Positions 1 to 64,000 of a stretch of 64,000 nt of DNA are shown piece after piece (the first letter of the stretch is position 1; each line of letters begins with the position of its first letter). This stretch comes from Bradyrhizobium sp. sGM-13 (GTDB lineage: Bacteria; Pseudomonadota; Alphaproteobacteria; Rhizobiales; Xanthobacteraceae), in the NCBI RefSeq assembly GCF_018398875.1, contig NZ_JAGWDK010000021.1, positions 1 through 64,000 on the forward strand. The letters run 5' to 3'. The position numbers and the translations under genes were made by a program. The notes under the pieces were generated by a model. It saw nothing but the letters and a program-made list of their open reading frames with translations, searched no databases and had not been told where the DNA came from.

Positions 1-80
1 CGCACCTGAGAATCTCGAGATTCCCCGATGCGCAATTGCGCATCTGAGGTCTGGTGCTGACGCACCATCCCGGAATGACG
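1..80. repeat. Intergenic palindromic repeat, truncated by window start
   Basis: This is a copy of the repeat whose outer end reads CCCGGAATGAC (about 70-80). Inside it are two palindromic modules, GGAATCTCGAGATT-like (about 10-24) and GATGCGCAATTGCGCATC (27-44). The same modules recur at 29382, 33386, 43270 and 45050. It sits directly downstream of the DUF488 gene and contains no gene. Confidence 0.7.
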
Positions 81-88
81 GAGAGGCC

Positions 89-553
89 CTAAACCTGAGG
101 CGCGACCAGATTTTCCACCTTCACGCCGTCGCGATCCTCGATGATCTCGGCAATCCATTGGCGGTGACAATGAGAATGGTCGCGCTCATAGCAGAGAATG
201 CAGACGGGTCCCGATTGCTTCACCAGCGCCGAAAGCTCGTCGAGCTCCTCCTTGGCCTGAGCGGTCTTCAGGTGCTTGGAATAGATCCTGTGAAGGAGAT
301 CGAACTTGCCGCTGCGCGCCGCCTCGCGGCCCTCCTTCGGCGTTCCCAGGCCCTTCAGGTGCAGATAGGAAATGCCGCGCTCGTCGAGGCCGGCCGCGAG
401 CTGAGTTTTGGAGAAGCCCGGCCGCCGCGAGGAAGCAACGGCGCGGACGTCCACCAAGAGCTTGACGCCCGACGCTTCCAACTCGTCGAGCACAGCCTTC
501 GCCGGCGTTTGCTCGTAGCCGATGGTGAAGAGGCGTTTGGTCTTGCGGGCCAT
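89..553 (-). CDS. DUF488 family protein
   Basis: This 154-aa protein is a small cytosolic DUF488 family member of unknown activity. The N-terminal half carries the family motif LVDVRAVASSRRPGFSK (about residues 33-49). The C-terminal part has CILCYERDHSHCHR (about 117-130), the Cys/His-rich signature seen across the family. Length and both motifs are normal, so the gene looks intact. It is transcribed away from the Bug receptor gene at 697, and about 140 bp separate the two starts. The family is recognised with confidence; its substrate is not known. Confidence 0.85.
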   Translation of the reverse strand: MARKTKRLFTIGYEQTPAKAVLDELEASGVKLLVDVRAVASSRRPGFSKTQLAAGLDERGISYLHLKGLGTPKEGREAARSGKFDLLHRIYSKHLKTAQAKEELDELSALVKQSGPVCILCYERDHSHCHRQWIAEIIEDRDGVKVENLVAPQV

Positions 554-696
554 GTCGATATCCGGTGCGTTGATCTGTCATCGGGAAAGCTAGGATCGGG
601 CGCGGATGATTTCCATATGCCGCGTTGCCGCCGGGCGCGGCATGTCGCATAGTCCCTGCAAAGAGCCGGTCGAAGGCCGGATGCAGGGGGGACACG

Positions 697-1668
697 ATGA
701 ACCGATTTTGCCGGACGCTGGCAGGGCTGCTCGCGCTTGTCGTTTGTGGCATTGCCTCAGCGCACGCACAGACAAGCTATCCCGATCGTCCGGTGAAGAT
801 CATCGTCCCGATCGGGCCCGGCGGCAGTTACGATCTGGTCGGGCGGCATGCGGCGGATGCGCTGTCGAAGCGGATGGGGCAGGCCTTCGTGGTCGAGAAC
901 AAGCCCGGCGCCGGCACCGTCGTCGGCACGCAGGCCGCAAGCCAGAGTGAGCCGGACGGCTACACACTGGTGGTCGGCGGGCTCTCCAACATGGCATTCA
1001 ATTCGGCGCTGTATTCCAAGCTCGGCTATGATCCGCGCAAGGATTTCGTACCGGTCGCGCTGGTCTACAGATTCGGCTACGTCATGGTCGGCCGCAAAGA
1101 TTTGCCGCACGGCAAATTGCAGGACATCGTGGCTGCCGCAAAAGCGAACCCGGGCTCGATCTCGGTCGCGACGGCAGGCGTCGGCACTGGTCAGCAACTG
1201 GTAGCGGCTGCCTTCATGAAGGCTGCGGGCGTCAAATTCCTGGAGGTGCCCTATAAGGGGTCTCCGCCGGCCTTCACCGATCTGCTGGCCGGCCGCATCG
1301 ACCTGTTCTTCGACTCAATCGCCGCCGGGCTGCCTTACGTGCAGTCCGGGCAGGCGCGGGGCATTGCGGTGCTGTCCTCGAAGCGCAGCCCGCTGGCCCC
1401 TGATGTGCCGACCATGTCTGAGGCTGGCGTGCCCGGCCTCGACGTCGATTCCTGGCTCGGCATTTTCGCGCCGGCAAAGACGCCGCCGGACGTCATCGCC
1501 AAACTGCGCCGGGAAATCCGTGCCTCGCTGCCCGAACTCAAGGAGCGCTTCGAGAAGAGCGGCGGCGAGCCGTGGGATTTGCCTGACGACAAGCTCGATG
1601 CGTTCGTCGCGTCCGAATACGACACCTGGACGAAACTGATCCGCGAGGCCGGCATCAAGCTCGACTGA
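697..1668 (+). CDS. Bug-family tripartite tricarboxylate transporter substrate-binding protein
   Basis: This is a periplasmic solute receptor of the Bug/TctC family, 323 aa. The start at 697 was chosen over an upstream ATG at 625 because it follows a GGGGGG ribosome site and opens a clean signal peptide (about residues 1-24, ending SAHA). The mature protein begins YPDRPVKIIVPIGPGG, the family hallmark, followed by the VVENKPGAG motif. No TctA or TctB membrane genes lie nearby, as is usual for the many orphan Bug receptors of Bradyrhizobium and Bordetella. The ligand, probably a carboxylate, cannot be read from the sequence. Confidence 0.9.
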   Translation: MNRFCRTLAGLLALVVCGIASAHAQTSYPDRPVKIIVPIGPGGSYDLVGRHAADALSKRMGQAFVVENKPGAGTVVGTQAASQSEPDGYTLVVGGLSNMAFNSALYSKLGYDPRKDFVPVALVYRFGYVMVGRKDLPHGKLQDIVAAAKANPGSISVATAGVGTGQQLVAAAFMKAAGVKFLEVPYKGSPPAFTDLLAGRIDLFFDSIAAGLPYVQSGQARGIAVLSSKRSPLAPDVPTMSEAGVPGLDVDSWLGIFAPAKTPPDVIAKLRREIRASLPELKERFEKSGGEPWDLPDDKLDAFVASEYDTWTKLIREAGIKLD

Positions 1669-1676
1669 GCGTTTGA

Positions 1677-2501
1677 TTATTTGACGCGCTCGATCAGCTC
1701 CATCGCACCCGCAGGCGCACGCACCTTGCCTTCGTGGATCACATACGCGAACACGTCGCGCGGCATCTTGTTCGGCTTGGCTTTGTCGACACGCGGCAGG
1801 TCGTCGGGCTCGCCGCCGGCGGCCCAGGCCTGAAAGCGCTTGGCCCAGGCGTCGAGCTGCTTCGGCGGATAGCAGGTCTTGAGCTCGTCATTGCCCTTCT
1901 GCAGCCGCGCATAGACGAAATCGCTGACGACGTCGGCGATCGCTGGATATTTGCCGTGCTCGGCGAATACGACCGGCGTCTCGAATTGTCGCAGCAATGC
2001 GATGAACTCCGGCACGCAGAAACTGTCATGCCGCACCTCGACCACGTGGCGCAGCCCGCGACCGTCGAGTTTGCGCGGAAGCAGTTCGAGGAATTTGCCG
2101 AAATCGGCCCCATCGAATTTTTTTGTCGGCGCGAATTGCCAGAGCACCGGGCCGAGCCGGTCGCCAAGCTCCATCACGCCGGAATCGTAGAAGCGCTTTA
2201 TGGAGTCTCCGGCTTCGGCCAGCACGCGACGGTTGGTCGCGAAGCGTGGTCCCTTCAACGAGAACACGAAGCCGTCGGGCACTTCACGCGCCCATTTGCG
2301 GAAACTCTCCGGCTTCTGCGAACCGTAATAGGTGCCGTTGATCTCGATCGAAGTCAGCTTCGAGGCAGCGTAGGACAGCTCTTTCGCCTGCGCCAGCTTC
2401 TCCGGATAGAACACACCGCGCCACGGCTCGAAGGTCCAGCCGCCGATGCCGATATAGATGCTGCCGCTGCTGGTTGCGGTCGACTTGGAGGGCTTGCTCA
2501 C
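1677..2501 (-). CDS. DUF72 domain-containing protein
   Basis: This 274-aa protein is a DUF72 family member (YecE-like TIM-barrel fold, function unknown). The family opening IYIGIGGWTFEPWRGVFYP lies at about residues 15-33. It is followed by TSIEINGTYYGSQ, WQFAPTKKFD and the EVRHDSF segment, all typical. A Ser/Thr-rich tail of about 12 residues precedes the domain. It is convergent with the Bug gene, with only 8 bp between stop codons. Length is normal for the family. Confidence 0.88.
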   Translation of the reverse strand: MSKPSKSTATSSGSIYIGIGGWTFEPWRGVFYPEKLAQAKELSYAASKLTSIEINGTYYGSQKPESFRKWAREVPDGFVFSLKGPRFATNRRVLAEAGDSIKRFYDSGVMELGDRLGPVLWQFAPTKKFDGADFGKFLELLPRKLDGRGLRHVVEVRHDSFCVPEFIALLRQFETPVVFAEHGKYPAIADVVSDFVYARLQKGNDELKTCYPPKQLDAWAKRFQAWAAGGEPDDLPRVDKAKPNKMPRDVFAYVIHEGKVRAPAGAMELIERVK

Positions 2502-2706
2502 TGGAAGACTCTTCGGAAAGCGGGAGGGCTCCGAGCGATGTTAGCCAAACCGGCCGTGATTGGCCAGTTTGTCGCAGCGGACGACAAGCTCTCGGAAACC
2601 AGAGATAGCGGGCTGTGACGGCCGTAGAGTTGGATGCAGATTTTTCTGCGGCGAACAATCAAGTGGGGCCAGGCCGGCAGGCACCGGCTCATAGCGTGGT
2701 CCGCTG

Positions 2707-2737
2707 AAAAAAAGCCTCGGAAAACCGGAGCCTTTTG
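2707..2737 (-). terminator. Possible rho-independent terminator of the phasin gene
   Basis: On the minus strand, about 30 nt after the phasin stop, an imperfect GC stem with a TTTT loop is followed by a run of seven T. The stem contains mismatches, so this is a probable rather than certain terminator. Confidence 0.5.
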
Positions 2738-2769
2738 CTTCCACCCATTTGCGCCGGACCACGTGAACC

Positions 2770-3381
2770 TCAGGACTTGCCGTGCGGCGCCCGCGTAGTA
2801 CCCGTCAGTCCCTTGAAGGGTTGCTCGAGGGTCTGCTTGGCGAGTTTGGTGTGGAGTTCGCAGATCTTCTGCGACTCGGCCACTGACGTCTCATAAGCCC
2901 GCTTCACAAATTCGCTTTGAACCGTCATCGCCTTGTCGAGCGAGCGAACGCCGCTGAGCTGTTCGACAAAGGACCCGAAATCCTCGAGCGATTTCCTTGT
3001 GTAATCGCGATAGGCGTTCGCGATGGTCTGCAGGCTGACCGGCGCAGGCTCCGCCGCGGGTTGGACTGGCGCGGATGGGATCGATGCGGCCTCGGCTGGC
3101 GCGGGCTCCGCCGGCGAGGGCGCCGCGGTCGGCTGTGGCTCCGGCGATGCGACGACGGCTGGCTCCTCGACGGCCGGCTGATCGACCTTCGGGCTTTCCG
3201 CGTGAGCCGGCTCCGGCTGCAGCGGCGGATCCTGATCTGGGCTTTGCAATTCAACCGGTGCCGGGCTCGCTGTTGGGCTCACCGTCGGCTTCTCTTGGGG
3301 AACGGCCTTTTTGCCCCGCTCTCCCTTCCGGTTGCGCCGTCCGGATTTCCCGGTCGGCTTGCCCTGATCTGTATTCGACAT
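2770..3381 (-). CDS. Phasin family protein with long Pro/Ala/Glu-rich N-terminus
   Basis: This 203-aa protein has a phasin-type helical domain in its last 85 residues (from about LQTIANAYRDYTRKSLEDF to the end). The preceding 115 residues are low-complexity, starting with a very basic patch (KSGRRNRKGERGKKA) and then Pro/Ala/Glu repeats. Phasins coat polyhydroxybutyrate granules. The basic leader may touch nucleoid or RNA, as in PhaF-like proteins; that is inference. A second, conventional phasin lies at 14355. The phasin call rests on helix pattern and motifs such as FVEQLSGVRSLDKAMTVQSE. Confidence 0.8.
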   Translation of the reverse strand: MSNTDQGKPTGKSGRRNRKGERGKKAVPQEKPTVSPTASPAPVELQSPDQDPPLQPEPAHAESPKVDQPAVEEPAVVASPEPQPTAAPSPAEPAPAEAASIPSAPVQPAAEPAPVSLQTIANAYRDYTRKSLEDFGSFVEQLSGVRSLDKAMTVQSEFVKRAYETSVAESQKICELHTKLAKQTLEQPFKGLTGTTRAPHGKS

Positions 3382-3597
3382 CTGCTTCCCCTATTCCCTG
3401 TCAAGTCAAAGGTCGAGACTCCGCCATGTTTGCGATCTAATCGCGGTTCTTGCTTGTCAGTTGCGCGGCACTCGCGTGGTCAGATTTTGAAAGGTGGAGT
3501 CGATGGCCGGTTTTCTCAATGGTCGACGCAGGGACTATTCCTCCACGCGCTTTTTCCATGATATCAGTTCCCGGTCAGGCGTAGGGGAACGTAGAGT

Positions 3598-3798
3598 ATG
3601 AATTCGCAGTCATTCGCCGGTCTTTTGGGAGCCATCGTCGCCTCGATCGTGATGGTGGTCGCCGTAGCCTACGGGCCGATCGGCCAATATGGAAAGCCCG
3701 CCAAACCGGCCAGCATCCAGCAACCAACGCCGGTGCAGGTACAGCCGGTTCCTGCGCCAGCGCCGCGTGGGCCGGTGATTCGGGAAGTGCCGAATTAG
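3598..3798 (+). CDS. Small membrane-anchored proline-rich protein
   Basis: A 66-aa reading frame opens after a purine-rich leader. It encodes one hydrophobic segment (about residues 8-26, GAIVASIVMVVAVAYGPIG) followed by a Pro/Gln/Val-rich tail (QPTPVQVQPVPAPAP). It looks like a single-pass inner-membrane protein with a periplasmic tail. I do not recognise the family. The clean helix plus tail makes a real gene likely despite its size. Confidence 0.6.
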   Translation: MNSQSFAGLLGAIVASIVMVVAVAYGPIGQYGKPAKPASIQQPTPVQVQPVPAPAPRGPVIREVPN

Positions 3799-4044
3799 GG
3801 AGAGGCGGATCGCCCCTTGCGGAACGCCGGCGGTGTTCCCATGTTAAATCCAACGGCGACGTTGACGCTTCAAGGCTCCGGCGCTGGAACGACCATGAAT
3901 AGTTTGGCTGCGCCGGATGTACGCGCGCCCGCTGTTCGTGGTCGTTGGCATTTTTGGCTCTTCCTCAAGCCCGTCTTTCCCCGATTGAGTGGCTGTTCCG
4001 GAACCCTTGGCATGTGAGGCGGCTGCGGATATACGCTGGCTGCC

Positions 4045-5175
4045 ATGAATGAAGCCATCAAACCGGGCCCCGAAACCCCGTCGCAGGCCGGTTTGCCCGA
4101 GCTTTCGGTCGTCGTCCCGACATTCAACGAACGCGACAACGTGACGGTGCTGTACCGGCGGCTGGAGGCGACGCTGGCCGGCATCGCCTGGGAAGTCGTC
4201 TTTGTCGACGACAATTCCCCCGACGGAACCTGGGAAGTGGTGCGGGGGCTGGCGCGGAAGGATTCCCGCGTCCGCTGCATCCGCCGGATCGGGCGACGCG
4301 GACTGTCGGGTGCCTGCATCGAGGGTATCCTGGCATCGAGTGCGCACTATGCTGCGGTGATCGACGCCGACCTGCAGCACGACGAAGCGCAACTGCCTAA
4401 GATGGTTGCGCTGCTGCGGAGCGGCGAGGCGGAACTGGTGGTCGGCAGCCGCTATATCGAGGGCGGCAGCGCCGACAGCTTCAACAAGCAGCGGGCAGGC
4501 GCAAGTCAGCTTGCGACCGAGGTTGCCAAGCGCACGCTGAAGGTTGAGATCGCCGATCCCATGAGCGGCTTCTTCATGATTCGCCGCGATCGTTTCGAAC
4601 AACTGGCGCCGCAGCTCTCGACCCAGGGTTTCAAGATCCTGCTCGATATCGTCGCCTCCGCGCAGGGCAAGCTGCGCGTCGTCGAAATCCCCTATGCCTT
4701 CGGCTCGCGCCAGCATGGCGAGAGCAAGCTCGATTCCATGGTGGCGCTGGATTTCCTCGGGCTGGTGCTGGCCAAGCTGACGCATGACGTGGTGTCACTG
4801 CGTTTCCTGTTGTTCGCGATGGTCGGGGGCACGGGCATTGTCGTACATCTCGTGGCGCTGTTCATCGCGCACGAAATCTTCAATGCCCGGTTTGCTGAGG
4901 CGCAGGCCATTGGTGCGCTGGTCGCGATGACCAGCAATTTCATTCTGAACAATTTCCTCACCTATCGCGACCAGCGGCTGAAGGGATTTGCGATCCTGCG
5001 CGGCCTGCTGCTGTTTTATCTGGTGTGCGGCGTCGGCCTGCTTGCCAATGTCGGGGTGGCGTTCTCGATCTTCGAGCAGGAGCCGATCTGGTGGCTCGCG
5101 GGGCTTGCCGGCGCGCTGATGGGCGTGGTCTGGAATTACGCCATGTCCGGTCTGTTCGTCTGGCGCAGGCGATGA
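4045..5175 (+). CDS. Glycosyltransferase family 2 fused to a GtrA-like membrane domain
   Basis: This 376-aa protein joins a dolichyl-phosphate-mannose-synthase-like GT2 domain (about residues 18-240) to a GtrA domain with four membrane helices (about 250-375). The catalytic DAD lies in VIDADLQHDE (D107-D109), and the domain opens with LSVVVPTFNERDNV. Such enzymes charge undecaprenyl phosphate with a sugar, and the GtrA part is thought to help flip it. The next gene, 7 bp downstream, is a GT39 enzyme that would use the lipid-linked sugar on the periplasmic side, so the two probably form one modification pathway. The final acceptor is unknown. Confidence 0.9.
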   Translation: MNEAIKPGPETPSQAGLPELSVVVPTFNERDNVTVLYRRLEATLAGIAWEVVFVDDNSPDGTWEVVRGLARKDSRVRCIRRIGRRGLSGACIEGILASSAHYAAVIDADLQHDEAQLPKMVALLRSGEAELVVGSRYIEGGSADSFNKQRAGASQLATEVAKRTLKVEIADPMSGFFMIRRDRFEQLAPQLSTQGFKILLDIVASAQGKLRVVEIPYAFGSRQHGESKLDSMVALDFLGLVLAKLTHDVVSLRFLLFAMVGGTGIVVHLVALFIAHEIFNARFAEAQAIGALVAMTSNFILNNFLTYRDQRLKGFAILRGLLLFYLVCGVGLLANVGVAFSIFEQEPIWWLAGLAGALMGVVWNYAMSGLFVWRRR

Positions 5176-5182
5176 TCGGAAG

Positions 5183-6682
5183 ATGACCTCGAACGAGGCG
5201 CGGGTTGCCCTCAACACGGGTCTGACGATCCTGGCGCTGATCGCGCTACGCCTGATCGCTGCCGCGTTCACGCCGATCACCTTCGACGAAGCCTATTACT
5301 GGATGTGGTCGAAGCATCTTGCCGGCGGCTATTACGATCATCCGCCGATGGTCGCCGTGGTGATCCGGCTCGGCACCCTGATCGCAGGCGATACCGAATT
5401 AGGCGTGCGGCTGGTCTCGATCCTGCTGGCGCTGCCGATGAGCTGGGCGATCTACCAGGCCGGCGCCATCCTGTTTGGCAGTCGGCGCGTGGCGGCCTCG
5501 TCGGCAATCCTTTTGAACATCACGCTGATGGCCGCCGTCGGCACTATGATCGTGACACCGGACGCGCCGCTCCTGGTGGCGTCCAGTCTCCTGCTGTTTG
5601 CGCTCGCCAAGGTGCTGCAGACCGGCCGCGGCGTGTGGTGGCTGGCGGTCGGCGCAGCGGCCGGCTGCGCGCTGCTGTCGAAATACACCGCACTGTTCTT
5701 CGGACCCGCCATCCTGATCTGGCTGATCGCGGTTCCCAAACTGCGGCACTGGCTGGTCTCGCCCTGGCTTTATCTCGGCGGGCTCGTTGCGCTGGCGCTA
5801 TTCGCGCCGGTCATTCTGTGGAACGCCGAGCACGACTGGGTGTCTTTCATCAAGCAGATGGGGCGGGCGCGGATTGAGGATTTTCGGCCCGTCTTCATCG
5901 CCGAACTGATCCCGACGCAGATCGCGTTCGCGACGCCGCTGGTGTGGGTGCTCGGCGCGATGGGGCTTTACGCGCTATTTCGTCGACGCGCTGGCGCGCT
6001 GCCGGCGCGCGCGCTGGTCAACGTGACGTTCTGGATCATCGTCGCCTATTTCGTCTGGCATTCGCTGCATGCGCGCGTCGAGGCGAACTGGTTTGCGCCG
6101 GTTTACCCGGCGTCTGCTATCGCCGCCGCCGTCGCCGCCCATCTGGTCGAGTGGGAGCCGCGCTGGCAGCGCCTGGCCGATTTCTGCCGGCGCTGGGCTG
6201 TGCCGGCCGGCGTCCTGATGTTCGTGCTGCTGGTCGTACAGGCCAACAGCGGCGTGCTGTCAGGCTATCGCCGCGATGCCACCGTGCGCAGCATCGGCGT
6301 CGGCTGGCGCGAGACGGCCGATGCGATTGAGGCGGCGCGGGTGCGAACGGGAGCGACATGCGTGCTGGCCTCTGACTACGGCACCACCGGCTGGCTCGCC
6401 TTCCATCTGCCGAAGGGCACCTGCGTGGCGCAGCACGGCCAGCGCATCCGCTGGGTCAACATGGGCGAGCCCGACGCGGTGGAACTCGCCGGTCCGTTGC
6501 TCTACGTCCGCGAGGTCTTCCGGGATGACGCTCCATTGACGGACCGGTTCGCCCGCGTTGACAAGATCGGGGAGGTCGAGCGCAAGCGCGGCCCGCTCGT
6601 GATCGAGACCTATGCGCTCCATCTCATGCAGAGTCCGAAGGGCGACATATTCGACCGCACGCCGCCGCCGGAATTGCGATAG
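5183..6682 (+). CDS. Glycosyltransferase family 39 (ArnT/PMT-like) integral membrane protein
   Basis: This 499-aa polytopic protein belongs to the ArnT/PMT superfamily. The first extracytoplasmic loop carries PITFDEAYYWMWSKHLAGG followed by YYDHPPMV, the signature with the catalytic acidic pair. About ten hydrophobic segments follow, then a soluble C-terminal domain from about residue 365. These enzymes move a sugar from a polyprenyl-phosphate donor onto lipid, glycan or protein in the periplasm. It follows the GT2-GtrA gene by 7 bp and is probably co-transcribed. The acceptor cannot be assigned. Confidence 0.88.
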   Translation: MTSNEARVALNTGLTILALIALRLIAAAFTPITFDEAYYWMWSKHLAGGYYDHPPMVAVVIRLGTLIAGDTELGVRLVSILLALPMSWAIYQAGAILFGSRRVAASSAILLNITLMAAVGTMIVTPDAPLLVASSLLLFALAKVLQTGRGVWWLAVGAAAGCALLSKYTALFFGPAILIWLIAVPKLRHWLVSPWLYLGGLVALALFAPVILWNAEHDWVSFIKQMGRARIEDFRPVFIAELIPTQIAFATPLVWVLGAMGLYALFRRRAGALPARALVNVTFWIIVAYFVWHSLHARVEANWFAPVYPASAIAAAVAAHLVEWEPRWQRLADFCRRWAVPAGVLMFVLLVVQANSGVLSGYRRDATVRSIGVGWRETADAIEAARVRTGATCVLASDYGTTGWLAFHLPKGTCVAQHGQRIRWVNMGEPDAVELAGPLLYVREVFRDDAPLTDRFARVDKIGEVERKRGPLVIETYALHLMQSPKGDIFDRTPPPELR

Positions 6683-6696
6683 GACGCGTGGGCCAG

Positions 6697-8592
6697 TCAC
6701 TCGGCGGCGTCGCGATGCGTGCGTTGGTCCAGCGTGGGACGTTCGCTCCGCCACAGCCAGACCGCGAGCGAGCCTGATCGGCCGCGAATCTGCGCTTCGA
6801 CGGGGCCGGCAAGGCTGCCGGTTTTCAGCCGCGCGCCGTTGCGTTTGGCCGCGGTGCGCAACGTGTCGCTGAGCGCCAGCCGGACATCGTGGCGGGCCGC
6901 CACTTCCATCAGACGGCTCGCGACGTTGACGGTGTCGCCGGCTGCGGTGATGTGCTGATGGTTGCGGCCACCGAGCCGGGAGGCGACGATCGGCCCGAAA
7001 TGCGCGCCGATCTTGAAGCCGATCCGATGCGCGATTGCCGGCGGCAATGCTTCAATCCAGCGTTCGGTCTTCACACAGAGCGCAATCGAACATTGTGCCG
7101 CTCGCGTAGCGTCATCGTCAGCCGGCTTCGGCAGGCCGAACAGGATCATGGCCCCGTCGCCGAGAAAACTCGTGATCATGCCGCCGCATCGCGTCGCTTC
7201 CTTATCGACCAGCGCGTGAAATTCCTTCAATAGCCCCCGTGTGGCATCCGGATCGAGCGTTTCGCTGAGCGAGGTAAATCCAGAGAGATCGACGAACACG
7301 ACCGCGGCATTCTGCCGGACCGGCGCCAGCAGGAAGTCAGGATCGCGTGTCAGCCATTCCTGCAGGCCCGGCGTCTGGAATTGTTCGAGCAGCCTGTTTT
7401 GTACGGCGAGATGCTGGGCGCTGCGCCGGCCAGACCATAGCTGGACCGTGCCGAACAGCATGAGCGGCGGCGCTGCTGCCGCAACAGTCGTCGCGGCATC
7501 GAGCCAGATGCCGTGCGCGAAAGCAATCGTGTTCGCGGTCGCCCATGCCAGCACGACCGCGCTGACCGCCATGAGACCGATCGGGTTTCGCCGCCACACC
7601 AGCAAACCGACCAGCAACATCGGGAGCAGGATCGCCGTGATCGCCCCGGCGATGCGAACCGTTTGGTTGCGCACGAGGCCATCCCCTGCGACCAGATGCG
7701 TAATCGCAGTGGAAATGATTTCCACCCCAGGCATCAGTGAATCGAACGGCGTGGGAAAGAAGTCGCCGGCGCCGGTCGCGGTCGCGCCGAGCACGACGAT
7801 GCGGCCCTGAATCGCTTCCTTGTCGATCTGGCCGTCGACCAGATTGGCGGCGCTGATCGTGCGAATGGTCTGGCGTGGGCCGTAATAGGAAATCGGCAGC
7901 GCATAGTGGGAGGCGGTCGGGATCGGCCGATCGCCGAACCTGAGGCGGTCGGGCTCGATCGTCAGCGGTTGGTCGATCGCGATTGAGGCGACACGGAGCG
8001 GAAACGACAACTCGATCTTGTCGCGCGTCCGGAACAGCATCGGGACCGAGAGCGGCGTGCCGGTCTGGCCCGTTGCAACATTGGCGATACCGACTTCCGC
8101 GCGGTCGGCGAATGCCGGCAGCGGCAGCAGGAAGCGGCTGGCCTTTGGCAGGCCGGCCAGTGGACCATCGTTCTCCGCGGAAGGCTGAACGGTGTTCGAA
8201 AATACCGCAGCCGCTGCAAGCACGGTCCGACTCGCCGCGAGCGATTTCGCGAGCGCCGCATCGCCGTCGGCCGGTCCCTTGTCGATCAGCAGGAGATCGA
8301 TCGCGATGACTTTCGGCTCCAGCCGCGCGATCGCCTCGACGATCTTGGCTATCTCTGCGCGCGGCAGGGGATAGGTGCCGACGAGTTTGACGAGGGTGTC
8401 GTCGATCGCAACGATCGTGACGAGGTCCGGCGGTGCCTTCACGCCGCGCACCAGCGTGCGCACGTCGGTCAATGCCGACTCGAGCCGGTCGAGAAACCGC
8501 AAATGACCGGCCGAATGGCCGAGCCATATCGCGCCTGCCCACAATCCGGTGCAAAGCAACACAGCCAGAATATGAAGGCGTCGACAGCTCAT
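6697..8592 (-). CDS. CHASE2 domain-containing adenylate/guanylate cyclase
   Basis: This is a 631-aa class III cyclase. An N-terminal membrane helix (about 7-25) leads into a periplasmic CHASE2 sensor (about 28-320), then a cluster of membrane helices (about 330-410), then the cyclase domain (about 425-600). Metal-binding aspartates are present as D435 (VVFVDLSGFTSL) and D479 (SFLGDGAMILFG). The transition-state region GDTVNVASRL is intact, so it should be active. The upstream FecR-domain gene ends 11 bp before this start, making a two-gene operon. It would convert an extracytoplasmic signal into cAMP or possibly cGMP; the nucleotide is not certain. Confidence 0.9.
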   Translation of the reverse strand: MSCRRLHILAVLLCTGLWAGAIWLGHSAGHLRFLDRLESALTDVRTLVRGVKAPPDLVTIVAIDDTLVKLVGTYPLPRAEIAKIVEAIARLEPKVIAIDLLLIDKGPADGDAALAKSLAASRTVLAAAAVFSNTVQPSAENDGPLAGLPKASRFLLPLPAFADRAEVGIANVATGQTGTPLSVPMLFRTRDKIELSFPLRVASIAIDQPLTIEPDRLRFGDRPIPTASHYALPISYYGPRQTIRTISAANLVDGQIDKEAIQGRIVVLGATATGAGDFFPTPFDSLMPGVEIISTAITHLVAGDGLVRNQTVRIAGAITAILLPMLLVGLLVWRRNPIGLMAVSAVVLAWATANTIAFAHGIWLDAATTVAAAAPPLMLFGTVQLWSGRRSAQHLAVQNRLLEQFQTPGLQEWLTRDPDFLLAPVRQNAAVVFVDLSGFTSLSETLDPDATRGLLKEFHALVDKEATRCGGMITSFLGDGAMILFGLPKPADDDATRAAQCSIALCVKTERWIEALPPAIAHRIGFKIGAHFGPIVASRLGGRNHQHITAAGDTVNVASRLMEVAARHDVRLALSDTLRTAAKRNGARLKTGSLAGPVEAQIRGRSGSLAVWLWRSERPTLDQRTHRDAAE

Positions 8593-8603
8593 CCGCTCGG
8601 CTT

Positions 8604-9125
8604 CTATTGTCCCAATCTTGCCATCAGGGCCGCAACGCGCGGAGGCGGCCAGCGCTTGATGATCAACTCGCCCGACGGCTCGACATCGACGCCATCACCG
8701 GCGCCGAGTACGACGCTGCCGCGGCCGGCGGGCCGCGCCACGCGCACGCGGCCATCGACGACGAAGACCGATGTCTTTGCACCTTCGGCATCCACCGTCC
8801 ATTTGGTACCGCGCACCGCGGCAATCGCTTGCGGCGTCATCACCTCGAACCTGACGCGGCCCGGCTTCTTCGGTACTTCGAGCAGCAGGGCCTTGTTACT
8901 GAGTTCGACGGAATCGACCTGGCCATCGCGGTTGCGATCCCTGAGTTCGAACTTCGCACCGCTTTCGGCCACGATCGTGATCGCGTTCTGGCAATGCAGC
9001 GTTTGCGTTCCCTGGGTCGTCGATGCGGACGTGCAGCCTGATTTTGCCGGCTGCGCCGCCGCCGGTCCGGCGAACAGCAGCATGCCTGCGAAGGCGATCG
9101 ATCCGGCGCGTGCCAGCATTGTCAT
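8604..9125 (-). CDS. Secreted FecR-domain protein
   Basis: This 173-aa protein has a signal peptide (about residues 1-24, ending PAAAQPA) and a FecR fold marked by the segment with AIAAVRGTKWTVDAEGAKT. It probably acts in the periplasm. The start at 9125 gives an exact signal peptide; the longer upstream frame is non-coding. It is followed 11 bp later by the CHASE2 cyclase. FecR-CHASE2 cyclase pairs are a recurring arrangement in alphaproteobacteria, so the FecR protein may be the sensory partner of the CHASE2 domain; that link is inference. Confidence 0.8.
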   Translation of the reverse strand: MTMLARAGSIAFAGMLLFAGPAAAQPAKSGCTSASTTQGTQTLHCQNAITIVAESGAKFELRDRNRDGQVDSVELSNKALLLEVPKKPGRVRFEVMTPQAIAAVRGTKWTVDAEGAKTSVFVVDGRVRVARPAGRGSVVLGAGDGVDVEPSGELIIKRWPPPRVAALMARLGQ

Positions 9126-9167
9126 GGCGGCTCCCTCTTGGGGTGCGGCGAAACAGAGGAGTAGGGC

Positions 9168-9183
9168 GATACGGTACCGTATC
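9168..9183. promoter_or_regulatory. Perfect 16-bp palindrome, candidate operator
   Basis: GATACGGTACCGTATC is a perfect 16-bp palindrome 43 bp upstream of the FecR start, in the 295-bp region between the divergent FecR and DUF899 genes. The form resembles a TetR-family operator. No regulator gene is adjacent. Confidence 0.45.
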
Positions 9184-9420
9184 AAGCGCCGCGATCCAAT
9201 GCAAAGCCAATAGACGATAGTATGTCGGCCTTCGCCGGGTAAGGTTCGGCGAAGTCTTCCGATCCGGCAGTTCAGCAAAAAGATCCGGTAAATCAGCACG
9301 GAAACGGCTCGAAAGTGGACCGAAACGGCGGCTGGAACGTCGAAATTTCCGTTGCGCAGGTGTCGGACCGACGAGGCGCGAAACGTCTTGTAACCACTCG
9401 ACCACAACCGAGGTGTTGCC

Positions 9421-10116
9421 ATGTCCAATACCGCACTGAAACCCGCCGCCGACCTCACCTGCGGAAACAGCGTGCGTTTTCCCAACGAGAGCGCCGAATA
9501 TCGCCGGGCCCGCGACCAACTGCTGGCCGAAGAGATTGAACTGCGCCGCCACATCGAACGGATCGCCGAATTGCGCCGGGCGTTGCCGCCGGGCGGCGCG
9601 GTGACGAAAACCTATCAATTCGAAGGCGAGGGCGGCAAGGCGACCTTGTCGGACCTGTTCGGCGAGAAGCAGACGCTCGTGATCTACAGCTACATGTTCG
9701 GCCCGCAGCGCGAGCAGCCATGCCCGATGTGCACGTCCTTCATGAGCACCTGGGAAGGCAAGCTGCCCGACGTCGAACAGCGCATCGGCTTCGTGTTCGT
9801 GGCGCGCTCGCCGATCGCGCGATTGATCGAGGCGAAGAAGGCGCGCGGCTGGACACGGCACAGGATCTATTCGGATGCGTCGGGCGATTACACGCGCGAC
9901 TACGTCAGCGCGGCGGATGCCGATGTGCCCGGCTACACCGTGTTCACCCGGCGTGACGGCAGCATCCGCCATTTCTGGTCCGGCGAGATGGGACCATCGA
10001 CCGCCGATCCCGGACAGGACCCGCGCGGCGCGCCCGACTTCGATCCGCTGTGGACCATCCTCGACACCACGCCCGAAGGGCGTGGCAAGGACTGGTATCC
10101 GAGGCTGAGCTATTAG
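9421..10116 (+). CDS. DUF899 family thioredoxin-like protein
   Basis: This 231-aa protein is a DUF899 member with a thioredoxin-like fold. The core segment LVIYSYMFGPQREQPCPMC (about residues 83-101) ends in a CPMC redox-like motif. SDLFGEKQTLV and GYTVFTRRDGSIRHFWSGE are also typical of the family. It is soluble, without a signal peptide. The biochemical role of the family is not settled. A strong hairpin lies 43 bp after its stop. Confidence 0.88.
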   Translation: MSNTALKPAADLTCGNSVRFPNESAEYRRARDQLLAEEIELRRHIERIAELRRALPPGGAVTKTYQFEGEGGKATLSDLFGEKQTLVIYSYMFGPQREQPCPMCTSFMSTWEGKLPDVEQRIGFVFVARSPIARLIEAKKARGWTRHRIYSDASGDYTRDYVSAADADVPGYTVFTRRDGSIRHFWSGEMGPSTADPGQDPRGAPDFDPLWTILDTTPEGRGKDWYPRLSY

Positions 10117-10158
10117 CCAGGCTGCCGTCAAGGATTGAGGCCGAACTTGGCCCGTTAT

Positions 10159-10193
10159 GGGACACCCGGCGGTTACGTCACGCCGGGTGTCCC
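10159..10193 (+). terminator. Strong hairpin after the DUF899 gene, possible terminator
   Basis: A perfect 13-bp inverted repeat, GGGACACCCGGCG / CGCCGGGTGTCCC, surrounds a 9-nt loop. No T run follows, so it is either a transcript-end stabiliser or an incomplete intrinsic terminator. The rest of 10194-10410 holds no gene and presumably the promoter of the next gene. Confidence 0.45.
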
Positions 10194-10410
10194 TGATTGG
10201 GACCAACGCCCGCATCATTGCAGGGAAATTTCTCCAATAGTTCCATGGATTTGAGCTCGCCTTACATCCGCCCGCGTTTAAGCCGGATTTAACTAAAAGT
10301 CGCCTTAATGACGCTCTGTGCCTCTGCGAGATGCTGCCTGGGACATATCCGGACGCGGCATCAAAGGGGGGCTTGGTGGAATGGTTGTTCTGGGCGTTGT
10401 GTGAATGTGA

Positions 10411-11565
10411 ATGAGTAAGCGTACGCGTGCGTTCGGTCCTGCGGCCCGCAGCCGCGGGAAATCCTCCCGCAAAGGCATTCCCCAATATTTTCTCGGCGGT
10501 GTCGCGATCGCGGGCCTCGTGCTGGGCTGCGCCTGGACCGTCTACACCAACGTGCTCGGCGCCAACATCTATCCATCCGTGAACAACGCCGGCTTCGAGG
10601 CGTCCGCCGTCAACAACCCTAACATCGTCGCAGCGCATGCCGTGCGGCCGGCCTTCAACGAGATCTTCGCATCGCTGGAGCAACGCCCGCTGGTGATGCC
10701 CGCCCCGGAGAACGTCGCGAGTTCGCTGATGTTCAACGAAAGGTTTGCAGCCGCCGCCGCGCAAGGCGCGCCCTCGAGAGCGGCCGAATTTAAGCCCGTC
10801 GAACCGACGAGGCTGGCGGAAGCTTCCCCGCCGGCCGAGGCGCCGAAAGCCGTTCAACCTCCGAAGCCCGTGGAAGCGGCAAAGCCGAAGATTTCCGCCC
10901 CTGCTACTAAACTCGCCTTGAACGCTCCCGCGCCGGCCCCAGCAGAGACCGAGGCCAAGACCGCGAAGGCATCCGGCTCCACCGTTCGCGACATGGCGCA
11001 GCGCGCCAAGGCCGCCGTGATGTCGATTGCTTCCAACGACAAGCAGGCCATGGTCGAGAAGCTGTGGGGCAAGCAGCCGTCGAACTCGCTGCTCGCTTTC
11101 GCATCGGCCGACGCCAACGTCACCGGCAGCATCATCGATACACGAAGCCAGAACCCGATGATGGGCGGCTCGCCGCCCTATGACCGTCAGACCGCGGTCT
11201 ACATCATTTCGGCGAAGACGGTGTATCTGCCCGACGGCACGCAGCTTGAAGCGCATTCGGGCCTCGGCTCGAAGATGGACGACGTGCGCTATTCGCATGT
11301 CCGGATGCAAGGCGTGACGCCGCCGCACATCTACGAAATGAAGCCGCGCGAGGCGCTGTTTCATGGCGTACCGGCACTGCGGCTGACGCCGATCGGCGGC
11401 GAAGAAAAAATCTTCGGCCGCGACGGGCTGCTCGCGCACACCTACATGCTCGGGCCGAGCGGCCAGTCCAATGGCTGCGTATCGTTCAAGGACTACTACG
11501 CCTTCCTCGACGCTTATCGGAATAAGGGCATTAGGCGTCTCGCCGTGCTCGCGAAGCTTCCGTAG
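10411..11565 (+). CDS. Membrane-anchored DUF2778 (Tlde1-like) protein
   Basis: This 384-aa protein has a cytoplasmic basic start, one membrane helix (about residues 28-50), a long Ala/Pro/Lys-rich linker (about 130-200) and a C-terminal DUF2778 domain (about 255-384). The domain keeps its candidate catalytic His (H296, SHVRMQG) and Cys (C356, GPSGQSNGCVSF). DUF2778 includes Tlde1, a type VI effector with L,D-transpeptidase/carboxypeptidase-like activity on peptidoglycan. Here the membrane anchor and the lack of a neighbouring immunity or T6SS gene argue for a resident periplasmic wall enzyme rather than a delivered toxin. That last step is inference. Confidence 0.8.
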   Translation: MSKRTRAFGPAARSRGKSSRKGIPQYFLGGVAIAGLVLGCAWTVYTNVLGANIYPSVNNAGFEASAVNNPNIVAAHAVRPAFNEIFASLEQRPLVMPAPENVASSLMFNERFAAAAAQGAPSRAAEFKPVEPTRLAEASPPAEAPKAVQPPKPVEAAKPKISAPATKLALNAPAPAPAETEAKTAKASGSTVRDMAQRAKAAVMSIASNDKQAMVEKLWGKQPSNSLLAFASADANVTGSIIDTRSQNPMMGGSPPYDRQTAVYIISAKTVYLPDGTQLEAHSGLGSKMDDVRYSHVRMQGVTPPHIYEMKPREALFHGVPALRLTPIGGEEKIFGRDGLLAHTYMLGPSGQSNGCVSFKDYYAFLDAYRNKGIRRLAVLAKLP

Positions 11566-11935
11566 GCGACGCTGCGGCGACCTCAACGTAGATCCGATGT
11601 CAAACGGCCCGCCGAGATCATTCCTGGCTCGCGCCATCCAACACGCCGTGGCCTGACCACGTCATAGCGACGCACACACCACTCGTCGTCCCTGCCTCCG
11701 TGCGCAATCGCGCACTCTGCGCAGGGACCATAACCACCGCTGCTGATCGTCGAAGGAAAGTCGTCGACCATCGCGGCAAGACACCATCCGCCGCGGCGTA
11801 TGGGTCTCCCGATGTGCAATTGCACATCTGAGATCGCGCTTGCAACGCTCGCTTGTCCAGGACGACGGGCCGCATGATTCAATTTTCAAACAGCAAACAC
11901 GCATTCGCGATATCGCGACGCATTGCGCCCGAGGT
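11566..11935. other. Non-coding region with palindrome module
   Basis: No credible gene is seen. It contains the perfect palindrome GATGTGCAATTGCACATC at 11811-11828 and a degenerate relative near 11695-11710. These are modules of the same repeat family as at position 1 and 45050. Short open frames here are artefacts of the repeats. Confidence 0.5.
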
Positions 11936-12375
11936 TTGCTCTTCATTTGGCCCTCTTGGAAATTAGAGGGCGCAGGGAAGACCGGGTGCTGGCTGCACCC
12001 GCGGTCTCGTGTGCAATTGCGCATCAAGAACACGCACACGAGCATACAGGTACAGCGGGAGCATCCCGGCCTTCCCTGCGCAATGGCTTTACGGCTTACT
12101 TCGTACTCTTCCCGGAGAACGGCTCTTTTGCCTCCGTCGCCCCCGAGAAGCTTCGCTTCTTAAGGACTTAACGCCAGCACCGCGGCGCCCGAACCACACG
12201 ACTTCGCCGTACGCTTCCCGCGCGTACGTCTAGCGCGCCATCAGCGTCCATCGCATCTCACCGCACGTTCGTGACGATCGCGAGCGCCCCTCAAGGGGTG
12301 AGACGGGCGGAGTTATGCATCTGATTTGCGTGACAAGTTAAGCGGAATATTTTTGATTCCCGGGCTTGACACTAT
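11936..12375. repeat. Decayed copy of a dispersed Bradyrhizobium intergenic element
   Basis: The segment starts with a hairpin-rich block containing the stem GGGTGC-TGGCT-GCACCC near 11983 and runs on with frames reading like AFPAQW and NHTTSPYAS. I recall near-identical strings repeated between genes in many Bradyrhizobium genomes and often miscalled as short proteins. I see no conserved start or ribosome site, so I treat it as a non-coding repeat. Confidence 0.45.
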
Positions 12376-12839
12376 TTCGGAAAATCAGAATTGATTTGCC
12401 GACAAGTGGATTTGTCGCAGTTCTCTCCGTCATTCTACGATGTGCAATAAAGGGCCGGAGGCATGCCGATGTACGGTAGGCGTCGCCTTCCGGTTTTGCA
12501 TTCTTTAGGACAGCCTGAGCGCACGGATCGGCAGTTTCAAAAATGGAACAGTCTCTTTGACCGCGACTTGCCGTGGGCCGGAATGGAACCACACAGTCCC
12601 GTAAGCTTACGGTGTTACCCATGCGCATTTTGCGGTTGCGTCTGACGGCCCATTTGCATCTAAGTCTTTGAGACACCGCGAGCAGTCTGCCTCGCGCCGG
12701 AGCGTTTGGAGTTTTTTGAGCGAGAGCACGTTTGAGTGAGTATGCGTAAAGAAGGCATTTTCAAACTTATGTTGAATTTCCCGTTCCGCGACGCTCCAGA
12801 CGGAGATGGTTGCGGACGCCCCACCAAGGGTTTTCCGCA
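12376..12839. other. Upstream region of the Crp/Fnr regulator gene
   Basis: About 460 bp with no supportable gene. It presumably contains the promoter of the regulator at 12840. I could not identify a convincing -35/-10 pair or a Crp/Fnr box. Confidence 0.4.
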
Positions 12840-13619
12840 GTGACATCTCGCCGCGGATTGGGAAATCGCCTTCTTGCAGCATTGCCGGCGTCGGACTTCG
12901 ATCTGCTGGAGCCCGAGCTTGAGAGAATCGCGCTCAATCAGGACGCGGTCCTTTCGCGGGCGGGTGACGCAATCGAGTACGTCTACTTCCCTCATAGCGG
13001 CGCCATCTCGCTGATGATCGACATGGCGGACGGACACACGGTCGCTACCGCCGCAGTCGGGCGTGAGGGGGCAGTAGGCATGCTTTCGGTGCTCGGGCCG
13101 TCACCTTCAGATATGACCGCGGTCGTTCGTGCGGCGGGCACCGCCTTTCGGATCCCCGCATCGCGATTTCACGCCGCTTTCAACCGGAGCCCCGCGATCC
13201 GGTACGCGGTCCAGATTCACGTCAGGGCGATGCTGATGCAGCTTCAGCTCGGCTCGGCCTGCAATGCGCTTCACCCGGTCGAGGCGCGCATGGCTCGCTG
13301 GTTGCTCCAGCTTCGCGACCGCGTCGACCATGATGTGCTCCCGCTCACCCAGCAGGCGCTATCGCAAATAGTCGGTGTACGACGCACGACAGTAACACTG
13401 CTGATGCGCAAGCTGCGAGCCCGTGGCGCGATCAGGTCCGATCGACGAGGCATGATAGAGATCGATCCGGCGCGGCTCGCGGCGGTCGCATGCGAATGCC
13501 ACAACGTCATGCATCTCGAAGTCGAGGAGATGTTCGCGCTCCATTCGGCCCGATCTCGCGCGGGGGTTCTGCCCGAAGATCCGCGGATTCCGGGAATTAA
13601 ATCGGGCGGAGCCATCTGA
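12840..13619 (+). CDS. Crp/Fnr family transcriptional regulator
   Basis: This 259-aa protein has a cyclic-nucleotide-binding-like beta roll (about residues 15-140) and a C-terminal winged helix. The recognition region is LTQQALSQIVGVRRTTVTLL (about 165-185). The sensor lacks the N-terminal cysteines of true Fnr. VYFPHSGAISLMIDMADG is typical of a Bradyrhizobium Crp subgroup that seems not to bind cAMP. I prefer the GTG at 12840 to an ATG at 12810 because the fold begins just after it; this is uncertain. Its targets are unknown. Confidence 0.85.
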   Translation: MTSRRGLGNRLLAALPASDFDLLEPELERIALNQDAVLSRAGDAIEYVYFPHSGAISLMIDMADGHTVATAAVGREGAVGMLSVLGPSPSDMTAVVRAAGTAFRIPASRFHAAFNRSPAIRYAVQIHVRAMLMQLQLGSACNALHPVEARMARWLLQLRDRVDHDVLPLTQQALSQIVGVRRTTVTLLMRKLRARGAIRSDRRGMIEIDPARLAAVACECHNVMHLEVEEMFALHSARSRAGVLPEDPRIPGIKSGGAI

Positions 13620-13709
13620 GCGCGTTTCAGCGACCGCTCGACCTTCCGCGTCGCGACTTGCTGCTGCGGCATTCCGGAACGCACATCGAAGGGTGGATTC
13701 TCCGCCAGA

Positions 13710-13907
13710 TCAGGTTCTCTGCCGCCAATCACGTTCGAGCGCTAACTCGGATGTCGCCTCGAGCTTCGCAATTTCGCGCAACACCTTCGCTGTCTGGCGC
13801 AGCTCATCGCGCTCAGGGCCCGGCTTCAGCCGTCGTGCCTCGTCAAGGATGTCCTTTGCCTGTAGCAGCCAGGTGGAGGTTTCGGTTGAGACTTGCATGT
13901 GCGCCAT
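13710..13907 (-). CDS. Small helical protein of unknown function
   Basis: This 65-aa, highly charged and predominantly helical protein contains LLQAKDILDEARRLKPGPER and LREIAKLEATSELALERDW. There is no signal peptide or membrane helix. It lies 21 bp downstream of the gene ending at 13929 on the same strand and is probably co-transcribed. I do not recognise the family. The amphipathic pattern and operon position support a real gene. Confidence 0.6.
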   Translation of the reverse strand: MAHMQVSTETSTWLLQAKDILDEARRLKPGPERDELRQTAKVLREIAKLEATSELALERDWRQRT

Positions 13908-13928
13908 GGCGTCCCTCCATCGCGATCA

Positions 13929-14144
13929 TCACGCGATCTGTGTCGGTGCGCTTCGATGCCGCACACGGATGCTCGGCTCGTCGACCCAGGCTTCACGGGC
14001 AAACCAGGCGTGATCGGTGTGGCAGATCACGCAACGGGTCCGCGCGAAAAACACTGCGCTGCGGCTAAAGCTCTCGCGATCAGTCTTGATGCCGGTGGGA
14101 ATCGCATGTCCGGTTCGCGGACATTTGACCATGACCATTCCCAT
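13929..14144 (-). CDS. Small Cys-rich (zinc-ribbon-like) protein
   Basis: This 71-aa protein has KCPRTG near the start and CVICH at about residues 38-42, a two-knuckle arrangement suggesting a zinc ribbon. The start at 14144 is supported by a GGGAGG ribosome site 5 nt upstream. It precedes the 65-aa gene by 21 bp. Many small proteins of this type occur in Bradyrhizobium without known function. Confidence 0.6.
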   Translation of the reverse strand: MGMVMVKCPRTGHAIPTGIKTDRESFSRSAVFFARTRCVICHTDHAWFAREAWVDEPSIRVRHRSAPTQIA

Positions 14145-14354
14145 ATCGCCTCCCTTGAGATTGGCTTTCGTTTGAAAAAAGTACCGGCCGGTTGGAAATG
14201 CGCCTCTTGTCGGTGCGGGTTACTTGGGGGGCATCGCGCACCGCGTCTGATCGAGCATCGGGGTAGTGGGGCCACATGCTCATCGCTTAGGCTTGTTCCA
14301 ACCGGCCGGATCCCTCCTTGACGTAATCCTGGATGTGATGGAGCGCCGGTCTTT

Positions 14355-14822
14355 TTAGCCGGTTTGATGGAGAACTTTGGTGAAGTGCTTCCTGATCGGC
14401 TCACCCGTTTCCGTTGCAAGCTTCTGGGCAAGCACCCACAATTCCCTGTTCTGGTCAGAAGCAGTGTCGAACGTCTTGCGCGCTTGCGCCGCGGACAAGG
14501 TCAAGACATCACTGGGCGACTTGCTGCCGACGAGATGGGCGAAGAAGTCGAGCGCAGCGGCGGCATTGGCGTTGGAGATTTCGAACACCTTGAGCCCGTA
14601 GTCGGTCGCGCCTTTGGCGTTGCTCGAATAGGTCTCGCGCACCGCTTCCGTCATCTCCGCCGACGCGGCCTTGATCTTCTCGTAGTTTTCCCGTGCGCGG
14701 GCGAAACCCTGCTCGGCAAGCTCGCCGCTTACGCCGGGCCAGCCGATCTTCGAGAAGTCCGGCAACGGCATGCCGAAGACATTGGTTCCGTTTAGTGTGG
14801 CTTTCATTTCGCTTTCACTCAC
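14355..14822 (-). CDS. Phasin family protein
   Basis: This 155-aa all-helical protein is a conventional phasin that would coat polyhydroxyalkanoate granules. The phasin domain spans about residues 35-135, including EQGFARARENYEKIKAASAE, FEISNANAAAALDFFAHLVG and a conserved LSAAQARKTFDTA segment. Length is typical. It has no genetic link to PHA synthesis genes here. It lies downstream of groESL on the same strand but is separated by a terminator. Confidence 0.85.
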   Translation of the reverse strand: MSESEMKATLNGTNVFGMPLPDFSKIGWPGVSGELAEQGFARARENYEKIKAASAEMTEAVRETYSSNAKGATDYGLKVFEISNANAAAALDFFAHLVGSKSPSDVLTLSAAQARKTFDTASDQNRELWVLAQKLATETGEPIRKHFTKVLHQTG

Positions 14823-15136
14823 AGAGCATTACTCCTTCGCGAGCGAAAGCGATCCTCGCGACGCACGCTCGCGTCACGAGAGCTCACGCTCCGTGGTTGG
14901 ACCAGATTTGGATGAGCTTTGATTTAGCCCCGAACCGATACAACTTTGCTTGAGGAGAGCGGGACTGTCGGTTCGGTTTGCGACTCTCGCGAAAAGTTTT
15001 TTTGAAGTTGTCAACGCATACGCTGGTTTATTTACACAGCGCTGTGCATAACCGGGATATCTCAAGCAGCGGGAAGGTTTTGCTCCAGCGTGACGTTGCA
15101 GAGACACCGCGCCGTTGCGGTCGGATCCGCCCAAAC
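14823..15136. other. Intergenic region upstream of the phasin gene
   Basis: About 314 bp between the groEL terminator and the phasin start. It should hold the phasin promoter. I see no gene and no convincing RNA structure in it. Confidence 0.4.
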
Positions 15137-15166
15137 AAAAAACCCCGGCATTTCTGCCGGGGTTTT
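15137..15166 (-). terminator. Rho-independent terminator of groESL
   Basis: On the minus strand a perfect 10-bp stem, AACCCCGGCA / TGCCGGGGTT with a 4-nt loop, is followed by a T run (complement of 15137-15142). It lies about 30 nt after the groEL stop. Confidence 0.9.
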
Positions 15167-15195
15167 GCATTCTTGGAATGCCTTGGGTGGCTGGA

Positions 15196-16866
<1,671 letters not shown>

Positions 16867-16926
16867 TCACCCTGTCGGGGAGGCGCCTTGCGGGCGCTCC
16901 TCAGGGTGAGCGTGGCAGGCGATGTC

Positions 16927-17241
16927 TTAGGCGGCCTTCTTCTTGGCCGAGGTGGCGTCGAGCACGCCCATGATGTCGGACTCCTTCATGATCAGGAGTT
17001 CCTGGCCGTCGATCTTGACCTCGGTGCCCGACCATTTGCCGAACAGCACGCGGTCGCCGACCTTGAGGTCGATCGGGATCAGCTTGCCGGCTTCGTCGCG
17101 GCCACCCGGGCCGACGGCGACGACCTCGCCCTGGGAGGGCTTTTCCTTGGCACTGTCCGGAATGATGATGCCGCCAGCGGTCTTCTCTTCGGCGTCGATG
17201 CGTTTGACGACGACGCGGTCGTGAAGCGGACGGAAGTTCAT
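16927..17241 (-). CDS. groES: Co-chaperonin GroES (10 kDa)
   Basis: This 104-aa protein is the lid of the GroEL chamber. It has the N-terminal [20 protein letters not shown], the mobile-loop segment [20 protein letters not shown] and the C-terminal [25 protein letters not shown] ribosome site precedes the ATG. It is the first gene of the operon; the upstream 130 bp hold a CIRCE operator and a promoter. Length is slightly above the 95-97 aa of enteric GroES but usual for this group. Confidence 0.98.
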
Positions 17242-17285
17242 GCAGTCCTCCTAAACGTCTGGAAATGTTGTAGAATTGTTGAATT

Positions 17286-17312
17286 TTGGCAGTCCGGACC
17301 AGCGAGTGCTAA
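17286..17312 (-). promoter_or_regulatory. CIRCE operator (HrcA binding site) of groESL
   Basis: TTGGCAGTC, a 9-nt spacer and GAGTGCTAA match the CIRCE consensus (TTAGCACTC-N9-GAGTGCTAA) at 16 of 18 arm positions. It lies 44 bp upstream of the groES start and just downstream of the predicted transcription start, the classical position for HrcA repression. Confidence 0.88.
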
Positions 17313-17325
17313 TCCGACTGCGGCT

Positions 17326-17354
17326 GATTTAGGCCAGTATTCTTCGGGGGACAA
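17326..17354 (-). promoter_or_regulatory. Heat-shock-like promoter of groESL
   Basis: On the minus strand, CTTGTCC (-35 hexamer TTGTCC at 17349-17354) and CCTAAAT (-10 hexamer TAAATC at 17326-17331) are 17 nt apart. The CTTG...CC and CCTAAAT elements resemble alphaproteobacterial RpoH promoters more than housekeeping ones. Transcription would start about 17319, immediately before CIRCE. Confidence 0.6.
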
Positions 17355-17372
17355 GGGCTTTTAGCGGAAAAA

Positions 17373-17399
17373 TTGGCACTCAAATATGTCGCCTGCCAA
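17373..17399 (-). promoter_or_regulatory. Second CIRCE-like inverted repeat
   Basis: TTGGCACTC, 9 nt and GCCTGCCAA follow the CIRCE geometry exactly. The outer six bases of each arm (TTGGCA / TGCCAA) form a perfect palindrome. It is 87 bp from the first element, upstream of the groESL promoter. Confidence 0.5.
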
Positions 17400-17447
17400 T
17401 ATTGTTTCGGCATGATTAATGCGGCGGGGAAGCCTTCGCAGCCCGTA

Positions 17448-17474
17448 TTAGCACGTGCGGTAAGCTGCTGCTAA
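17448..17474. promoter_or_regulatory. Third CIRCE-like inverted repeat
   Basis: TTAGCACGT, 9 nt and TGCTGCTAA again keep the spacing, with a perfect TTAGCA / TGCTAA outer palindrome. It lies between the groESL promoter and the divergent usg gene, 75 bp from the second element. Confidence 0.45.
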
Positions 17475-17623
17475 CGCGTGAATTTTCAACAATTCATTAA
17501 ACATTTAGGCTTGTGATGGGTTGGTATCGTGCGTCACATTTCGCTCATGTGAGCGCATCTCCGCCGGGGTGGCTCGGTGTGTGGCCACCACGCGAAATGC
17601 GCTTCCAGCAATGGAGGTTTGGC

Positions 17624-17911
17624 ATGGTCTCGCGGGTTGGAGTTGCTTCCGACGACTTCCGGAAGCAGGTGCTGGGTTACGGGCTGACGACGGCGCAAAT
17701 TCTGTATCGGATGCCGGATCACCCCTCATTGCTGCAGACCTATGTCTGGCAGAATTACGATCTGTTTCCGAAATTCCCCGCGCTGAAGGACTTCCTCGCG
17801 TTCTGGCAGGAAAAGCTTGATGGCCCGCTGTATTCCGTGACGGTGGCGCATTCCAGGCTGATCAAGCCGACGGAGCTCCGTGCAGTCGACGGTGTGTTCA
17901 GGCTGCATTGA
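17624..17911 (+). CDS. Usg family protein
   Basis: This 95-aa protein matches the Usg family, a small alphaproteobacterial protein of unknown function. The core LTTAQILYRMPDHPSLLQTY and the end SRLIKPTELRAVDGVFRLH are diagnostic. The start at 17624 is preceded by a GGAGG ribosome site; an upstream ATG at 17513 would add an unrelated leader. It is divergent from groES, and the intervening 380 bp hold the CIRCE-like elements. Confidence 0.85.
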   Translation: MVSRVGVASDDFRKQVLGYGLTTAQILYRMPDHPSLLQTYVWQNYDLFPKFPALKDFLAFWQEKLDGPLYSVTVAHSRLIKPTELRAVDGVFRLH

Positions 17912-17921
17912 TTGAGATGCT

Positions 17922-18019
17922 GTAGGGTGGGCAAAGGCGCTTGCGCCGTGCCCACCATTGGAAGCCAGCGGCTTGGATAGATGGTGGGCACGGCGCAAAC
18001 GCGCCTTTGCCCACCCTAC
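17922..18019. repeat. GTAGGGTGGGC palindromic repeat, copy 1
   Basis: The ends GTAGGGTGGGCAAAGGCGC and GCGCCTTTGCCCACCCTAC are near-perfect inverted repeats. A second pair, GCCGTGCCCACCAT / ATGGTGGGCACGGC, is nested inside. A related copy lies at 60016. It sits between usg and the cupin gene. Confidence 0.8.
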
Positions 18020-18068
18020 GAAACTGAATTCGTGTTAGCCTCCTGCCATAACAACAAGGGAGGCACAC

Positions 18069-18608
18069 ATGGCCAAGCAGAAGGCGGCATCACGGCCTGC
18101 GGCACAGCCCGCGGTGAAAAAGAAATGGTCGGGCCACAAGACATCAGCCAAATCCCCGGCACGCAAAACCCTCAGATCCAAGGGACGCGTATCGAAAGCC
18201 AAGGCGACCAAGAAAGCTCGACCGAAACAGCGCGTCGCCATCAGTCATCACCGCGAGGAAGATTTCAAGGCCGATGGCCTGCGCACTTACGCAAAGTACC
18301 GCGACCTCGGGATTGCCGACGCCACCCACGGCCTGGCGCAGGCGCATGTCATCCGTCTCATCGGCCCGTGCAACCCGGCGGAAGTTTCAAAACTGCATTA
18401 CCACGATGTCGACTTCCAGATGGTCTATGTGCTCAAGGGTTGGGTGAAGACCTACATGGAGGGGCAGGGCGAGACGCTGATGAAGGAAGGCAGCGCCTGG
18501 ACCCAGCCGCCCCGCATCAAGCATCTGATCATGGATTATTCCGATGATGTCGAGTTGCTGGAGGTGATCCTACCGGCGGAGTTCAAGACGGTGGAATTGG
18601 CGGGGTAG
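18069..18608 (+). CDS. Cupin domain protein with basic N-terminal tail
   Basis: This 179-aa protein has a very Lys/Arg/Ala-rich N-terminal 58 residues, resembling a histone-like tail, followed by a cupin barrel (about 75-175). The metal-site motif reads KLHYHDVDFQMVYVLKGWVK (about residues 107-126), with two histidines and an acidic residue in the expected places. A purine-rich ribosome site (AAGGGAGG) precedes the ATG. Cupins of this size may be dioxygenases, isomerases or binding proteins; I cannot choose. The basic tail is unusual for the family. Confidence 0.78.
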   Translation: MAKQKAASRPAAQPAVKKKWSGHKTSAKSPARKTLRSKGRVSKAKATKKARPKQRVAISHHREEDFKADGLRTYAKYRDLGIADATHGLAQAHVIRLIGPCNPAEVSKLHYHDVDFQMVYVLKGWVKTYMEGQGETLMKEGSAWTQPPRIKHLIMDYSDDVELLEVILPAEFKTVELAG

Positions 18609-18620
18609 CGCGGCATGCAC

Positions 18621-18690
18621 GTCGTTCCGGGGCGGCTCGTAGAGCCGAACCCGGAACCGCGGGTTCGCGCTGCGCGCGCCCCGGAATGAC
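18621..18690. repeat. CCGGAATGAC-type intergenic repeat
   Basis: The segment begins with CGTTCCGGGGC and ends GCCCCGGAATGAC, with GGGTTCGCGC inside. It is a divergent copy of the repeat family at 29382 and others, placed between the convergent cupin and NupC-like genes. Confidence 0.6.
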
Positions 18691-18700
18691 AGAAAGACGG

Positions 18701-19951
18701 CTAGGTCATCACCCCCACCACTGCCCCCATCAAACACGTCGCCAGCGTGCCTGACAGGATCGACTTCAATCCCAGCGCGTTGATCTCTTCGCGCCGATCC
18801 GGTGCCATGGTGCCGAGGCCGCCGATCATGATGCCGAGGCTGGCGAAGTTGGCAAAGCCGCACATCGCGTAGAGCATGATCAGCCGCGAGCGCGGATCGA
18901 GCGCGTCCGTGCCGAGTTTCGAGAGGTCGAGATAGGCGATCAGCTCGTTGAGCACTGTCTTAGTGCCCATCAGGCTTCCGGCCGTGACGGCTTGCGGCCA
19001 GGGCAGGCCCATCAGCCAGCACATCGGCGCCATCACAAGCCCCAGCAGCCGCTGTAGCGAAATTTTGGCGCCGCCGATCTCGGGCAACAGCCCGAGGATC
19101 GCATTGACGAGATAAACCAGCGCCACCAGCACCAAGAGCATCGCGACGATGTTGAGCAGCAGTTCGAGCCCGGCCGCCGTGCCCTTGGTGATTGCATCCA
19201 TGGTCGAGGACGCATGCATGTCGGGATCTCCGAGCGAGCCGCCAGTGCGCTTATCGGAAGTCTCCGGCACCATGATCAGGCTGATCAGGATCGCGGCCGG
19301 CGCGCCCAACACGGATGCAATGACAAAATGCGCCGCCGCGTCCGGGATCAGCGGTGCCAGGAACGTGGCGTAGAGCACCAGCACGGTGCCGGCGATGCCG
19401 GCCATGCCGCCGGTCATCACCAGGAACAATTCGCTGCGCGTGAGTTGCGCCAAATAGGGACGGATGAACAGCGGTGCCTCGACCATGCCGAGAAAGATAT
19501 TGGCTGCGGCCGATAGCCCGACCGCGCCGCCAACGCCGAGCGTGCGCTCCAATAGCCACGCCATGCCGCGCACGATCGGGGGCAGTACGCGCCAGTAGAA
19601 CAGCAGCGTGGTCAGAACGCTCATGACCAGCACGATCGGCAGCGCCTGAAATGCCAGGACGAAATCCGCGCCCGGTGTCTTGAGATCGAACGGCAGCGCG
19701 CCACCGCCGAGATAGCCGAACACGAAGGAAGTGCCGGCGCGCGTCGCCGCCGCGATCGTGCCGACGGCGTCGTTGATGGCGCCGAAGGCTCTTGCCACCA
19801 GCGGCAGCTTGAGCAGCACCAGCGCGGTAATGATGGTGACGGCGAGGGCGATCGCCACCTGACGGAGCGACACGGCGCGGCGGTTCTCGCCGCACGCCCA
19901 TGCGATCGCCAGCAACGCCAGCACGCCAAACGCCGATTGCAGTTGCAGCAT
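18701..19951 (-). CDS. Concentrative nucleoside transporter (NupC/CNT family)
   Basis: This 416-aa inner-membrane protein belongs to the CNT family, which imports nucleosides with H+ or Na+. Family motifs are present: GTSFVFGYLGG in the first half, NIFLGMVEAPLFIRPYL (the NxxLGxxEAP motif) in the middle, and GTKTVLNELIAY (KTxxNE) in the C-terminal half. Length and about ten hydrophobic segments are typical. It follows the GT87 gene by 43 bp on the same strand, but no functional link is evident. Confidence 0.92.
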   Translation of the reverse strand: MLQLQSAFGVLALLAIAWACGENRRAVSLRQVAIALAVTIITALVLLKLPLVARAFGAINDAVGTIAAATRAGTSFVFGYLGGGALPFDLKTPGADFVLAFQALPIVLVMSVLTTLLFYWRVLPPIVRGMAWLLERTLGVGGAVGLSAAANIFLGMVEAPLFIRPYLAQLTRSELFLVMTGGMAGIAGTVLVLYATFLAPLIPDAAAHFVIASVLGAPAAILISLIMVPETSDKRTGGSLGDPDMHASSTMDAITKGTAAGLELLLNIVAMLLVLVALVYLVNAILGLLPEIGGAKISLQRLLGLVMAPMCWLMGLPWPQAVTAGSLMGTKTVLNELIAYLDLSKLGTDALDPRSRLIMLYAMCGFANFASLGIMIGGLGTMAPDRREEINALGLKSILSGTLATCLMGAVVGVMT

Positions 19952-19994
19952 GAATCCCCCGAAAACCCCGGCAGGGATTATGGGGGCAAGGGCG

Positions 19995-21314
19995 TCAACT
20001 GCGCAATGCGCTATCGGCCAACGGCAGCGAGGCGGCCGCTTTGCCCGGTACGGCTGGCGCGAACAATCTTTGCAGCAGATAGGCGGCGAAGACAGGCGCG
20101 ATGAATCCGGGTCCCGGAATTTGCAGGTTGCCGAACAGCAATTGCAGCGCCGGGGTCCAGAAAACGAGCTGGGCCAGGCGGCGCCCGGTTGCGTCGAGCT
20201 TTCCTTCCGCGAGCAGCGCGACGCTTGCGAAGCTCAGCGGCAGCAGATCGTAGCTGCCCAAATAGGGTGAAGTGGAGACCGTGCAGGCCAGGAACAATGC
20301 CTGCAACAGCCTGGCATCGCCGCCTCCGCAATAGCGGAATGCGATGGTTACGGTCACGACGGCCGCAAGGGCGAAAGCAAACTGGATCGCTTCACCGGCG
20401 CGATTGCCGACAAGTCCGCGCACGTTCATAAAAATACTGGCCTGAAACGGCATCGCGGTGCCGGCAGGATCGCTCAGTACTTCACGCTGCAATGGCAGCG
20501 CCTTGGCTATGTAGTCGTGCCAGCTCTCCGGACCGCCGATGGCGACGCTGATCGCGAACAATACAATTGTCGTCATCGCAGCCCACAGGAAGACCCGCCA
20601 GCGGCCCGACGCGATTAGCGCAAACGGAAACAACACGCCAAGCTGGGGCTTCACCGTGAGCAGCCCGATCAGCACGCCGGCGACGACTGGTCGCCTATCG
20701 AGCGAAGCGAAGATCGCGAGCAGGGCTGCAGTCGTGAGTAACGAACTCTGGCCCGAGATCACGCAAAGCAATGCGGCCGGCGAGACCAGGACCACCACGA
20801 GAATACGCGCGTCGGCAACCTCTCGGCGCCCCGCGAGGTAGAACGCGAGAAAGCTGGCCACAAACCAGGCGATCAGGGCCGGGAAATAGGCCAGCAGACC
20901 GAACGGTGCCATCACGACAAGAGCTGTCGGCGGGTTCGGCCAGTTCTGTCCGGGATAGCCGGGGCCGAGCAGCTTGGCGAGTTCGGCATTGTAGGTCACA
21001 AGATCGTAGAAGCGGGCTGGATCGGCATCCAGCACCGCGTGCCCGTACATCCACAGGTTCAGGAAATCGCGCCCCAGCACCAGCGTGACGTTGTCGCGGG
21101 GAAACGGCCAGGTCCAGTTGGTGGTGCAAGCATAAGCCAATAGCGTCAGCGTAAACAGCGCGCTGCCGAGCAGCAGCAGACCTCGCAGAAATTCCGCGTC
21201 CTCCGGATTGTCGATCTGCGGGATGAGAGCGCTGAGAAACCGCGCCGCACACGAACGATCTGGATTGGACAGGCTCTCGTCCGGCATCGGGATTTGCCCC
21301 CATGAATGTCTCAA
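19995..21314 (-). CDS. Glycosyltransferase family 87 (DUF2029) membrane protein
   Basis: This 439-aa polytopic protein resembles GT87 mannosyltransferase-like enzymes, which use polyprenyl-phosphate sugars. An early periplasmic loop has RDFLNLWMYGHAVLDADPARFY with the expected acidic residue, then NWPNPPTALVVMAPFGLL. About ten membrane helices follow. The start at 21314 may be 9 codons too early (a second ATG reads MPDESLSNPDRS). A GT2 gene is divergent, with 147 bp between starts, so the two may serve one surface-glycan pathway. Confidence 0.8.
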   Translation of the reverse strand: MRHSWGQIPMPDESLSNPDRSCAARFLSALIPQIDNPEDAEFLRGLLLLGSALFTLTLLAYACTTNWTWPFPRDNVTLVLGRDFLNLWMYGHAVLDADPARFYDLVTYNAELAKLLGPGYPGQNWPNPPTALVVMAPFGLLAYFPALIAWFVASFLAFYLAGRREVADARILVVVLVSPAALLCVISGQSSLLTTAALLAIFASLDRRPVVAGVLIGLLTVKPQLGVLFPFALIASGRWRVFLWAAMTTIVLFAISVAIGGPESWHDYIAKALPLQREVLSDPAGTAMPFQASIFMNVRGLVGNRAGEAIQFAFALAAVVTVTIAFRYCGGGDARLLQALFLACTVSTSPYLGSYDLLPLSFASVALLAEGKLDATGRRLAQLVFWTPALQLLFGNLQIPGPGFIAPVFAAYLLQRLFAPAVPGKAAASLPLADSALRS

Positions 21315-21461
21315 CGGCCGGAATCCGGACCAAAATGCAGGCGGTAGACCAAATTAGGAGATGCAACTTAAGTTTTTCTTTAGAGGAAGCCGGCAAAAGT
21401 GCGGCATGGTCTGCACCGGGCGCTTGGCGCCCGTTAACCGGTGCGACAGCGGATTCAACCG

Positions 21462-22499
21462 ATGAACTGCGTCGTTATCCCTGCGTACCGTGCGGCAGCC
21501 ACGATTCTGCGGGTTATCGCGGCGATCGGTCCCGAAATTGAGATGATTATCGTCGTCGATGACGGCTGCCCCGAGGGTACGGCGCTCGTGGTCGCGAACC
21601 GGTGTTCCGATCCGCGGGTCGTCTCATTGATGCACGATACAAACCGGGGTGTCGGCGCCGCCTTCCTGACGGGGATGCGTTACGCGATCGCACATGGCGC
21701 TGATATCATCGTGAAGGTTGATGCCGATGGACAGATGGACCCGTCGCAGGTGCCGGCGCTGATCCACCCCATCGTCAGCGGGCAGGGCGACTACGTCAAA
21801 GGCGACCGCTTCTTCTTCCTTACCAATGCTGCGTCGATGCCGAAGGCCCGGCTGATCGGCAATCTCGCGCTGTCGTTCATGGCGAAACTGTCAAGCGGCT
21901 ACTGGACCATCATGGATCCGACCAACGGCTTCTTCGCCATTCATGCCCGCGTCGCAGAGCTGCTCGACGATGAACGGATCACAAAACGGTTCTTCTTCGA
22001 GACCGACCTGCTGTTTCATCTTGGCCTGATCCGCGCCAAAGTCGTCGAATTTCCGATGCGTGCGTCCTATGGCGGGGAAGTTTCGAATCTGCGCATTTCG
22101 CACCAGCTCGCGCCGTTCCTCGGCGGGCATATGCGCAATACCTTCCGCCGGATTCTGTACCGCTACTTCTTTCGCGAATTCTCGTTGGCGTCGATTCAAC
22201 TTGTCGCAGGCGCCGCGCTGTTCGGCTTCGGTCTCGTGTTTGGATTGTATCACTGGTGGGCGGCGGCGGATCAACTGGTCCCGACCGGAACCATCATGAT
22301 CGCAGCACTGACCTTCCTGATCGGATTCCAGCTTATGCTGTCGTTCCTGAATTACGACATCAGTTCGAGCCCCCGAGAACCGCTGCATCCGTTTCTGATC
22401 CGGATTCCGAACCTCGCGCCTGTAACCGGCGAACTGGGCAAAGCAAACGCATCAGAGACGAGCGATGCCGGCCCGCAGCCGGTCCGCCGGCCGGCATAG
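21462..22499 (+). CDS. Glycosyltransferase family 2 with C-terminal membrane helices
   Basis: This 345-aa enzyme has a GT2 domain from residue 1 (MNCVVIPAYRAAATILRVI), with VVDDGCPEG and the metal motif DAD in IVKVDADGQMDPSQVP (about residues 90-105). Two membrane helices follow at about 245-270 and 278-300. It resembles dolichyl-phosphate-sugar synthases without a GtrA domain. The ATG at 21462 is chosen because the GT2 fold begins at once. It is divergent from the GT87 gene, which would be a logical user of a lipid-linked sugar. Confidence 0.88.
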   Translation: MNCVVIPAYRAAATILRVIAAIGPEIEMIIVVDDGCPEGTALVVANRCSDPRVVSLMHDTNRGVGAAFLTGMRYAIAHGADIIVKVDADGQMDPSQVPALIHPIVSGQGDYVKGDRFFFLTNAASMPKARLIGNLALSFMAKLSSGYWTIMDPTNGFFAIHARVAELLDDERITKRFFFETDLLFHLGLIRAKVVEFPMRASYGGEVSNLRISHQLAPFLGGHMRNTFRRILYRYFFREFSLASIQLVAGAALFGFGLVFGLYHWWAAADQLVPTGTIMIAALTFLIGFQLMLSFLNYDISSSPREPLHPFLIRIPNLAPVTGELGKANASETSDAGPQPVRRPA

Positions 22500-22821
22500 C
22501 GGGCGATACACACGATTTCTGGTCGCGCATCAATCGAGCGCCAATCAGGAACTGTACGCTCACATCTAGCGCGCGTATCCTCGGATGCGTTCGATGTAGT
22601 TCATGATGTGGTGCATGACTTCCGGAAGTATTCCGGCGCCCGGATCGCACATGTTGAAATAACAGGTGGAGATTTTTACTTTCTGATCGAGAGGAAGGGA
22701 GGCACCCCCTTGGGATCGATATCTTGAAGACCTGTCCCCCTCTGGCGCACATCGCCTGGGATCTGGAATTCAGGCGGCATGGCATCCGTCATCGGCAGCA
22801 GGTCCTCGACCACTCCAATGA
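22500..22821. other. Intergenic region without recognisable gene
   Basis: About 320 bp after the GT2 gene. Short frames exist on both strands but none shows a start, ribosome site or coherent protein. I see no strong hairpin. Confidence 0.4.
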
Positions 22822-23034
22822 TGGACTGTCTGGCTGTGGGCGGCGGGACTGCTTATCGTGTCCAGCCACCTCGTCGTCCTTCATTTGGACGGCTTCTGGG
22901 CACTCGCTAACCTTCTCAACCCGTGGAACATCGCCACCGTGCTGACGCTTGAGCTCACAGTGGCTCCCGGTTTGCTGCTACACATGGCGGCTGATCAACT
23001 GCCAACGACCGCTACCTCGTCTCAGAGCAGATAG
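22822..23034 (+). pseudogene. Small hydrophobic reading frame, possible gene remnant
   Basis: Starting directly after a TGA, this frame encodes 70 residues with coherent hydrophobic character (WLWAAGLLIVSSHLVV, then WNIATVLTLELTVAPGLLL). It ends at a TAG at 23032-23034. The only in-frame start is a GTG at 22858, inside the first helix. An ATGATG just upstream is one base out of frame. It may be a frameshifted small membrane protein or a fragment of a larger one. I do not recognise the family. Confidence 0.35.
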
Positions 23035-23076
23035 GCCATTAATCCCATCCCGATCGATGGCCCGTCTGCGGTCAAA

Positions 23077-23841
23077 CTACCCCCGTCCGACGAACGGCAT
23101 CTTGGTCGCCATGACCGTCATGAACAGCACGTTGGCATCAAGCGGCAGGCCGGCCATGTAGGCAACCGCATCGCCGACGGCCTTCGCGTCCATGCGCGGT
23201 TCGTGCTTCATCGTGCCATCAGGTTGCATCACACCGGGGCCGGCGACCATGCGGTCGGTCATTGGGGTCGCGGCATTGCCGATGTCGACCTGGCCGACCG
23301 CGATGTCGTACATGCGGCCATCCAGATTGGAAGCCTTGGTGAGGCCGGTGATCGCGTGCTTGGTCGACGTATAGGCGGCCGAGAAGGGCCGCGGCGCATG
23401 CGCGGAGATCGAGCCGTTATTGATGATGCGCCCGCCGCGCGGCTTCTGGTCCTTCATGATGCGGAAGGCATGCTGGGTGCACAGGAACGGGCCGGTCAGG
23501 TTGGTGTTCACCACCGCCTGCCACTGCTCGAGGCTCAGATCCTCGAAATTGACCGGCGGCGCGCCCATGCCGGCGTTGTTGAAGAGAACATCGAGCCGGC
23601 CATAGGTATCCATCACCTTGGCAAACAGCGCTGCGATCGAATCGGGCTTGGTCATGTCGGCGGAAACGCACAGGCTGTTGCCGACATTGTCGCCGAGCTT
23701 CCTGGTTTCTTCCAGCATCTCCATGCGACGCCCGGCGAGCACCACAGTGAAGCCGGCGTTCATCAGCGCCAGCGATGCCGCGCGTCCGACGCCGGTACCG
23801 GCACCGGTCACGAGCGCGATCTTGTTGGTTGCGTCGGCCAT
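23077..23841 (-). CDS. Short-chain dehydrogenase/reductase (SDR) family oxidoreductase
   Basis: This 254-aa classical SDR has the nucleotide motif [10 protein letters not shown] (about residues 13-22), NNAGMG, and the catalytic pair in YTSTKHA with the upstream Ser (NNGSISAHA). It should be an NAD(P)H-dependent alcohol or ketone oxidoreductase of unknown substrate. The start at 23841 has a GAGGAAATA ribosome site. It begins 13 bp after the Anbu peptidase gene, so the two are probably co-transcribed. Confidence 0.92.
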
Positions 23842-23854
23842 TATTTCCTCGCCT

Positions 23855-24613
23855 TCATTTCTTGGTTTCTGTTTCGGATTTGTAGGGTGGTCTCGGAATA
23901 TTCTGGTGTGCCGCCCGCAAGGCCGCCGACCAGCGCGAACGCAGATCGTGGAAGTAGGGCTCGCCGGCCTCGATGCGGTGGTTGAGATCGGCCTCGCAGG
24001 CATCCGTGCGCACCACCAGCACGTCGATCGGCAAGCCGACGCCGAGATTGGAGCGCATGGTCGAATCCATCGAGATCAGGCCGGTCTTCAGCGCCTCATA
24101 CAGTTCGACGTCGTAATGCATCGCGCGATCTAGCACCGGCTTGCCGTATTTGTGCTCGCCGATCTGCAGGTAAGGCGTGTCGGTGGTGCATTCGATGAAA
24201 TTGCCGGCGGTGTAGACCATGAACAGCCGCATCCGCGAGCCCTTGATCTGGCCGCCGAACAGGAAGGAGACGTCGAAGGAGACGTCCTCGGATCGCAGGG
24301 CCTCGCCTTCGGTGGCGTGCACGGCGCGGATGGCGCGGCCGATGCGTTGCGCGGCCTGGAACATGGTCGGCGCGTTCATCAGCGTTTCGAGCTCGCCGGT
24401 GTGCGGATCTTCCATGCCCTCGGTGAGCGTCGACAGCACCGACTGGCTGATCGCCAGATTGCCGGCGCTGGCGACCGCCATGATGCGCTCGCCGGGTTTT
24501 GAGAAAATATGGAGCTTGCGGAAGGTCGAGACGTTGTCGAGGCCGGCATTTGTGCGCGTATCTGCGATCATGACGAGACCGTCCCGCACCAGAATTCCGC
24601 AGCAATAGGTCAT
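23855..24613 (-). CDS. Anbu-type proteasome-like peptidase
   Basis: This 252-aa Ntn-hydrolase belongs to the Anbu (ancestral beta subunit, BPH) family of bacterial proteasome relatives. It starts [20 protein letters not shown], so Thr2 would become the catalytic N-terminal threonine, followed by the family string [17 protein letters not shown]. The start at 24613 is fixed by this motif. In many bacteria anbu sits beside genes for a transglutaminase-like protein, an alpha-E protein and a circularly permuted ATP-grasp protein. Here those three lie at 28517-31852, about 4 kb away. The natural substrate is unknown. Confidence 0.92.
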
Positions 24614-24747
24614 TCCCGATCCCCGAACGCATCCGTTTTTTGGCGGCCAAACTACTAGCCAATTTCGAGGGGGCATCCAACCCCAATTCCCCGTGGCGCG
24701 GCAAGCGCCCGGCCGGTCAAACCTCGAAACCGAAGGCGGGAGGGCAC

Positions 24748-24945
24748 ATGCGGAAATCCGCGCGGATTGGCTCGATTGCAGCCTCGTTACTGCTGGGCAG
24801 CGTGGGCGCCCAGGCAGGTCCCTGGGAAGACGCCATGGTGGCCTGCAACCGGGGCGACCATGTTCCGGCGATCCGGCTGTTCCGCCCGCTGGCGGAGGCC
24901 GGCAATCCCAAGGCGCAAACCCGCAAGACATGGTGGCTTCGCTGA
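24748..24945 (+). pseudogene. Truncated Sel1/TPR-like secreted protein fragment
   Basis: After a good ribosome site (GGGAGG), a 65-aa frame encodes a signal peptide (about residues 1-23, ending AQA) and the beginning of a Sel1-like repeat protein (WEDAMVACNRGDHVPAIRLF, then LAEAGNPKAQ). The frame then stops within a segment (RKTWWLR) that does not continue the repeat. From about 24930, another frame continues with an unrelated peptide-binding-protein sequence. It looks like a gene truncated by a junction with that sequence. Confidence 0.6.
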
Positions 24946-25510
24946 CCGGCTACGGCCCCGATACCGAGAAGGACATCGCCGAGGCGCAAGCGATCATGCA
25001 GAAGCTCGGCTATGGCGACGCCAAACCGCTACAGATCAAAATCCAACGAGGAACCTGCCCGACCTATCGCGATCCCGCCGTGATCCTGATCGACCAGTTG
25101 AAGAAGATCTACATCACAGGCGAGCTCGACATCCTCGATACGCCGCGCTGGTACGCGCGTTTGGCGAAGAAGGATTACACGATCGGGCTGAGCGTCACCG
25201 GCGTCAGCGTCGACGATCCCGACGGCAATATCGTCGAGACCTATTCCTGAAAATCGGAGCGAAACTATACCCAGTACTGCAACGCCGAGGTCGACAAATT
25301 GCTGGCGGCGCAATCGCGCGAGCTCGACAAGGAAAAGCGCAGGAAGCTCGTCTGGGATATCGAGCGGCTATTGGTCGAGGACGCCCCGCGGTCGATCATC
25401 CTGCACTCCTCGGCCGGCAATTGCTGGCAGCCTTACGTGAAGAATTCCGGCCGCACGACAACAGCCAGTATAATAATCTGCGGTTCGAGGATGTGTGGCT
25501 GGATAAGTGA
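24930..25510 (+). pseudogene. C-terminal remnant of a family 5 (peptide) ABC substrate-binding protein
   Basis: The translated segments read like the C-terminal third of a DppA/OppA-type binding protein: LTGYGPDTEKDIAEAQAIMQ, TYRDPAVILIDQLKKIYI, ERNYTQYCNAEVDKLLAAQ and YNNLRFEDVWLDK. The gene is broken by a local shift near 25040, a TGA at 25248-25250 where relatives have Cys (ETYS-stop-KSERNY), and a frameshift near 25455. The N-terminal two thirds are missing, replaced by the Sel1-like fragment. It is clearly non-functional. Confidence 0.8.
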
Positions 25511-25519
25511 CGGCGCGTC

Positions 25520-26422
25520 TCAGATCACGTCAAGATCGTGGGCGGTCATCACGCGGCCGTCATAGTGTTGCTTGATCTCGTTCAATACGGCCTCTTCCGG
25601 GTCGGCAAGCGTCAACGCGCCGCCGGCGTTTGCACGGTGGTAGAGCACCAGCAGGCCTGGCTTGGCCCGCGAGGCAAGCGCAGCGAGCTCCTTGGAGGAA
25701 GTGTGATGGGTTCGACGGTACCGTTGCCACTTGGGCGAGACCTTCTCGTAAGTGTGTTGCGAATAGGTCTCGTGAATCAGCACATCGCAACCGGCACAAT
25801 GCTCGGCAAGGCTTGGAGTCGGCGCTGTATCCCCTGACAAGACGATGATTTTATCGGGCGTCTCAAACCGAAAGCCGTAGGCGTGCTTCAGTCCGTGTCG
25901 CACCGGGAAGGCGGTGACGCGGATATTGCCGTCGGAGTAGATCTCTCCTCGCGTTATCTCGTGCACGACGACCCGGCATCCCGCCCGCGGTAGCCGGTCG
26001 ATACCGTTGACGCGATTGTTAATGTCGATCTTCCAGGCGCTCAGTACGTGCTTCGTCATAGCGCGGAGGCCCTTCGGACCATAGACTTCGATCGGCCCTT
26101 TACGGCCGAGAATCCACGGCGTGAGGATAAGGTCCGGATAGCCGGCGGTGTGGTCCGCGTGCATATGGGTCAGGAACGCCGTCTTTATTCCGCCTGCGGC
26201 GGGTCCGAGCGCAGCTACGCCCTTGTTGTACGCCGCTGCCACGCGACGGACGACGCCCGGGCCGAAATCAACCAAATATGGCGTTCCATTCACTACGATG
26301 GCGGTCGCGGGTCCGGACCGCGCGGGATCAGGCCGCGGCGTGCCTGTGCCAAGCATGACGATCCGTGTCATTGGCGTCTGCAGCGCACGTGCTGTTTTTG
26401 GCGTCCGGCGGGAAGGCATCAT
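25520..26422 (-). CDS. MBL-fold metallo-hydrolase (RNase Z / arylsulfatase-like)
   Basis: This 300-aa protein has the metal motif THMHADHTAGYPDL (about residues 97-110), VLSGDTAPTPSL and a later HETYSQHTYE. It is similar to the RNase Z-like branch of the metallo-beta-lactamase fold. Its ATG overlaps the stop of the upstream Bug gene (26419-26422), implying translational coupling. A later start at MTRIVMLGTG (26371) is possible because the fold begins there. In this context it may hydrolyse an ester or lactone taken up with the help of the Bug receptor; that is inference. Confidence 0.85.
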   Translation of the reverse strand: MMPSRRTPKTARALQTPMTRIVMLGTGTPRPDPARSGPATAIVVNGTPYLVDFGPGVVRRVAAAYNKGVAALGPAAGGIKTAFLTHMHADHTAGYPDLILTPWILGRKGPIEVYGPKGLRAMTKHVLSAWKIDINNRVNGIDRLPRAGCRVVVHEITRGEIYSDGNIRVTAFPVRHGLKHAYGFRFETPDKIIVLSGDTAPTPSLAEHCAGCDVLIHETYSQHTYEKVSPKWQRYRRTHHTSSKELAALASRAKPGLLVLYHRANAGGALTLADPEEAVLNEIKQHYDGRVMTAHDLDVI

Positions 26423-27414
26423 TCCGGCCGGATGTTTGATGTCTTGATGACGGTCTGCCATCGCTCGGAAGCCGATTTGAGCAAAACTCTGGCTTCAGCG
26501 CCGGTGCTTGCGATCGGCTCCAATGCCTGTGCGCGAAGGCGGGTGTGCAGCTCAGGCAATTGCAAAGCCTGACGCACCTCCCGCTCCAGCAGCGCACGAA
26601 TGGATTCCGGAACGCCCTTTGGCGACAGCAACACCTGGTAGAACCCGACTTCGAAGCCGGCGTAACCGTTTTCACTGATGGTGCCGATCTCTGGCGCGTA
26701 CAGGGCGCGTTCCAGACTGGATAGAGCAAGCGCCTTCAGCCGGCCTTCGCGCGCCAGCGGCAGGACGCCGGGAGTTGCAAGGAAGCCTGCCTGAACCTGC
26801 CCACCGACGAGACCCGTCACGACCTCGGCGTTGCCCTTGTAGGGGACGTGCAGACCTTCAAATCCCGCCTTCATTCGAAAGTACTCCATCGTCAGATGGC
26901 CGGGATTGCCGCTTCCGCCGCCGCTGCCGTAAAGCAGTGGCCGATCCAGATTTTTTGCATAAGTGACGAACTCAAGGACCGATGTCACGGGAATGGAAGG
27001 ATGCACGACGAGCGACATCGAGAAACTTGCCGCGACAGAGATCGGCTCGAAATCCCTGACCGGATCGAATGCGAGTTTCGGATAGAGCGTCGGACTGACT
27101 GTGAGCGGCGTATCGAGAACGAACAGCAGCGTGTAGCCATCCGGCTCCGCCTTGGCCACCGCACCGGCCCCGATGTTGCCGGAAGCGCCGGGACGGTTTT
27201 CCACCACGAAAGCCTGCTTGAGGCTTGCGGCGAGTCTGTCGGCCAGCATTCGTGCGGTGAAATCCAGCGGTCCTCCGGGTGGAAACGGCACCACGATCTT
27301 CACGGGTCTCGACGGATAATCCTGCGCGGCGGCGCCCGTGTCGAACGCCAGGCTGATCACGGCGACGGTTGCCACGACAGCCATGAGGCTTCTCAAGGGA
27401 ATTGATGCGGTCAT
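26419..27414 (-). CDS. Bug-family tripartite tricarboxylate transporter substrate-binding protein
   Basis: This 331-aa periplasmic receptor has a signal peptide (about residues 1-30) and begins YPSRPVKIVVPFPPGGPLDF, then VVENRPGASGNIGAGAVAK, both diagnostic for Bug proteins. It is the first gene of an operon with the MBL-fold hydrolase and is divergent from a LysR regulator, which probably controls it. No membrane components are nearby. Confidence 0.92.
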   Translation of the reverse strand: MTASIPLRSLMAVVATVAVISLAFDTGAAAQDYPSRPVKIVVPFPPGGPLDFTARMLADRLAASLKQAFVVENRPGASGNIGAGAVAKAEPDGYTLLFVLDTPLTVSPTLYPKLAFDPVRDFEPISVAASFSMSLVVHPSIPVTSVLEFVTYAKNLDRPLLYGSGGGSGNPGHLTMEYFRMKAGFEGLHVPYKGNAEVVTGLVGGQVQAGFLATPGVLPLAREGRLKALALSSLERALYAPEIGTISENGYAGFEVGFYQVLLSPKGVPESIRALLEREVRQALQLPELHTRLRAQALEPIASTGAEARVLLKSASERWQTVIKTSNIRPE

Positions 27415-27496
27415 CGATCACCTCCGGCCATCCTCAGCGACGATTGCCGCGATCCTGCGTCGGGCAGACATAACGGTCCAGTTCTGATATATGACG

Positions 27497-27509
27497 ATGG
27501 CATAACCAT
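27497..27509. promoter_or_regulatory. Candidate LysR-type binding site
   Basis: ATGG-CATAA-CCAT is a small palindrome 18 bp upstream of the LysR start, within the 112-bp divergent Bug/LysR region. The position fits an autoregulatory LysR site; the sequence alone is weak evidence. Confidence 0.3.
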
Positions 27510-27526
27510 TTTGATAGGTCCGTGCC

Positions 27527-28471
27527 ATGCAGTGGGTTGACCGCGTTGGAAGGCGCCTGAAGCTGCGCGACCTGCATATTTTGCTCGCCGTAGTGCAGCA
27601 CGGCAGCATGGCGAAGGCTGCAGGCGAACTGGCCATCTCGCAGCCTGCGGTATCGAAAGCGATATCCGACGTTGAGCATGCGCTGGGGCTTCGTTTGCTC
27701 GACCGTGGACGCAACGGCATCGAGCCGACGATTTACGGCCGCGCACTCGTTGCGCGTGGCCGCGCGATCTTCGACGAGTTGAAGAGAGGGGTAGACGAGT
27801 TGGCTTTTCTCGCCGACCCCACTGTTGGCGAATTGCGTATCGCCAGCACCGAGAGCATTGCTGCGGGTTTCTTGCCGGCGGTGATCGAGAACTTCTCGCG
27901 CGAGCAGCCGCACGTCCGCCTCGACGTTGCACAAGCGGTCATGAATGCACAGCATTATCGCGATTTGCGCGAGCGTAGCATCGATCTCCTGTTAGGACGC
28001 ATACCAACGCCATTCGATGAGGGCGATCTTGATGTCGAAACGGCATACGACGACCCAGTGGTCGTGGTCGCTGGCCGGCAATGGGCGCGCTCGCGCCGGC
28101 TTACACTCGCCGAACTCGCCGAAGAGCGCTGGGTCCTGCCGCCTGCGGATACCATCGCCGGTATTTTGGCCGCCGAATGGTTTCGCGCCGGCAGCCTCAA
28201 GATGCCGCGCGCTTCCGTAACGACGCTTTCGATCCATCTTTGCTGTCGGCTGGCTTCCACCGGGCAATACGTGACAACACTCCCGATATCGGTGTTACGT
28301 AGCGCGCATCACGATCGGCTTCTCAGGGTCCTCCCGATCAAGCTGCCTGTTCAGTTGCGGCCAGTGGGAATCGTGACACTGAAGAACCGCACGCTTAGTC
28401 CCGTGGCAAAACGCTTCATTGAGTGCGTACACCACACTGCGAAGCAGCAAATCAGGCGCTCAAAGCACTGA
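27527..28471 (+). CDS. LysR family transcriptional regulator
   Basis: This 314-aa protein has an N-terminal winged helix-turn-helix (about residues 8-67: LRDLHILLAVVQHGSMAKAA then AISQPAVSKAISDVEHALG). A LysR effector-binding domain follows from about residue 95. It is divergent from the Bug-MBL operon and probably regulates it in response to the molecule sensed or imported there. Length and domain order are standard. Confidence 0.92.
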   Translation: MQWVDRVGRRLKLRDLHILLAVVQHGSMAKAAGELAISQPAVSKAISDVEHALGLRLLDRGRNGIEPTIYGRALVARGRAIFDELKRGVDELAFLADPTVGELRIASTESIAAGFLPAVIENFSREQPHVRLDVAQAVMNAQHYRDLRERSIDLLLGRIPTPFDEGDLDVETAYDDPVVVVAGRQWARSRRLTLAELAEERWVLPPADTIAGILAAEWFRAGSLKMPRASVTTLSIHLCCRLASTGQYVTTLPISVLRSAHHDRLLRVLPIKLPVQLRPVGIVTLKNRTLSPVAKRFIECVHHTAKQQIRRSKH

Positions 28472-28516
28472 CGGCGTAGACGCCTGATGTCGTTGCACGC
28501 GACGCGTCTTTTTCAG

Positions 28517-29359
28517 CTACGACTGCGACTGGCTTTGCCATTGCCCCGGCCGGCCGGCCTGTTCGACTCTGACCGCGACCGTCAGCGTTTCCGTGCCGCC
28601 GCCATAGCGGGTGCCGCGTACCGGGGCCGCGCCGAGATAATCGAGGCCGATCGCGACGCGGGCGTGGGCGTCGGTGGTGCAGATGCCGTTGGCGGCATCG
28701 AAGCCGACCCAGCCTAGATCGGGCACGTAAGCTTCCGCCCAGGCGTGGCCCGCCTGCTGGTGCACCATTCCGTCGGAGCGCAGGAAATGGCCCGAGACGA
28801 AGCGCGCCGGAACGCTGCCGGATCGGGCGCAGGCGATGAAGATGTGCGCATAGTCCTGGCAAACGCCGCGCTTGAGCGCGAACGCTTCCGCCGCCGAGGT
28901 GCCCGAGTTGGTAGGGTCTTCGTCGAACGTCATGTGCTCGTTGATCTGCACCATCAGCGCATGCAGGAAGCCGAGCACGTCCCCATCGGACTCCGACCGT
29001 AGCTCGCGGGCAAAGATCGCCATCGCCGGATTGACTTCGGTCAGCGCGGTTTGGCGCAGGAACAGGCTCGGCGGAAAGCGCTCGTCGGTGCCGCGCAGCA
29101 CGCCGCCAGTGTCATGGGTCTCGATCAGGCCCTCGACATTGATGGTGAGGTCGGCGATCGGCCCGTGGGTAAGCACATGCGTGACGTTGCCGAATGCATC
29201 CTGGTGCATGTCGAGGCGAGAGTCGGTCGAGACATCGATCTGCCATTCGGCGACATACTGCCCGTCATGGCTGCCGGGCGTCATCCGCAGGATTTGGATC
29301 ACGCCCGTGGCCGGCGGCTCGTAGCGATAGCTGGTGGAGTGGGCAATTCGCAGGCGCAT
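28517..29359 (-). CDS. Transglutaminase-like (cysteine protease fold) protein
   Basis: This 280-aa protein is a bacterial transglutaminase-like protein with the N-terminal extension typical of this group (MRLRIAHSTSYRYEPPATGV). The papain-like triad is present: C167 in RGVCQDYAH, H205 in AGHAWAEAY and D221 in WVGFDAANG. It lies downstream of the ATP-grasp and alpha-E genes. This trio, often with Anbu, is a known conserved neighbourhood proposed to make and cleave peptide-like bonds. The substrate is unknown. An intergenic repeat separates it from alpha-E. Confidence 0.92.
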   Translation of the reverse strand: MRLRIAHSTSYRYEPPATGVIQILRMTPGSHDGQYVAEWQIDVSTDSRLDMHQDAFGNVTHVLTHGPIADLTINVEGLIETHDTGGVLRGTDERFPPSLFLRQTALTEVNPAMAIFARELRSESDGDVLGFLHALMVQINEHMTFDEDPTNSGTSAAEAFALKRGVCQDYAHIFIACARSGSVPARFVSGHFLRSDGMVHQQAGHAWAEAYVPDLGWVGFDAANGICTTDAHARVAIGLDYLGAAPVRGTRYGGGTETLTVAVRVEQAGRPGQWQSQSQS

Positions 29360-29381
29360 GGGGTACCGTTATTTTTCTCCG

Positions 29382-29464
29382 TCGTCATTCCGGGCTGGTC
29401 CGAAGGACCAGACCCGGAATCTCGAGATTCCGGGTTCGATGCTTCGCATAGCCCCGGAATGACA
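29382..29464. repeat. CCGGAATGAC-type intergenic repeat
   Basis: The element runs from GTCATTCCGGGCTGGTCC to GCCCCGGAATGAC, with the module GGAATCTCGAGATTCC in the middle and GATGCTTCGCATAG next to it. It separates the alpha-E and transglutaminase genes, which otherwise look like one operon. Confidence 0.85.
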
Positions 29465-29472
29465 GTGCTTGA

Positions 29473-30417
29473 TCAAATCAAATACTGTTTGGTGATGATC
29501 TCACCGAGCCGCGCATTGTCCGCGATGAACTCCTGGATGAACTCATGGACGCCGTGCTGGAAGATATCGTCCATGTGGCTGTGTTCAAGCCGGTTGCGGA
29601 CGCCGCGGGCATGGCGCTGGGCGGCGCCCTGGCGACCATAGGCGACGCCGATCTGGTCAAGATTGCGCACCAGATTGCTGTAACAGCTCGCCAGCGAGCG
29701 TGGCAGCGTGTCGTTGAGGATCAGGAGGTCGGCGATCAGCCACGGCTTTAACGTCTCGCGATAGACCCAGTGATAGGCAGTCAGCGCGGAGACCGAGCGC
29801 AGGATGGAGGTCCACTGGTAGTAGTCCAGCGGACCGCCGACGTGCTCCTCCTCGGGCAGCAGCACGTGATATTTAACGTCGAGAATGCGCGCGGTGTTGT
29901 CGGCGCGCTCCAGATGCAGCCCCAGCCGCGAGAACCAGTAGGCGTCGTTGCGGAGCATGGTCCGGTAGGCCGAGCCGTCGAACCGCAGCGAGGTCTCCTG
30001 CACGAAGCGGAGAAACCGCGCCAGTTCCTCGCGGCTCGACGTGCCCTTGCCCCAGACTTCCTGCAATTCGATCCATGCCGAGTTGATGGTGTCCCACATC
30101 TCCGATGTCAGCGCGGTTCGCACCGAGCGCGAATTGAGCCGGGCGGCCTCGATGCAGTTCTTGATCGAGGAGGGATTGGAAGACGAGAACGCCAGATATT
30201 CAACGACGTTCTGCTCGGTGGCTTCCGGATAGGCCTCGTAGAAGCTTGCGCTGACCCCGGCCGTCAGCAGCGCCGATTCCCACTCATTGGTCTTGCCGAT
30301 ATAGGCGGCGGGAAGCGCAGTGACTCGCAAGGTCGCATCGATGGTGCGCGCGATATATTCGGCGCGCTCGACATAGCGGGCCAGCCAGTACAGGTTTTCG
30401 GCAGTGCGCGACAGCAT
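29473..30417 (-). CDS. Alpha-E domain-containing protein
   Basis: This 314-aa all-helical protein is an alpha-E (DUF403) family member. It begins MLSRTAENLYWLARYVERAE, the family signature, and contains FSRLGLHLERADNTARILDV (about residues 155-175), a second conserved Glu-rich motif. Its start is 16 bp after the ATP-grasp gene, so they are co-transcribed. Alpha-E proteins are found with circularly permuted ATP-grasp enzymes and are thought to work with them in forming an unknown peptide product. Confidence 0.93.
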   Translation of the reverse strand: MLSRTAENLYWLARYVERAEYIARTIDATLRVTALPAAYIGKTNEWESALLTAGVSASFYEAYPEATEQNVVEYLAFSSSNPSSIKNCIEAARLNSRSVRTALTSEMWDTINSAWIELQEVWGKGTSSREELARFLRFVQETSLRFDGSAYRTMLRNDAYWFSRLGLHLERADNTARILDVKYHVLLPEEEHVGGPLDYYQWTSILRSVSALTAYHWVYRETLKPWLIADLLILNDTLPRSLASCYSNLVRNLDQIGVAYGRQGAAQRHARGVRNRLEHSHMDDIFQHGVHEFIQEFIADNARLGEIITKQYLI

Positions 30418-30433
30418 ACGATAATTTCGCTCT

Positions 30434-31852
30434 CTATTCGTCCAGTATCCAGGTGTCCTTGGTGCCGCCGCCCTGGCTGGAATTGACCACCAGGGAGCCT
30501 TCCTTCAGCGCCACGCGAGTCAGTCCGCCCGGCACGATGGTGACGTGCTTGCTGCCGGTCAGCACGAACGGGCGCAAATCGACATGACGCGGGGCGAGGC
30601 CGGAGGCGGTGCAAGTCGGGCAGGTCGAGAGCGCCAGCGTCGGCTGGGCGATAAAACCCTCCGGCTCGCGCTTGAGCTTGTCGCGGAACGCCTCGATCGT
30701 CGCCTTCGTCGCGGCCGGGCCGATCAGCATGCCGTAGCCGCCGGAGCCGTGCACTTCCTTCACCACCAGTTCGCTCAAATTGTCGAGCACGTAGGCGAGG
30801 TCCTTCGGCTCGCGGCAGCGCCAGGTCGGCACGTTCTTCAGGATCGGCTCTTCGCCGAGATAGAACTTTACGACCTCCGGCATGTAGGAATAGATCGCCT
30901 TGTCGTCGGCAATCCCGGTGCCGACCGCGTTCGCCAGCGTGATATTGCCGGCCGCATAGGCCGACATCAGCCCGGGCACGCCGAGCGCCGAATCCGGCCG
31001 AAAGGTGAGGGGATCGAGGAAATCGTCGTCGACGCGGCGGTAAATCACGTCGACACGTTTCAGCCCCTCGGTGGTGCGCATGAATACCTCGTCGTTCTTG
31101 ACGATGAGGTCGCGGCCCTCGACTAGCTCGATGCCGAGCTTGTCGGCAAGGAAAGAGTGTTCGTAATAGGCGGAATTGTAGACGCCCGGCGTCATCAGCG
31201 CGACCGTCGGCTCGGCCGAGGCGGAGAGCGGCGCCACCGAGCGCAGCGCCGATAGCAGTTCGTCCGGGTATCGCTCGACAGGTGCAACGCGGTGGCGGGC
31301 GAACAGGTCCGGAAACAGCCGCATCATGATTTCGCGGTTTTCAAGCATATAGGAGACGCCCGAGGGCGTCCGCGCGTTATCCTCCAGCACGATGAAATTG
31401 TCGGCGTCGACCCGGACGATGTCGATCCCTGCGATGTGCACGTAGACGTCGTGCGGCACGCTCTGGCCGTTCATCTCGGGGCGGAAGACCGGATTTTGGA
31501 AGATCAGGTCGTCGGGAATGATGTTGGCGCGCAGGATGTCGCGGCCGTGATAGATATCGCGCAGGAACATGTTGAGCGCGCGCACCCGCTGCTTCAGGCC
31601 CTTCTCCAGAACGGCCCATTCCTTCGCCGACATGATTCGCGGAATCACGTCGAATGGGATCAGCCGCTCCTGGGCCTCCGCATCGCCATAGACCGCAAAG
31701 GTGATGCCGATCCGGCGGAACAACAGTTCCGCCTCCTGGCGGCGATATTCCAGGGCGTCCGGAGGCGTCTCCTTCAGCCAGCGGGAGAGCTCCCGATAGG
31801 CCGGGCGGAGGTCGCCGCCGGGCCCGTTCATTTCATCGAAGGCAACTGCCAT
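30434..31852 (-). CDS. Circularly permuted type 2 ATP-grasp protein
   Basis: This 472-aa protein matches the circularly permuted ATP-grasp family (DUF404/DUF407 regions). It shows RVDADNFIVLEDNARTPSGV and SYMLENREIMMRLFPDLF in the first half. The nucleotide-binding part in the second half has VKEVHGSGGYGMLIGP and SQGGGTKDTWILDE at the end. Such proteins are predicted amide-bond ligases. It is the first gene of the ATP-grasp, alpha-E, transglutaminase series. Length is typical. Confidence 0.93.
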   Translation of the reverse strand: MAVAFDEMNGPGGDLRPAYRELSRWLKETPPDALEYRRQEAELLFRRIGITFAVYGDAEAQERLIPFDVIPRIMSAKEWAVLEKGLKQRVRALNMFLRDIYHGRDILRANIIPDDLIFQNPVFRPEMNGQSVPHDVYVHIAGIDIVRVDADNFIVLEDNARTPSGVSYMLENREIMMRLFPDLFARHRVAPVERYPDELLSALRSVAPLSASAEPTVALMTPGVYNSAYYEHSFLADKLGIELVEGRDLIVKNDEVFMRTTEGLKRVDVIYRRVDDDFLDPLTFRPDSALGVPGLMSAYAAGNITLANAVGTGIADDKAIYSYMPEVVKFYLGEEPILKNVPTWRCREPKDLAYVLDNLSELVVKEVHGSGGYGMLIGPAATKATIEAFRDKLKREPEGFIAQPTLALSTCPTCTASGLAPRHVDLRPFVLTGSKHVTIVPGGLTRVALKEGSLVVNSSQGGGTKDTWILDE

Positions 31853-32071
31853 AAGTCCTGACTATCTCTCGAAGCCATGCGGCACGGTGCATGAGTTCAC
31901 GGGATGGTAGCAAGGCTCGGGCCAGCGCGATATGCATTGGCTTGCGGCATTTCGTGTGGGTAGCCGGCCGCGCTGCCCTAAAAAAGGGCTGCCGGGTGCT
32001 TATTTCGGCAGCAAACCCCCGTGACTTCAACGCGTTGCTTGCGCAAAGTACGGGGCAGGTGGGGAGAAGTC

Positions 32072-32812
32072 ATGAGCGAGATCGTCACGGCGGGTATTCT
32101 GGTCATCGGCGATGAGATCTTGTCCGGCCGTACCAAGGACAAGAACATCGGCTTTATCGCCGAATACCTGACCAATATCGGGATCGACCTCAAGGAGGTC
32201 CGCATCGTCGCCGACGACGAGACCGACATTGTCGACGCCCTTAATGCACTGCGGCATCGCTACACCTACGTCTTCACCACCGGCGGCATCGGGCCGACCC
32301 ATGACGACATCACCGCCGACAGCGTTGCCAAGGCCTTTGGTGTCGGAATCGGGCATCATCCGGAGGTCGTGGCGCGCTTCCGCGAGCGCTGGAGCGAGCA
32401 GGATCTGAACGAGGCGCGGCTGCGCATGGCGCGTGTGCCCGATGGCGCCGAGCTGATCCAGAGCGCGACCATTCTGGCGCCCGGTTTCAAGCTCGGCAAT
32501 GTAATAGTCATGGCCGGCATCCCCTCGATCATGCAGGCGATGATGGACATCGTCGCGCCGAAGCTGAAATCGGGGGTGCGGATGCTGTCGGACTCGGTCC
32601 GCGCCAATGCGCGCGAAGGCGACATCGGCGGGCCGTTGCGGGAGATCGCCATCGCCCATCCCGACACGATCATCGGCAGCTATCCGTTCATGGACGAGGA
32701 TAAGAAGCCGAACACCAACCTCGTCGTTCGCTCGCGCGATGCCGACAAGCTCAACGCCGCGATGGCCGCGGTGAAGGAGATGCTGGCGGCATTGAACGTC
32801 ACCACCCGGTAG
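32072..32812 (+). CDS. CinA N-terminal (MoaB/MogA-like) domain protein
   Basis: This 246-aa protein is the molybdopterin-binding-like (COG1058) half of CinA, without the C-terminal deamidase domain. It starts VTAGILVIGDEILSGRTKDK and carries TTGGIGPTHDDITADSVAKA. In other species this domain is linked to ADP-ribose or NMN metabolism. The ATG at 32072 was preferred over 32021 because the domain starts there and a GGGGAGAAG ribosome site precedes it. It is followed 74 bp later by gpt. Confidence 0.9.
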   Translation: MSEIVTAGILVIGDEILSGRTKDKNIGFIAEYLTNIGIDLKEVRIVADDETDIVDALNALRHRYTYVFTTGGIGPTHDDITADSVAKAFGVGIGHHPEVVARFRERWSEQDLNEARLRMARVPDGAELIQSATILAPGFKLGNVIVMAGIPSIMQAMMDIVAPKLKSGVRMLSDSVRANAREGDIGGPLREIAIAHPDTIIGSYPFMDEDKKPNTNLVVRSRDADKLNAAMAAVKEMLAALNVTTR

Positions 32813-32886
32813 CGGCGAAGCGGGTGCTCTAATTTCGAACTTCGCAATACGGAGAACAAAGTGACAGATCGTTCTGGAGCGCGCCC

Positions 32887-33378
32887 ATGACGGCGCCACC
32901 GGAGAAGGCCTTTCCGGTCTCCTGGGACCAATTTCACCGCGATTGCCGGGCGCTGACCTGGCGGCTCAACGAGGTCGGGCCGTTTAACGCCATCATCGCG
33001 ATTACTCGGGGCGGGCTCGTACCGGCAGCCATCGTGGCGCGTGAGCTTGGCATTCGCATCATCGATACCGTCTGCATTGCCAGCTACGACCACACCAGAC
33101 AGGGCGACCTGCAGGCGCTCAAGGGTGTTTCGGCCGACGTGGCAAAGCTCGGTGGCGGCACAGGGAAGGGGCTGTTGATTGTCGACGACCTCGTCGACAC
33201 CGGAAAGACCGGGCGGCTGGTGCGCTCGATGATGCCGGACGCGCATTTCGCGGCCGTCTATGCCAAGCCGCAGGGCAAGCCGCTGGTCGATACGTTCATC
33301 ACCGAAGTGTCGCAGGACACCTGGATTCATTTTCCTTGGGATACCGCGCTGTCGTTCCAGCCGCCGATCCGTCCGTGA
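32887..33378 (+). CDS. gpt: Xanthine phosphoribosyltransferase
   Basis: This 163-aa cytosolic enzyme salvages xanthine, and often guanine, by attaching phosphoribose from PRPP. The PRPP-binding motif is [18 protein letters not shown] (about residues 97-114), preceded by [20 protein letters not shown]. Length equals that of enteric Gpt. The N-terminus [19 protein letters not shown] is also typical. It follows the CinA-domain gene on the same strand. Confidence 0.92.
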
Positions 33379-33385
33379 GGTGTTC

Positions 33386-33486
33386 GTCATTCCGGAGCGC
33401 CTCGAAGTGGCGAACTACGATGTGCAGTTGCACATCGGAGAATCTCGAGATTCCGGGTTCGATGCTGCGCATCGCCCCGGAATGAC
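33386..33486. repeat. CCGGAATGAC-type intergenic repeat with extra palindrome
   Basis: The outer ends are GTCATTCCGGAGCGC and CCCCGGAATGACGG. Inside are CGATGTGCAGTTGCACATCG (33418-33437) and GAATCTCGAGATTCCGGG, plus GATGCTGCGCATC. It lies between gpt and the next gene. Confidence 0.8.
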
Positions 33487-33497
33487 GGTGGCCGAAA

Positions 33498-34112
33498 ATG
33501 CCCCTTCAAAACCGCGTCACTCCCACCGGCGACATCATCGCCACCCCGCATCGCGGTATGTTCACCGGTAACCGCGGCATCATTCATGATCCCGCGACGA
33601 AGACGCTATTGAAGAAGCGCTGGTCGAGCCCGGCCTGGATCACCTGCGTCTGCGAGTTCAGAGGTTGGCAGCGGCCCGTGATGGGCCGGCGGAGCTGGAC
33701 CGAACTGTTCTTTCTCGACGAGGCGACCGCCTTCGCCGCCGGGCACCGCCCATGCTTCTTCTGCCGCCGCGACGACGCCAACCGCTTTCGCGCGGCGTGG
33801 GAAGAGGGCAATGGCGCGAAGGACATTCGTGCGCGGGAGATCGATGCAGTGCTGCATGGTGAGCGGCTGGAGCGCGGCAAGAAGCGGCTTCATCCGCCGC
33901 CGGTGCCGGTCAAGCAGTTGCCTGACGGCGCGATGGTGCAGCGGGGCGCCGGGAGTTTTCTGGTCCTGCGGGGCAGGGCACTGCAATGGTCGATGGCGGG
34001 ATATCGAGAGGCGGTTGATGCGCTCGATGACGCATTGCTGTTGACGCCGCCGTCAACGCTGCGTGCGCTGAGTGCCGGATATCAGCCAGTACTGCATCCG
34101 AGTGCGGGTTAG
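33498..34112 (+). CDS. Conserved hypothetical protein with CFFC motif
   Basis: This 204-aa soluble protein is not a family I can name. It contains TPHRGMFTGNRGIIHDP near the start, and RPCFFCRRDDANRF (about residues 91-104), where the two cysteines could bind metal. SFLVLRGRALQWSMAGY and LTPPSTLRALSAGYQPVLHP follow. The composition and motifs look like a genuine conserved protein. The start lies just past the end of an intergenic repeat, so the true N-terminus may have been reshaped by it. Confidence 0.7.
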   Translation: MPLQNRVTPTGDIIATPHRGMFTGNRGIIHDPATKTLLKKRWSSPAWITCVCEFRGWQRPVMGRRSWTELFFLDEATAFAAGHRPCFFCRRDDANRFRAAWEEGNGAKDIRAREIDAVLHGERLERGKKRLHPPPVPVKQLPDGAMVQRGAGSFLVLRGRALQWSMAGYREAVDALDDALLLTPPSTLRALSAGYQPVLHPSAG

Positions 34113-34138
34113 CGTGGGTGATGTCGCTTGCGCGGTCT

Positions 34139-34246
34139 GCCCTCTCTCCCGCTTGCGGGGGAGAGCTGGAGAGGGGGCTCTCTCCACGATTCGCGCGCGT
34201 GGAGAGAGCCCCCACCCTGACCATCCCCCGCAAGCGGGAGAGGGGA
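34139..34246. repeat. Nested inverted repeat (MITE-like)
   Basis: An outer perfect 18-bp pair, CTCTCCCGCTTGCGGGGG (34144-34161) and its complement (34225-34242), encloses an inner perfect 15-bp pair, GGGGGCTCTCTCCAC / GTGGAGAGAGCCCCC. The two convergent genes end on either side, so it may also act as a bidirectional terminator. Confidence 0.8.
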
Positions 34247-34254
34247 CGGAAACA

Positions 34255-35277
34255 TCACCCCAACTTCTGTCGCGCCAGCTTCGCGCCCGCGCCGAGCGCG
34301 GCCAGCTTCGCCTCTGCGATATCTCTCCGCATCGGGGCCATGCCGCAATTGGTGGTCGCGACGATGTTGCTGAGCGGCACGAATTTGGACACCGCCTCGA
34401 TCACCTGAACGACGTCTTCCGCGGTCTCCACCGTGTCGCTGGCGACGTCGATCACGCCGGCTTGCACCACCTTGCCGGGAAGCAGCGCGAGCAAATCCAG
34501 CGGAACTTTCGAGTTGCGGCACTCGATCGCGACCTGCTGGATCGGGCTTTTCGCGATCGCCGGGAAAATATCCTCATACTGCCGCCACTCGCTGCCCAGC
34601 GTCTGCTTCCAGTCGGTGTTGGCCTTGATGCCATAGCCGTAGCAGATGTGAACGGCAGTGGTGCAGGTCAGGCCTTCGGCCGCCCGCTCCAGCGCTCTTA
34701 TGCCCCAGTCTGAGACCTCGTCCATGAAGACGTTGAAGGCGGGCTCGTCAAACTGGATCACGTCGACGCCATCCGCCTGCAGCGCCTTGGCCTCGTTGTT
34801 GAGCAGTTCGGCAAAGGCGAACGCCATCTTGACCTTGTCACCGTAGTACCGGTCGGCGACGGTGTCGGCGATGGTCATCGGGCCGGGCAGGGTGAATTTC
34901 AGCTTGCGCGTGGTATGGGTGCGGGCGACGCGGGCCTCGTCCGCATGGACACGCCCCTTGAGCGTCAACGGTGCTGTCACCTGAGGCACCATCGCCTTGT
35001 AGCGGTCCTTGCGGATGCCCATCTCGACCTTGTGGGCGAAATCAATGCCCTCGACCTTCTCTAGAAAGCCGTGGACGAAGTGCTGGCGGGCCTGCTCGCC
35101 CTCGGTGACGATATCGACGCCGGCATCCTCCTGCAGCTTCACCGCCAGCATGGTGGCGTCGCGCTTGGCGCGGGCGAGCTCGTCACCCTTCGATTTCCAG
35201 GGTGCCCACAGCGTATTGGGCTCGGCCAGCCATTCCGGCTTCGGCAAGGAGCCTGCGATCGTGGTTGGAAACAGCAT
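34255..35277 (-). CDS. Cobalamin-independent methionine synthase (MetE) C-terminal-domain-like protein
   Basis: This 340-aa protein resembles the catalytic MetE C-terminal domain standing alone (COG0620), as in archaeal and many alphaproteobacterial short forms. It begins FPTTIAGSLPKPEWLAEPN. VIQFDEPAFNVFMDEV, TTAVHICYGYG (His and Cys ligands), QQVAIECRN and VATTNCGMAPMRR provide the zinc-site residues. The start at 35277 has a GGGAGG ribosome site. Such proteins may methylate homocysteine from an unusual donor; the physiological donor is not known. Confidence 0.88.
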   Translation of the reverse strand: MLFPTTIAGSLPKPEWLAEPNTLWAPWKSKGDELARAKRDATMLAVKLQEDAGVDIVTEGEQARQHFVHGFLEKVEGIDFAHKVEMGIRKDRYKAMVPQVTAPLTLKGRVHADEARVARTHTTRKLKFTLPGPMTIADTVADRYYGDKVKMAFAFAELLNNEAKALQADGVDVIQFDEPAFNVFMDEVSDWGIRALERAAEGLTCTTAVHICYGYGIKANTDWKQTLGSEWRQYEDIFPAIAKSPIQQVAIECRNSKVPLDLLALLPGKVVQAGVIDVASDTVETAEDVVQVIEAVSKFVPLSNIVATTNCGMAPMRRDIAEAKLAALGAGAKLARQKLG

Positions 35278-35435
35278 GGGAGCCTCCCGATGGGTTGATT
35301 GAGCGCCTGTCTGCCATGTCTTATGGTCAAGGTACAGAACAACAAGAGTTGACCCCTCCCGGCGCGCCGGGGGCAACTGGGCGGCGCAATGACAGCAAAC
35401 GGTCAGCTAAACACTAAGACGTAACAGGAAACCCC

Positions 35436-36056
35436 ATGCTCGAATTCTTCTTCGATTGCTCCAGCCCCTGGACCTATCTCGCCTTTCATAACATCCAGCC
35501 GCTCGCCAAGGAGCTCGGCGTCGAGATCGCCTGGCGGCCGATCCTGGTCGGCGGCATCTTCAACACCGTCAATCCGAGCGTCTACGCGCAGCGCGAAACG
35601 CCGGTGCCGTTGAAGGCGCGCTACATGAAGAAGGACCTCGCCGACTGGGCGCGCTCCGCAGGCCTTGCGATCAAGATGCCGCCGACGGTGTTTCCGGTGA
35701 ACAGCGTCAAGGCGATGCGCGGCTGCATCTGGGTTGCACAGGAATCTGGCGAACGCATGGTGCCGTTCGCGCGCGCCGTGTTCGAGGCCTATTGGGGCGA
35801 TGACAAGGACATCTCAAAGGATTCGGTGCTGACGGAGATCTGCCAGAGCGTCGGCGTCGATCCCATCAAATTCTTCGATGGGATCGGCCAGCAGGCGATC
35901 AAGGACCAGCTCAAGACCAACACGGACGAGGTGATGGCGCGCGGCGGATTCGGTTCGCCGACGATCTTCGTCGGCAAGACCGACATGTATTTCGGCAACG
36001 ACCGGATGCCGCTGATCCGCGAGGCGCTGCTGCGGCTCAAAGCGCGGGCGGCCTGA
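35436..36056 (+). CDS. 2-Hydroxychromene-2-carboxylate isomerase family (kappa GST-like)
   Basis: This 206-aa protein is a DsbA-fold, GST-kappa-like member of the HCCA isomerase family. It begins LEFFFDCSSPWTYLAFHNI, with the active-site Ser in SSPW, and ends with the family block GGFGSPTIFVGKTDMYFGND. HCCA isomerase acts on aromatic degradation intermediates; many family members have other glutathione-dependent roles. Its stop overlaps the start of the next gene by one base, so the two are translated together. Confidence 0.88.
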   Translation: MLEFFFDCSSPWTYLAFHNIQPLAKELGVEIAWRPILVGGIFNTVNPSVYAQRETPVPLKARYMKKDLADWARSAGLAIKMPPTVFPVNSVKAMRGCIWVAQESGERMVPFARAVFEAYWGDDKDISKDSVLTEICQSVGVDPIKFFDGIGQQAIKDQLKTNTDEVMARGGFGSPTIFVGKTDMYFGNDRMPLIREALLRLKARAA

Positions 36057-37030
36057 TGCCGAAGGCCGTCGTCTGCCGCGAACTCGGCGCGCCCGAGAAG
36101 CTGCGCCTGGAAACCTTTGCCTCCGCGCCGCTGGCACTCGGGCAGGTGCGCGTCGCCATTCGTGCCGCCGGGATCAACTTCCCTGATATACTGATGGCCG
36201 CGGGCGAGTATCAGCTCAAGCCGCCACTGCCGTTCACGCCGGGCGTCGAAGCCGCCGGCGATATCGTCGAGATCAACGGCGCTACGGGCGTCGCGGTGGG
36301 CGACCGCGTGATCGTCAAGATGCGGCACGGTGCTTACTCCGATGAAGCGATCGCCACGCCCTCGCAGCTCGTGCCGCTGCCATCGACGTTCGACTACGCC
36401 GAAGGCGCCACGTTCCTGGCCGGCCACGGCACGGCCTATCACGCGCTGATCGACCGCGGCCAGCTTCAACCGGGCGAGGTGCTGCTGGTGCACGGCGCCG
36501 GCGGCGGCGTTGGCCTTGCCGCTGTCGAAATCGGCAAGATGCTCGGCGCCACCGTGATTGCGACCGCGTCAAGCGACGAGAAACTCGCGATCGCCAAAGC
36601 GAGGGGCGCCGATCATCTCGTGCGCTACGACCAGGAGCCGTTCCGCGATGCCGTCAAGCGCATCACCGACGGGCAGGGCGCCGACGTGGTGTTCGATCCC
36701 GTCGGCGGCGAGGTGTTCGAGAACTCGATGCGCTGCATCAACTGGGGCGCGCGGCTATTGGTCATCGGCTTTACCGGTGGCATCGGTCTTGCCAAGACCA
36801 ATCTGTTGATGATCAAGGGCGCGAGTGTGCTCGGCGTCCGTGCCGGTGAAGCGGTGCGGCGAAATCCTGCGCTTGGCGAGATCAGGATCAAGGTGCTGAC
36901 GGAATGGGCGGAGGCCGGAAAAATCCGCCCCAACGTCTCGCATCGGCTGCCGCTGGAGGATTACGCGAAAGCGATGCGGCTGTTGATCGACCGCAAGGCG
37001 ATCGGCAGGGTGGCGCTCACCATGGAATGA
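36056..37030 (+). CDS. NADPH:quinone oxidoreductase family protein (zinc-free MDR)
   Basis: This 324-aa medium-chain dehydrogenase/reductase resembles quinone oxidoreductases. The nucleotide-binding motif is VHGAGGGVGLAAVEIGKMLG (about residues 145-164). GVEAAGDIVEINGATGVAVG lies in the first half, and no structural zinc cysteines are visible. It starts on the last base of the preceding stop codon (TGATG), a coupled pair. It probably reduces quinones or enoyl compounds. The association with HCCA isomerase suggests aromatic metabolism, as inference. Confidence 0.9.
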   Translation: MPKAVVCRELGAPEKLRLETFASAPLALGQVRVAIRAAGINFPDILMAAGEYQLKPPLPFTPGVEAAGDIVEINGATGVAVGDRVIVKMRHGAYSDEAIATPSQLVPLPSTFDYAEGATFLAGHGTAYHALIDRGQLQPGEVLLVHGAGGGVGLAAVEIGKMLGATVIATASSDEKLAIAKARGADHLVRYDQEPFRDAVKRITDGQGADVVFDPVGGEVFENSMRCINWGARLLVIGFTGGIGLAKTNLLMIKGASVLGVRAGEAVRRNPALGEIRIKVLTEWAEAGKIRPNVSHRLPLEDYAKAMRLLIDRKAIGRVALTME

Positions 37031-37043
37031 CAACGGAGTTTCC

Positions 37044-37460
37044 TCACCGCGCTTCGGCATATCGTAAGCACGTCCGTACGATCTGACCGCAGGCTGCATC
37101 CTGTGCGTTGCCGATATCGGTCGCACCGGCATACTGTACTTGCGCGACCTTGCCAGCGACGAAGCGGAGCTGAACGCGACAGTAGCCTGTTGGAGGCTGG
37201 CCGCCGATGTTCAGCCCGGGCGGGATTGTGACAGTGGGAGGCAGTACCCCGCCGGGAGGACTGGTCGCGTGCTCATACATCCAGATTTCGCCACGGCCAT
37301 CCTTTGTCGTGCCCGTGGGCAGACCGGCACACATGCGGATCGCCGATTGGTCGAGACCAACCAGGCTTTCCCGGCCTCGCCGCGCCCATTCGGCCTCCCG
37401 ATCGGCACAGCCGGCGAGGACGAGGGGTGCCAAAATGAGCATCCGCAGGCGAAAGCGCAT
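37044..37460 (-). CDS. Small lipoprotein of unknown function
   Basis: This 138-aa protein has a lipoprotein signal (MRFRLRMLILAPLVLAGC, Cys at residue 18). It then has a segment with VGLDQSAIRMCAGLPTGTTK and a conserved-looking GEIWMYEH, ending with two Cys-containing stretches. The domain resembles SmpA/BamE-like outer-membrane-associated folds in its GLDQSAIRMCAGLP-type loop, but I would not name it so. The start at 37460 is chosen for the lipobox. Confidence 0.75.
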   Translation of the reverse strand: MRFRLRMLILAPLVLAGCADREAEWARRGRESLVGLDQSAIRMCAGLPTGTTKDGRGEIWMYEHATSPPGGVLPPTVTIPPGLNIGGQPPTGYCRVQLRFVAGKVAQVQYAGATDIGNAQDAACGQIVRTCLRYAEAR

Positions 37461-37514
37461 CGGTATCGGTCCGGTAGTTGGATTGGATGACAGTATCGCA
37501 GCGCGATGTCGCAA

Positions 37515-37713
37515 TTGCAGCGGGACGGGAGCGCGGCTCCATGCTCAATGAACATGGATCAAAAAGCGACGTGCGACGTTAGTTTGCCCGCCGCCGATCG
37601 ACCGACTTAGCATAGAGCGCCTCGGCTAAATTTCGCGAAAACTGCCGGTTCGAACAAACGCAATCGTCTGCTCGATCGCAGCGCGATCGGGCGCTGGCGT
37701 TAGTTATGCAATG
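37515..37713. other. Intergenic region without recognisable feature
   Basis: About 200 bp upstream of the lipoprotein gene. No gene is seen, and presumably it contains that gene's promoter. Confidence 0.35.
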
Positions 37714-37857
37714 ACTGTCGTCCCGGCCAAGCGAGCGCTAGCGAGCGCTGAGCCGGGACCCATAACCACAGGAAGTGGTTTTACGAAGGCTCGGCCCAGC
37801 GCGTTCTAACAAGAACGCCCTGCGGTTATGGGTCCCGGCGTTCGCCGGGACGACAGC
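37714..37857. repeat. GTCGTCCCGG / CCGGGACGAC inverted repeat
   Basis: The element begins TGTCGTCCCGG and ends CCGGGACGACA. Inside, GGGACCCATAACCACAGG and its approximate complement CCTGCGGTTATGGGTCCC form the next arms. It is a different family from the CCGGAATGAC type. It ends 23 bp from the crotonase stop. Confidence 0.75.
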
Positions 37858-37879
37858 GGTATTCGTGGCGCCTGCGCAG

Positions 37880-38770
37880 TCACGTATATTCGCGCTCCGT
37901 CCACCACGGGAAATAGTCGGGCATGTCGCTCGATACCTTGTTCTTGAACTCTGCCGGGCGCTTTTCCAAGAACGAGACTACGCCTTCCTTGACGTCTTCC
38001 GAGCGGCCGCGGGCGTAGATGCCGCGGCTGTCGACCTTGTGGGCTTCCATCGGATCGTCGGCGCCCAGCATTCGCCACATCATCTGCCGGATCAGCGCTA
38101 CCGAAACCGGCGCGGTCTTGGCGGTGAATTCCTTGGCAAGCGCGCGTGCGGTCGGCAGCAGATCGTCCGGCGGCACCACCCTGCTGACGAGACGGCCGGC
38201 GAGCGCTTCCTGCGCCGGGAACACGCGGCCCGAATAGCACCATTCCAAGGCCTGCGAGATGCCGACGATGCGCGGCAGGAACCAGCTTGAGGCCGCCTCC
38301 GGCACGATGCCGCGTTGGGAGAACACGAAGCCGAAGCGCGCGGCTTCGGAGGCGATGCGGATATCCATCGCGAGCTGCATGGTGACGCCGATGCCGACCG
38401 CGGGCCCGTTCACGGCCGCGATCACCGGTTTTAAGCACTTGAAGATGCGCAGCGTCACCTGGCCGCCACCATCGCGCACCATGGGATCGCTGTAATCGAC
38501 CGCGCCGCTCGCGAGCCGCTTCACCGGCCCACGCCGCGCGTCGCGGTCGAACGTGTTGGCGCCGGAAGAAAGATCGGCACCGGCGCAGAAGCCGCGGCCT
38601 GCGCCTGTGACGATGATAGCGCGGACATTGTCGTCCTTGTCGGCGGCGTCGAAGGCGTCGATCAGTTCCTGCTGCATGGTGCCGTTGAAGGCGTTGAGCT
38701 TGTCGGGCTGGTTCAGCGTGATGGTGAGAATCTGATCGTCGACCTCGTACTTGATGGTCTCGTACGCCAT
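37880..38770 (-). CDS. Enoyl-CoA hydratase/isomerase (crotonase) family protein
   Basis: This 296-aa crotonase-fold enzyme shows LTITLNQPDKLNAFNGTMQQ at the start, the oxyanion-hole string GRGFCAGADLSSG (about residues 57-69) and AVNGPAVGIGVTMQLAMDIR. The usual second glutamate region reads GIVPEAASSWFLPRIVG (about residues 145-161). It should act on an acyl-CoA thioester, as hydratase or isomerase. It is downstream of the amidase gene but separated by a repeat. The substrate is not determined. Confidence 0.9.
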   Translation of the reverse strand: MAYETIKYEVDDQILTITLNQPDKLNAFNGTMQQELIDAFDAADKDDNVRAIIVTGAGRGFCAGADLSSGANTFDRDARRGPVKRLASGAVDYSDPMVRDGGGQVTLRIFKCLKPVIAAVNGPAVGIGVTMQLAMDIRIASEAARFGFVFSQRGIVPEAASSWFLPRIVGISQALEWCYSGRVFPAQEALAGRLVSRVVPPDDLLPTARALAKEFTAKTAPVSVALIRQMMWRMLGADDPMEAHKVDSRGIYARGRSEDVKEGVVSFLEKRPAEFKNKVSSDMPDYFPWWTEREYT

Positions 38771-38812
38771 GGGTGTTCCTTCCCGTGTGTTCTTTTGATT
38801 GGAATTTCTAAC

Positions 38813-38995
38813 TCGTCATTCCGGGGCGCGCCACTTGGCGCGAACCCGGAATCTATGCATCCACGCCCGCGATCGGTGATGTGGACGCATGGATTCCGGG
38901 CCTGGCCCACCCAAGTCGGCTGTTGCCGACTTGGGCAATTGAATACGCCGAACTCGGGTAAACCCGAGTTCGGGCGGCCATCGCGAAAATGACGG
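38813..38995. repeat. Composite intergenic repeat between crotonase and amidase
   Basis: It begins GTCATTCCGGGGCGCGCC and contains GGCCCACCCAAGTCGGC and CCAAGTCGG-TGTT-CCGACTTGGG-like hairpins, then AACTCGGGTAAACCCGAGTT, and ends AAAATGACGG. It is longer than other copies and made of several hairpins in a row. Confidence 0.7.
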
Positions 38996-39001
38996 CGGCG
39001 A

Positions 39002-40426
39002 TTACTTGCCCGGCGGCGTCGGCCACGGCCGCTGCGCATCGCGCAGGCCCTCGAACGCCTTGGCCATGCCGAGCACGCCGAGATCGTCGAAGCGGCGGCC
39101 GATGATCTGCACGCCGATCGGAAATCCCTTGGCGTCGTATCCGCCATTGATCGAGAGTGCCGGGTTTTCCGCCATATTCCACGGCACGGTATAGCAGATG
39201 TGCTCGAACGGCCTGTCGGGATCGTTGATGGGAGCCGCGAACTCGGCCGGAAAGTTCACCACCGGCGACACCGGGGAGATCACGTAATCGAGTTCGTGGA
39301 ACAGTTTTGCAGCCGCGGCGCGGATCGCCATGGTGGCGTTAAAACCCCTGACGACATCGACGCCGGAAAGCTTGGCGCCGGCTTCTGCCCATTTGTGGAT
39401 GTAAGGCAGTGTCTTGCCGCGGTCCTCGGGCGAAAGCTTTGATAGATCGTCCCACAGCCGGGCCCGCCAGAAGTTATCGAGCCCGTCGAGCATCTCGCGC
39501 GTCAGGATGCCGTTGACTTCGCTGACGATCGCGCCGGCGGATTCGAACGCCTTGGCGGCGTTGACGGCTACGTCACGCACTTCCTGCTCAAGCGACTGGC
39601 CGGCGCCGGGATCGAGCATCAGGCCGATGCGCAGCTTGCGCGGCGACTTGTCGAGCGTCTTCCAGTGGATGCTGCTATCAGCCGGCAGACTCATGCCGTC
39701 GCGGCGATCCGGCTTCGCCAGCACGCACATCATCAGCGCGGCGTCGTCGACGGTGCGGGTGATGGGACCTGCGACCCGGCCGACATAGGGTGGATCGATC
39801 GGAACGCGCCCGAGGCTCGGCTTCAGCGCGACGAGACCGCACCAGCAGGCCGGCAGCCGCACCGAGCCGCCAATGTCGGTGCCCAGATGCAGCGGACCGT
39901 AGCCGGCCGCGCCCGCCGCGCCCGCGCCGGAAGAAGAGCCGCCGGGGTTCTTGGCTAGGTCCCAGGGGTTGCGGGTGAGCGGGTGGAAGCTGGAGAGGCC
40001 CGACGACAGCATGCCATAGTCCGGCATCGTCGTTTTGGAGAAGATGATCGCGCCGGCTTCGCGCAGCCGTGCGGCGGGCGGGGCGTCCTTTTCTGCCGGT
40101 ACCAGCTTCACGCTGGCCGCGCCCAGCGGTATCGGCTGGCCCTTGGTAGCGATATTGTCCTTGATCGTCACCGGCACCCCGTCGAGCGTGCTCACAGGCT
40201 CACCCTTCTGCCAGCGGTCACTCGACGCCTTCGCGACCGCACGCGCGCCGTCGGGATCAAACAGATAGAGCGCCCTGATGTGTGGCTCCCAGGCCGCGAC
40301 GTGCTCGATCACTTCCTCCAGCACTTCCGAGGGCGAGAACTGCTTGGCGCGATAGCCGGCGATCAGGTCGGTGGCGGAGAGGTCATGCAGCGAGGTGACC
40401 TCTTCCTCGGGAGCTGGTTTATGCAT
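39002..40426 (-). CDS. Amidase (amidase signature family)
   Basis: This 474-aa enzyme is an amidase-signature hydrolase. The Ser-cisSer-Lys triad is visible: Lys in VTIKDNIATKG (about residue 88), and the Ser pair in PGGSSSGAGAAGAAG and LGTDIGGSVRLPA (about 165-195). These enzymes cleave amide bonds of carboxamides, peptide amides or aryl amides. It starts 1 bp after the M20 aminoacylase stop and is the last gene of the M81-M20-amidase set. Confidence 0.93.
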   Translation of the reverse strand: MHKPAPEEEVTSLHDLSATDLIAGYRAKQFSPSEVLEEVIEHVAAWEPHIRALYLFDPDGARAVAKASSDRWQKGEPVSTLDGVPVTIKDNIATKGQPIPLGAASVKLVPAEKDAPPAARLREAGAIIFSKTTMPDYGMLSSGLSSFHPLTRNPWDLAKNPGGSSSGAGAAGAAGYGPLHLGTDIGGSVRLPACWCGLVALKPSLGRVPIDPPYVGRVAGPITRTVDDAALMMCVLAKPDRRDGMSLPADSSIHWKTLDKSPRKLRIGLMLDPGAGQSLEQEVRDVAVNAAKAFESAGAIVSEVNGILTREMLDGLDNFWRARLWDDLSKLSPEDRGKTLPYIHKWAEAGAKLSGVDVVRGFNATMAIRAAAAKLFHELDYVISPVSPVVNFPAEFAAPINDPDRPFEHICYTVPWNMAENPALSINGGYDAKGFPIGVQIIGRRFDDLGVLGMAKAFEGLRDAQRPWPTPPGK

Positions 40427-40427
40427 G

Positions 40428-41591
40428 CTAACCTACCGGGAGCCGGGTTTCGATGATGCGGGCGAACATGCTGGCGCCGATCGGCAGGATCTTGTCGTCG
40501 AGGACGAAGCCGGAATTGTGCACGGGCACCGAGCCGTCGTGGCCGATCCAGAAATAGGCGCCGGGCACCACCTGCATCATGTCGGCGAAATCCTCGCTCC
40601 CCATCTTCGGCTGCGAGCGCGTGAGCACCTTGGACGGATCGACCACGGTCTTCGCCACCGCTTCGACCACCCTGGACTGTTCTTCCTCGTTGACGAGGAC
40701 GCTGAACGTGTCGCGGATGTCGACCGTGATCTCGCACTCGAACGTCGCGGCAACGCCGGCGCAGATCTTGCGCATGCGATCGCGGATCAGCGCGCGCACG
40801 CCGTCGTCGAAGGCGCGCACCGTGCCGCCGAGCTTCGCCTCGCCGGGGATCACGTTGTTGGCGGAGCCGGCGTGGATCTGCGTGACCGACAGCACCGCAG
40901 ACTTCAAGGGATCGATGTTGCGGCTGACGATGGTCTGCAGGGCTTGGGCCAGCGTGGTCGCGATCACTACCGCATCCTTGGAGCGCTCCGGCATCGCGCC
41001 GTGCGCGCCATAGCCCTGGATCGTGATGTCGAAGAAATCGGCGCCTGCCATCGCTGGTCCGGGCAGGATCGCGATCTCGCCGTGATTGAGATCCGGCGCG
41101 TTGTGCAGGCCATAGACCTCGTCGCAGGGAAATTTTTCGAACAGCCCATCCTTGATCATGGCGCGCGCGCCGCCGAGGCCTTCCTCGGCGGGCTGGAAGA
41201 TGAAATGCACGGTGCCGTCAAAATTCTTCGTCTCAGCCAGATAGCGCGCGGTGCCGAGCAGTATCGTGGTATGACCGTCATGACCGCAGCCGTGAAAGCG
41301 GCCCGGAATGGTCGAGCGCCATTTCAGATTGGTATTTTCTTCCATCGGCAGCGCGTCCATGTCGGCGCGCAGGCCGATGCGCTTGCCGCCGTCGCCCTTG
41401 CCCTTGAGCACGCCGATCACGCCGGTACCGCCGAGGCCGCGATGGACCTCGATGCCCCAACCCTTCAGCTTCTCGGCGACGATGCCGGAAGTACGCACTT
41501 CTTCGAAGCCGATCTCGGGATGGGCATGCAGATCGCGGCGGATGGCGGTGAGTTCTTCGGCATAGCCGCCGATGCGTTCGATGATGGGCAT
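40428..41591 (-). CDS. M20 family amidohydrolase (aminoacylase/hippurate hydrolase-like)
   Basis: This 387-aa enzyme has the M20D metal motifs FHGCGHDGHTTILLG (about residues 99-113) and FIFQPAEEGLGGARAM, and LRADMDALPMEE. It is related to hippurate hydrolases and N-acyl-amino-acid amidohydrolases. It lies between the M81 peptidase (6 bp gap) and the amidase (1 bp gap). These genes would break down imported amides or N-acyl peptides to amino acids. Length is typical. Confidence 0.93.
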   Translation of the reverse strand: MPIIERIGGYAEELTAIRRDLHAHPEIGFEEVRTSGIVAEKLKGWGIEVHRGLGGTGVIGVLKGKGDGGKRIGLRADMDALPMEENTNLKWRSTIPGRFHGCGHDGHTTILLGTARYLAETKNFDGTVHFIFQPAEEGLGGARAMIKDGLFEKFPCDEVYGLHNAPDLNHGEIAILPGPAMAGADFFDITIQGYGAHGAMPERSKDAVVIATTLAQALQTIVSRNIDPLKSAVLSVTQIHAGSANNVIPGEAKLGGTVRAFDDGVRALIRDRMRKICAGVAATFECEITVDIRDTFSVLVNEEEQSRVVEAVAKTVVDPSKVLTRSQPKMGSEDFADMMQVVPGAYFWIGHDGSVPVHNSGFVLDDKILPIGASMFARIIETRLPVG

Positions 41592-41597
41592 ATCTTT

Positions 41598-43133
41598 TTA
41601 TCCCGTGACTGAGGATTTTGAGCGTAAGGGAGCGAATGGGGCAAAGGCCGGGCCGTTCGGCTTGAGGCGGATGCCCGGACGCAGCCGCGTCCAAGGCAGA
41701 GCTGCGGTATCGGCCGGCATCGCGCCTGGGGCGGCGCAGATCAAAAGCTTTTCGGCGATCGGTTCGAAATCGGCGCGGAAATGCACCGAGCTCTTGTTGA
41801 CCAGGATTTTCTGTTCGGTCGGCTCAATGCCGACATAGCGATACATCGCTTGATCGGCGAGCTGCGCCTTGTAGGAGCCGACGACGACCCTGACATCGCC
41901 GATGCGCAGGCAAGCCGAGGGGCCCATGTCCATGTCGCGGCCGCCGTAATAGGGGCCTGGCGCCACGAATTTGCCGTCCGACAATTTTTCGACGACGAAC
42001 GTTTCCTTGTATGGCGCATCGCCTGGGATGCCCGATTTGCCGCCGAGCGCGAGCGTCACGGTGGCGCCGATGCCTGCCGCATGCGCCGCCTTGGCCGACT
42101 CGGGATCGTAGATCACGCCGGTGGCGGCGCGGAACGCGTTGTTGCGCACCAGGGCGCGCAGCATGCCGGTGGTGTCGGAATCGCCGCCGGCGCCGGGATT
42201 GTCCTGGGTGTCGGCGATAATGATCGGCTTCTTCGCCGTTTTCGCAAGCTCGATGGCGAGGCGCACGCCTTCATCGGGCGAATAGATGCGGCCGTCGAAA
42301 TCGTCTTCATGGCTCTCGACGAGCGCGACGATCTTGTCGGCGGCGGCGTCCGCGTCGGCCTGCGTCCTGCCATAGGCAAACACGCTCGGCCCGCAATGGG
42401 GAAAATCCGCCGCCGGGAAGCCCGGCGCAAAGGACAGCGTCGGCACCACGTCGCTTTCGAACGCCGCGAGCTGCTCGTAAATGCGCCTCGTCGGCTGGTC
42501 GTTGGTGCATTGCCAGGAGATCGGGATCAGGAACGGCAATTGCCGGAACGCTTTTGCAAGGCGCTGCCCGGTCTTCAGCAGCAGCGCGAGGTGTTTGGCA
42601 CAGGCGCGACCGGTCTCGGCCATGTCGACGTGGGGATAGGTGCGGTAGGCGATCAGCGCATCCGCATGCGCGATCATCTCGGGCGAGACGTTGGCATGGA
42701 GATCGAGGCTTGCGACCAGCGGCAGGTCGGGGCCAATCACCTTGCGCACGCGCGCGAGGATTTCGCCTTCGCCATCGTCATGCTGCTCGGTCACCATGGC
42801 GCCGTGCAGATCGAGATAGACGGCATCGATCGGCCCGGCATTGGCGATGCCGTCGACCATCTCCTTCATGACGCGTTCGAAGGCATCGGTCGTGACATGC
42901 GCAGACGGACTGGCGGCTGCGGAGATGGTCGGGACCAGCTCCCAGTCATTGGCTTCTGCCGCTTCGACAAAGCCGGCAAGGCCGACATTGATTTTGCGCA
43001 TGACCTTGAGGACATCAGGCCCATGCGCCATCGCCGGCCAACCGCCGCCATGAACGAAATCAGCATAGGTCGCCTTGGTCGGCGCGAAAGTGTTGGTCTC
43101 GTGCAGGAAGCCGCCGACGGCGATACGGGTCAT
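41598..43133 (-). CDS. M81 family metallopeptidase (MlrC-like)
   Basis: This 511-aa protein matches the M81 (MlrC) family, named for the last enzyme of microcystin breakdown. It begins RIAVGGFLHETNTFAPTKA, then DLHGAMVTEQHDDGEGE and ASLDLHANVSPEM supply zinc ligands, and IADTQDNPGAGGDSDTTGML lies in the middle. Relatives are common beside dipeptide ABC transporters in organisms that never meet microcystin, so the true substrate is probably a small unusual peptide. It heads the M81-M20-amidase series. Confidence 0.93.
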   Translation of the reverse strand: MTRIAVGGFLHETNTFAPTKATYADFVHGGGWPAMAHGPDVLKVMRKINVGLAGFVEAAEANDWELVPTISAAASPSAHVTTDAFERVMKEMVDGIANAGPIDAVYLDLHGAMVTEQHDDGEGEILARVRKVIGPDLPLVASLDLHANVSPEMIAHADALIAYRTYPHVDMAETGRACAKHLALLLKTGQRLAKAFRQLPFLIPISWQCTNDQPTRRIYEQLAAFESDVVPTLSFAPGFPAADFPHCGPSVFAYGRTQADADAAADKIVALVESHEDDFDGRIYSPDEGVRLAIELAKTAKKPIIIADTQDNPGAGGDSDTTGMLRALVRNNAFRAATGVIYDPESAKAAHAAGIGATVTLALGGKSGIPGDAPYKETFVVEKLSDGKFVAPGPYYGGRDMDMGPSACLRIGDVRVVVGSYKAQLADQAMYRYVGIEPTEQKILVNKSSVHFRADFEPIAEKLLICAAPGAMPADTAALPWTRLRPGIRLKPNGPAFAPFAPLRSKSSVTG

Positions 43134-43269
43134 AGTGCCTCAGCCAGTGTTTTGGTTGGGGGACGTTAAGCGGGACATCGTGGCAAGTGCAAGGAGTGAA
43201 GCAATTCCGTTTTGCATGCCGCGTGATACGGAATAGCTGCGCGAAGCAGGGCGACGAATTTGAGGGCCC

Positions 43270-43348
43270 GTCATTCCGGGATGGTCCGAAGGACCAGACC
43301 CGGAATCTCGAGATTCCGGGTTCGATGCTGCGCATCGCCCGGAATGAC
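43270..43348. repeat. CCGGAATGAC-type intergenic repeat
   Basis: It has GTCATTCCGGGATGGTCC at one end and GCCCGGAATGACGG at the other, GGAATCTCGAGATTCC in the centre and GATGCTGCGCATC beside it. It divides the ABC transporter genes from the hydrolase genes of the cluster. Confidence 0.85.
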
Positions 43349-43360
43349 GGCGAGCTCGAT

Positions 43361-45001
43361 TTATTCCGCCGCCACTTCCACAGGCCGGAAATTGGCAAAA
43401 TCCCAGCCGCGGCCGGGGGCCGCATCGAGCAATGCCCTTGTATAGGCTTGCTGCGGGTGGGTCAGCACCTGCGCGGCCGGGCCCTGTTCGACGATCCGGC
43501 CATGTTGCATCACAGCGACGTCGTCGCAGATTTGCGCCGCGACGCGAAGATCATGGGTAATGAACAACAACGCAATGCCCAGCCGCTTCTGGATTTCGTC
43601 GAGCAATTCGAGCACCTGCGCCTGCACGGAGACGTCGAGCGCCGAGACCGCTTCGTCCGCAACCAGCACGTCGGGGTCGAGCGCGAGCGCGCGCGCAATC
43701 GCGATGCGCTGACGCTGTCCGCCGGAGAATTGATGCGGATAGCGCGACACTGCATCGGCCGGCAGATCGACCAGTTCGAGCAGATCGCGCGCCTTTGCCA
43801 GCGCTTCTGCACGCGGCATGCCGTAGTTGATCGGGCCCTCGGCAATGGTTTCGCCGACGGCCACGCGCGGATTGAGCGAGCGGTAGGGGTCCTGGAAGAT
43901 GATCTGGATCTTCTTGCGGTGCGGCTGCAAGAGCCGCCGCGAGAGGTCGGAGATCTCGCGGCCCGCGAGCCGCACGCCGCCGGAAGTCGGATCGATCAGG
44001 CGAACGATGCAGCGCGCCACTGTCGACTTGCCCGAGCCGCTTTCGCCGACGATGCCGAGCGTGCGGCCCTTGCGCAAAGTGAGGTTGACGTCCTTGGCGG
44101 CGGCGACTTCGCGTGTCTTTCCGAGGAAGGAACGCTCGCGATAGACCTTGCCCAGTTCGTTGGCTTCAAGCACCACCGGCTCTTCGGTCTCCGCGCGGGG
44201 CGCCCGCGGCACCAGGCTCGGCACCGAGGAGAGCAGGTTGCGGGTGTACTCCATGGTCGGCGTGCGCAAAATGCTGTCGAGCGTGCCAGTCTCGACGAGC
44301 CGGCCGTAGCGCATCACCGCAACGCGATCAGCGATCTCGGCGACCACGCCCATGTCATGGGTGATGAACAGCACGGCGGTGCCGTGATCGCGCTGCAGGT
44401 CGCGGATGAGGGTGAGGATCTGCTTCTGCGTGGTGACATCGAGCGCCGTCGTGGGCTCGTCCGCGATCAGGAGTTTCGGTTCGAGCACCAGCGCCATCGC
44501 AATCATGATGCGCTGGCGCTGTCCGCCCGACAGCCGGTGCGGGTAGGAGGCAAAGATGCGCTCCACGTCCGGCAGCCGCACGTGCTCCATCATTGCCAAA
44601 ATCTTCTGGCGCCGGGCGCGGGCGTCGAAATCGGTGTGGGCGCGCAAGACTTCGTCGATCTGGCGGCCGACCGGCACCACCGGATTGAGCGCCGTCATCG
44701 GCTCCTGAAAAATCATCGCCATCCTCGTGGCGCGCAACTGCCGCAGGCGTTTGTCGGTGGCGGTGAGCAGTTCCTCGCCGACCAGCTTGACGCTGCCGCC
44801 CGAGGGCACCAGCGCGCCTTTCTGCAACAGCCCCATCACGGTCAGCGACGTCACCGATTTGCCGGAGCCGCTTTCGCCGACCACGCAGAGGGTTTCGCCT
44901 TCGCGCACCTGCAGCGAGACGCCGTCGATGATGCGCTGGCCGGAAGGATTTTTGCCGAGGCCGACGACGAGGTTGTCGATGTCGAGGATGATATTCGTCA
45001 T
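43361..45001 (-). CDS. Peptide ABC transporter, fused dual ATPase (DppD-DppF)
   Basis: This 546-aa protein joins two oligopeptide-type ATPases. Each half has a Walker A (GESGSGKSVTSL near residue 41, GESGSGKSTVAR near 321), an ABC signature (LSGGQRQRIMIA and FSGGQRQRIAIA) and a Walker B (IADEPTTALD and VADEAVSALD). The halves correspond to DppD and DppF, which are often separate genes. It follows the DppC-like gene and provides energy for the transporter; the fusion itself is known in this family. Confidence 0.95.
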   Translation of the reverse strand: MTNIILDIDNLVVGLGKNPSGQRIIDGVSLQVREGETLCVVGESGSGKSVTSLTVMGLLQKGALVPSGGSVKLVGEELLTATDKRLRQLRATRMAMIFQEPMTALNPVVPVGRQIDEVLRAHTDFDARARRQKILAMMEHVRLPDVERIFASYPHRLSGGQRQRIMIAMALVLEPKLLIADEPTTALDVTTQKQILTLIRDLQRDHGTAVLFITHDMGVVAEIADRVAVMRYGRLVETGTLDSILRTPTMEYTRNLLSSVPSLVPRAPRAETEEPVVLEANELGKVYRERSFLGKTREVAAAKDVNLTLRKGRTLGIVGESGSGKSTVARCIVRLIDPTSGGVRLAGREISDLSRRLLQPHRKKIQIIFQDPYRSLNPRVAVGETIAEGPINYGMPRAEALAKARDLLELVDLPADAVSRYPHQFSGGQRQRIAIARALALDPDVLVADEAVSALDVSVQAQVLELLDEIQKRLGIALLFITHDLRVAAQICDDVAVMQHGRIVEQGPAAQVLTHPQQAYTRALLDAAPGRGWDFANFRPVEVAAE

Positions 45002-45049
45002 GCAGGTCTTTCAGCCGTCATTGCGAGCGAAGCGACGAGTTCAGAGGCT

Positions 45050-45151
45050 GTCATTCCGGGATGGTGCGCAAGCACCAGACCCGGAATCTCGAGATTCTCA
45101 GGTGCGCAATTGCGCACCATAGTTCGATGCTTCGCATCGCCCCGGGATGAC
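45050..45151. repeat. CCGGAATGAC-type repeat with embedded palindrome
   Basis: It has GTCATTCCGGGATGGTGC at one end and CCCCGGGATGACGG at the other. The GGAATCTCGAGATTC module is followed by GGTGCGCAATTGCGCACC (45101-45118), the same palindrome type as at position 27. It lies between the permease and the fused ATPase genes of the operon. Confidence 0.8.
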
Positions 45152-45173
45152 GGCTTCAAAAGCTTGGAAGCCA

Positions 45174-46064
45174 TCACTTCCCCGCCTCCCGTTGTTTCAT
45201 GCGCGGATCGAGCGCATCGCGGGCCGCGTCGCCGATCAGGTTGACGCTGAGGATCGCGATCGACAGCAATAGCCCCGGCCAGAAGATCAACGACGGCTTG
45301 ACCTGGAAGTAGGCGCGGCCCTCGGCCATGATGTTGCCCCAGGTCGGCGTCTCCGGGCTGATGCCGGCGCCGAGGAACGACAGGATCGCCTCGGTGAGAA
45401 TGGCGGACGCGCAGACGTAGGTGCCTTGCACGATCAGCGGCGCCACCGTGTTCGGCATCAGATGCCGCCACATGATCTTGGGCAGGCTGGTGCCGACCGA
45501 GATCGCGGCTTCCACATAAGGCTCTTCGCGCGCCGACAGCACGACCGAGCGCACCAGTCGCGCCACGCGCGGAATTTCGGGAATGGTGATCGCGACCAGC
45601 ACGGTCATCAGGCTGGCGCCGGACAGCGACACCACGGCAATCGCGAGCAGGATGGAAGGGATCGCCATCAAGCCGTCCATCACCCGCATCATCACGGCGT
45701 CGACCCATTTGAAGAAGCCGGAGACGAGGCCGATCACGAGCCCGATGCCGATCGAGAAGACCGCAGCACCCAGACCGATCAGGAGCGAAATCCGTCCGCC
45801 ATAGATGATGCGCGAGAGCACGTCGCGGCCGTACGCGTCGGTGCCGAGCAGGAACTGCGCGCTTGATGGTTTCAGCCGCTGTGCCGGCGCCAGCAATTGC
45901 GGATCGTGCGGCGCGAGCAAAGGTGCTGCGATCGCCATCGCGATGACGAGTGCGAGGCAGACGGTCGCGGTCGCGATGATCGGCGTCGCCGTGAGGAATC
46001 CAAGTCGCGGCCGGAACGGCGTGGTGACAGGGATTGACGGTTCGGGAAGGGTTTCGATCGCCAT
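45174..46064 (-). CDS. Peptide ABC transporter permease (DppC-like)
   Basis: This 296-aa inner-membrane permease has an N-terminal soluble stretch, a first helix (about 30-50), then the BPD-type domain with five helices. The EAA loop region lies around EAAISVGTSLPKIMWRHLMP (about residues 180-199). LGTDAYGRDVLSRIIYG is the typical DppC/OppC string. It follows the DppB-like gene by 12 bp. Confidence 0.94.
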   Translation of the reverse strand: MAIETLPEPSIPVTTPFRPRLGFLTATPIIATATVCLALVIAMAIAAPLLAPHDPQLLAPAQRLKPSSAQFLLGTDAYGRDVLSRIIYGGRISLLIGLGAAVFSIGIGLVIGLVSGFFKWVDAVMMRVMDGLMAIPSILLAIAVVSLSGASLMTVLVAITIPEIPRVARLVRSVVLSAREEPYVEAAISVGTSLPKIMWRHLMPNTVAPLIVQGTYVCASAILTEAILSFLGAGISPETPTWGNIMAEGRAYFQVKPSLIFWPGLLLSIAILSVNLIGDAARDALDPRMKQREAGK

Positions 46065-46076
46065 CAGTAGCGAGCC

Positions 46077-47018
46077 TCAATAACGAATTCTGGGATCAAG
46101 CAGGGTGTAGGCGACGTCGATCAGGAGATTGACGGTGACATAGATCAGCGACGTCAACAGGATCATCGCCTGGATGACGGGATAATCGCGCGCCAGCACC
46201 GCATCGACTGTGAGGCGGCCGATGCCGGGCAGGTTGAACACGCTCTCGGTGACGACGACGCCCGAAATCAGCAGCGCGAATCCCGTACCTATCACGGTGA
46301 TGACGGGCACGGCGGCGTTGCGAAGGGCATGGCGCAGCAGCACGCCGGTCTCGCTGATTCCTTTGGCGCGCGCGGTACGGACATAATCCTCGCCGAGCAC
46401 ATCGAGCATAGCGGCCCGCGTCATGCGCGCGATCAGCGCGACATAGATAAAGGATAGCGTGCAGGTCGGCAGGATGATGCGCTCGAAGAACGGACCGAAG
46501 CCGGCCGTGATGCTGCGGAAGCCCTGCACCGGCACCCAGCGCAGGTCGATCGCAAAGATCTGGATCAGAACATAGCCGATCACGAACACCGGCACCGAGA
46601 AGCCGACCACCGACAGACCCATCACGAAGCGGTCGATCCATGTGCCGTGCTTCCACGCCGCAATCACGCCGAGCGGCACCGCAACGACGATAGCCAGAAT
46701 GATCGTGGAAAGGGCAATCGAGATCGACGGCTCGACGCGCTGACTGATCATCTTCAAGACGGGCACGTTCGAGATCAAGGAGACGCCGAGGTCGCCTTGC
46801 AGCAGCTTGCCGATCCAGGTGAAGAATTGGGTGTAGAGCGGCTCGTTGAGGCCGAGCGAGGTGCGGATACGCTCGAGCTGTTCGGGCGTTGCGTTGTCGC
46901 CGGCAAGAATCGCGGCGGGATCGCCGGGCGTCAGCCGCAGCAGGAGAAACACAAACAGCGCCACCACGCCCATCACGGGAATGGCGGCGAGAATGCGGCG
47001 AAGCAGATATCCGAGCAT
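46077..47018 (-). CDS. Peptide ABC transporter permease (DppB-like)
   Basis: This 313-aa inner-membrane permease begins MLGYLLRRILAAIPVMGVVA, the DppB/GsiC hallmark. It has LRLTPGDPAAILAGDNATPE in the first loop and an EAA motif around DYVRTARAKGISETGVLLRH. Six helices are evident. It is the first gene of the transporter operon in the direction of transcription. The ligand is inferred from cluster content to be a small peptide or amide. Confidence 0.94.
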   Translation of the reverse strand: MLGYLLRRILAAIPVMGVVALFVFLLLRLTPGDPAAILAGDNATPEQLERIRTSLGLNEPLYTQFFTWIGKLLQGDLGVSLISNVPVLKMISQRVEPSISIALSTIILAIVVAVPLGVIAAWKHGTWIDRFVMGLSVVGFSVPVFVIGYVLIQIFAIDLRWVPVQGFRSITAGFGPFFERIILPTCTLSFIYVALIARMTRAAMLDVLGEDYVRTARAKGISETGVLLRHALRNAAVPVITVIGTGFALLISGVVVTESVFNLPGIGRLTVDAVLARDYPVIQAMILLTSLIYVTVNLLIDVAYTLLDPRIRY

Positions 47019-47166
47019 CTTGATCCGTTAGTTGTAGGTGAATTGGGCAGCGCCGCCCTTAGACTTGGTTTCCGCGCCACCAGCGTAGCATTTCAGCAAG
47101 TCCTGTGCCATTGCGCCTGCGTTTTTTGCGATGCAGCTAATCGGTTCGGAGCGAATATGTCCCCCG

Positions 47167-47253
47167 CGTCATTGCGAGAAGCGAAGCGACGAAGCAATCC
47201 ACGCTTCCGCGTGCGCTGATGCATGGATTACTTCGCTTCGCCCGCAATTACGG
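47167..47253. repeat. CGTCATTGCGAG-type inverted repeat
   Basis: The arms CGTCATTGCG-GCGAAGCG-GAAGCAATCC and GGATTACTTCGCTTCGC-CAATTACG fold back on each other. A solitary half, GTCATTGCGAGCGAAGCGACGA, occurs at about 45018. It lies between the DppB gene and the M20 carboxypeptidase gene. Confidence 0.75.
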
Positions 47254-47267
47254 CGGAGGGGCCGCCC

Positions 47268-48398
47268 TCACTCCAGCGTCGCGAGCAGCCCCGCCATTAG
47301 CCGGCCGCGTTCGGCGAGGCTGTCTACTTCAATATGCTCGTTCAGCGTATGCGCATCGGCGCCGCGGACGCCCAGGCCATCCAGTGTCGGGATGCCCATG
47401 GCGCCGGTAAAATTGCCGTCGGATCCGCCACCGGCGCTGCCATGGGGCAGTTCGAGGCCCAACTGCGCGGCGATCCCGCGCGCCTTTTCGTATAACGCCA
47501 TGGTGCCGGCATCTGGTTCCCACACCGGACGGGTGACGCCGCGGGTCACCGTGAACGTGACGTCGTTGCTGGTGCCTGACAGCGCCAGCATGCGCTCGAC
47601 GCCGCGATCGAGATCGGCCTGGCGCTTGGCCATGCTCAGCGCTTCACCGCTGCAGGTGGTGGCGACGCAATTGACCCACTGGCCGCCATGCACGATGCCG
47701 ACCGAGAACGTACAATCTTCGGTCGTCATGCCGTCGATTGCGATAATCTGGCGTGCCATTTCGCGGATCGCGGAACGGCCGGAAGAAAGCGTGGCGCCGG
47801 CATGGCTCGGCTTGCCGACGGCCTCCAGATTGAAGCGCGCAATCGCATAGCGTCCAGTGACGACGCCATTGTTGGGCCGTCCGGGCTCCGGCACCAGCAC
47901 GTATTTGTTGCGTGCGGCTTCTGCCTCGATGAAGTCGCGGGTCGAGGGCGTGCCGACTTCCTCGTCGGGCGTGAACAGCACCGTAATCGGCAGCGGCGTG
48001 GTGAACGCGGCACGGGCCAGTTGCCGGATCGCTTCCAGCGAAAGGTAATTGCCGCCCTTCATGTCGAAGATGCCGGGGCCGAAGCATTTGTTGCCCTCGC
48101 GCCGCCATCGCAGCTTTTCGATGGTGCCGACGGGGTGGACGGTATCCATGTGGCCGGCGATCAGGATGCCGGGCTCGCCTTGCTTCGGATGCGGAAAGCG
48201 GGCGCGGACACAGCCGGCAAACCCTTGCCGGCCGGCGATGCGCTCGATGGTCGCACCCATAATGGCCATGTCGCGCGCGGCGAGGTCGAGCATTCGTTCC
48301 ACCGCAGCCTTATCCCAGGTCGGGCTTTCGCACTCCACCCAGCCGCGCAACCCCTGCAGCATGGCCTCGGAATCAAAGGGAAGATTGGCTGGGTTCAT
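47268..48398 (-). CDS. M20 family metallopeptidase (glutamate carboxypeptidase-like)
   Basis: This 376-aa enzyme is an M20A-type carboxypeptidase. Zinc ligands lie in ILIAGHMDTVHPVGTIEKL (about residues 76-94), FDMKGGNYLSLEAIRQ and TPDEEVGTPSTRDFIEAE. It resembles carboxypeptidase G2-like enzymes that cut C-terminal glutamate-like residues. The DppB gene lies about 250 bp downstream, and the binding-protein gene is divergent from it. It is therefore part of the peptide-use cluster. Confidence 0.93.
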   Translation of the reverse strand: MNPANLPFDSEAMLQGLRGWVECESPTWDKAAVERMLDLAARDMAIMGATIERIAGRQGFAGCVRARFPHPKQGEPGILIAGHMDTVHPVGTIEKLRWRREGNKCFGPGIFDMKGGNYLSLEAIRQLARAAFTTPLPITVLFTPDEEVGTPSTRDFIEAEAARNKYVLVPEPGRPNNGVVTGRYAIARFNLEAVGKPSHAGATLSSGRSAIREMARQIIAIDGMTTEDCTFSVGIVHGGQWVNCVATTCSGEALSMAKRQADLDRGVERMLALSGTSNDVTFTVTRGVTRPVWEPDAGTMALYEKARGIAAQLGLELPHGSAGGGSDGNFTGAMGIPTLDGLGVRGADAHTLNEHIEVDSLAERGRLMAGLLATLE

Positions 48399-48675
48399 GG
48401 GCTTCTCTTGGTTTTCTTAATTTTGGGTTTCGACCGATGGGGCACCGGCCCGCCGCGTACGAGAATGATCTCGCGCGGATTTGTAAAGCGAAACATGAAC
48501 GCGCGTCCTGCGGTATCCGCAGCGCGGTAGCCGCCTCAAAGCGGATTGACGTGCCGCGCGCTTGATGCAAGTCTTCAAATAGTCAGGATTTACAGCGTGT
48601 TAGTTCGCCCAAATAACGAACCGCATGCATAATGAATCAGCGGACATTGAACAGTTTCACGTCAGGAGAGATCGA

Positions 48676-50298
48676 ATGTTCCACATCATGCGTTGGAAAC
48701 GTCCCACGATAGCGACTGCTTTGTCGGTGCTTGCGCTGTCGGCGGCGCTGACGTCGCTGGGCCCGACTTCGCAGGCCACGGCCGCCAGCAAGAAGACCAT
48801 CACCGCCGTGATGCATTCGGACCTGCGCGTCATCGATCCCGGGTTCACCACCGCCTACATCACACGCGACCACGGCTACATGGTCTACGACACGCTGCTG
48901 GCGACCGATTCCAACTTCAAGGTCCAGCCGCAGATGGCGGACTGGAAAGTCTCAGATGACAAGCTGACTTACACCTTCACCTTGCGCGACGGCTTGAAGT
49001 GGCATGACGGCACGCCGGTGACGGCGGAGGATTGCGTCGCCTCGCTGAAGCGCTGGGGCAGGAACGACAATATGGGCCAGAAGCTGATGGACTTTACCGC
49101 CAGCATCGAGCCGATCGACGCCAAGAGCTTTGCGCTGAAACTAAAGGAGCCCTACGGGCTGGTGCTGGAATCGATCGGCAAGCCGTCGTCCTACACGCCG
49201 TTCATGATGCCGAAGCGGCTCGCGGAAACGCCCGCCGGCCAGCAGATCAAGGAGCAGGTGGGATCCGGCCCCTTCAAGTTCGTGCAGGCTGAATTCCAGC
49301 CGGGCGTGAAGGCGGTCTATGAAAAGAACGCCGACTACGTGCCGCGCAAGGAGCCGCCGAGCTGGACCGCGGGCGGCAAGGTGGTGAAGGTCGATCGCGT
49401 CGAATGGATCACGATGCCGGATGCGCAGACCGCGGTGAACGCGCTGCAGTCGGGCGATATCGACTTCATGGAAAATCTGCCGTTCGACTTGCTGCCGGTG
49501 CTGGAGGCGAACAAGGAGCTCAAGGTCGACGTCCTCAACAAGTTCGGTTTCCAGACGCTGGGGCGGATGAACTTCCTCTATCCGCCATTTGATAACGTCA
49601 AGGTTCGCCGAGCCGCCTTCCTGGCGATGAAGCAGAAGGACGTGCTCGATGCGCTGGTCGGCAATCCCAAATATCAAAAGGTCTGTGGCGCGCTCTTTGT
49701 GTGCGACACTCCGCTGGAGACCGACGTCGGCGCCGAGACCCTGGTGAAGGGCAATGGCATGGCGGAAGCGAAGAAGCTGCTCGCCGAGTCCGGTTATGAT
49801 GGCACGCCTGTCGTGATCATGGCTCCCGGCGATGTCGTGACGCTGAAGGCGCAGCCGATCGTCGCGGCGCAGTTGCTCCGTGAAGCCGGCTTCAAGGTCG
49901 ATGTGCAGGCCACCGACTGGCAGACCGTGGTGACCCGCCGCGCCAGCCAGAAGCCGCCGAAGGAAGGTGGCTGGAACATGTTCTTCACCAACTGGGTCGC
50001 TGCCGACGTCTCCAATCCCGTGGTCAATGCTTCGGTCGGCGGCCGCGGCAAGAACGGCGGCTGGTTCGGCTGGGCCGAAGACGCCAAGATCGAAGAGCTC
50101 CGCGACAAGTTTGCGCGCTCCGCCTCTCCGGACGAGCAGAAGAAGATCGCTGCGGAAATCCAGAAGCAGGCCTATGACCAGGTGATCTACATCCCGCTCG
50201 GTCAGTATCTGATCGCGAGCGGCTGGCGCAAATCGCTCAACGGTGTGCTCGATGGCCCGGCAACGCCGGTCTTCTGGAACATTGACAAGAGCGAGTAG
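48676..50298 (+). CDS. Peptide ABC transporter substrate-binding protein (family 5)
   Basis: This 540-aa periplasmic protein has a signal peptide (about residues 1-37, ending ATAA) and the family 5 signature YTFTLRDGLKWHDGTPVTAE (about residues 98-117). It is the receptor for the DppBC-DF transporter encoded on the other strand, with a shared divergent promoter region. The start at 48676 follows a CAGGAGAG ribosome site. A strong terminator follows the gene. The ligand is inferred only. Confidence 0.94.
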   Translation: MFHIMRWKRPTIATALSVLALSAALTSLGPTSQATAASKKTITAVMHSDLRVIDPGFTTAYITRDHGYMVYDTLLATDSNFKVQPQMADWKVSDDKLTYTFTLRDGLKWHDGTPVTAEDCVASLKRWGRNDNMGQKLMDFTASIEPIDAKSFALKLKEPYGLVLESIGKPSSYTPFMMPKRLAETPAGQQIKEQVGSGPFKFVQAEFQPGVKAVYEKNADYVPRKEPPSWTAGGKVVKVDRVEWITMPDAQTAVNALQSGDIDFMENLPFDLLPVLEANKELKVDVLNKFGFQTLGRMNFLYPPFDNVKVRRAAFLAMKQKDVLDALVGNPKYQKVCGALFVCDTPLETDVGAETLVKGNGMAEAKKLLAESGYDGTPVVIMAPGDVVTLKAQPIVAAQLLREAGFKVDVQATDWQTVVTRRASQKPPKEGGWNMFFTNWVAADVSNPVVNASVGGRGKNGGWFGWAEDAKIEELRDKFARSASPDEQKKIAAEIQKQAYDQVIYIPLGQYLIASGWRKSLNGVLDGPATPVFWNIDKSE

Positions 50299-50330
50299 GG
50301 CGGTTCGCTTTAAGTCGAACGGCAAGTAAT

Positions 50331-50363
50331 CGCGACGGAGGATTGCTCCTCCGTCGCGTTTTT
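50331..50363 (+). terminator. Rho-independent terminator of the binding-protein gene
   Basis: A perfect 12-bp stem, CGCGACGGAGGA / TCCTCCGTCGCG with a TTGC loop, is followed by TTTTT. It starts 33 bp after the stop codon. Confidence 0.93.
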
Positions 50364-50373
50364 GTCTTCATCG

Positions 50374-50517
50374 TCAGCAGTGGGTATCGCGTACCAGTTC
50401 CGGGCCGTCATTCTCAAGCGGCGGAGAGACTTGCGGCGGTGGCGGCGACGGAGAGCGCTGATCCCGCGCTTGCTTGCGCTCGGCTGCAGCCTTTTCCCGA
50501 TCTTTTTCACTGGTCAT
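50374..50517 (-). CDS. Very small charged protein of unknown function
   Basis: A 47-aa frame reads MTSEKDREKAAAERKQARDQ and then a Pro-rich stretch, ending RDTHC. The ATG at 50517 is 8 nt downstream of a GGAGT ribosome site; an upstream in-frame ATG at 50574 would add 19 residues. It lies just downstream of the alpha/beta hydrolase gene on the same strand. Composition is unlike that of a random frame, but evidence is modest. Confidence 0.45.
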   Translation of the reverse strand: MTSEKDREKAAAERKQARDQRSPSPPPPQVSPPLENDGPELVRDTHC

Positions 50518-50570
50518 ATTGTCGTACTCCATTTTTGTGCACGACAACATTTTTGCGGGCGTTGCGTTCC

Positions 50571-51428
50571 TCACGCTGGATGCGCAGCCAAATGTTCCAG
50601 CAGCAATTCGCTCACCCGTTCCGGCGCCTGATCCGCCGCAAAATGCCCGACGCCGGGCAGCACCTCGAAACGATAGGGCGCAGCGATGAAATCCACCGTG
50701 CCTTCGGCGGCGGCGCGACCGACGGTGTCGTCAGCGTCGCCCCAGATATAAAGTGTCGGCACGCGGATCGGACCGAGCGGGCCGCGTACCGCGCCGCGTG
50801 CGCGATACCAGGCGAGCGCCGCTTCCATCGCGTCCTTGTTGCCGAGCACGGCAAGATGCCCCTCGATCGCATCAGAAGGAATGCCATTGGCGGCGAGACG
50901 CTCGCGCAGCCATTTGGCATCGTTCGCGAGCACGACATCGGCGGCATCCGGCTCCAAAAACGCCTTGTGATGCTTTGAGCGCCGCGCCTGCTCGCCGTCG
51001 GTCGCCAGCGCGCGGTTGAATGCGTTCGGGTGCGGCCGCGAGAGAACGGTGAGCGACGCCAGCCGCTCGGGATGGCGGTCGGCGATGCCCCAGGCGATGC
51101 TGCCGCCCCAGTCATGGCCGACCAGATGAAACCGCGCGTTCCCATAGCCGGCAGCGGCCACGATCGCGATGGCGTCGTCCATCAGGCGGTCGATCAGGTA
51201 GTGCGAAAATTCCCGTGGATCGGGCCGTGCGCCCGGCGAGTAGCCGCGCTGGCTCGGCGCCACCGCGCGATAGCCCATATCTCCGAGTGCCGTCACCTGC
51301 GCGCGCCAGCAATGCATCGATTCCGCAAACCCGTGCAGCAGCAGCACCAGCGGCGCGCCGGGCGTGCCGGCGGCGATGGTGTCGAATACAAGATGCGGCG
51401 CGATGGTGATTTGCTCGTAGTCCGGCAT
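50571..51428 (-). CDS. Alpha/beta hydrolase (epoxide hydrolase / haloacetate dehalogenase-like)
   Basis: This 285-aa protein has the oxyanion string LLLHGFAESMHCWRAQ and a nucleophile elbow with aspartate (HLVGHDWGGSIAWGIA, about residues 98-113). WGDADDTVG carries the acid and GVGHFAADQ the His. An Asp nucleophile with this triad is characteristic of epoxide hydrolases and haloalkane or haloacetate dehalogenases rather than esterases. The substrate is not assignable. It is divergent from the PlsC-like gene. Confidence 0.88.
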   Translation of the reverse strand: MPDYEQITIAPHLVFDTIAAGTPGAPLVLLLHGFAESMHCWRAQVTALGDMGYRAVAPSQRGYSPGARPDPREFSHYLIDRLMDDAIAIVAAAGYGNARFHLVGHDWGGSIAWGIADRHPERLASLTVLSRPHPNAFNRALATDGEQARRSKHHKAFLEPDAADVVLANDAKWLRERLAANGIPSDAIEGHLAVLGNKDAMEAALAWYRARGAVRGPLGPIRVPTLYIWGDADDTVGRAAAEGTVDFIAAPYRFEVLPGVGHFAADQAPERVSELLLEHLAAHPA

Positions 51429-51531
51429 CCGACCATCCTACGGAGACAAATCCGACCGGTCGATGGCGCAATTGTGCAACGGCGGGAAAGTGCTGTATTG
51501 GGTGGCCACAAAGCGCCCAAGGGGACAATCG

Positions 51532-52266
51532 TTGCACTATTTGAGATCGATCATATTCGATACGGCGGTGGTAATCCTGACGCTCGCCGTGTCGCTGACG
51601 GTGCCGTTCATGTGGCTGTTCAATGCCAGCGGCGCGACGGTGCGTGCGGTTTCGCAGGTCTGGGTCAACGGCATCATGTTTCTGATGAAGCATGTCGTAG
51701 GCCTCGATTACACGGTGCAGGGGCGCGAGAACGTGCCCGATGGCCCCTGCATCATCGCCTGCAATCATCAGTCGCTGTGGGAAACCGCGGCGCTCTGCGC
51801 GCTTTTCCCGGACGCCAGCATCGTCGCCAAGAAAGAGCTGCGCAAGGTGCCATTCGTCGGCTGGTTCCTGGAGCGCTATCCGATGATTTTGGTCGATCGC
51901 TCGGCGGGCCGCCACGCGCTGCGCCAGATGGTCGATGAAGCCAGGCGCGCGACCGGCGAGGGCCGTCAGGTCTTGCTGTTTCCGCAAGGCACCCGCCAGG
52001 CGATCGATGAGCCGATGAGATTCCAGTCCGCTGGCATCTCGGCGCTCTACACCAACCTCGAAGTATCAGTCGTGCCGGCGGCGTGCAATTCCGGACTGTT
52101 CTGGGGCAAGAAGACGCTGATCATGCACTCCGGCACCGTCACGCTGTCCTTCCTGCCGCCGATCGCGCCGGGCCTGCCGCGCAAGGAATTTCAGGAAAAG
52201 ATGGAGCGGACGATTGCGGAGGAGGCGAGCCGGCTGCTCACGCTGAGCAAGGCGAAGGTGCGCTAG
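51532..52266 (+). CDS. 1-Acyl-sn-glycerol-3-phosphate acyltransferase (PlsC-like)
   Basis: This acyltransferase makes phosphatidic acid from lysophosphatidate and acyl donor at the inner membrane. It has an N-terminal hydrophobic segment and motif I as NHQSLWE (an HX4E variant of HX4D). RSAGRHALRQM follows, then motif III as LLFPQGTRQ (usually FPEGTR). I prefer the TTG start at 51532, which has AAGGGG 8-12 nt upstream and gives 244 aa; an ATG at 51463 would add 23 poorly conserved residues. The start is uncertain. Confidence 0.85.
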   Translation: MHYLRSIIFDTAVVILTLAVSLTVPFMWLFNASGATVRAVSQVWVNGIMFLMKHVVGLDYTVQGRENVPDGPCIIACNHQSLWETAALCALFPDASIVAKKELRKVPFVGWFLERYPMILVDRSAGRHALRQMVDEARRATGEGRQVLLFPQGTRQAIDEPMRFQSAGISALYTNLEVSVVPAACNSGLFWGKKTLIMHSGTVTLSFLPPIAPGLPRKEFQEKMERTIAEEASRLLTLSKAKVR

Positions 52267-52844
52267 GCAGAGCGACGCGCAGCAACCCAGCCCGCAAGCG
52301 GCGCGAGAAACGCCAGGCACCAGACATACTGCGCAACCCGCGGCTCGACAAAGGCCATCGCCGTGCCGAGCACGAACACACAGACCGGAAACAGCGCCGG
52401 CGCCAGCAATTGCGGATCGTGGCGGCCGCGCAGCGCCAGAACCCACAATACCGCGTTCAGCGCCGCGATCACCAGCAGGTGAAAGCCGTAGATCACCGCG
52501 ACCACGCTATCGAGCCGGTAGACGCCGTAGAGGCCGTTGGTCACCGGCAGGATGATGATCGACAGCAGAAAGAACAGATTGAGGAACACCACACCGCGGC
52601 TTGCTTCCGGCGCCACCGCCAGCCGCCGGTGATGGCTGAACCAGAACAGGCCGGCGACCACGAAGCTGATCGTCAGCGCAATGACGGGTTGCGCATAGAC
52701 GCGAAGCACGTCGTGCCAGTCGGGCGCTTGCGCAAAACTGGAGGCCTTTGGCAAATCATAGGCGAGCAGGGTCATGGCAACGCCAAAGATGGTATTGCTC
52801 AGCATCTCCAGCCGGCGCATTTCGAACAGATGGATTTGCGGCAA
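52263..52844 (-). CDS. TMEM175-like (DUF1211) membrane protein
   Basis: This 193-aa membrane protein resembles the bacterial TMEM175/DUF1211 family, some of which are potassium channels. The first helix reads RRLEMLSNTIFGVAMTLLAY, where the family usually has an FSD before the same helix. Five or six helices follow, including SFVVAGLFWFSHHRRL. The TTG at 52844 (GGGGGAT upstream) is preferred; an ATG at 52820 is possible. It overlaps the convergent plsC-like gene by 4 bp at the stops. Channel activity is doubtful given the changed motif. Confidence 0.75.
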   Translation of the reverse strand: MPQIHLFEMRRLEMLSNTIFGVAMTLLAYDLPKASSFAQAPDWHDVLRVYAQPVIALTISFVVAGLFWFSHHRRLAVAPEASRGVVFLNLFFLLSIIILPVTNGLYGVYRLDSVVAVIYGFHLLVIAALNAVLWVLALRGRHDPQLLAPALFPVCVFVLGTAMAFVEPRVAQYVWCLAFLAPLAGWVAARRSA

Positions 52845-52988
52845 TGTGATCCCCCAGTCCCCCTGATCAGTCCACGCTTTCGCTTCGCTCGCCAGGGTGG
52901 CTTGCCAAGCCGTAGCTCGCGGACACAAAGCCCACCTTCGCCTGTCGGCTTCGGCGTGGCAGCCCTCACTCGCTTCGCGAGCGAAGGC

Positions 52989-53309
52989 TGGTGCGGGCGG
53001 CCGGACTCGAACCGGCACAGAGGTCACCCTCCGAGGGATTTTCTTACCAGCTACGGCTTTCGCCGCCTCGCCAGACATCCGCGCTGGCTCGTTTGTGGTC
53101 TGGACTATACCTTCACCATTGGCGCGTTCGTGCCTTTAGGTGCTGCCCGTCTAGTCTCTACACCTTCGCACTAACCGTTAGGTTCGGGCGCTTGGCTCGG
53201 GATTGCCATATGAAAGGTTTCCCCGAATTTGAGCAGTTCTACAGCTTGGGTTTCCCCAAGAGCACTCAAGCGTTTAAGTCCCTTGCGTCTACCATTTCGC
53301 CACGCCCGC
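52989..53309 (-). tRNA. tRNA-Leu(UAA) interrupted by a group I intron
   Basis: The 5' exon (53309-53276, 34 nt) and 3' exon (53042-52989, 54 nt, CCA encoded) together make an 88-nt tRNA. The acceptor stem GCGGGCG / CGCCCGC is perfect. The anticodon stem AGGGA / TCCCT closes a CTTAAAA loop with anticodon TAA. The variable arm is long (GGAGG-GTGA-CCTCT) and the T arm GCCGG-TTCGAGT-CCGGC is perfect. The intron lies between anticodon positions U34 and A35, the site used by cyanobacterial and plastid tRNA-Leu(UAA) introns. The same strand continues into the TMEM175-like gene 145 bp on. Confidence 0.95.
53043..53275 (-). ncRNA. Group I intron in the tRNA-Leu(UAA) anticodon loop
   Basis: This is a 233-nt self-splicing-type group I intron. 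The 5' exon ends in U (ACTT) and can pair with the internal guide GAGT, giving the U-G pair of P1. The P/Q region is TTCGGGGAAACC with AATCCCGAGC. The R region GTGTAGAGACTAGACGG pairs with the S region GTATAGTCC through the perfect P7 helix GACTA / TAGTC. The last base is G (TGGTAAG), the expected terminal guanosine. There is no open reading frame for a homing endonuclease. The layout is very close to the cyanobacterial tRNA-Leu intron. Confidence 0.93.
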
Positions 53310-53496
53310 TTTCACCAGAAGATCAGATACTTAGCGCGTTTTCCGGAGAAGTGGAATTGGGATAATCTCCGGCCCAAACGCTCCCCACCTTTAAGTGAGC
53401 GCGGGCGCAGAAGCAAAGCCTCAATGCGGACACTTGGGGTGTTTACCTGCGGCGAGCTTTAGGCAATCTCAAGATAATCCACGTAACGAAGGTCCG

Positions 53497-53934
53497 ATGC
53501 CCAACTCGCTGTCCCATCGCCGGTTATTCTCGCGCAGCCTCGCGGCGTTGGCGCTGGTTGCGCTCGGTTCGGGCCTGTCCGGATGTGCGGGCATGAGCGA
53601 CACCATTTCGCCGGCCTTTGCCGATCCCGCCAAATACGATCTCTACGATTGCAAGCAGCTCGAGACCGAGCGCAAGAGCCTCGCGACGCGCACCGCGGAA
53701 TTGCAGGGACTGATGACCAAGGCCGAAACCGGCGTCGCCGGTCCTGTGGTGGCGGAGCTCGCCTATCGCAACGACTACATCGCGTTGCGCGGACAGTCGA
53801 AGCTGGCCGATGAAGCCTGGCAGAAGAACAGGTGTCAGGAACCGAAACCGGAAGCCAGGCCGGCGCCGGTCCCGCCATCGATCGTCGCTCCCGTTGCCAA
53901 GGGTCGTACGAAGGCAAGCCAGTCAGCAAATTAG
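53497..53934 (+). CDS. Small lipoprotein of unknown function
   Basis: This 145-aa protein has a signal with a lipobox (LALVALGSGLSGCAG, Cys at about residue 28). A helical, charged region KYDLYDCKQLETERKSLATR and VVAELAYRNDYIALRGQSKL follows, then a Pro/Ala-rich tail (about 115-145). The family is widespread in Bradyrhizobium as far as I recall but has no known function. The ATG at 53497 is chosen because it starts the signal. Confidence 0.75.
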   Translation: MPNSLSHRRLFSRSLAALALVALGSGLSGCAGMSDTISPAFADPAKYDLYDCKQLETERKSLATRTAELQGLMTKAETGVAGPVVAELAYRNDYIALRGQSKLADEAWQKNRCQEPKPEARPAPVPPSIVAPVAKGRTKASQSAN

Positions 53935-53965
53935 AACGTTGTCGGTTGCGGCCGTCGAACTTCGC

Positions 53966-55168
53966 TCACAGCCGCCAATTATAAATCCAGTCCTGTCTCG
54001 CCAGCATGCGCTCCGAGCCCATGGCTTTGATCGCGAGGTCGCGCGCCAGCGCCAGCGGTCCGGTGAGATGATAGATGCGTCCCTGTTGTCGGGCCGCACG
54101 CTGCACCCGCAGCACGCGGCCGCGCCGCTGCCGGCCATAACGCTTCAGTGCCGCCGGGATGCCTGCAATAGGATCGCCCGGGTTTTCGCTCACGCATTTG
54201 GCGAGCACGGCGGCATCCTCGATCGCCATCCCCGCGCCTTGCGCGGCAAACGGCAGCATCGCGTGCGCGGCGTCGCCGAGCAGCGCGATCGCGCCGTCGG
54301 TCCATTCGCGGATAGCAGGCAGCGTGAACAGCGCCCAGCGCCGCCACTCGTCGACGGCCCCGATCAGCATCCGCGCGGTCGCGGGCCAACGCCGCGAGGC
54401 GAATGCGTTCTTCAGTTCGTTGGCATCGCCCGGCGCGCTCCAGCCCGGCCTGTTCCAGGTTCCCGGCACGATAGCGACCACGTTGATCTGCCGCGCGGCC
54501 GAGATCGGGTAGGCGACCAGATGCGCGTCCGGCCCCATCCATAGCTGCACGCGGGCAGCGGTATATTCGCGCGGCAGCGTGGTCGCATCAAGGGTTCCGC
54601 GCCAGGCGATCAGGCCGGAAAATTGCGGTTGCGCCTCCGGGAACAACTGGTTCCGCACCGCGGACCAAATGCCGTCGGCACCGACCAGCGCCGCCGCCAA
54701 CTCCTGTTGGCGTGCATTGCCGCGGCGTTGCACCACGGTCAGCCCTTTGGCGTGCGAGGTCACGTCTTCGAACTGGCAACCAAGCCGCAGGTCGATATCC
54801 GGATTGTCGTTGACCGCGGCCTGCAGGGCGCCTTGCAGGTCGGCGCGGTGCATCACCCAATAGGGCGCGCCGGCGCGAAGGCCGGCGGCCTCGCCGAGCG
54901 GCAGGCGGGCGATCTCACCGCCCGCACGCGCGCTCACGATACTAATCGCCTCAGGTGTCACGGCGCGTGGCGCAAGCCGCGGCCGCAGGCCGAGGTCGAC
55001 CAGGATCCGGCTGGCATTGGGCGAAAGCTGTAGGCCGGCGCCGGCTTCCTCCAGCCGTTCGGCCTTTTCCAGGATGATGACGCGAAAGCCTTTGGCTGCG
55101 AGCGAAAGCGCTGCCGTCAGTCCCCCGATCCCGGCACCAGCAACGATGATGGTGCGCGCGGCGGCCAC
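53966..55168 (-). CDS. FAD-dependent monooxygenase (salicylate hydroxylase-like)
   Basis: This 400-aa flavoprotein has the FAD-binding motif IVAGAGIGGLTAALSLAAKG near residue 8 and GDAAHAMLPFAAQGAGMAIE (about residues 290-309), both typical of class A aromatic hydroxylases. ADLQGALQAAVN and LVGADGIWSAVRNQLFP (the DG motif) are also present. It would hydroxylate an aromatic or heterocyclic acid with NAD(P)H. The small CHCC zinc-finger gene precedes it by 7 bp. The substrate is unknown. Confidence 0.92.
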   Translation of the reverse strand: MAAARTIIVAGAGIGGLTAALSLAAKGFRVIILEKAERLEEAGAGLQLSPNASRILVDLGLRPRLAPRAVTPEAISIVSARAGGEIARLPLGEAAGLRAGAPYWVMHRADLQGALQAAVNDNPDIDLRLGCQFEDVTSHAKGLTVVQRRGNARQQELAAALVGADGIWSAVRNQLFPEAQPQFSGLIAWRGTLDATTLPREYTAARVQLWMGPDAHLVAYPISAARQINVVAIVPGTWNRPGWSAPGDANELKNAFASRRWPATARMLIGAVDEWRRWALFTLPAIREWTDGAIALLGDAAHAMLPFAAQGAGMAIEDAAVLAKCVSENPGDPIAGIPAALKRYGRQRRGRVLRVQRAARQQGRIYHLTGPLALARDLAIKAMGSERMLARQDWIYNWRL

Positions 55169-55175
55169 CGAAAGG

Positions 55176-55421
55176 TCAGGCGACCTTGTCCCTCAGGACG
55201 CATTCGGGCGGGCGGGCTTCGCCTGCGGCGAGGTCGGGGGCAAAGCGGTACAGCGTCGAGCAATAGGGGCAGATGATCTCGTTGTCGTTGCCAAGGTCAA
55301 GAAACACGTGGGGATGATCGAACGGCGGCTTGGCGCCCACGCACATGAATTCCTGCGAGCCGATCTCGATTACCGAGACGCCAGCGTCGTTATGGAAATG
55401 CGGGACGACATGGTCGGACAT
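55176..55421 (-). CDS. CHCC-type zinc-finger domain protein
   Basis: This 81-aa protein has the CHCC zinc-finger found in the NDUFS6-like family: Cys in EFMCVG, His in DHPHVFLDLG and the pair in IICPYCSTLYR (about residues 54-64). In other bacteria these proteins associate with respiratory complex I or are uncharacterised. The start at 55421 (MSDHVVPHF) is preferred over a longer frame. It is upstream of the FAD monooxygenase with a 7-bp gap, so probably one transcript. Confidence 0.85.
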   Translation of the reverse strand: MSDHVVPHFHNDAGVSVIEIGSQEFMCVGAKPPFDHPHVFLDLGNDNEIICPYCSTLYRFAPDLAAGEARPPECVLRDKVA

Positions 55422-55670
55422 CAGCTTCACCTTGGATTTCAATGATGAGCGCACGCAATCAACGCGACGCGGCAGCTTCGAAATGCCGCGCACCATAGTG
55501 GGGGGTGCCGATGATTCCTAGAGCCGATTCGGGATGTCCCCGCCGCACATTTGCTCATGCAAATTCGACACAATTCTGTCGTCGGAGAAAAGCCCTTCTT
55601 TCGTCGGGGCAGTTGTGTCTTAAAAGCGGCATACCATCTTGAGAAAGACGAAAACATTGGACTTTTTTGG

Positions 55671-56831
55671 ATGAGGCGATTGCGGTTCGGTTCAGCTCTG
55701 GCAGGGGCGCTAGGATGCCTGGCGCTCAGCGCGGCGGTGTGCGCGGCGCTGTGGCCGCACGCCCGCGAGGCCGGCGCCATTCTGGCCGCGCAGGACGATC
55801 CCGCGACACTGTCCGACATCCAGATCAACTCCGCGTTGCGGGCCAACCAGGCGCTGGTCGCCAGCCATATCGAGGCAGCGCTCGCGGAGGGCGATTCCGA
55901 TCTCGCCAACAGCTTCGTCGAACTCGCCCGCGACAAAGGCATTGCCGTCAGCGACGAACTATCGAAGCGCGTCAGCGATGCCGTTACCGACGCAGGTTCG
56001 GCGTCGCATCTTGCCAAGCGCTTTGCCACGGGTTTCGTGGTCGGCAATGCCGACGATGTCGCAAGCCTGTCGGGTACGGTTGCCGGCGATCTCTTCGTCT
56101 ACGGCGATATCAGGGACGTTGTTCGCGAAGGCAAGCACCTCGCGACGGGCGAGGACGTGGACCGGCTGGTGCTGGGCCTGGCGACGGTCGGGCTCGCGGT
56201 GACCGCGGCGACCTATGTATCGGTCGGCGGGGTTGGTCCAATGCGCGCCGGCCTCAGCATGGTCAAGAGTGCCCGCAAGGTCGGACGGCTGGGCGAGGGG
56301 CTGACGCAATGGGCAGGCCGCTCGGCGCGCGAGGTCGTAGATGCGCCGGTCCTGCAGCAGGCGGTCGCGAAGGGCTCGGTGCTGCGGCCGGGCCAGACCA
56401 TCAGCGCAATCAGGGCAGCGTTCCGCGCTGAGAAAGCCGGTGCGCTGGTGCGGCTGGCGAAGGATGTCGGACGCGTCGGCGAAAAGGCCGGCACGCGTGG
56501 CGCGCTCGACGCACTGCGCATCGCGCAAGGGCCGAAGGACATCGCCCGCGCCGCGCGGCTTGCCGAATCCAAGGGCGGCCAGACCCGCGCGATCTTGAAG
56601 GTGCTCGGCCGCGGCGCGCTGCTGCTGGCGACCGGCGCTTTCAATCTGACGATGTGGGTGTTCGGTGCGCTATTGGCGCTGTTCGGATTGCTGTCGTCGA
56701 TCAAGGCGACCACCGAGCGGGCGACCGAAGCGTGGCTTCGCCGCAAGAAAGCGCGGCGCTTGAGAAAGGAGGCGGCGGCAGCATGCTTGCCGGCCGCCCC
56801 GGTGCTGGCGGGCGCTGCCGCACACGGCTAG
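55671..56831 (+). CDS. Membrane protein of unknown function
   Basis: This 386-aa protein has a signal-anchor helix (about residues 7-29) and an Ala-rich helical region. A second hydrophobic segment (about 165-188, LGLATVGLAVTAATYVSVGG) and a third near 325-350 (GALLLATGAFNLTMWVFGAL) follow, with a basic tail (LRRKKARRLRKEAAA). I do not recognise a family. The ATG at 55671 is chosen since the helix follows it, although the ribosome site is weak. It precedes an alpha/beta hydrolase gene by 44 bp. Confidence 0.75.
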   Translation: MRRLRFGSALAGALGCLALSAAVCAALWPHAREAGAILAAQDDPATLSDIQINSALRANQALVASHIEAALAEGDSDLANSFVELARDKGIAVSDELSKRVSDAVTDAGSASHLAKRFATGFVVGNADDVASLSGTVAGDLFVYGDIRDVVREGKHLATGEDVDRLVLGLATVGLAVTAATYVSVGGVGPMRAGLSMVKSARKVGRLGEGLTQWAGRSAREVVDAPVLQQAVAKGSVLRPGQTISAIRAAFRAEKAGALVRLAKDVGRVGEKAGTRGALDALRIAQGPKDIARAARLAESKGGQTRAILKVLGRGALLLATGAFNLTMWVFGALLALFGLLSSIKATTERATEAWLRRKKARRLRKEAAAACLPAAPVLAGAAAHG

Positions 56832-56875
56832 ACTTGCAGTCCTTGCAAGGCCGTCCATTTCCGATCCCCCGAAAA

Positions 56876-57640
56876 ATGGAACTGATGATGCCGAGTTTTC
56901 ACAACGGCGCTGTCGAAATTGCTTATCTGGACGAAGGCGAGGGCGATCCGATCGTCCTCGTGCATGGCTTTGCCTCCAGCAAGAATGTGAACTGGGTTTA
57001 TCCGACCTGGGTTTCCGATTTGCGGAAAGATGGCCGCCGCGTGATCGCGCTCGACAATCGTGGCCATGGCGATTCCGAAAAACTCTACGATTCCGCTGCT
57101 TACGAAATCGCGATCATGGCAAGCGACGTCATTGCGCTGCTGGATCATCTGGGAATCGAACGCGCCGATATCATGGGCTATTCGTTGGGATCGCGAATGA
57201 CGGCGATCCTGGCGCGCGAGCAGCCGCGGCGGGTGCGCTCGGCGATTCTCGGCGGCATCGGGATCGGACTGATCGAGGGCGGCGGTCCCGGCGAGAACGT
57301 GGCGATCGCGCTGGAAGCACCGTCGCTGGAGGACGTCACCGATCCGGTCGGCCGCACCTTTCGCGCCTTCGCCGATCAGACGCGATCCGACCACCGCGCG
57401 CTTGCCGCTTGCCTACGCGGTTCGCGGCGGCTGATGACATCGGATGAAGCCGCCGGGATCCGCGTGCCGGTCCTGATTGCGGTCGGCACCAGGGATGAAA
57501 TCGCTGGCTCAGCCGCGGCGCTCGGAAGGATCATTCCGGGCGCCGAGGTGCTCGACATTCCGAACCGCGATCATATGCGCGCGGTCGGCGACAAGGTCTA
57601 CAAAGTCGGCGTCATCGATTTCCTGTCGCGACGGCAATGA
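56876..57640 (+). CDS. Alpha/beta hydrolase (serine nucleophile)
   Basis: This 254-aa protein is an alpha/beta hydrolase with VLVHGFASSKNVNW, nucleophile elbow DIMGYSLGSRMTAIL (Ser at about residue 103), VGTRDEIAG for the acid and PNRDHMRAVGDK for the His. It could be an esterase, a C-C bond hydrolase or a related enzyme. Three start codons are close (56876, 56885, 56888, giving MELMMPSF); I keep the first. It follows the 386-aa membrane protein gene on the same strand. Confidence 0.85.
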   Translation: MELMMPSFHNGAVEIAYLDEGEGDPIVLVHGFASSKNVNWVYPTWVSDLRKDGRRVIALDNRGHGDSEKLYDSAAYEIAIMASDVIALLDHLGIERADIMGYSLGSRMTAILAREQPRRVRSAILGGIGIGLIEGGGPGENVAIALEAPSLEDVTDPVGRTFRAFADQTRSDHRALAACLRGSRRLMTSDEAAGIRVPVLIAVGTRDEIAGSAAALGRIIPGAEVLDIPNRDHMRAVGDKVYKVGVIDFLSRRQ

Positions 57641-58640
57641 GCGGTCGCGCGCGTCTTCACCGGCGAATTGCCTGATCGCCGCGATCAGCACCACCGTGGT
57701 CGCAAGCCACGCCAGCCGCGCGCCGTAGCGATCGTGCGGACCGGATATCACGGCGCAGACGAAAGCATTGCCGAGCAGCGCGAACGAGACCGTGCCGGCG
57801 AGCAAGGTGAGATCGTCGAACCGTCGGCGCAGCACGCCGCGGCCGAACAGGATGGCGGCCAGCAGCATCGACGCCAGCGCAACGGGAATGTGAATCCGGT
57901 TGATCGCGGTGAAGTTGAAGTGCCAGCGCTGCTGTTGCGCCGCGCGCATCGGCTTCACCTGTGCGGGAAGAAAGCGATCGATGATGCCGTAGGTATGGCC
58001 GAGCCAGCCGTCGGTGCCTTCGCCGGTCCCGACGTAGACGAATTGCTGCGCAGTGGCGATGGCCGCCGTCTTGGCCTGCCAGGCCGGATACTCGGCCAGC
58101 GAATGCAACACGATAAAGCGCATCTCGTCGTTCAGTCCCTGAAACGGCCAAGCGTGTTGAACATGCTGTTGCCCCACAGAAACTGATCGGCGGTGGCCGG
58201 CAGCTTGTCTCGATACGGGCAGAGCTTGAAATTCTGCTTCGGGCAATGATCGCGCAAATACTGCGCGACGATGCCATCCTGCAGCATGCGAAATTGGTCG
58301 ACAGCAACAGCGCAGCTCCGGCGACGATGGTCAGGCTGCCCTGCGTCAGTCCGGAAACGGAAATCCGCCCGCGCAGAAAGGGACGCACGATCCAGCCGAC
58401 GCAGCACAGTCCGAGCAGCACCGCGAGCCATTCCACAGGGCAGGGGCCAGCAACATCAATGGGATGGCGACGGCGGCGATCCAGGCCGAGCGCAAATTCG
58501 CAGCGGTACGCGCCCGCAATATCTGCGTGCTGATGTGGCTTGCCCCCATCCGGGCAGCATCCGCCGAATGGCCGGTCCGCCGAAATTCACCAATAGTCGC
58601 AGGCCCGCCGGCTTGATTTCCTGATACCGCTGACCACCTT
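57641..58640 (-). pseudogene. Frameshifted integral membrane protein gene
   Basis: Fragments of one membrane protein are visible in successive frames on the minus strand. They are SAWIAAVAIPLMLLAPALW near 58480, WLAVLLGLCCVGWIVRPFL from 58436, QYLRDHCPKQNFKLCPYRDK near 58240, and MRFIVLHSLAEYP to PHDRYGARLAWLATTVVLIA in the last frame. At least three frameshifts break the chain, and no complete frame remains. The C-terminal part is about 165 residues long in one frame. The family is one I recall as an uncharacterised Bradyrhizobium membrane protein. It is convergent with the alpha/beta hydrolase gene. Confidence 0.8.
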
Positions 58641-58692
58641 GAACTGACCCCCGCGGCATTCGGAGCCGGTTTACGTTGGCCTGCGCCTGCCC

Positions 58693-58722
58693 GGGACAGA
58701 AGTCCGCCCGCCGTGCTATAGT
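58693..58722 (+). promoter_or_regulatory. Possible promoter of cysE
   Basis: GGGACA (58693-58698), 18 nt and TATAGT (58717-58722) form a plausible sigma-70-type promoter 34 bp upstream of the cysE start. Only the -10 is a good match. Confidence 0.4.
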
Positions 58723-58755
58723 AGCAACGTAATCAGGGAATTTGCGAGAGCAATC

Positions 58756-59583
58756 ATGGCAGTGCATCAGGTCAATCCGCAAGCGTCGAAGCTCGCCGCA
58801 CTCGATCCGATATGGGACCGCATCCGGGGCGAGGCGGAGGATATCGTCCGCCGCGAGCCGGAGCTTGCGTCCTTCCTCTATTCGACCGTGCTGCATCACG
58901 AGCGCCTGGAGGAATCGGTGGTGCATCGACTCGCCGAGCGGCTCGATCATTCGGCGCTATCGGGCGATTTGATCCGGCAGACCTATGACGAGGCGCTGCG
59001 TGACGAGCCCGATCTCGGCAATGCGTTCCGCGCCGACCTGGTCGCGGTCTACGACCGCGATCCCGCAACCTCGCGCTTCATTGATCCGTTGCTCTACTTC
59101 AAGGGTTTTCACGCGCTGCAGACCCACCGCCTGGCGCACTGGCTCTATCAAAAGGGCCGCAAGGATTTTGCCTATTATCTGCAGAGCCGCTCGTCGGCGG
59201 TGTTTCAGACCGATATCAACCCCGCCGCTAAAATCGGCCGCGGCATTTTCCTCGATCACGCGACCGGCTTCGTCTGCGGCGAGACCGCCGTGATCGATGA
59301 CGACGTTTCGATCCTGCACGGCGTCACGCTGGGAGGCACCGGCAAGGAGAACGAGGATCGTCATCCAAAGATCAGGCGCGGCGTGCTGATCGGGGCAGGC
59401 GCCAAAATTCTCGGCAATATCGAGATCGGCCATTGCGCGCGCATTGCCGCGGGCTCGGTGGTGGTCAAGCCGGTGCCGCACAATGTCACGGTGGCCGGCG
59501 TTCCCGCGAAGATCGTCGGCGAGGCGGGCTGCGCGGAGCCGTCGCGCACCATGGATCAGATGCTCGGCGCGATCGGTCTTTGA
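58756..59583 (+). CDS. cysE: Serine O-acetyltransferase
   Basis: This 275-aa enzyme makes O-acetylserine from serine and acetyl-CoA, the first step of cysteine synthesis. The N-terminal helical part includes LDPIWDRIRGEAEDIVRREP. The left-handed beta-helix has NPAAKIGRGIFLDHATGFV (the catalytic Asp-His), GVTLGGTGKENEDRHPKI and GAGAKILGNIEIG. The end has VPAKIVG. Length and motifs are those of CysE. No other cysteine genes are near. Confidence 0.96.
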   Translation: MAVHQVNPQASKLAALDPIWDRIRGEAEDIVRREPELASFLYSTVLHHERLEESVVHRLAERLDHSALSGDLIRQTYDEALRDEPDLGNAFRADLVAVYDRDPATSRFIDPLLYFKGFHALQTHRLAHWLYQKGRKDFAYYLQSRSSAVFQTDINPAAKIGRGIFLDHATGFVCGETAVIDDDVSILHGVTLGGTGKENEDRHPKIRRGVLIGAGAKILGNIEIGHCARIAAGSVVVKPVPHNVTVAGVPAKIVGEAGCAEPSRTMDQMLGAIGL

Positions 59584-59675
59584 TTTTCTACACATTCTGC
59601 GGCCGATCTTTGTGAAGTTACCCGCATGGCGTTTTCAAGCGAAGCGTGAAGAAAACGCGTCAAAACAAGGAATAG

Positions 59676-59712
59676 AGCCTCGGTTCTGATCCAATCAGAA
59701 CCGAAAAGGCTC
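59676..59712. repeat. AGAGCC...GGCTCT palindromic element
   Basis: A perfect 10-bp stem, CGGTTCTGAT-CCA-ATCAGAACCG, is flanked by AGAGCC and GGCTCT. No T run follows it on the plus strand. It lies between cysE and the DUF3126 gene and may act as a transcript end. Confidence 0.65.
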
Positions 59713-59778
59713 TGGCGGTTGGCGCCGTCTCGTCCTAAAACCTCCCCGGAAATTTAAAGAATCCGATTGGAGACCGCC

Positions 59779-59997
59779 GTGGACGTTCAGGAAGTCAGGA
59801 AGCTCGACGCCTATCTCAAGCGCGTATTCGGCAATCCCAAGATCCGCGTTGTGCCGCGGCCGAAAAAGGACGACTCCGCCGAAGTCTATATCGGTGAGGA
59901 ATTCATCGGCGTGCTGTTCGTCGATGACGAGGACGACGATCGCTCGTTCCAGTTTCAGATGGCGATCCTCGAAGAAGATCTCGCCGACGTCGGCTGA
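59779..59997 (+). CDS. DUF3126 family protein
   Basis: This 72-aa protein matches the small alphaproteobacterial DUF3126 family, with LDAYLKRVFGNPKIRVVPRP and AEVYIGEEFIGVLFVDDEDD, ending FQMAILEEDL. The start is a GTG at 59779 with a GGAG site 6 nt upstream; a TTG at 59767 is less likely. Function is unknown. A GTAGGGTGGGC palindrome follows the gene. Confidence 0.85.
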   Translation: MDVQEVRKLDAYLKRVFGNPKIRVVPRPKKDDSAEVYIGEEFIGVLFVDDEDDDRSFQFQMAILEEDLADVG

Positions 59998-60015
59998 GGC
60001 GCGCGTAGCGATGCC

Positions 60016-60111
60016 GTAGGGTGGGCAAAGCGAAGCGTGCTCACCATGTCTTTCCCGTATTGTGAGTTGTTATGGTGGGCACGGCGCAAAACGCGCCTTT
60101 GCCCACCCTAC
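60016..60111. repeat. GTAGGGTGGGC palindromic repeat, copy 2
   Basis: The ends GTAGGGTGGGCAAAGCG and CGCCTTTGCCCACCCTAC match the copy at 17922, and ATGGTGGGCACGGCGC lies inside. It sits between two convergent genes, where it could serve as a terminator for both. Confidence 0.8.
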
Positions 60112-60128
60112 GGAACTACGAAATTGGC

Positions 60129-60842
60129 CTAATCCTTCGGCCCGCGCATTTGCGCCGTCAGGCGGTCCATCGCATTCGCAACGTCGCGCCATTGCGACAG
60201 CCAGCTCCGTGGAAAGCGGAACGTCAGGTCGGCGCCGTCGACGCGACGCTCGCTCAGGCACATGCCGGGAGTCAGGCCGTCGCGGGTGCAGCGCGTGTTG
60301 AGGCTCGGTGCGCCCGCGGAGAACAGGTCCTCGTTGGCGTAGGGCGAGCCGTCGCGGAAGGCGCGCATCGTCAATCCATCGTCGACTGGTGTTGCCTTCT
60401 GTTCGAGATAGCGCGGATAGATCGTACGCACCCGCGTGTCCGGTGGCAGCGCATCGTGATGGGCCGATATCGACAGGAATATCCGGTCGATCGGCTGCAC
60501 CTTCTCATCGATCGTATCGGCGCTGACGTGCTTCGGTGCATCCGGCGGTTCAAGCGACGGGAAGACGAAACTGAGATCGACCCGCTCCTGCGGCCCGGAG
60601 TGGCGCTGGATCTTGCGGCGGATCGCTGCTGTAGGCACGTTGAAGAGCGTGGCGCCGACGCTGACCGGCAACCGGCCCGGAGCGCTGGCGGGCCGCGCCA
60701 CCCAGGTTGGCCACAGCAAATAAGCGACGAGGGCAATGGCGCCAACGGTGATGGTTGCCGCGACCATGATGAGCATCATGTGCGAGCGCGGATCCCTGCG
60801 GGTGTCGCGGGCGAGGTGCTGGGCCGTCGAAAGCAGGGTCAT
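60129..60842 (-). CDS. Single-pass membrane protein of unknown function
   Basis: This 237-aa protein has one membrane helix (about residues 22-45, MMLIMVAATITVGAIALVAY). A soluble, probably periplasmic domain follows with VDLSFVFPSLEPPDAPKHVS, DRIFLSISAHHDALPPDTRV and an end containing two Cys (NTRCTRDGLTPGMCLSERR). The domain looks conserved but I do not recognise it. The direction is convergent with the DUF3126 gene. A disulfide between the two late cysteines is possible. Confidence 0.75.
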   Translation of the reverse strand: MTLLSTAQHLARDTRRDPRSHMMLIMVAATITVGAIALVAYLLWPTWVARPASAPGRLPVSVGATLFNVPTAAIRRKIQRHSGPQERVDLSFVFPSLEPPDAPKHVSADTIDEKVQPIDRIFLSISAHHDALPPDTRVRTIYPRYLEQKATPVDDGLTMRAFRDGSPYANEDLFSAGAPSLNTRCTRDGLTPGMCLSERRVDGADLTFRFPRSWLSQWRDVANAMDRLTAQMRGPKD

Positions 60843-61081
60843 GAACGAGGCATCGGTCGGGTCGAAGCTCGGGCACGATCCCGAGAGCTAAGGCGAATCA
60901 TTCCGCGAATATGCCATGGGCAGTGTGATTTCCGCATGATTTCACGGGAGTTCTGGCCCTTGCAGCCATGCGCAAACGAGGTCTCGGCGGTTTGTTGTTA
61001 ACCCTTCCTTAAGGATACTGTGGCGGCCGCCGGCCAATTTTGCGAAAGCAGGGCACGGTTCGTCGAGTACGGGAAGTTGTC

Positions 61082-61411
61082 ATGTCGCCCGATGCGTTGA
61101 ATTCCCTGTTCTCCCTGTGCATCGGCTTTGCGCTCGCAGGCGCGCTCGCCAGTGGCTATCAGGCGATGGCGGCGCGGCCGGCGGGATTCGGGCTGCTTGG
61201 GGAAGGCGTGGCGCCGAAGACATTTGCGGCCGTGCCGTTTCTGGTTTTCGCCGCACCGTTCATCATCATGCGCAACACGCTACGCGGTGCGAAGATCGAG
61301 CGCCGCCGCTTCGAATTCGTGATGGTGGCGACCGTGCTTTCAGGCTTCTGGAGCATGATGTCCGGCACGTTCTTCCTGATGACGCTGCGAGCCGCGGGCG
61401 TGCTGGCCTGA
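61082..61411 (+). CDS. Small integral membrane protein of unknown function
   Basis: This 109-aa protein has about three hydrophobic segments (residues 6-27, 45-62 and 83-105) and little else. The start at 61082 (MSPDALNSLFSL) is chosen because the first helix follows it. I recall similar uncharacterised proteins in Bradyrhizobium but cannot name the family. The carbonic anhydrase-like gene follows after 72 bp. Confidence 0.75.
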   Translation: MSPDALNSLFSLCIGFALAGALASGYQAMAARPAGFGLLGEGVAPKTFAAVPFLVFAAPFIIMRNTLRGAKIERRRFEFVMVATVLSGFWSMMSGTFFLMTLRAAGVLA

Positions 61412-61483
61412 GGCTGGTGGCCTGTTCGCTTGATCCGCTGCCTGGGGCTGTGCCAAGGTCTCCGCCAACGGAGATCTTTTGTT

Positions 61484-62014
61484 ATGGCGATCTACGAACT
61501 CGACGGACAGGGGCCTGAACTCCCCGCAAATGGAAACTATTTCATCGCAGACACTGCCGTCGTGATCGGCAAGGTGCGCCTTTTGAATTCGGCCAGCGTG
61601 TGGTTCGGCGCCGTGCTGCGCGGCGACAATGAGTGGATCGAGATCGGCGAGGGCTCCAACGTGCAGGACAATTCCACCTGCCATACCGACCGCGGCTTTC
61701 CGCTCACGATCGGCAAGAACTGCACCGTCGGTCACAATGTCATCCTGCATGGCTGCACGCTCGAAGACGACGCGCTGGTCGGCATGGGGTCGATCGTCAT
61801 GAACGGCGCGAAGATACGCCGCGGCAGCATCGTCGGTGCTGGGTCGGTCATCACCGAAGGCAAGGAATATCCCGAATATTCCCTGATCATCGGCTCGCCC
61901 GCGCGCGTGGTCCGCACCTTGTCGCCCGAGCAGGTGACGGCGATGGGAAGTGCTGCGAAATTCTACGCGCTCAACGGGCCGCGGTTCAAAAACGGACTGA
62001 AGAAGATCGGCTGA
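61484..62014 (+). CDS. Gamma-carbonic anhydrase family protein
   Basis: This 176-aa protein is a left-handed beta-helix hexapeptide protein of the gamma-carbonic-anhydrase family. The three zinc-type histidines are in [17 protein letters not shown] and VILHGCTLE. The family also includes proteins for which anhydrase activity has not been shown (YrdA, PaaY types). The ATG at 61484 begins the fold directly. Length is normal. Confidence 0.93.
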
Positions 62015-62039
62015 AGGCGGCCTTCTTTGGTCCGTCTCG

Positions 62040-62678
62040 GGCGCTCTCGCGAGAACACGCCGAGCAATTCACGGTCTTCAAGCGACGCATCGACCAGTTC
62101 ATCGAATTCCGCAGGGAACTCGTGCGGCGTGCGGTCGACATCAGCCCGGCGGCAGGCCGCGAATGGGGCGACAACGACGCCAACCGCAGCTTGCGAACCC
62201 AGCTCAACAACGACCGAGGCGCTGGCGCGGATCCACAATGAACGCACCGTCGAGGCTGCGGATCTCGGCGACCAGGGCCGCTATGCGGCCTGGTACCTAT
62301 TCGCGCTCGGCCGCTGCACGAAATCACCGAGGCGGCCGACCGGACGCGCGCAATCTCCGGTACCTGTTCGTCAACAAGGCGGCCGAGGAAATGATCGGCA
62401 TGTCGCGCGCGGAGATCATGGGGAAAACACCCCGCGAGCTGTTTCCGGAGTCGGCTGCAGAATTGATCGAACGGCGCGATAGGCAGTTGCTGGAGCGCAA
62501 GCAGCAGCTCGAAGCGATCGTCGATACCGTCGATAACCCGGTCAAGGGCCGGCGCACCATTGCGGTGCGGCGGCTTCAGATCGGCGGGCCCGAACGCAAG
62601 TCCCATTTGTTCGTGAGCATGGTCGAGGACCGGACCGACCAGACCGATGTTGCGGCCCCGACCGAAGCTGCGGAGTAA
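62040..62678 (+). pseudogene. Decayed PAS-domain sensor gene fragment
   Basis: Three pieces in three frames read as one protein: EQFTVFKRRIDQFIEFRREL near 62065, RIHNERTVEAADLGDQGRYA near 62235, and a PAS domain from about 62360 (LFVNKAAEEMIGMSRAEIMG) to 62678. The downstream kinase or chemotaxis output domain is absent. Frameshifts occur near 62213 and between 62310 and 62360. It resembles the front part of a Bradyrhizobium sensor or chemotaxis protein. Confidence 0.7.
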
Positions 62679-62692
62679 CGATCGCAGGCGGC

Positions 62693-62863
62693 TCAGCCGC
62701 CTTCATTTTCGTTCGCCTCGCGAGGGGGGCCGGCGACCTTTTCATGGCCGGCGGCCCAGAGCGCATGCTCCTCGCTGCCATCCCGGTATGGATTGGCTTC
62801 CGCCGGAATGTGCTGGCGCGCGGCGCGCTGGCCTTGCTCGAAAGGGTCGGTGTCGGAATTCAT
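62693..62863 (-). CDS. Very small protein, RMF/CrpP-like
   Basis: A 56-aa frame starts ATG at 62863, overlapping the stop of the upstream gene as ATGA. It contains DPFEQGQRAARQHIPAEANP then YRDGSEEHALWAAGHEKVAG. The arrangement G-x3-AR...NPY..GSEE..LW..G resembles the ribosome modulation factor/CrpP family. The function is not established. The coupled start supports a real gene. Confidence 0.6.
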   Translation of the reverse strand: MNSDTDPFEQGQRAARQHIPAEANPYRDGSEEHALWAAGHEKVAGPPREANENEGG

Positions 62864-63159
62864 GATGCCGCCTTTCGGGTTTTCGATCTGGTTCTTTTCG
62901 CCATCGCTTCGTTGGAAGCGGCTGCGCTTTTCCGCAGCGCGTCCTTGAGGTCGATGGGTATGCCGTGCTTCTTCAAGAGGTCCGCAAAGGCTTCGTCAGC
63001 CAGTTCCTGAAAGGTCGCCATCCGGTCACGTGCAAGCTGTTTGAGCTTGTCGAATGTGTCGTCGTCGAAGGCGATCAATTTGCGCAAAGCCTGGCCACTC
63101 CGGCCGTCGAGCGGATGTGAATGAATGATCTGGCAGTGGAATCGTTCCGGCAGGAACAA
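62860..63159 (-). CDS. Small DNA-binding-like (ribbon-helix-helix) protein
   Basis: A 99-aa frame whose conserved part is ALRKLIAFDDDTFDKLKQLA then FQELADEAFADLLKKHGIPI, with a basic tail. The strand-helix-helix pattern resembles RHH proteins. The frame opens with a TTG at 63159, and the true start is uncertain. It is coupled to the very small gene that follows through a 4-nt overlap. Confidence 0.6.
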   Translation of the reverse strand: MFLPERFHCQIIHSHPLDGRSGQALRKLIAFDDDTFDKLKQLARDRMATFQELADEAFADLLKKHGIPIDLKDALRKSAAASNEAMAKRTRSKTRKAAS

Positions 63160-63204
63160 GGCCAGGGCGCGGTCGTTGCTTCTGAAAGAAAAAGGAGATT
63201 TCCG

Positions 63205-63618
63205 ATGAAGCTGGCGTCTGCAGCCGCCGCTGTCGCGGCGATCACAATCCTGGTATCGCCGGTCACTTCATTTGCACAGAGCCCCGGCGGAACATCCGCC
63301 GGCGGCCCCGGCACCACAGGCTCACCGGGTGCCGGCTCGGCCGGTGTGGGTACGCCAGGCGTCACCGGCATGTCGCCAAGTCCCACGACTCCGGGAGGGT
63401 TGAACAATGCCGGCCAAGGTCCGAGCGGCGCGGCAAATCCGTCCGGAATTGCGCAGCCGCCTCCGCCTGGCACCAATACTGCCGGCACCGCGCAGTCGTC
63501 GGGCCGCGGCGTGACGACCGGCTCGGCCAGATCGGGTAGTTCAACCGATGACGCTGTGATCAACGAAGAAAACAAGACGGTCGATCGCAAGATAAAGGGC
63601 ATTTGCCGCGGCTGCTGA
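63205..63618 (+). CDS. Secreted Gly/Pro/Ser-rich protein
   Basis: This 137-aa protein has a signal peptide (about residues 1-24, ending SFA) and then a low-complexity region of Gly, Pro, Thr and Ser (about 25-115). It ends with a charged segment, NEENKTVDRKIKGICRGC, with two Cys. An AAGGAG site precedes the ATG. No domain is recognised. Confidence 0.7.
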   Translation: MKLASAAAAVAAITILVSPVTSFAQSPGGTSAGGPGTTGSPGAGSAGVGTPGVTGMSPSPTTPGGLNNAGQGPSGAANPSGIAQPPPPGTNTAGTAQSSGRGVTTGSARSGSSTDDAVINEENKTVDRKIKGICRGC

Positions 63619-63848
63619 ATTCATGCCCGAGCGACGTCCGGTCGCAGGGCAGCGAGCAAAATAGCATCAGCCAGCCCCGAGAACTCGTTCTAGATTTGAC
63701 CCGGGATCCGTGAGGATCCGACGCCGAAAGCGTCGAGCACTTCGAGGGCAAATCGCGGGGGCTATACGCTCGGGCGTTTTCCAGAACCGAAGCCGTATTT
63801 TGATCCATCCGCTGATATGCCGCTGGCATCGTATCAGGGATGTTGAAC

Positions 63849-64000
63849 ATGCTCACAGTCCCGGCATTGACGTTGTTGTTCATTTGTATCGTGGTTGGTT
63901 TGGCTGCGGCCTTCGTCTTGATGTTCTGGGAAATCGAACAGAGGATGTCGAAGTCGCATCGGATGTCCAAGCCCTATCGCAAGAGCGGTCGGGTCGGTTA
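63849..64000 (+). CDS. Small single-pass membrane protein, partial
   Basis: The frame starts ATG at 63849, 8 nt after AGGGA, and continues past the window end. It encodes an N-terminal helix (LTLLFICIVVGLAAAFVLMF) and then a basic, Ser-rich stretch (RMSKSHRMSKPYRKSG). About 50 residues are visible, so neither length nor family is known. Confidence 0.5.
   Translation, partial: MLTVPALTLLFICIVVGLAAAFVLMFWEIEQRMSKSHRMSKPYRKSGRVG

Follow-up and report, generated by a model that had tools for sequence, protein, structure and literature searches.

A group I intron in a Bradyrhizobium tRNA-Leu(UAA) gene, with relatives carried on integrase islands

The anticodon loop of a leucine tRNA gene in Bradyrhizobium sp. 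sGM-13, at positions 52989-53309 of the 64,000-nucleotide stretch analyzed here (the window), raises the question of whether an alphaproteobacterium carries at this site a group I intron like that of cyanobacteria and plastids and, if it does, where the intron came from and what the cell owes to its splicing. Our best explanation overall, to which we give a probability of about 0.93, is that the locus is a tRNA-Leu(UAA) gene with a splicing group I intron, resident at the usual locus of the genus and belonging to a proteobacterial lineage of tRNA introns that appears to move by allele exchange and, in relatives, on islands.

Analysis of the window confirmed that the minus strand of 52989-53309 is a tRNA-Leu(UAA) gene interrupted by a group I intron. 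The features of the locus are as follows:

52989-53309, minus strand: tRNA-Leu(UAA) gene with group I intron (88 nt of tRNA and an insert of 233 nt)
53276-53309, minus strand: 5' exon of tRNA-Leu(UAA), to U34 (34 nt; exon join)
53043-53275, minus strand: group I intron, 233 nt, last base G (RF00028 match; splice sites from the exon join)
53264-53267, minus strand: guide sequence GAGU of P1, partner of exon ACUU (pairing by sequence reading)
53245-53260, minus strand: P2 hairpin CUUGGG-GAAA-CCCAAG (sequence reading)
53231-53236, minus strand: 5' strand of P3, partner 53143-53148 (two-sided changes in 5 of 6 pairs)
53196-53227, minus strand: P4-P5, with P4 strands 53222-53227 and 53196-53201 (covariation and sequence)
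53150-53156, minus strand: 5' strand of P7, GACUA, then GA (P7 paired in 99.4% of alignment cells)
53111-53142, minus strand: P8 region, CACC/GGUG (paired in 99.0% of cells)
53100-53107, minus strand: 3' strand of P7, UAGUC, then CAG (covariation and sequence)
52989-53042, minus strand: 3' exon of tRNA-Leu(UAA), from A35, with CCA encoded (54 nt; exon join and fold)
53395-53934, plus strand: divergent small lipoprotein-like ORF, a marker of the usual tRNA-Leu(UAA) locus of the genus (sequence likeness)

The exon join sets the insertion point between U34 and A35 and, as the preliminary description had claimed, the exons form a full tRNA-Leu(UAA) once the 233 nt between these positions are removed: ARAGORN calls the joined exons tRNA-Leu(UAA), and they fold into a complete cloverleaf with a long variable arm at -41 kcal/mol, a value equalled by 4 of 200 shuffles. 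Without its intron option ARAGORN reported no tRNA in the 64-kb window, and the intron accounts for a tRNA-Leu(UAA) gene being overlooked by a plain gene finder. The group I assignment was borne out by the Rfam covariance search, where RF00028 matched 53286-53088 on the minus strand with 55.2 bits (E 2.7e-11), above the gathering cut-off of 50 bits; it was the sole RNA family to pass its gathering cut-off in the 64 kb. In P1, ACUU pairs with GAGU and a U.G pair marks the 5' splice site; P7 consists of GACUA and UAGUC, and the terminal base of the intron is G. P1, P7 and the terminal G lie where they had been placed at the outset, and every detail given of them holds. The window copy has no endonuclease gene within the intron, a putative member of subgroup IC3.

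The core was then examined by covariation, using an alignment of 100 intron sequences, the window's included, fitted to R1, a dedicated core model built on Bradyrhizobium introns, and scored at 25 named pairs of P3-P8. These pairs (P3, P4, P5, P6, P7 and P8) are standard in 98.4% of cells compared with 86.4% in shuffles, and they show 252 two-sided changes compared with 45.6, a number that 0 of 500 shuffles reach. Two-sided changes are present in 16 of the 25 pairs, and pairing drops to 26-47% when the strands are slid by one to three columns. The P7 pseudoknot, paired in 99.4% of the cells of this 100-sequence alignment, has no pairs in the R1 structure, so that structure did not force its strands together. 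Taken alone, the minimum free energy of the unspliced precursor did not stand out from chance (z -1.42, with 7 of 100 shuffles folding equally well); the folding program is unable to draw pseudoknots.

How common such introns are was addressed by a census. In the genus, RF00028 with strict filters found 26 introns in 23 of 146 Bradyrhizobium genomes, all in tRNA-Leu(UAA), and each of the 26 copies, pattern-cut at the same two exon edges, gave tRNA-Leu(UAA) by ARAGORN. Two forms can be told apart, a long form a of 232-239 nt (12 copies), the type that includes the window intron, and a short form b of 204-213 nt (14 copies). R1 matched in 31 of the 146 genomes, the extra 8 having weaker matches only; the copies of seven of these (L222-L228) were read and all are decayed or cut, each consisting of intron remains and a tRNA 3' half, and L222 adjoins an integrase fragment. 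At E <=1e-3, R1 matched in 30 of 198 genomes of the family, 49 of 385 of the class and 41 of 398 of the phylum; these draws overlap, and weak matches as well as introns in other tRNAs are counted. In named genomes a pattern scan gave at least 118 stretches; the R1 core is present in 44 of the first 80 and in 12 of 38 others. Among the matches listed, the core lies in tRNA-Leu(UAA) in the alphaproteobacteria Bradyrhizobium, Phenylobacterium, Caulobacter, Brevundimonas, Methylocystis and Pelagibacterium, in the gammaproteobacteria Thioploca, Thiohalophilus and Thiotrichaceae, in the Bacteroidota Arsenicibacter and Larkinella, and in cyanobacteria. The preliminary description had implied rarity, recalling from Proteobacteria only introns in tRNA-Arg(CCU) and tRNA-Ile(CAU); that impression has to be given up, as Leu(UAA) introns are widespread there, though patchy. 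The reading of the window intron as a lone curiosity was likewise dropped, given 23 of 146 genomes in the genus, scattered Alpha- and Gammaproteobacteria and two Bacteroidota.

Other host tRNAs were also encountered. With exons read by eye, the host tRNA at 73 loci (L249-L321) is in most cases Leu(UAA), followed by Arg(CCU); the same intron family occurs less often in tRNA-Thr(GGU) (L270-L272, L299, L300), tRNA-Lys with UUU or CUU (L288, L294, L296, L297, L301), tRNA-Arg(UCU) (L314) and one CAU tRNA (L320, L321). ARAGORN's anticodon calls are often wrong with an intron present, and L256 and L273 gave no tRNA. We know of no report of such introns in tRNA-Thr or tRNA-Lys. In five gammaproteobacterial or related Leu(UAA) introns the core seems to be split by an insert of about 400 nt (L096, L129 and L155 by eye; L189 and L196 from paired model matches). 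The insert of L096 (2308-2772, minus strand) contains a reverse-strand ORF of 154 aa with a weak HNH_3 match of 20.2 bits, below the cut-off, and the ORF is therefore a likely homing endonuclease inside the intron.

The origin of the window intron was approached with a tree of 100 cores over 140 columns, fitted to the Bradyrhizobium-built R1, a possible bias; the program cautioned that columns were few, that the bootstrap was unsettled and that long branches met at the branch with support 100/97. That branch splits 23 rows from 77. On the smaller side are the 10 cyanobacterial Leu introns sampled, which form one group (support 100/99), together with nine gammaproteobacterial Leu introns, three Lys introns from the window's class and one Arg(UCU) intron, while the larger side holds every alphaproteobacterial Leu intron along with ten Arg(CCU), three Thr(GGU), one Lys, the CAU pair, two gammaproteobacterial Leu and two Bacteroidota introns. 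Ancestry was further probed with AU tests, which gave p 0.015 for all Leu introns as a clade, p 0.004 for Bradyrhizobium forms a and b together and p 0.016 for form a alone; from these results, several lineages of the intron seem to be present in the genus.

The link to the cyanobacterial intron that the preliminary description had hinted at needs correction: the insertion site is shared, but in the free tree the core falls with alphaproteobacterial introns. A direct transfer of the cyanobacterial tRNA-Leu(UAA) intron would explain the identical site, and the AU test does not reject a clade of cyanobacterial and all alphaproteobacterial Leu introns (p 0.18); however, the free tree separates the two across the 100/97 branch and places the alphaproteobacterial Leu introns with those of Arg(CCU) and Thr, and the AU test marginally rejects a clade that unites cyanobacterial Leu introns with Bradyrhizobium form a (p 0.048). 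We consider such a transfer improbable, and a direct cyanobacterial source is disfavoured: the window intron groups, not decisively, among the Leu, Arg and Thr introns of alphaproteobacteria and away from the cyanobacterial ones.

Some relatives of the window intron sit on integrase islands. In genome G117, a tyrosine integrase of 459 aa lies between the 5' half of a native intronless tRNA-Leu(UAA) and a complete intron-bearing tRNA-Leu(UAA); the 5' half adjoins a lipoprotein ORF that by eye resembles the one in the window, and the native 3' half is on a different contig. This integrase has a PHROG integrase match (E 3.8e-25) and no Pfam match. The same order of 5' half, integrase and intron-bearing gene was observed in B. 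lablabi (L090, which is G024:C83), Phenylobacterium (L081), Caulobacterales (L134), Pelagibacterium (L168), L187, where the gene is incomplete at the end of the stretch, and several further genera. Native 3' halves were found by exact pattern in 8 of 17 chosen genomes, and ARAGORN saw no intact tRNA at any of these 8; that of G017, with one base missing, was found by BLAST, and G719, where the 5' half is present, gave no 3' half, its contig ending 17.6 kb further along.

When the split genes of nine genomes (G117, G017, G024, G345, G436, G229, G212, G662 and G213) were rejoined, all nine gave tRNA-Leu(UAA). The acceptor stem, rejoined in eight genomes, has 7 of 7 pairs in seven of them and 6 of 7 in G024, whose mismatch is also found in the intronless allele of relatives; 56 cross-combinations of halves average 4.5 pairs and reach 7 in three, two of which join G117 and G017, genomes with identical acceptor ends. 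An A5-C68 acceptor mismatch is common to the intronless Leu(UAA) alleles in 14 of 20 fetched Bradyrhizobium loci (L322-L335). In G017, G345, G436, G229, G212 and G213 a single contig holds both halves, with roughly 15 to 40 kb between them, and in G117, G024 and G662 the halves are on different contigs. Both halves share the core ACTTAAAA, which comprises the 7-nt anticodon loop CTTAAAA and one further base; the shared core is longer in some genomes and exceeds 20 nt in G662. Seven is a usual overlap length for tyrosine integrases. The intron site, U34/A35, falls within this crossover core.

This integrase family lies at most 700 nt upstream in 17 of 79 distinct alphaproteobacterial Leu(UAA)-intron loci with at least 700 nt of upstream DNA and in none of 83 intronless Leu(UAA), 10 cyanobacterial, 11 gammaproteobacterial and 2 Bacteroidota loci, nor is it matched anywhere in the loci of 28 introns in other tRNAs, the sets being taxonomically unmatched, with flanks of unequal length and intron class assigned by pattern. 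At a threshold of E 1e-30, 14 of the 367 genomes searched in the class have the integrase, as do 19 of the 146 in the genus, often with no adjoining intron. Of 50 integrase loci fetched, several being fragments of a single integrase, 41 were searched with R1; a core was found in 11, of which L363, L379 and L388 are decayed or weak. As for cargo, all five proteins chosen from three loci match phage-defence models: a DNA methylase and a DpdJ-like helicase in L248, PycTIR-like and E1-E2-like proteins in L244, and a PDC-S60-like protein with DUF4062 in L342. Two loci have a related integrase beside another, intronless leucine tRNA; L375 shows a split native tRNA-Leu(CAA) 5' half, an integrase and then a complete intronless tRNA-Leu(CAA), and L354 an integrase and then a complete intronless tRNA-Leu(UAG). 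In G043, the displaced half of an intronless gene is found about 2 kb past an intron-bearing gene. Insertion of the intron and 3' exon alone is too simple for this case, since about 110 nt upstream of the intron-bearing gene also differ from the intronless relative.

The surroundings of the window copy are of another kind. The lipoprotein-like ORF lies upstream of intron-bearing and intronless loci alike, among them 19 of 20 additional intronless ones. Upstream, the flank of the window copy resembles that of intronless relatives (74% over 1,247 nt to L236), and its downstream flank is 85% like that of L037, which in turn matches that of the intronless L327 by eye. Between L037, with intron, and L327, with none, both flanks are common, and the intron and parts of both exons differ. 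A 41-row flank tree was built with 19 of 20 additional intronless loci; L322, lacking upstream DNA, and L043, a long row, were left out, and L333, L334, L329 and L336 are long rows that remain. On this tree intron-bearing and intronless states alternate with 7 changes, at least 3 of which are forced for form a by the starred branches. A single intron loss, as read from the first flank tree of 23 rows, was dropped because of this alternation, and the simplest reading of these sequences would be an exchange of whole tRNA alleles at one locus. Exchange of tRNA alleles of this kind was reportedly described in cyanobacteria (Rudi et al. 2002). The lineage appears to move between strains by tRNA-Leu allele exchange and, in relatives, on integrase islands.

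That the window copy itself sits within an active integrase island is suggested by relatives of its intron on such islands; yet no integrase match is present within 700 nt upstream of it (locus L001) or anywhere in the window, no displaced tRNA-Leu half lies in the window, the upstream flank is that of intronless relatives and the downstream flank that of L037 and the intronless L327, and the integrase homologue of its own genome is on contig C40, beside a degenerate initiator-Met-like copy, all of which makes an active island at this locus very improbable. A search of the whole genome by exact pattern found no displaced 3' half either. The homologue on C40 (L353, 10304-11560) is 58% like the island integrase, has no internal stops and adjoins the degenerate tRNA. 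With an upstream flank as in intronless relatives, no such integrase in the window and no displaced half, the window copy is best read as resident and element-free. Two other form-a copies, L047 with an integrase remnant upstream and L044 with a displaced half, at most suggest island delivery as an earlier route.

With the gene placed, we turn to what the cell makes of it. The splicing chemistry of group I introns is known, and from that mechanism the window intron should splice itself out of the leucine tRNA precursor: the transcript would fold into the group I core, a guanosine in P7 would attack after the U.G pair of P1, and the freed 5' exon would then attack after the terminal G, yielding a mature tRNA-Leu that reads UUA. 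The source genome (8.31 Mb in 574 contigs, completeness 100) has 49 RF00005 tRNA matches, and its leucine anticodons according to ARAGORN are CAA, UAG, CAG and GAG only; an exact-pattern search for an intronless UAA 3' half found none. The claim that the cell depends on this one gene thus agrees with the search, by RF00005, ARAGORN and the 3'-half pattern, which found no other tRNA-Leu(UAA) gene, although an assembly of 574 contigs might conceal one despite its completeness of 100. UUA is rare yet used: across 44 window ORFs that were picked greedily and may include some that are not genes, it accounts for 22 of 16,304 codons. Under standard wobble rules no other leucine tRNA reads it. As no other UAA gene was found, growth should need splicing, and the cell should depend on it. 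An additional cluster of Gly, Phe, Ala and Asn tRNAs occurs at about 1850-2253 of contig C66 (L066, L073, L075), a 15-kb contig of this genome; it is perhaps of phage or plasmid origin.

Elsewhere in the genus, 20 of the 23 intron-bearing genomes have no full-length intronless tRNA among the matches listed in a BLAST search with the spliced tRNA, which reach E about 5e-10, with six candidates per genome scored; G027, G054 and G116 have both an intron-bearing and an intronless tRNA-Leu(UAA). At L048 the native tRNA looks decayed (by eye) and adjoins the intron-bearing copy, which together with the 20 genomes suggests that intron-bearing copies of the genus work. Some strains of a large soil-bacterial genus seem to make an essential tRNA solely by way of a ribozyme. 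The idea of a dead intron, a relic that broke the tRNA gene and lost splicing while another tRNA came to read UUA, was dropped as hardly credible: decayed copies are known in the genus (L222-L228), but the exons, core and splice sites of the window copy are all intact, its spliced exons are identical to those of L034, L035 and L038, and it is the only UAA gene found in the source genome.

The position of the intron within the crossover core led us to a tentative proposal, against which we put the odds slightly. Tyrosine-integrase islands of alphaproteobacteria would recombine at the 7-bp anticodon loop CTTAAAA and leave the essential tRNA-Leu(UAA) split, while the intron-bearing tRNA-Leu(UAA) of the island would keep the host alive. 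Since the intron lies inside the core, it may shield the replacement: it would cut the 7-bp core in two, so that neither the integrase of the island nor those of rival islands could target the replacement. Resident copies like the window's would then be domesticated survivors, giving the host an island-resistant gene as its only UAA gene. Counter to this, 62 of the 79 distinct alphaproteobacterial Leu(UAA)-intron loci are without this integrase family within 700 nt, and the family is not tied to the intron, its core being found in 11 of 41 loci. Related integrases also lie beside intronless tRNA-Leu(CAA) (L375), tRNA-Leu(UAG) (L354) and CAU tRNAs, so that an intron is not needed in general. 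The proposal can be tested at the bench, with the intron within the crossover core and the integrase and intron-bearing replacement on the same element.

Taken by itself, the window intron is a further member of a known family. The cyanobacterial and plastid tRNA-Leu(UAA) intron is like it in tRNA, site and core plan; in the core tree, however, the 10 sampled from cyanobacteria stand together in a group apart (100/99), and the window's lies among alphaproteobacterial introns. A gammaproteobacterial tRNA-Leu(UAA) intron from the deep subsurface is said to have been reported by Vepritskiy et al. in 2002, and like the window's it lies in the tRNA-Leu(UAA) of a proteobacterium; 9 of the 11 gammaproteobacterial Leu introns sampled are on a separate branch, and at least L096 has the reverse-strand HNH-like ORF. 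The alphaproteobacterial tRNA-Arg(CCU) intron of Agrobacterium and Bartonella is, like the window's, patchy in its presence, and the core tree places Arg(CCU) introns and the window's in one large group, but its host tRNA and insertion site differ. Its splicing has been demonstrated in Bartonella (PMC7717549). What deserves attention here is that intron-bearing and intronless alleles of an essential tRNA alternate at one locus within a genus. In the open-licence PMC literature searched, we found neither an alphaproteobacterial tRNA-Leu(UAA) intron nor an integrase island with an intron-bearing replacement tRNA; absence is not proven by this, and as far as these searches go the intron lineage and its islands are undescribed.

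The islands can be compared with Islander-type genomic islands in tRNA genes (PMC4383910). Both have a tyrosine integrase, a tRNA target and a displaced fragment at the far end; the present islands differ in leaving the native gene in two halves and providing a complete intron-bearing tRNA next to the integrase. The closest parallel to the shielding proposal comes from archaea, where gain of a tRNA intron through attP, to the profit of the element, is described by Sugahara et al. 2012 (PMC3293823); a protective role was put forward by Randau and Soll, as cited in PMC4390854. There, as in our islands, a mobile element delivers a tRNA intron that may block further integration; the archaeal case differs in having another splicing type and in concerning one population, whereas here a bacterial group I intron lies in the crossover core in several genera. 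With these islands, the long-standing notion of tRNA introns as guards of their genes against integrating elements gains a concrete bacterial case that can be put to the test.
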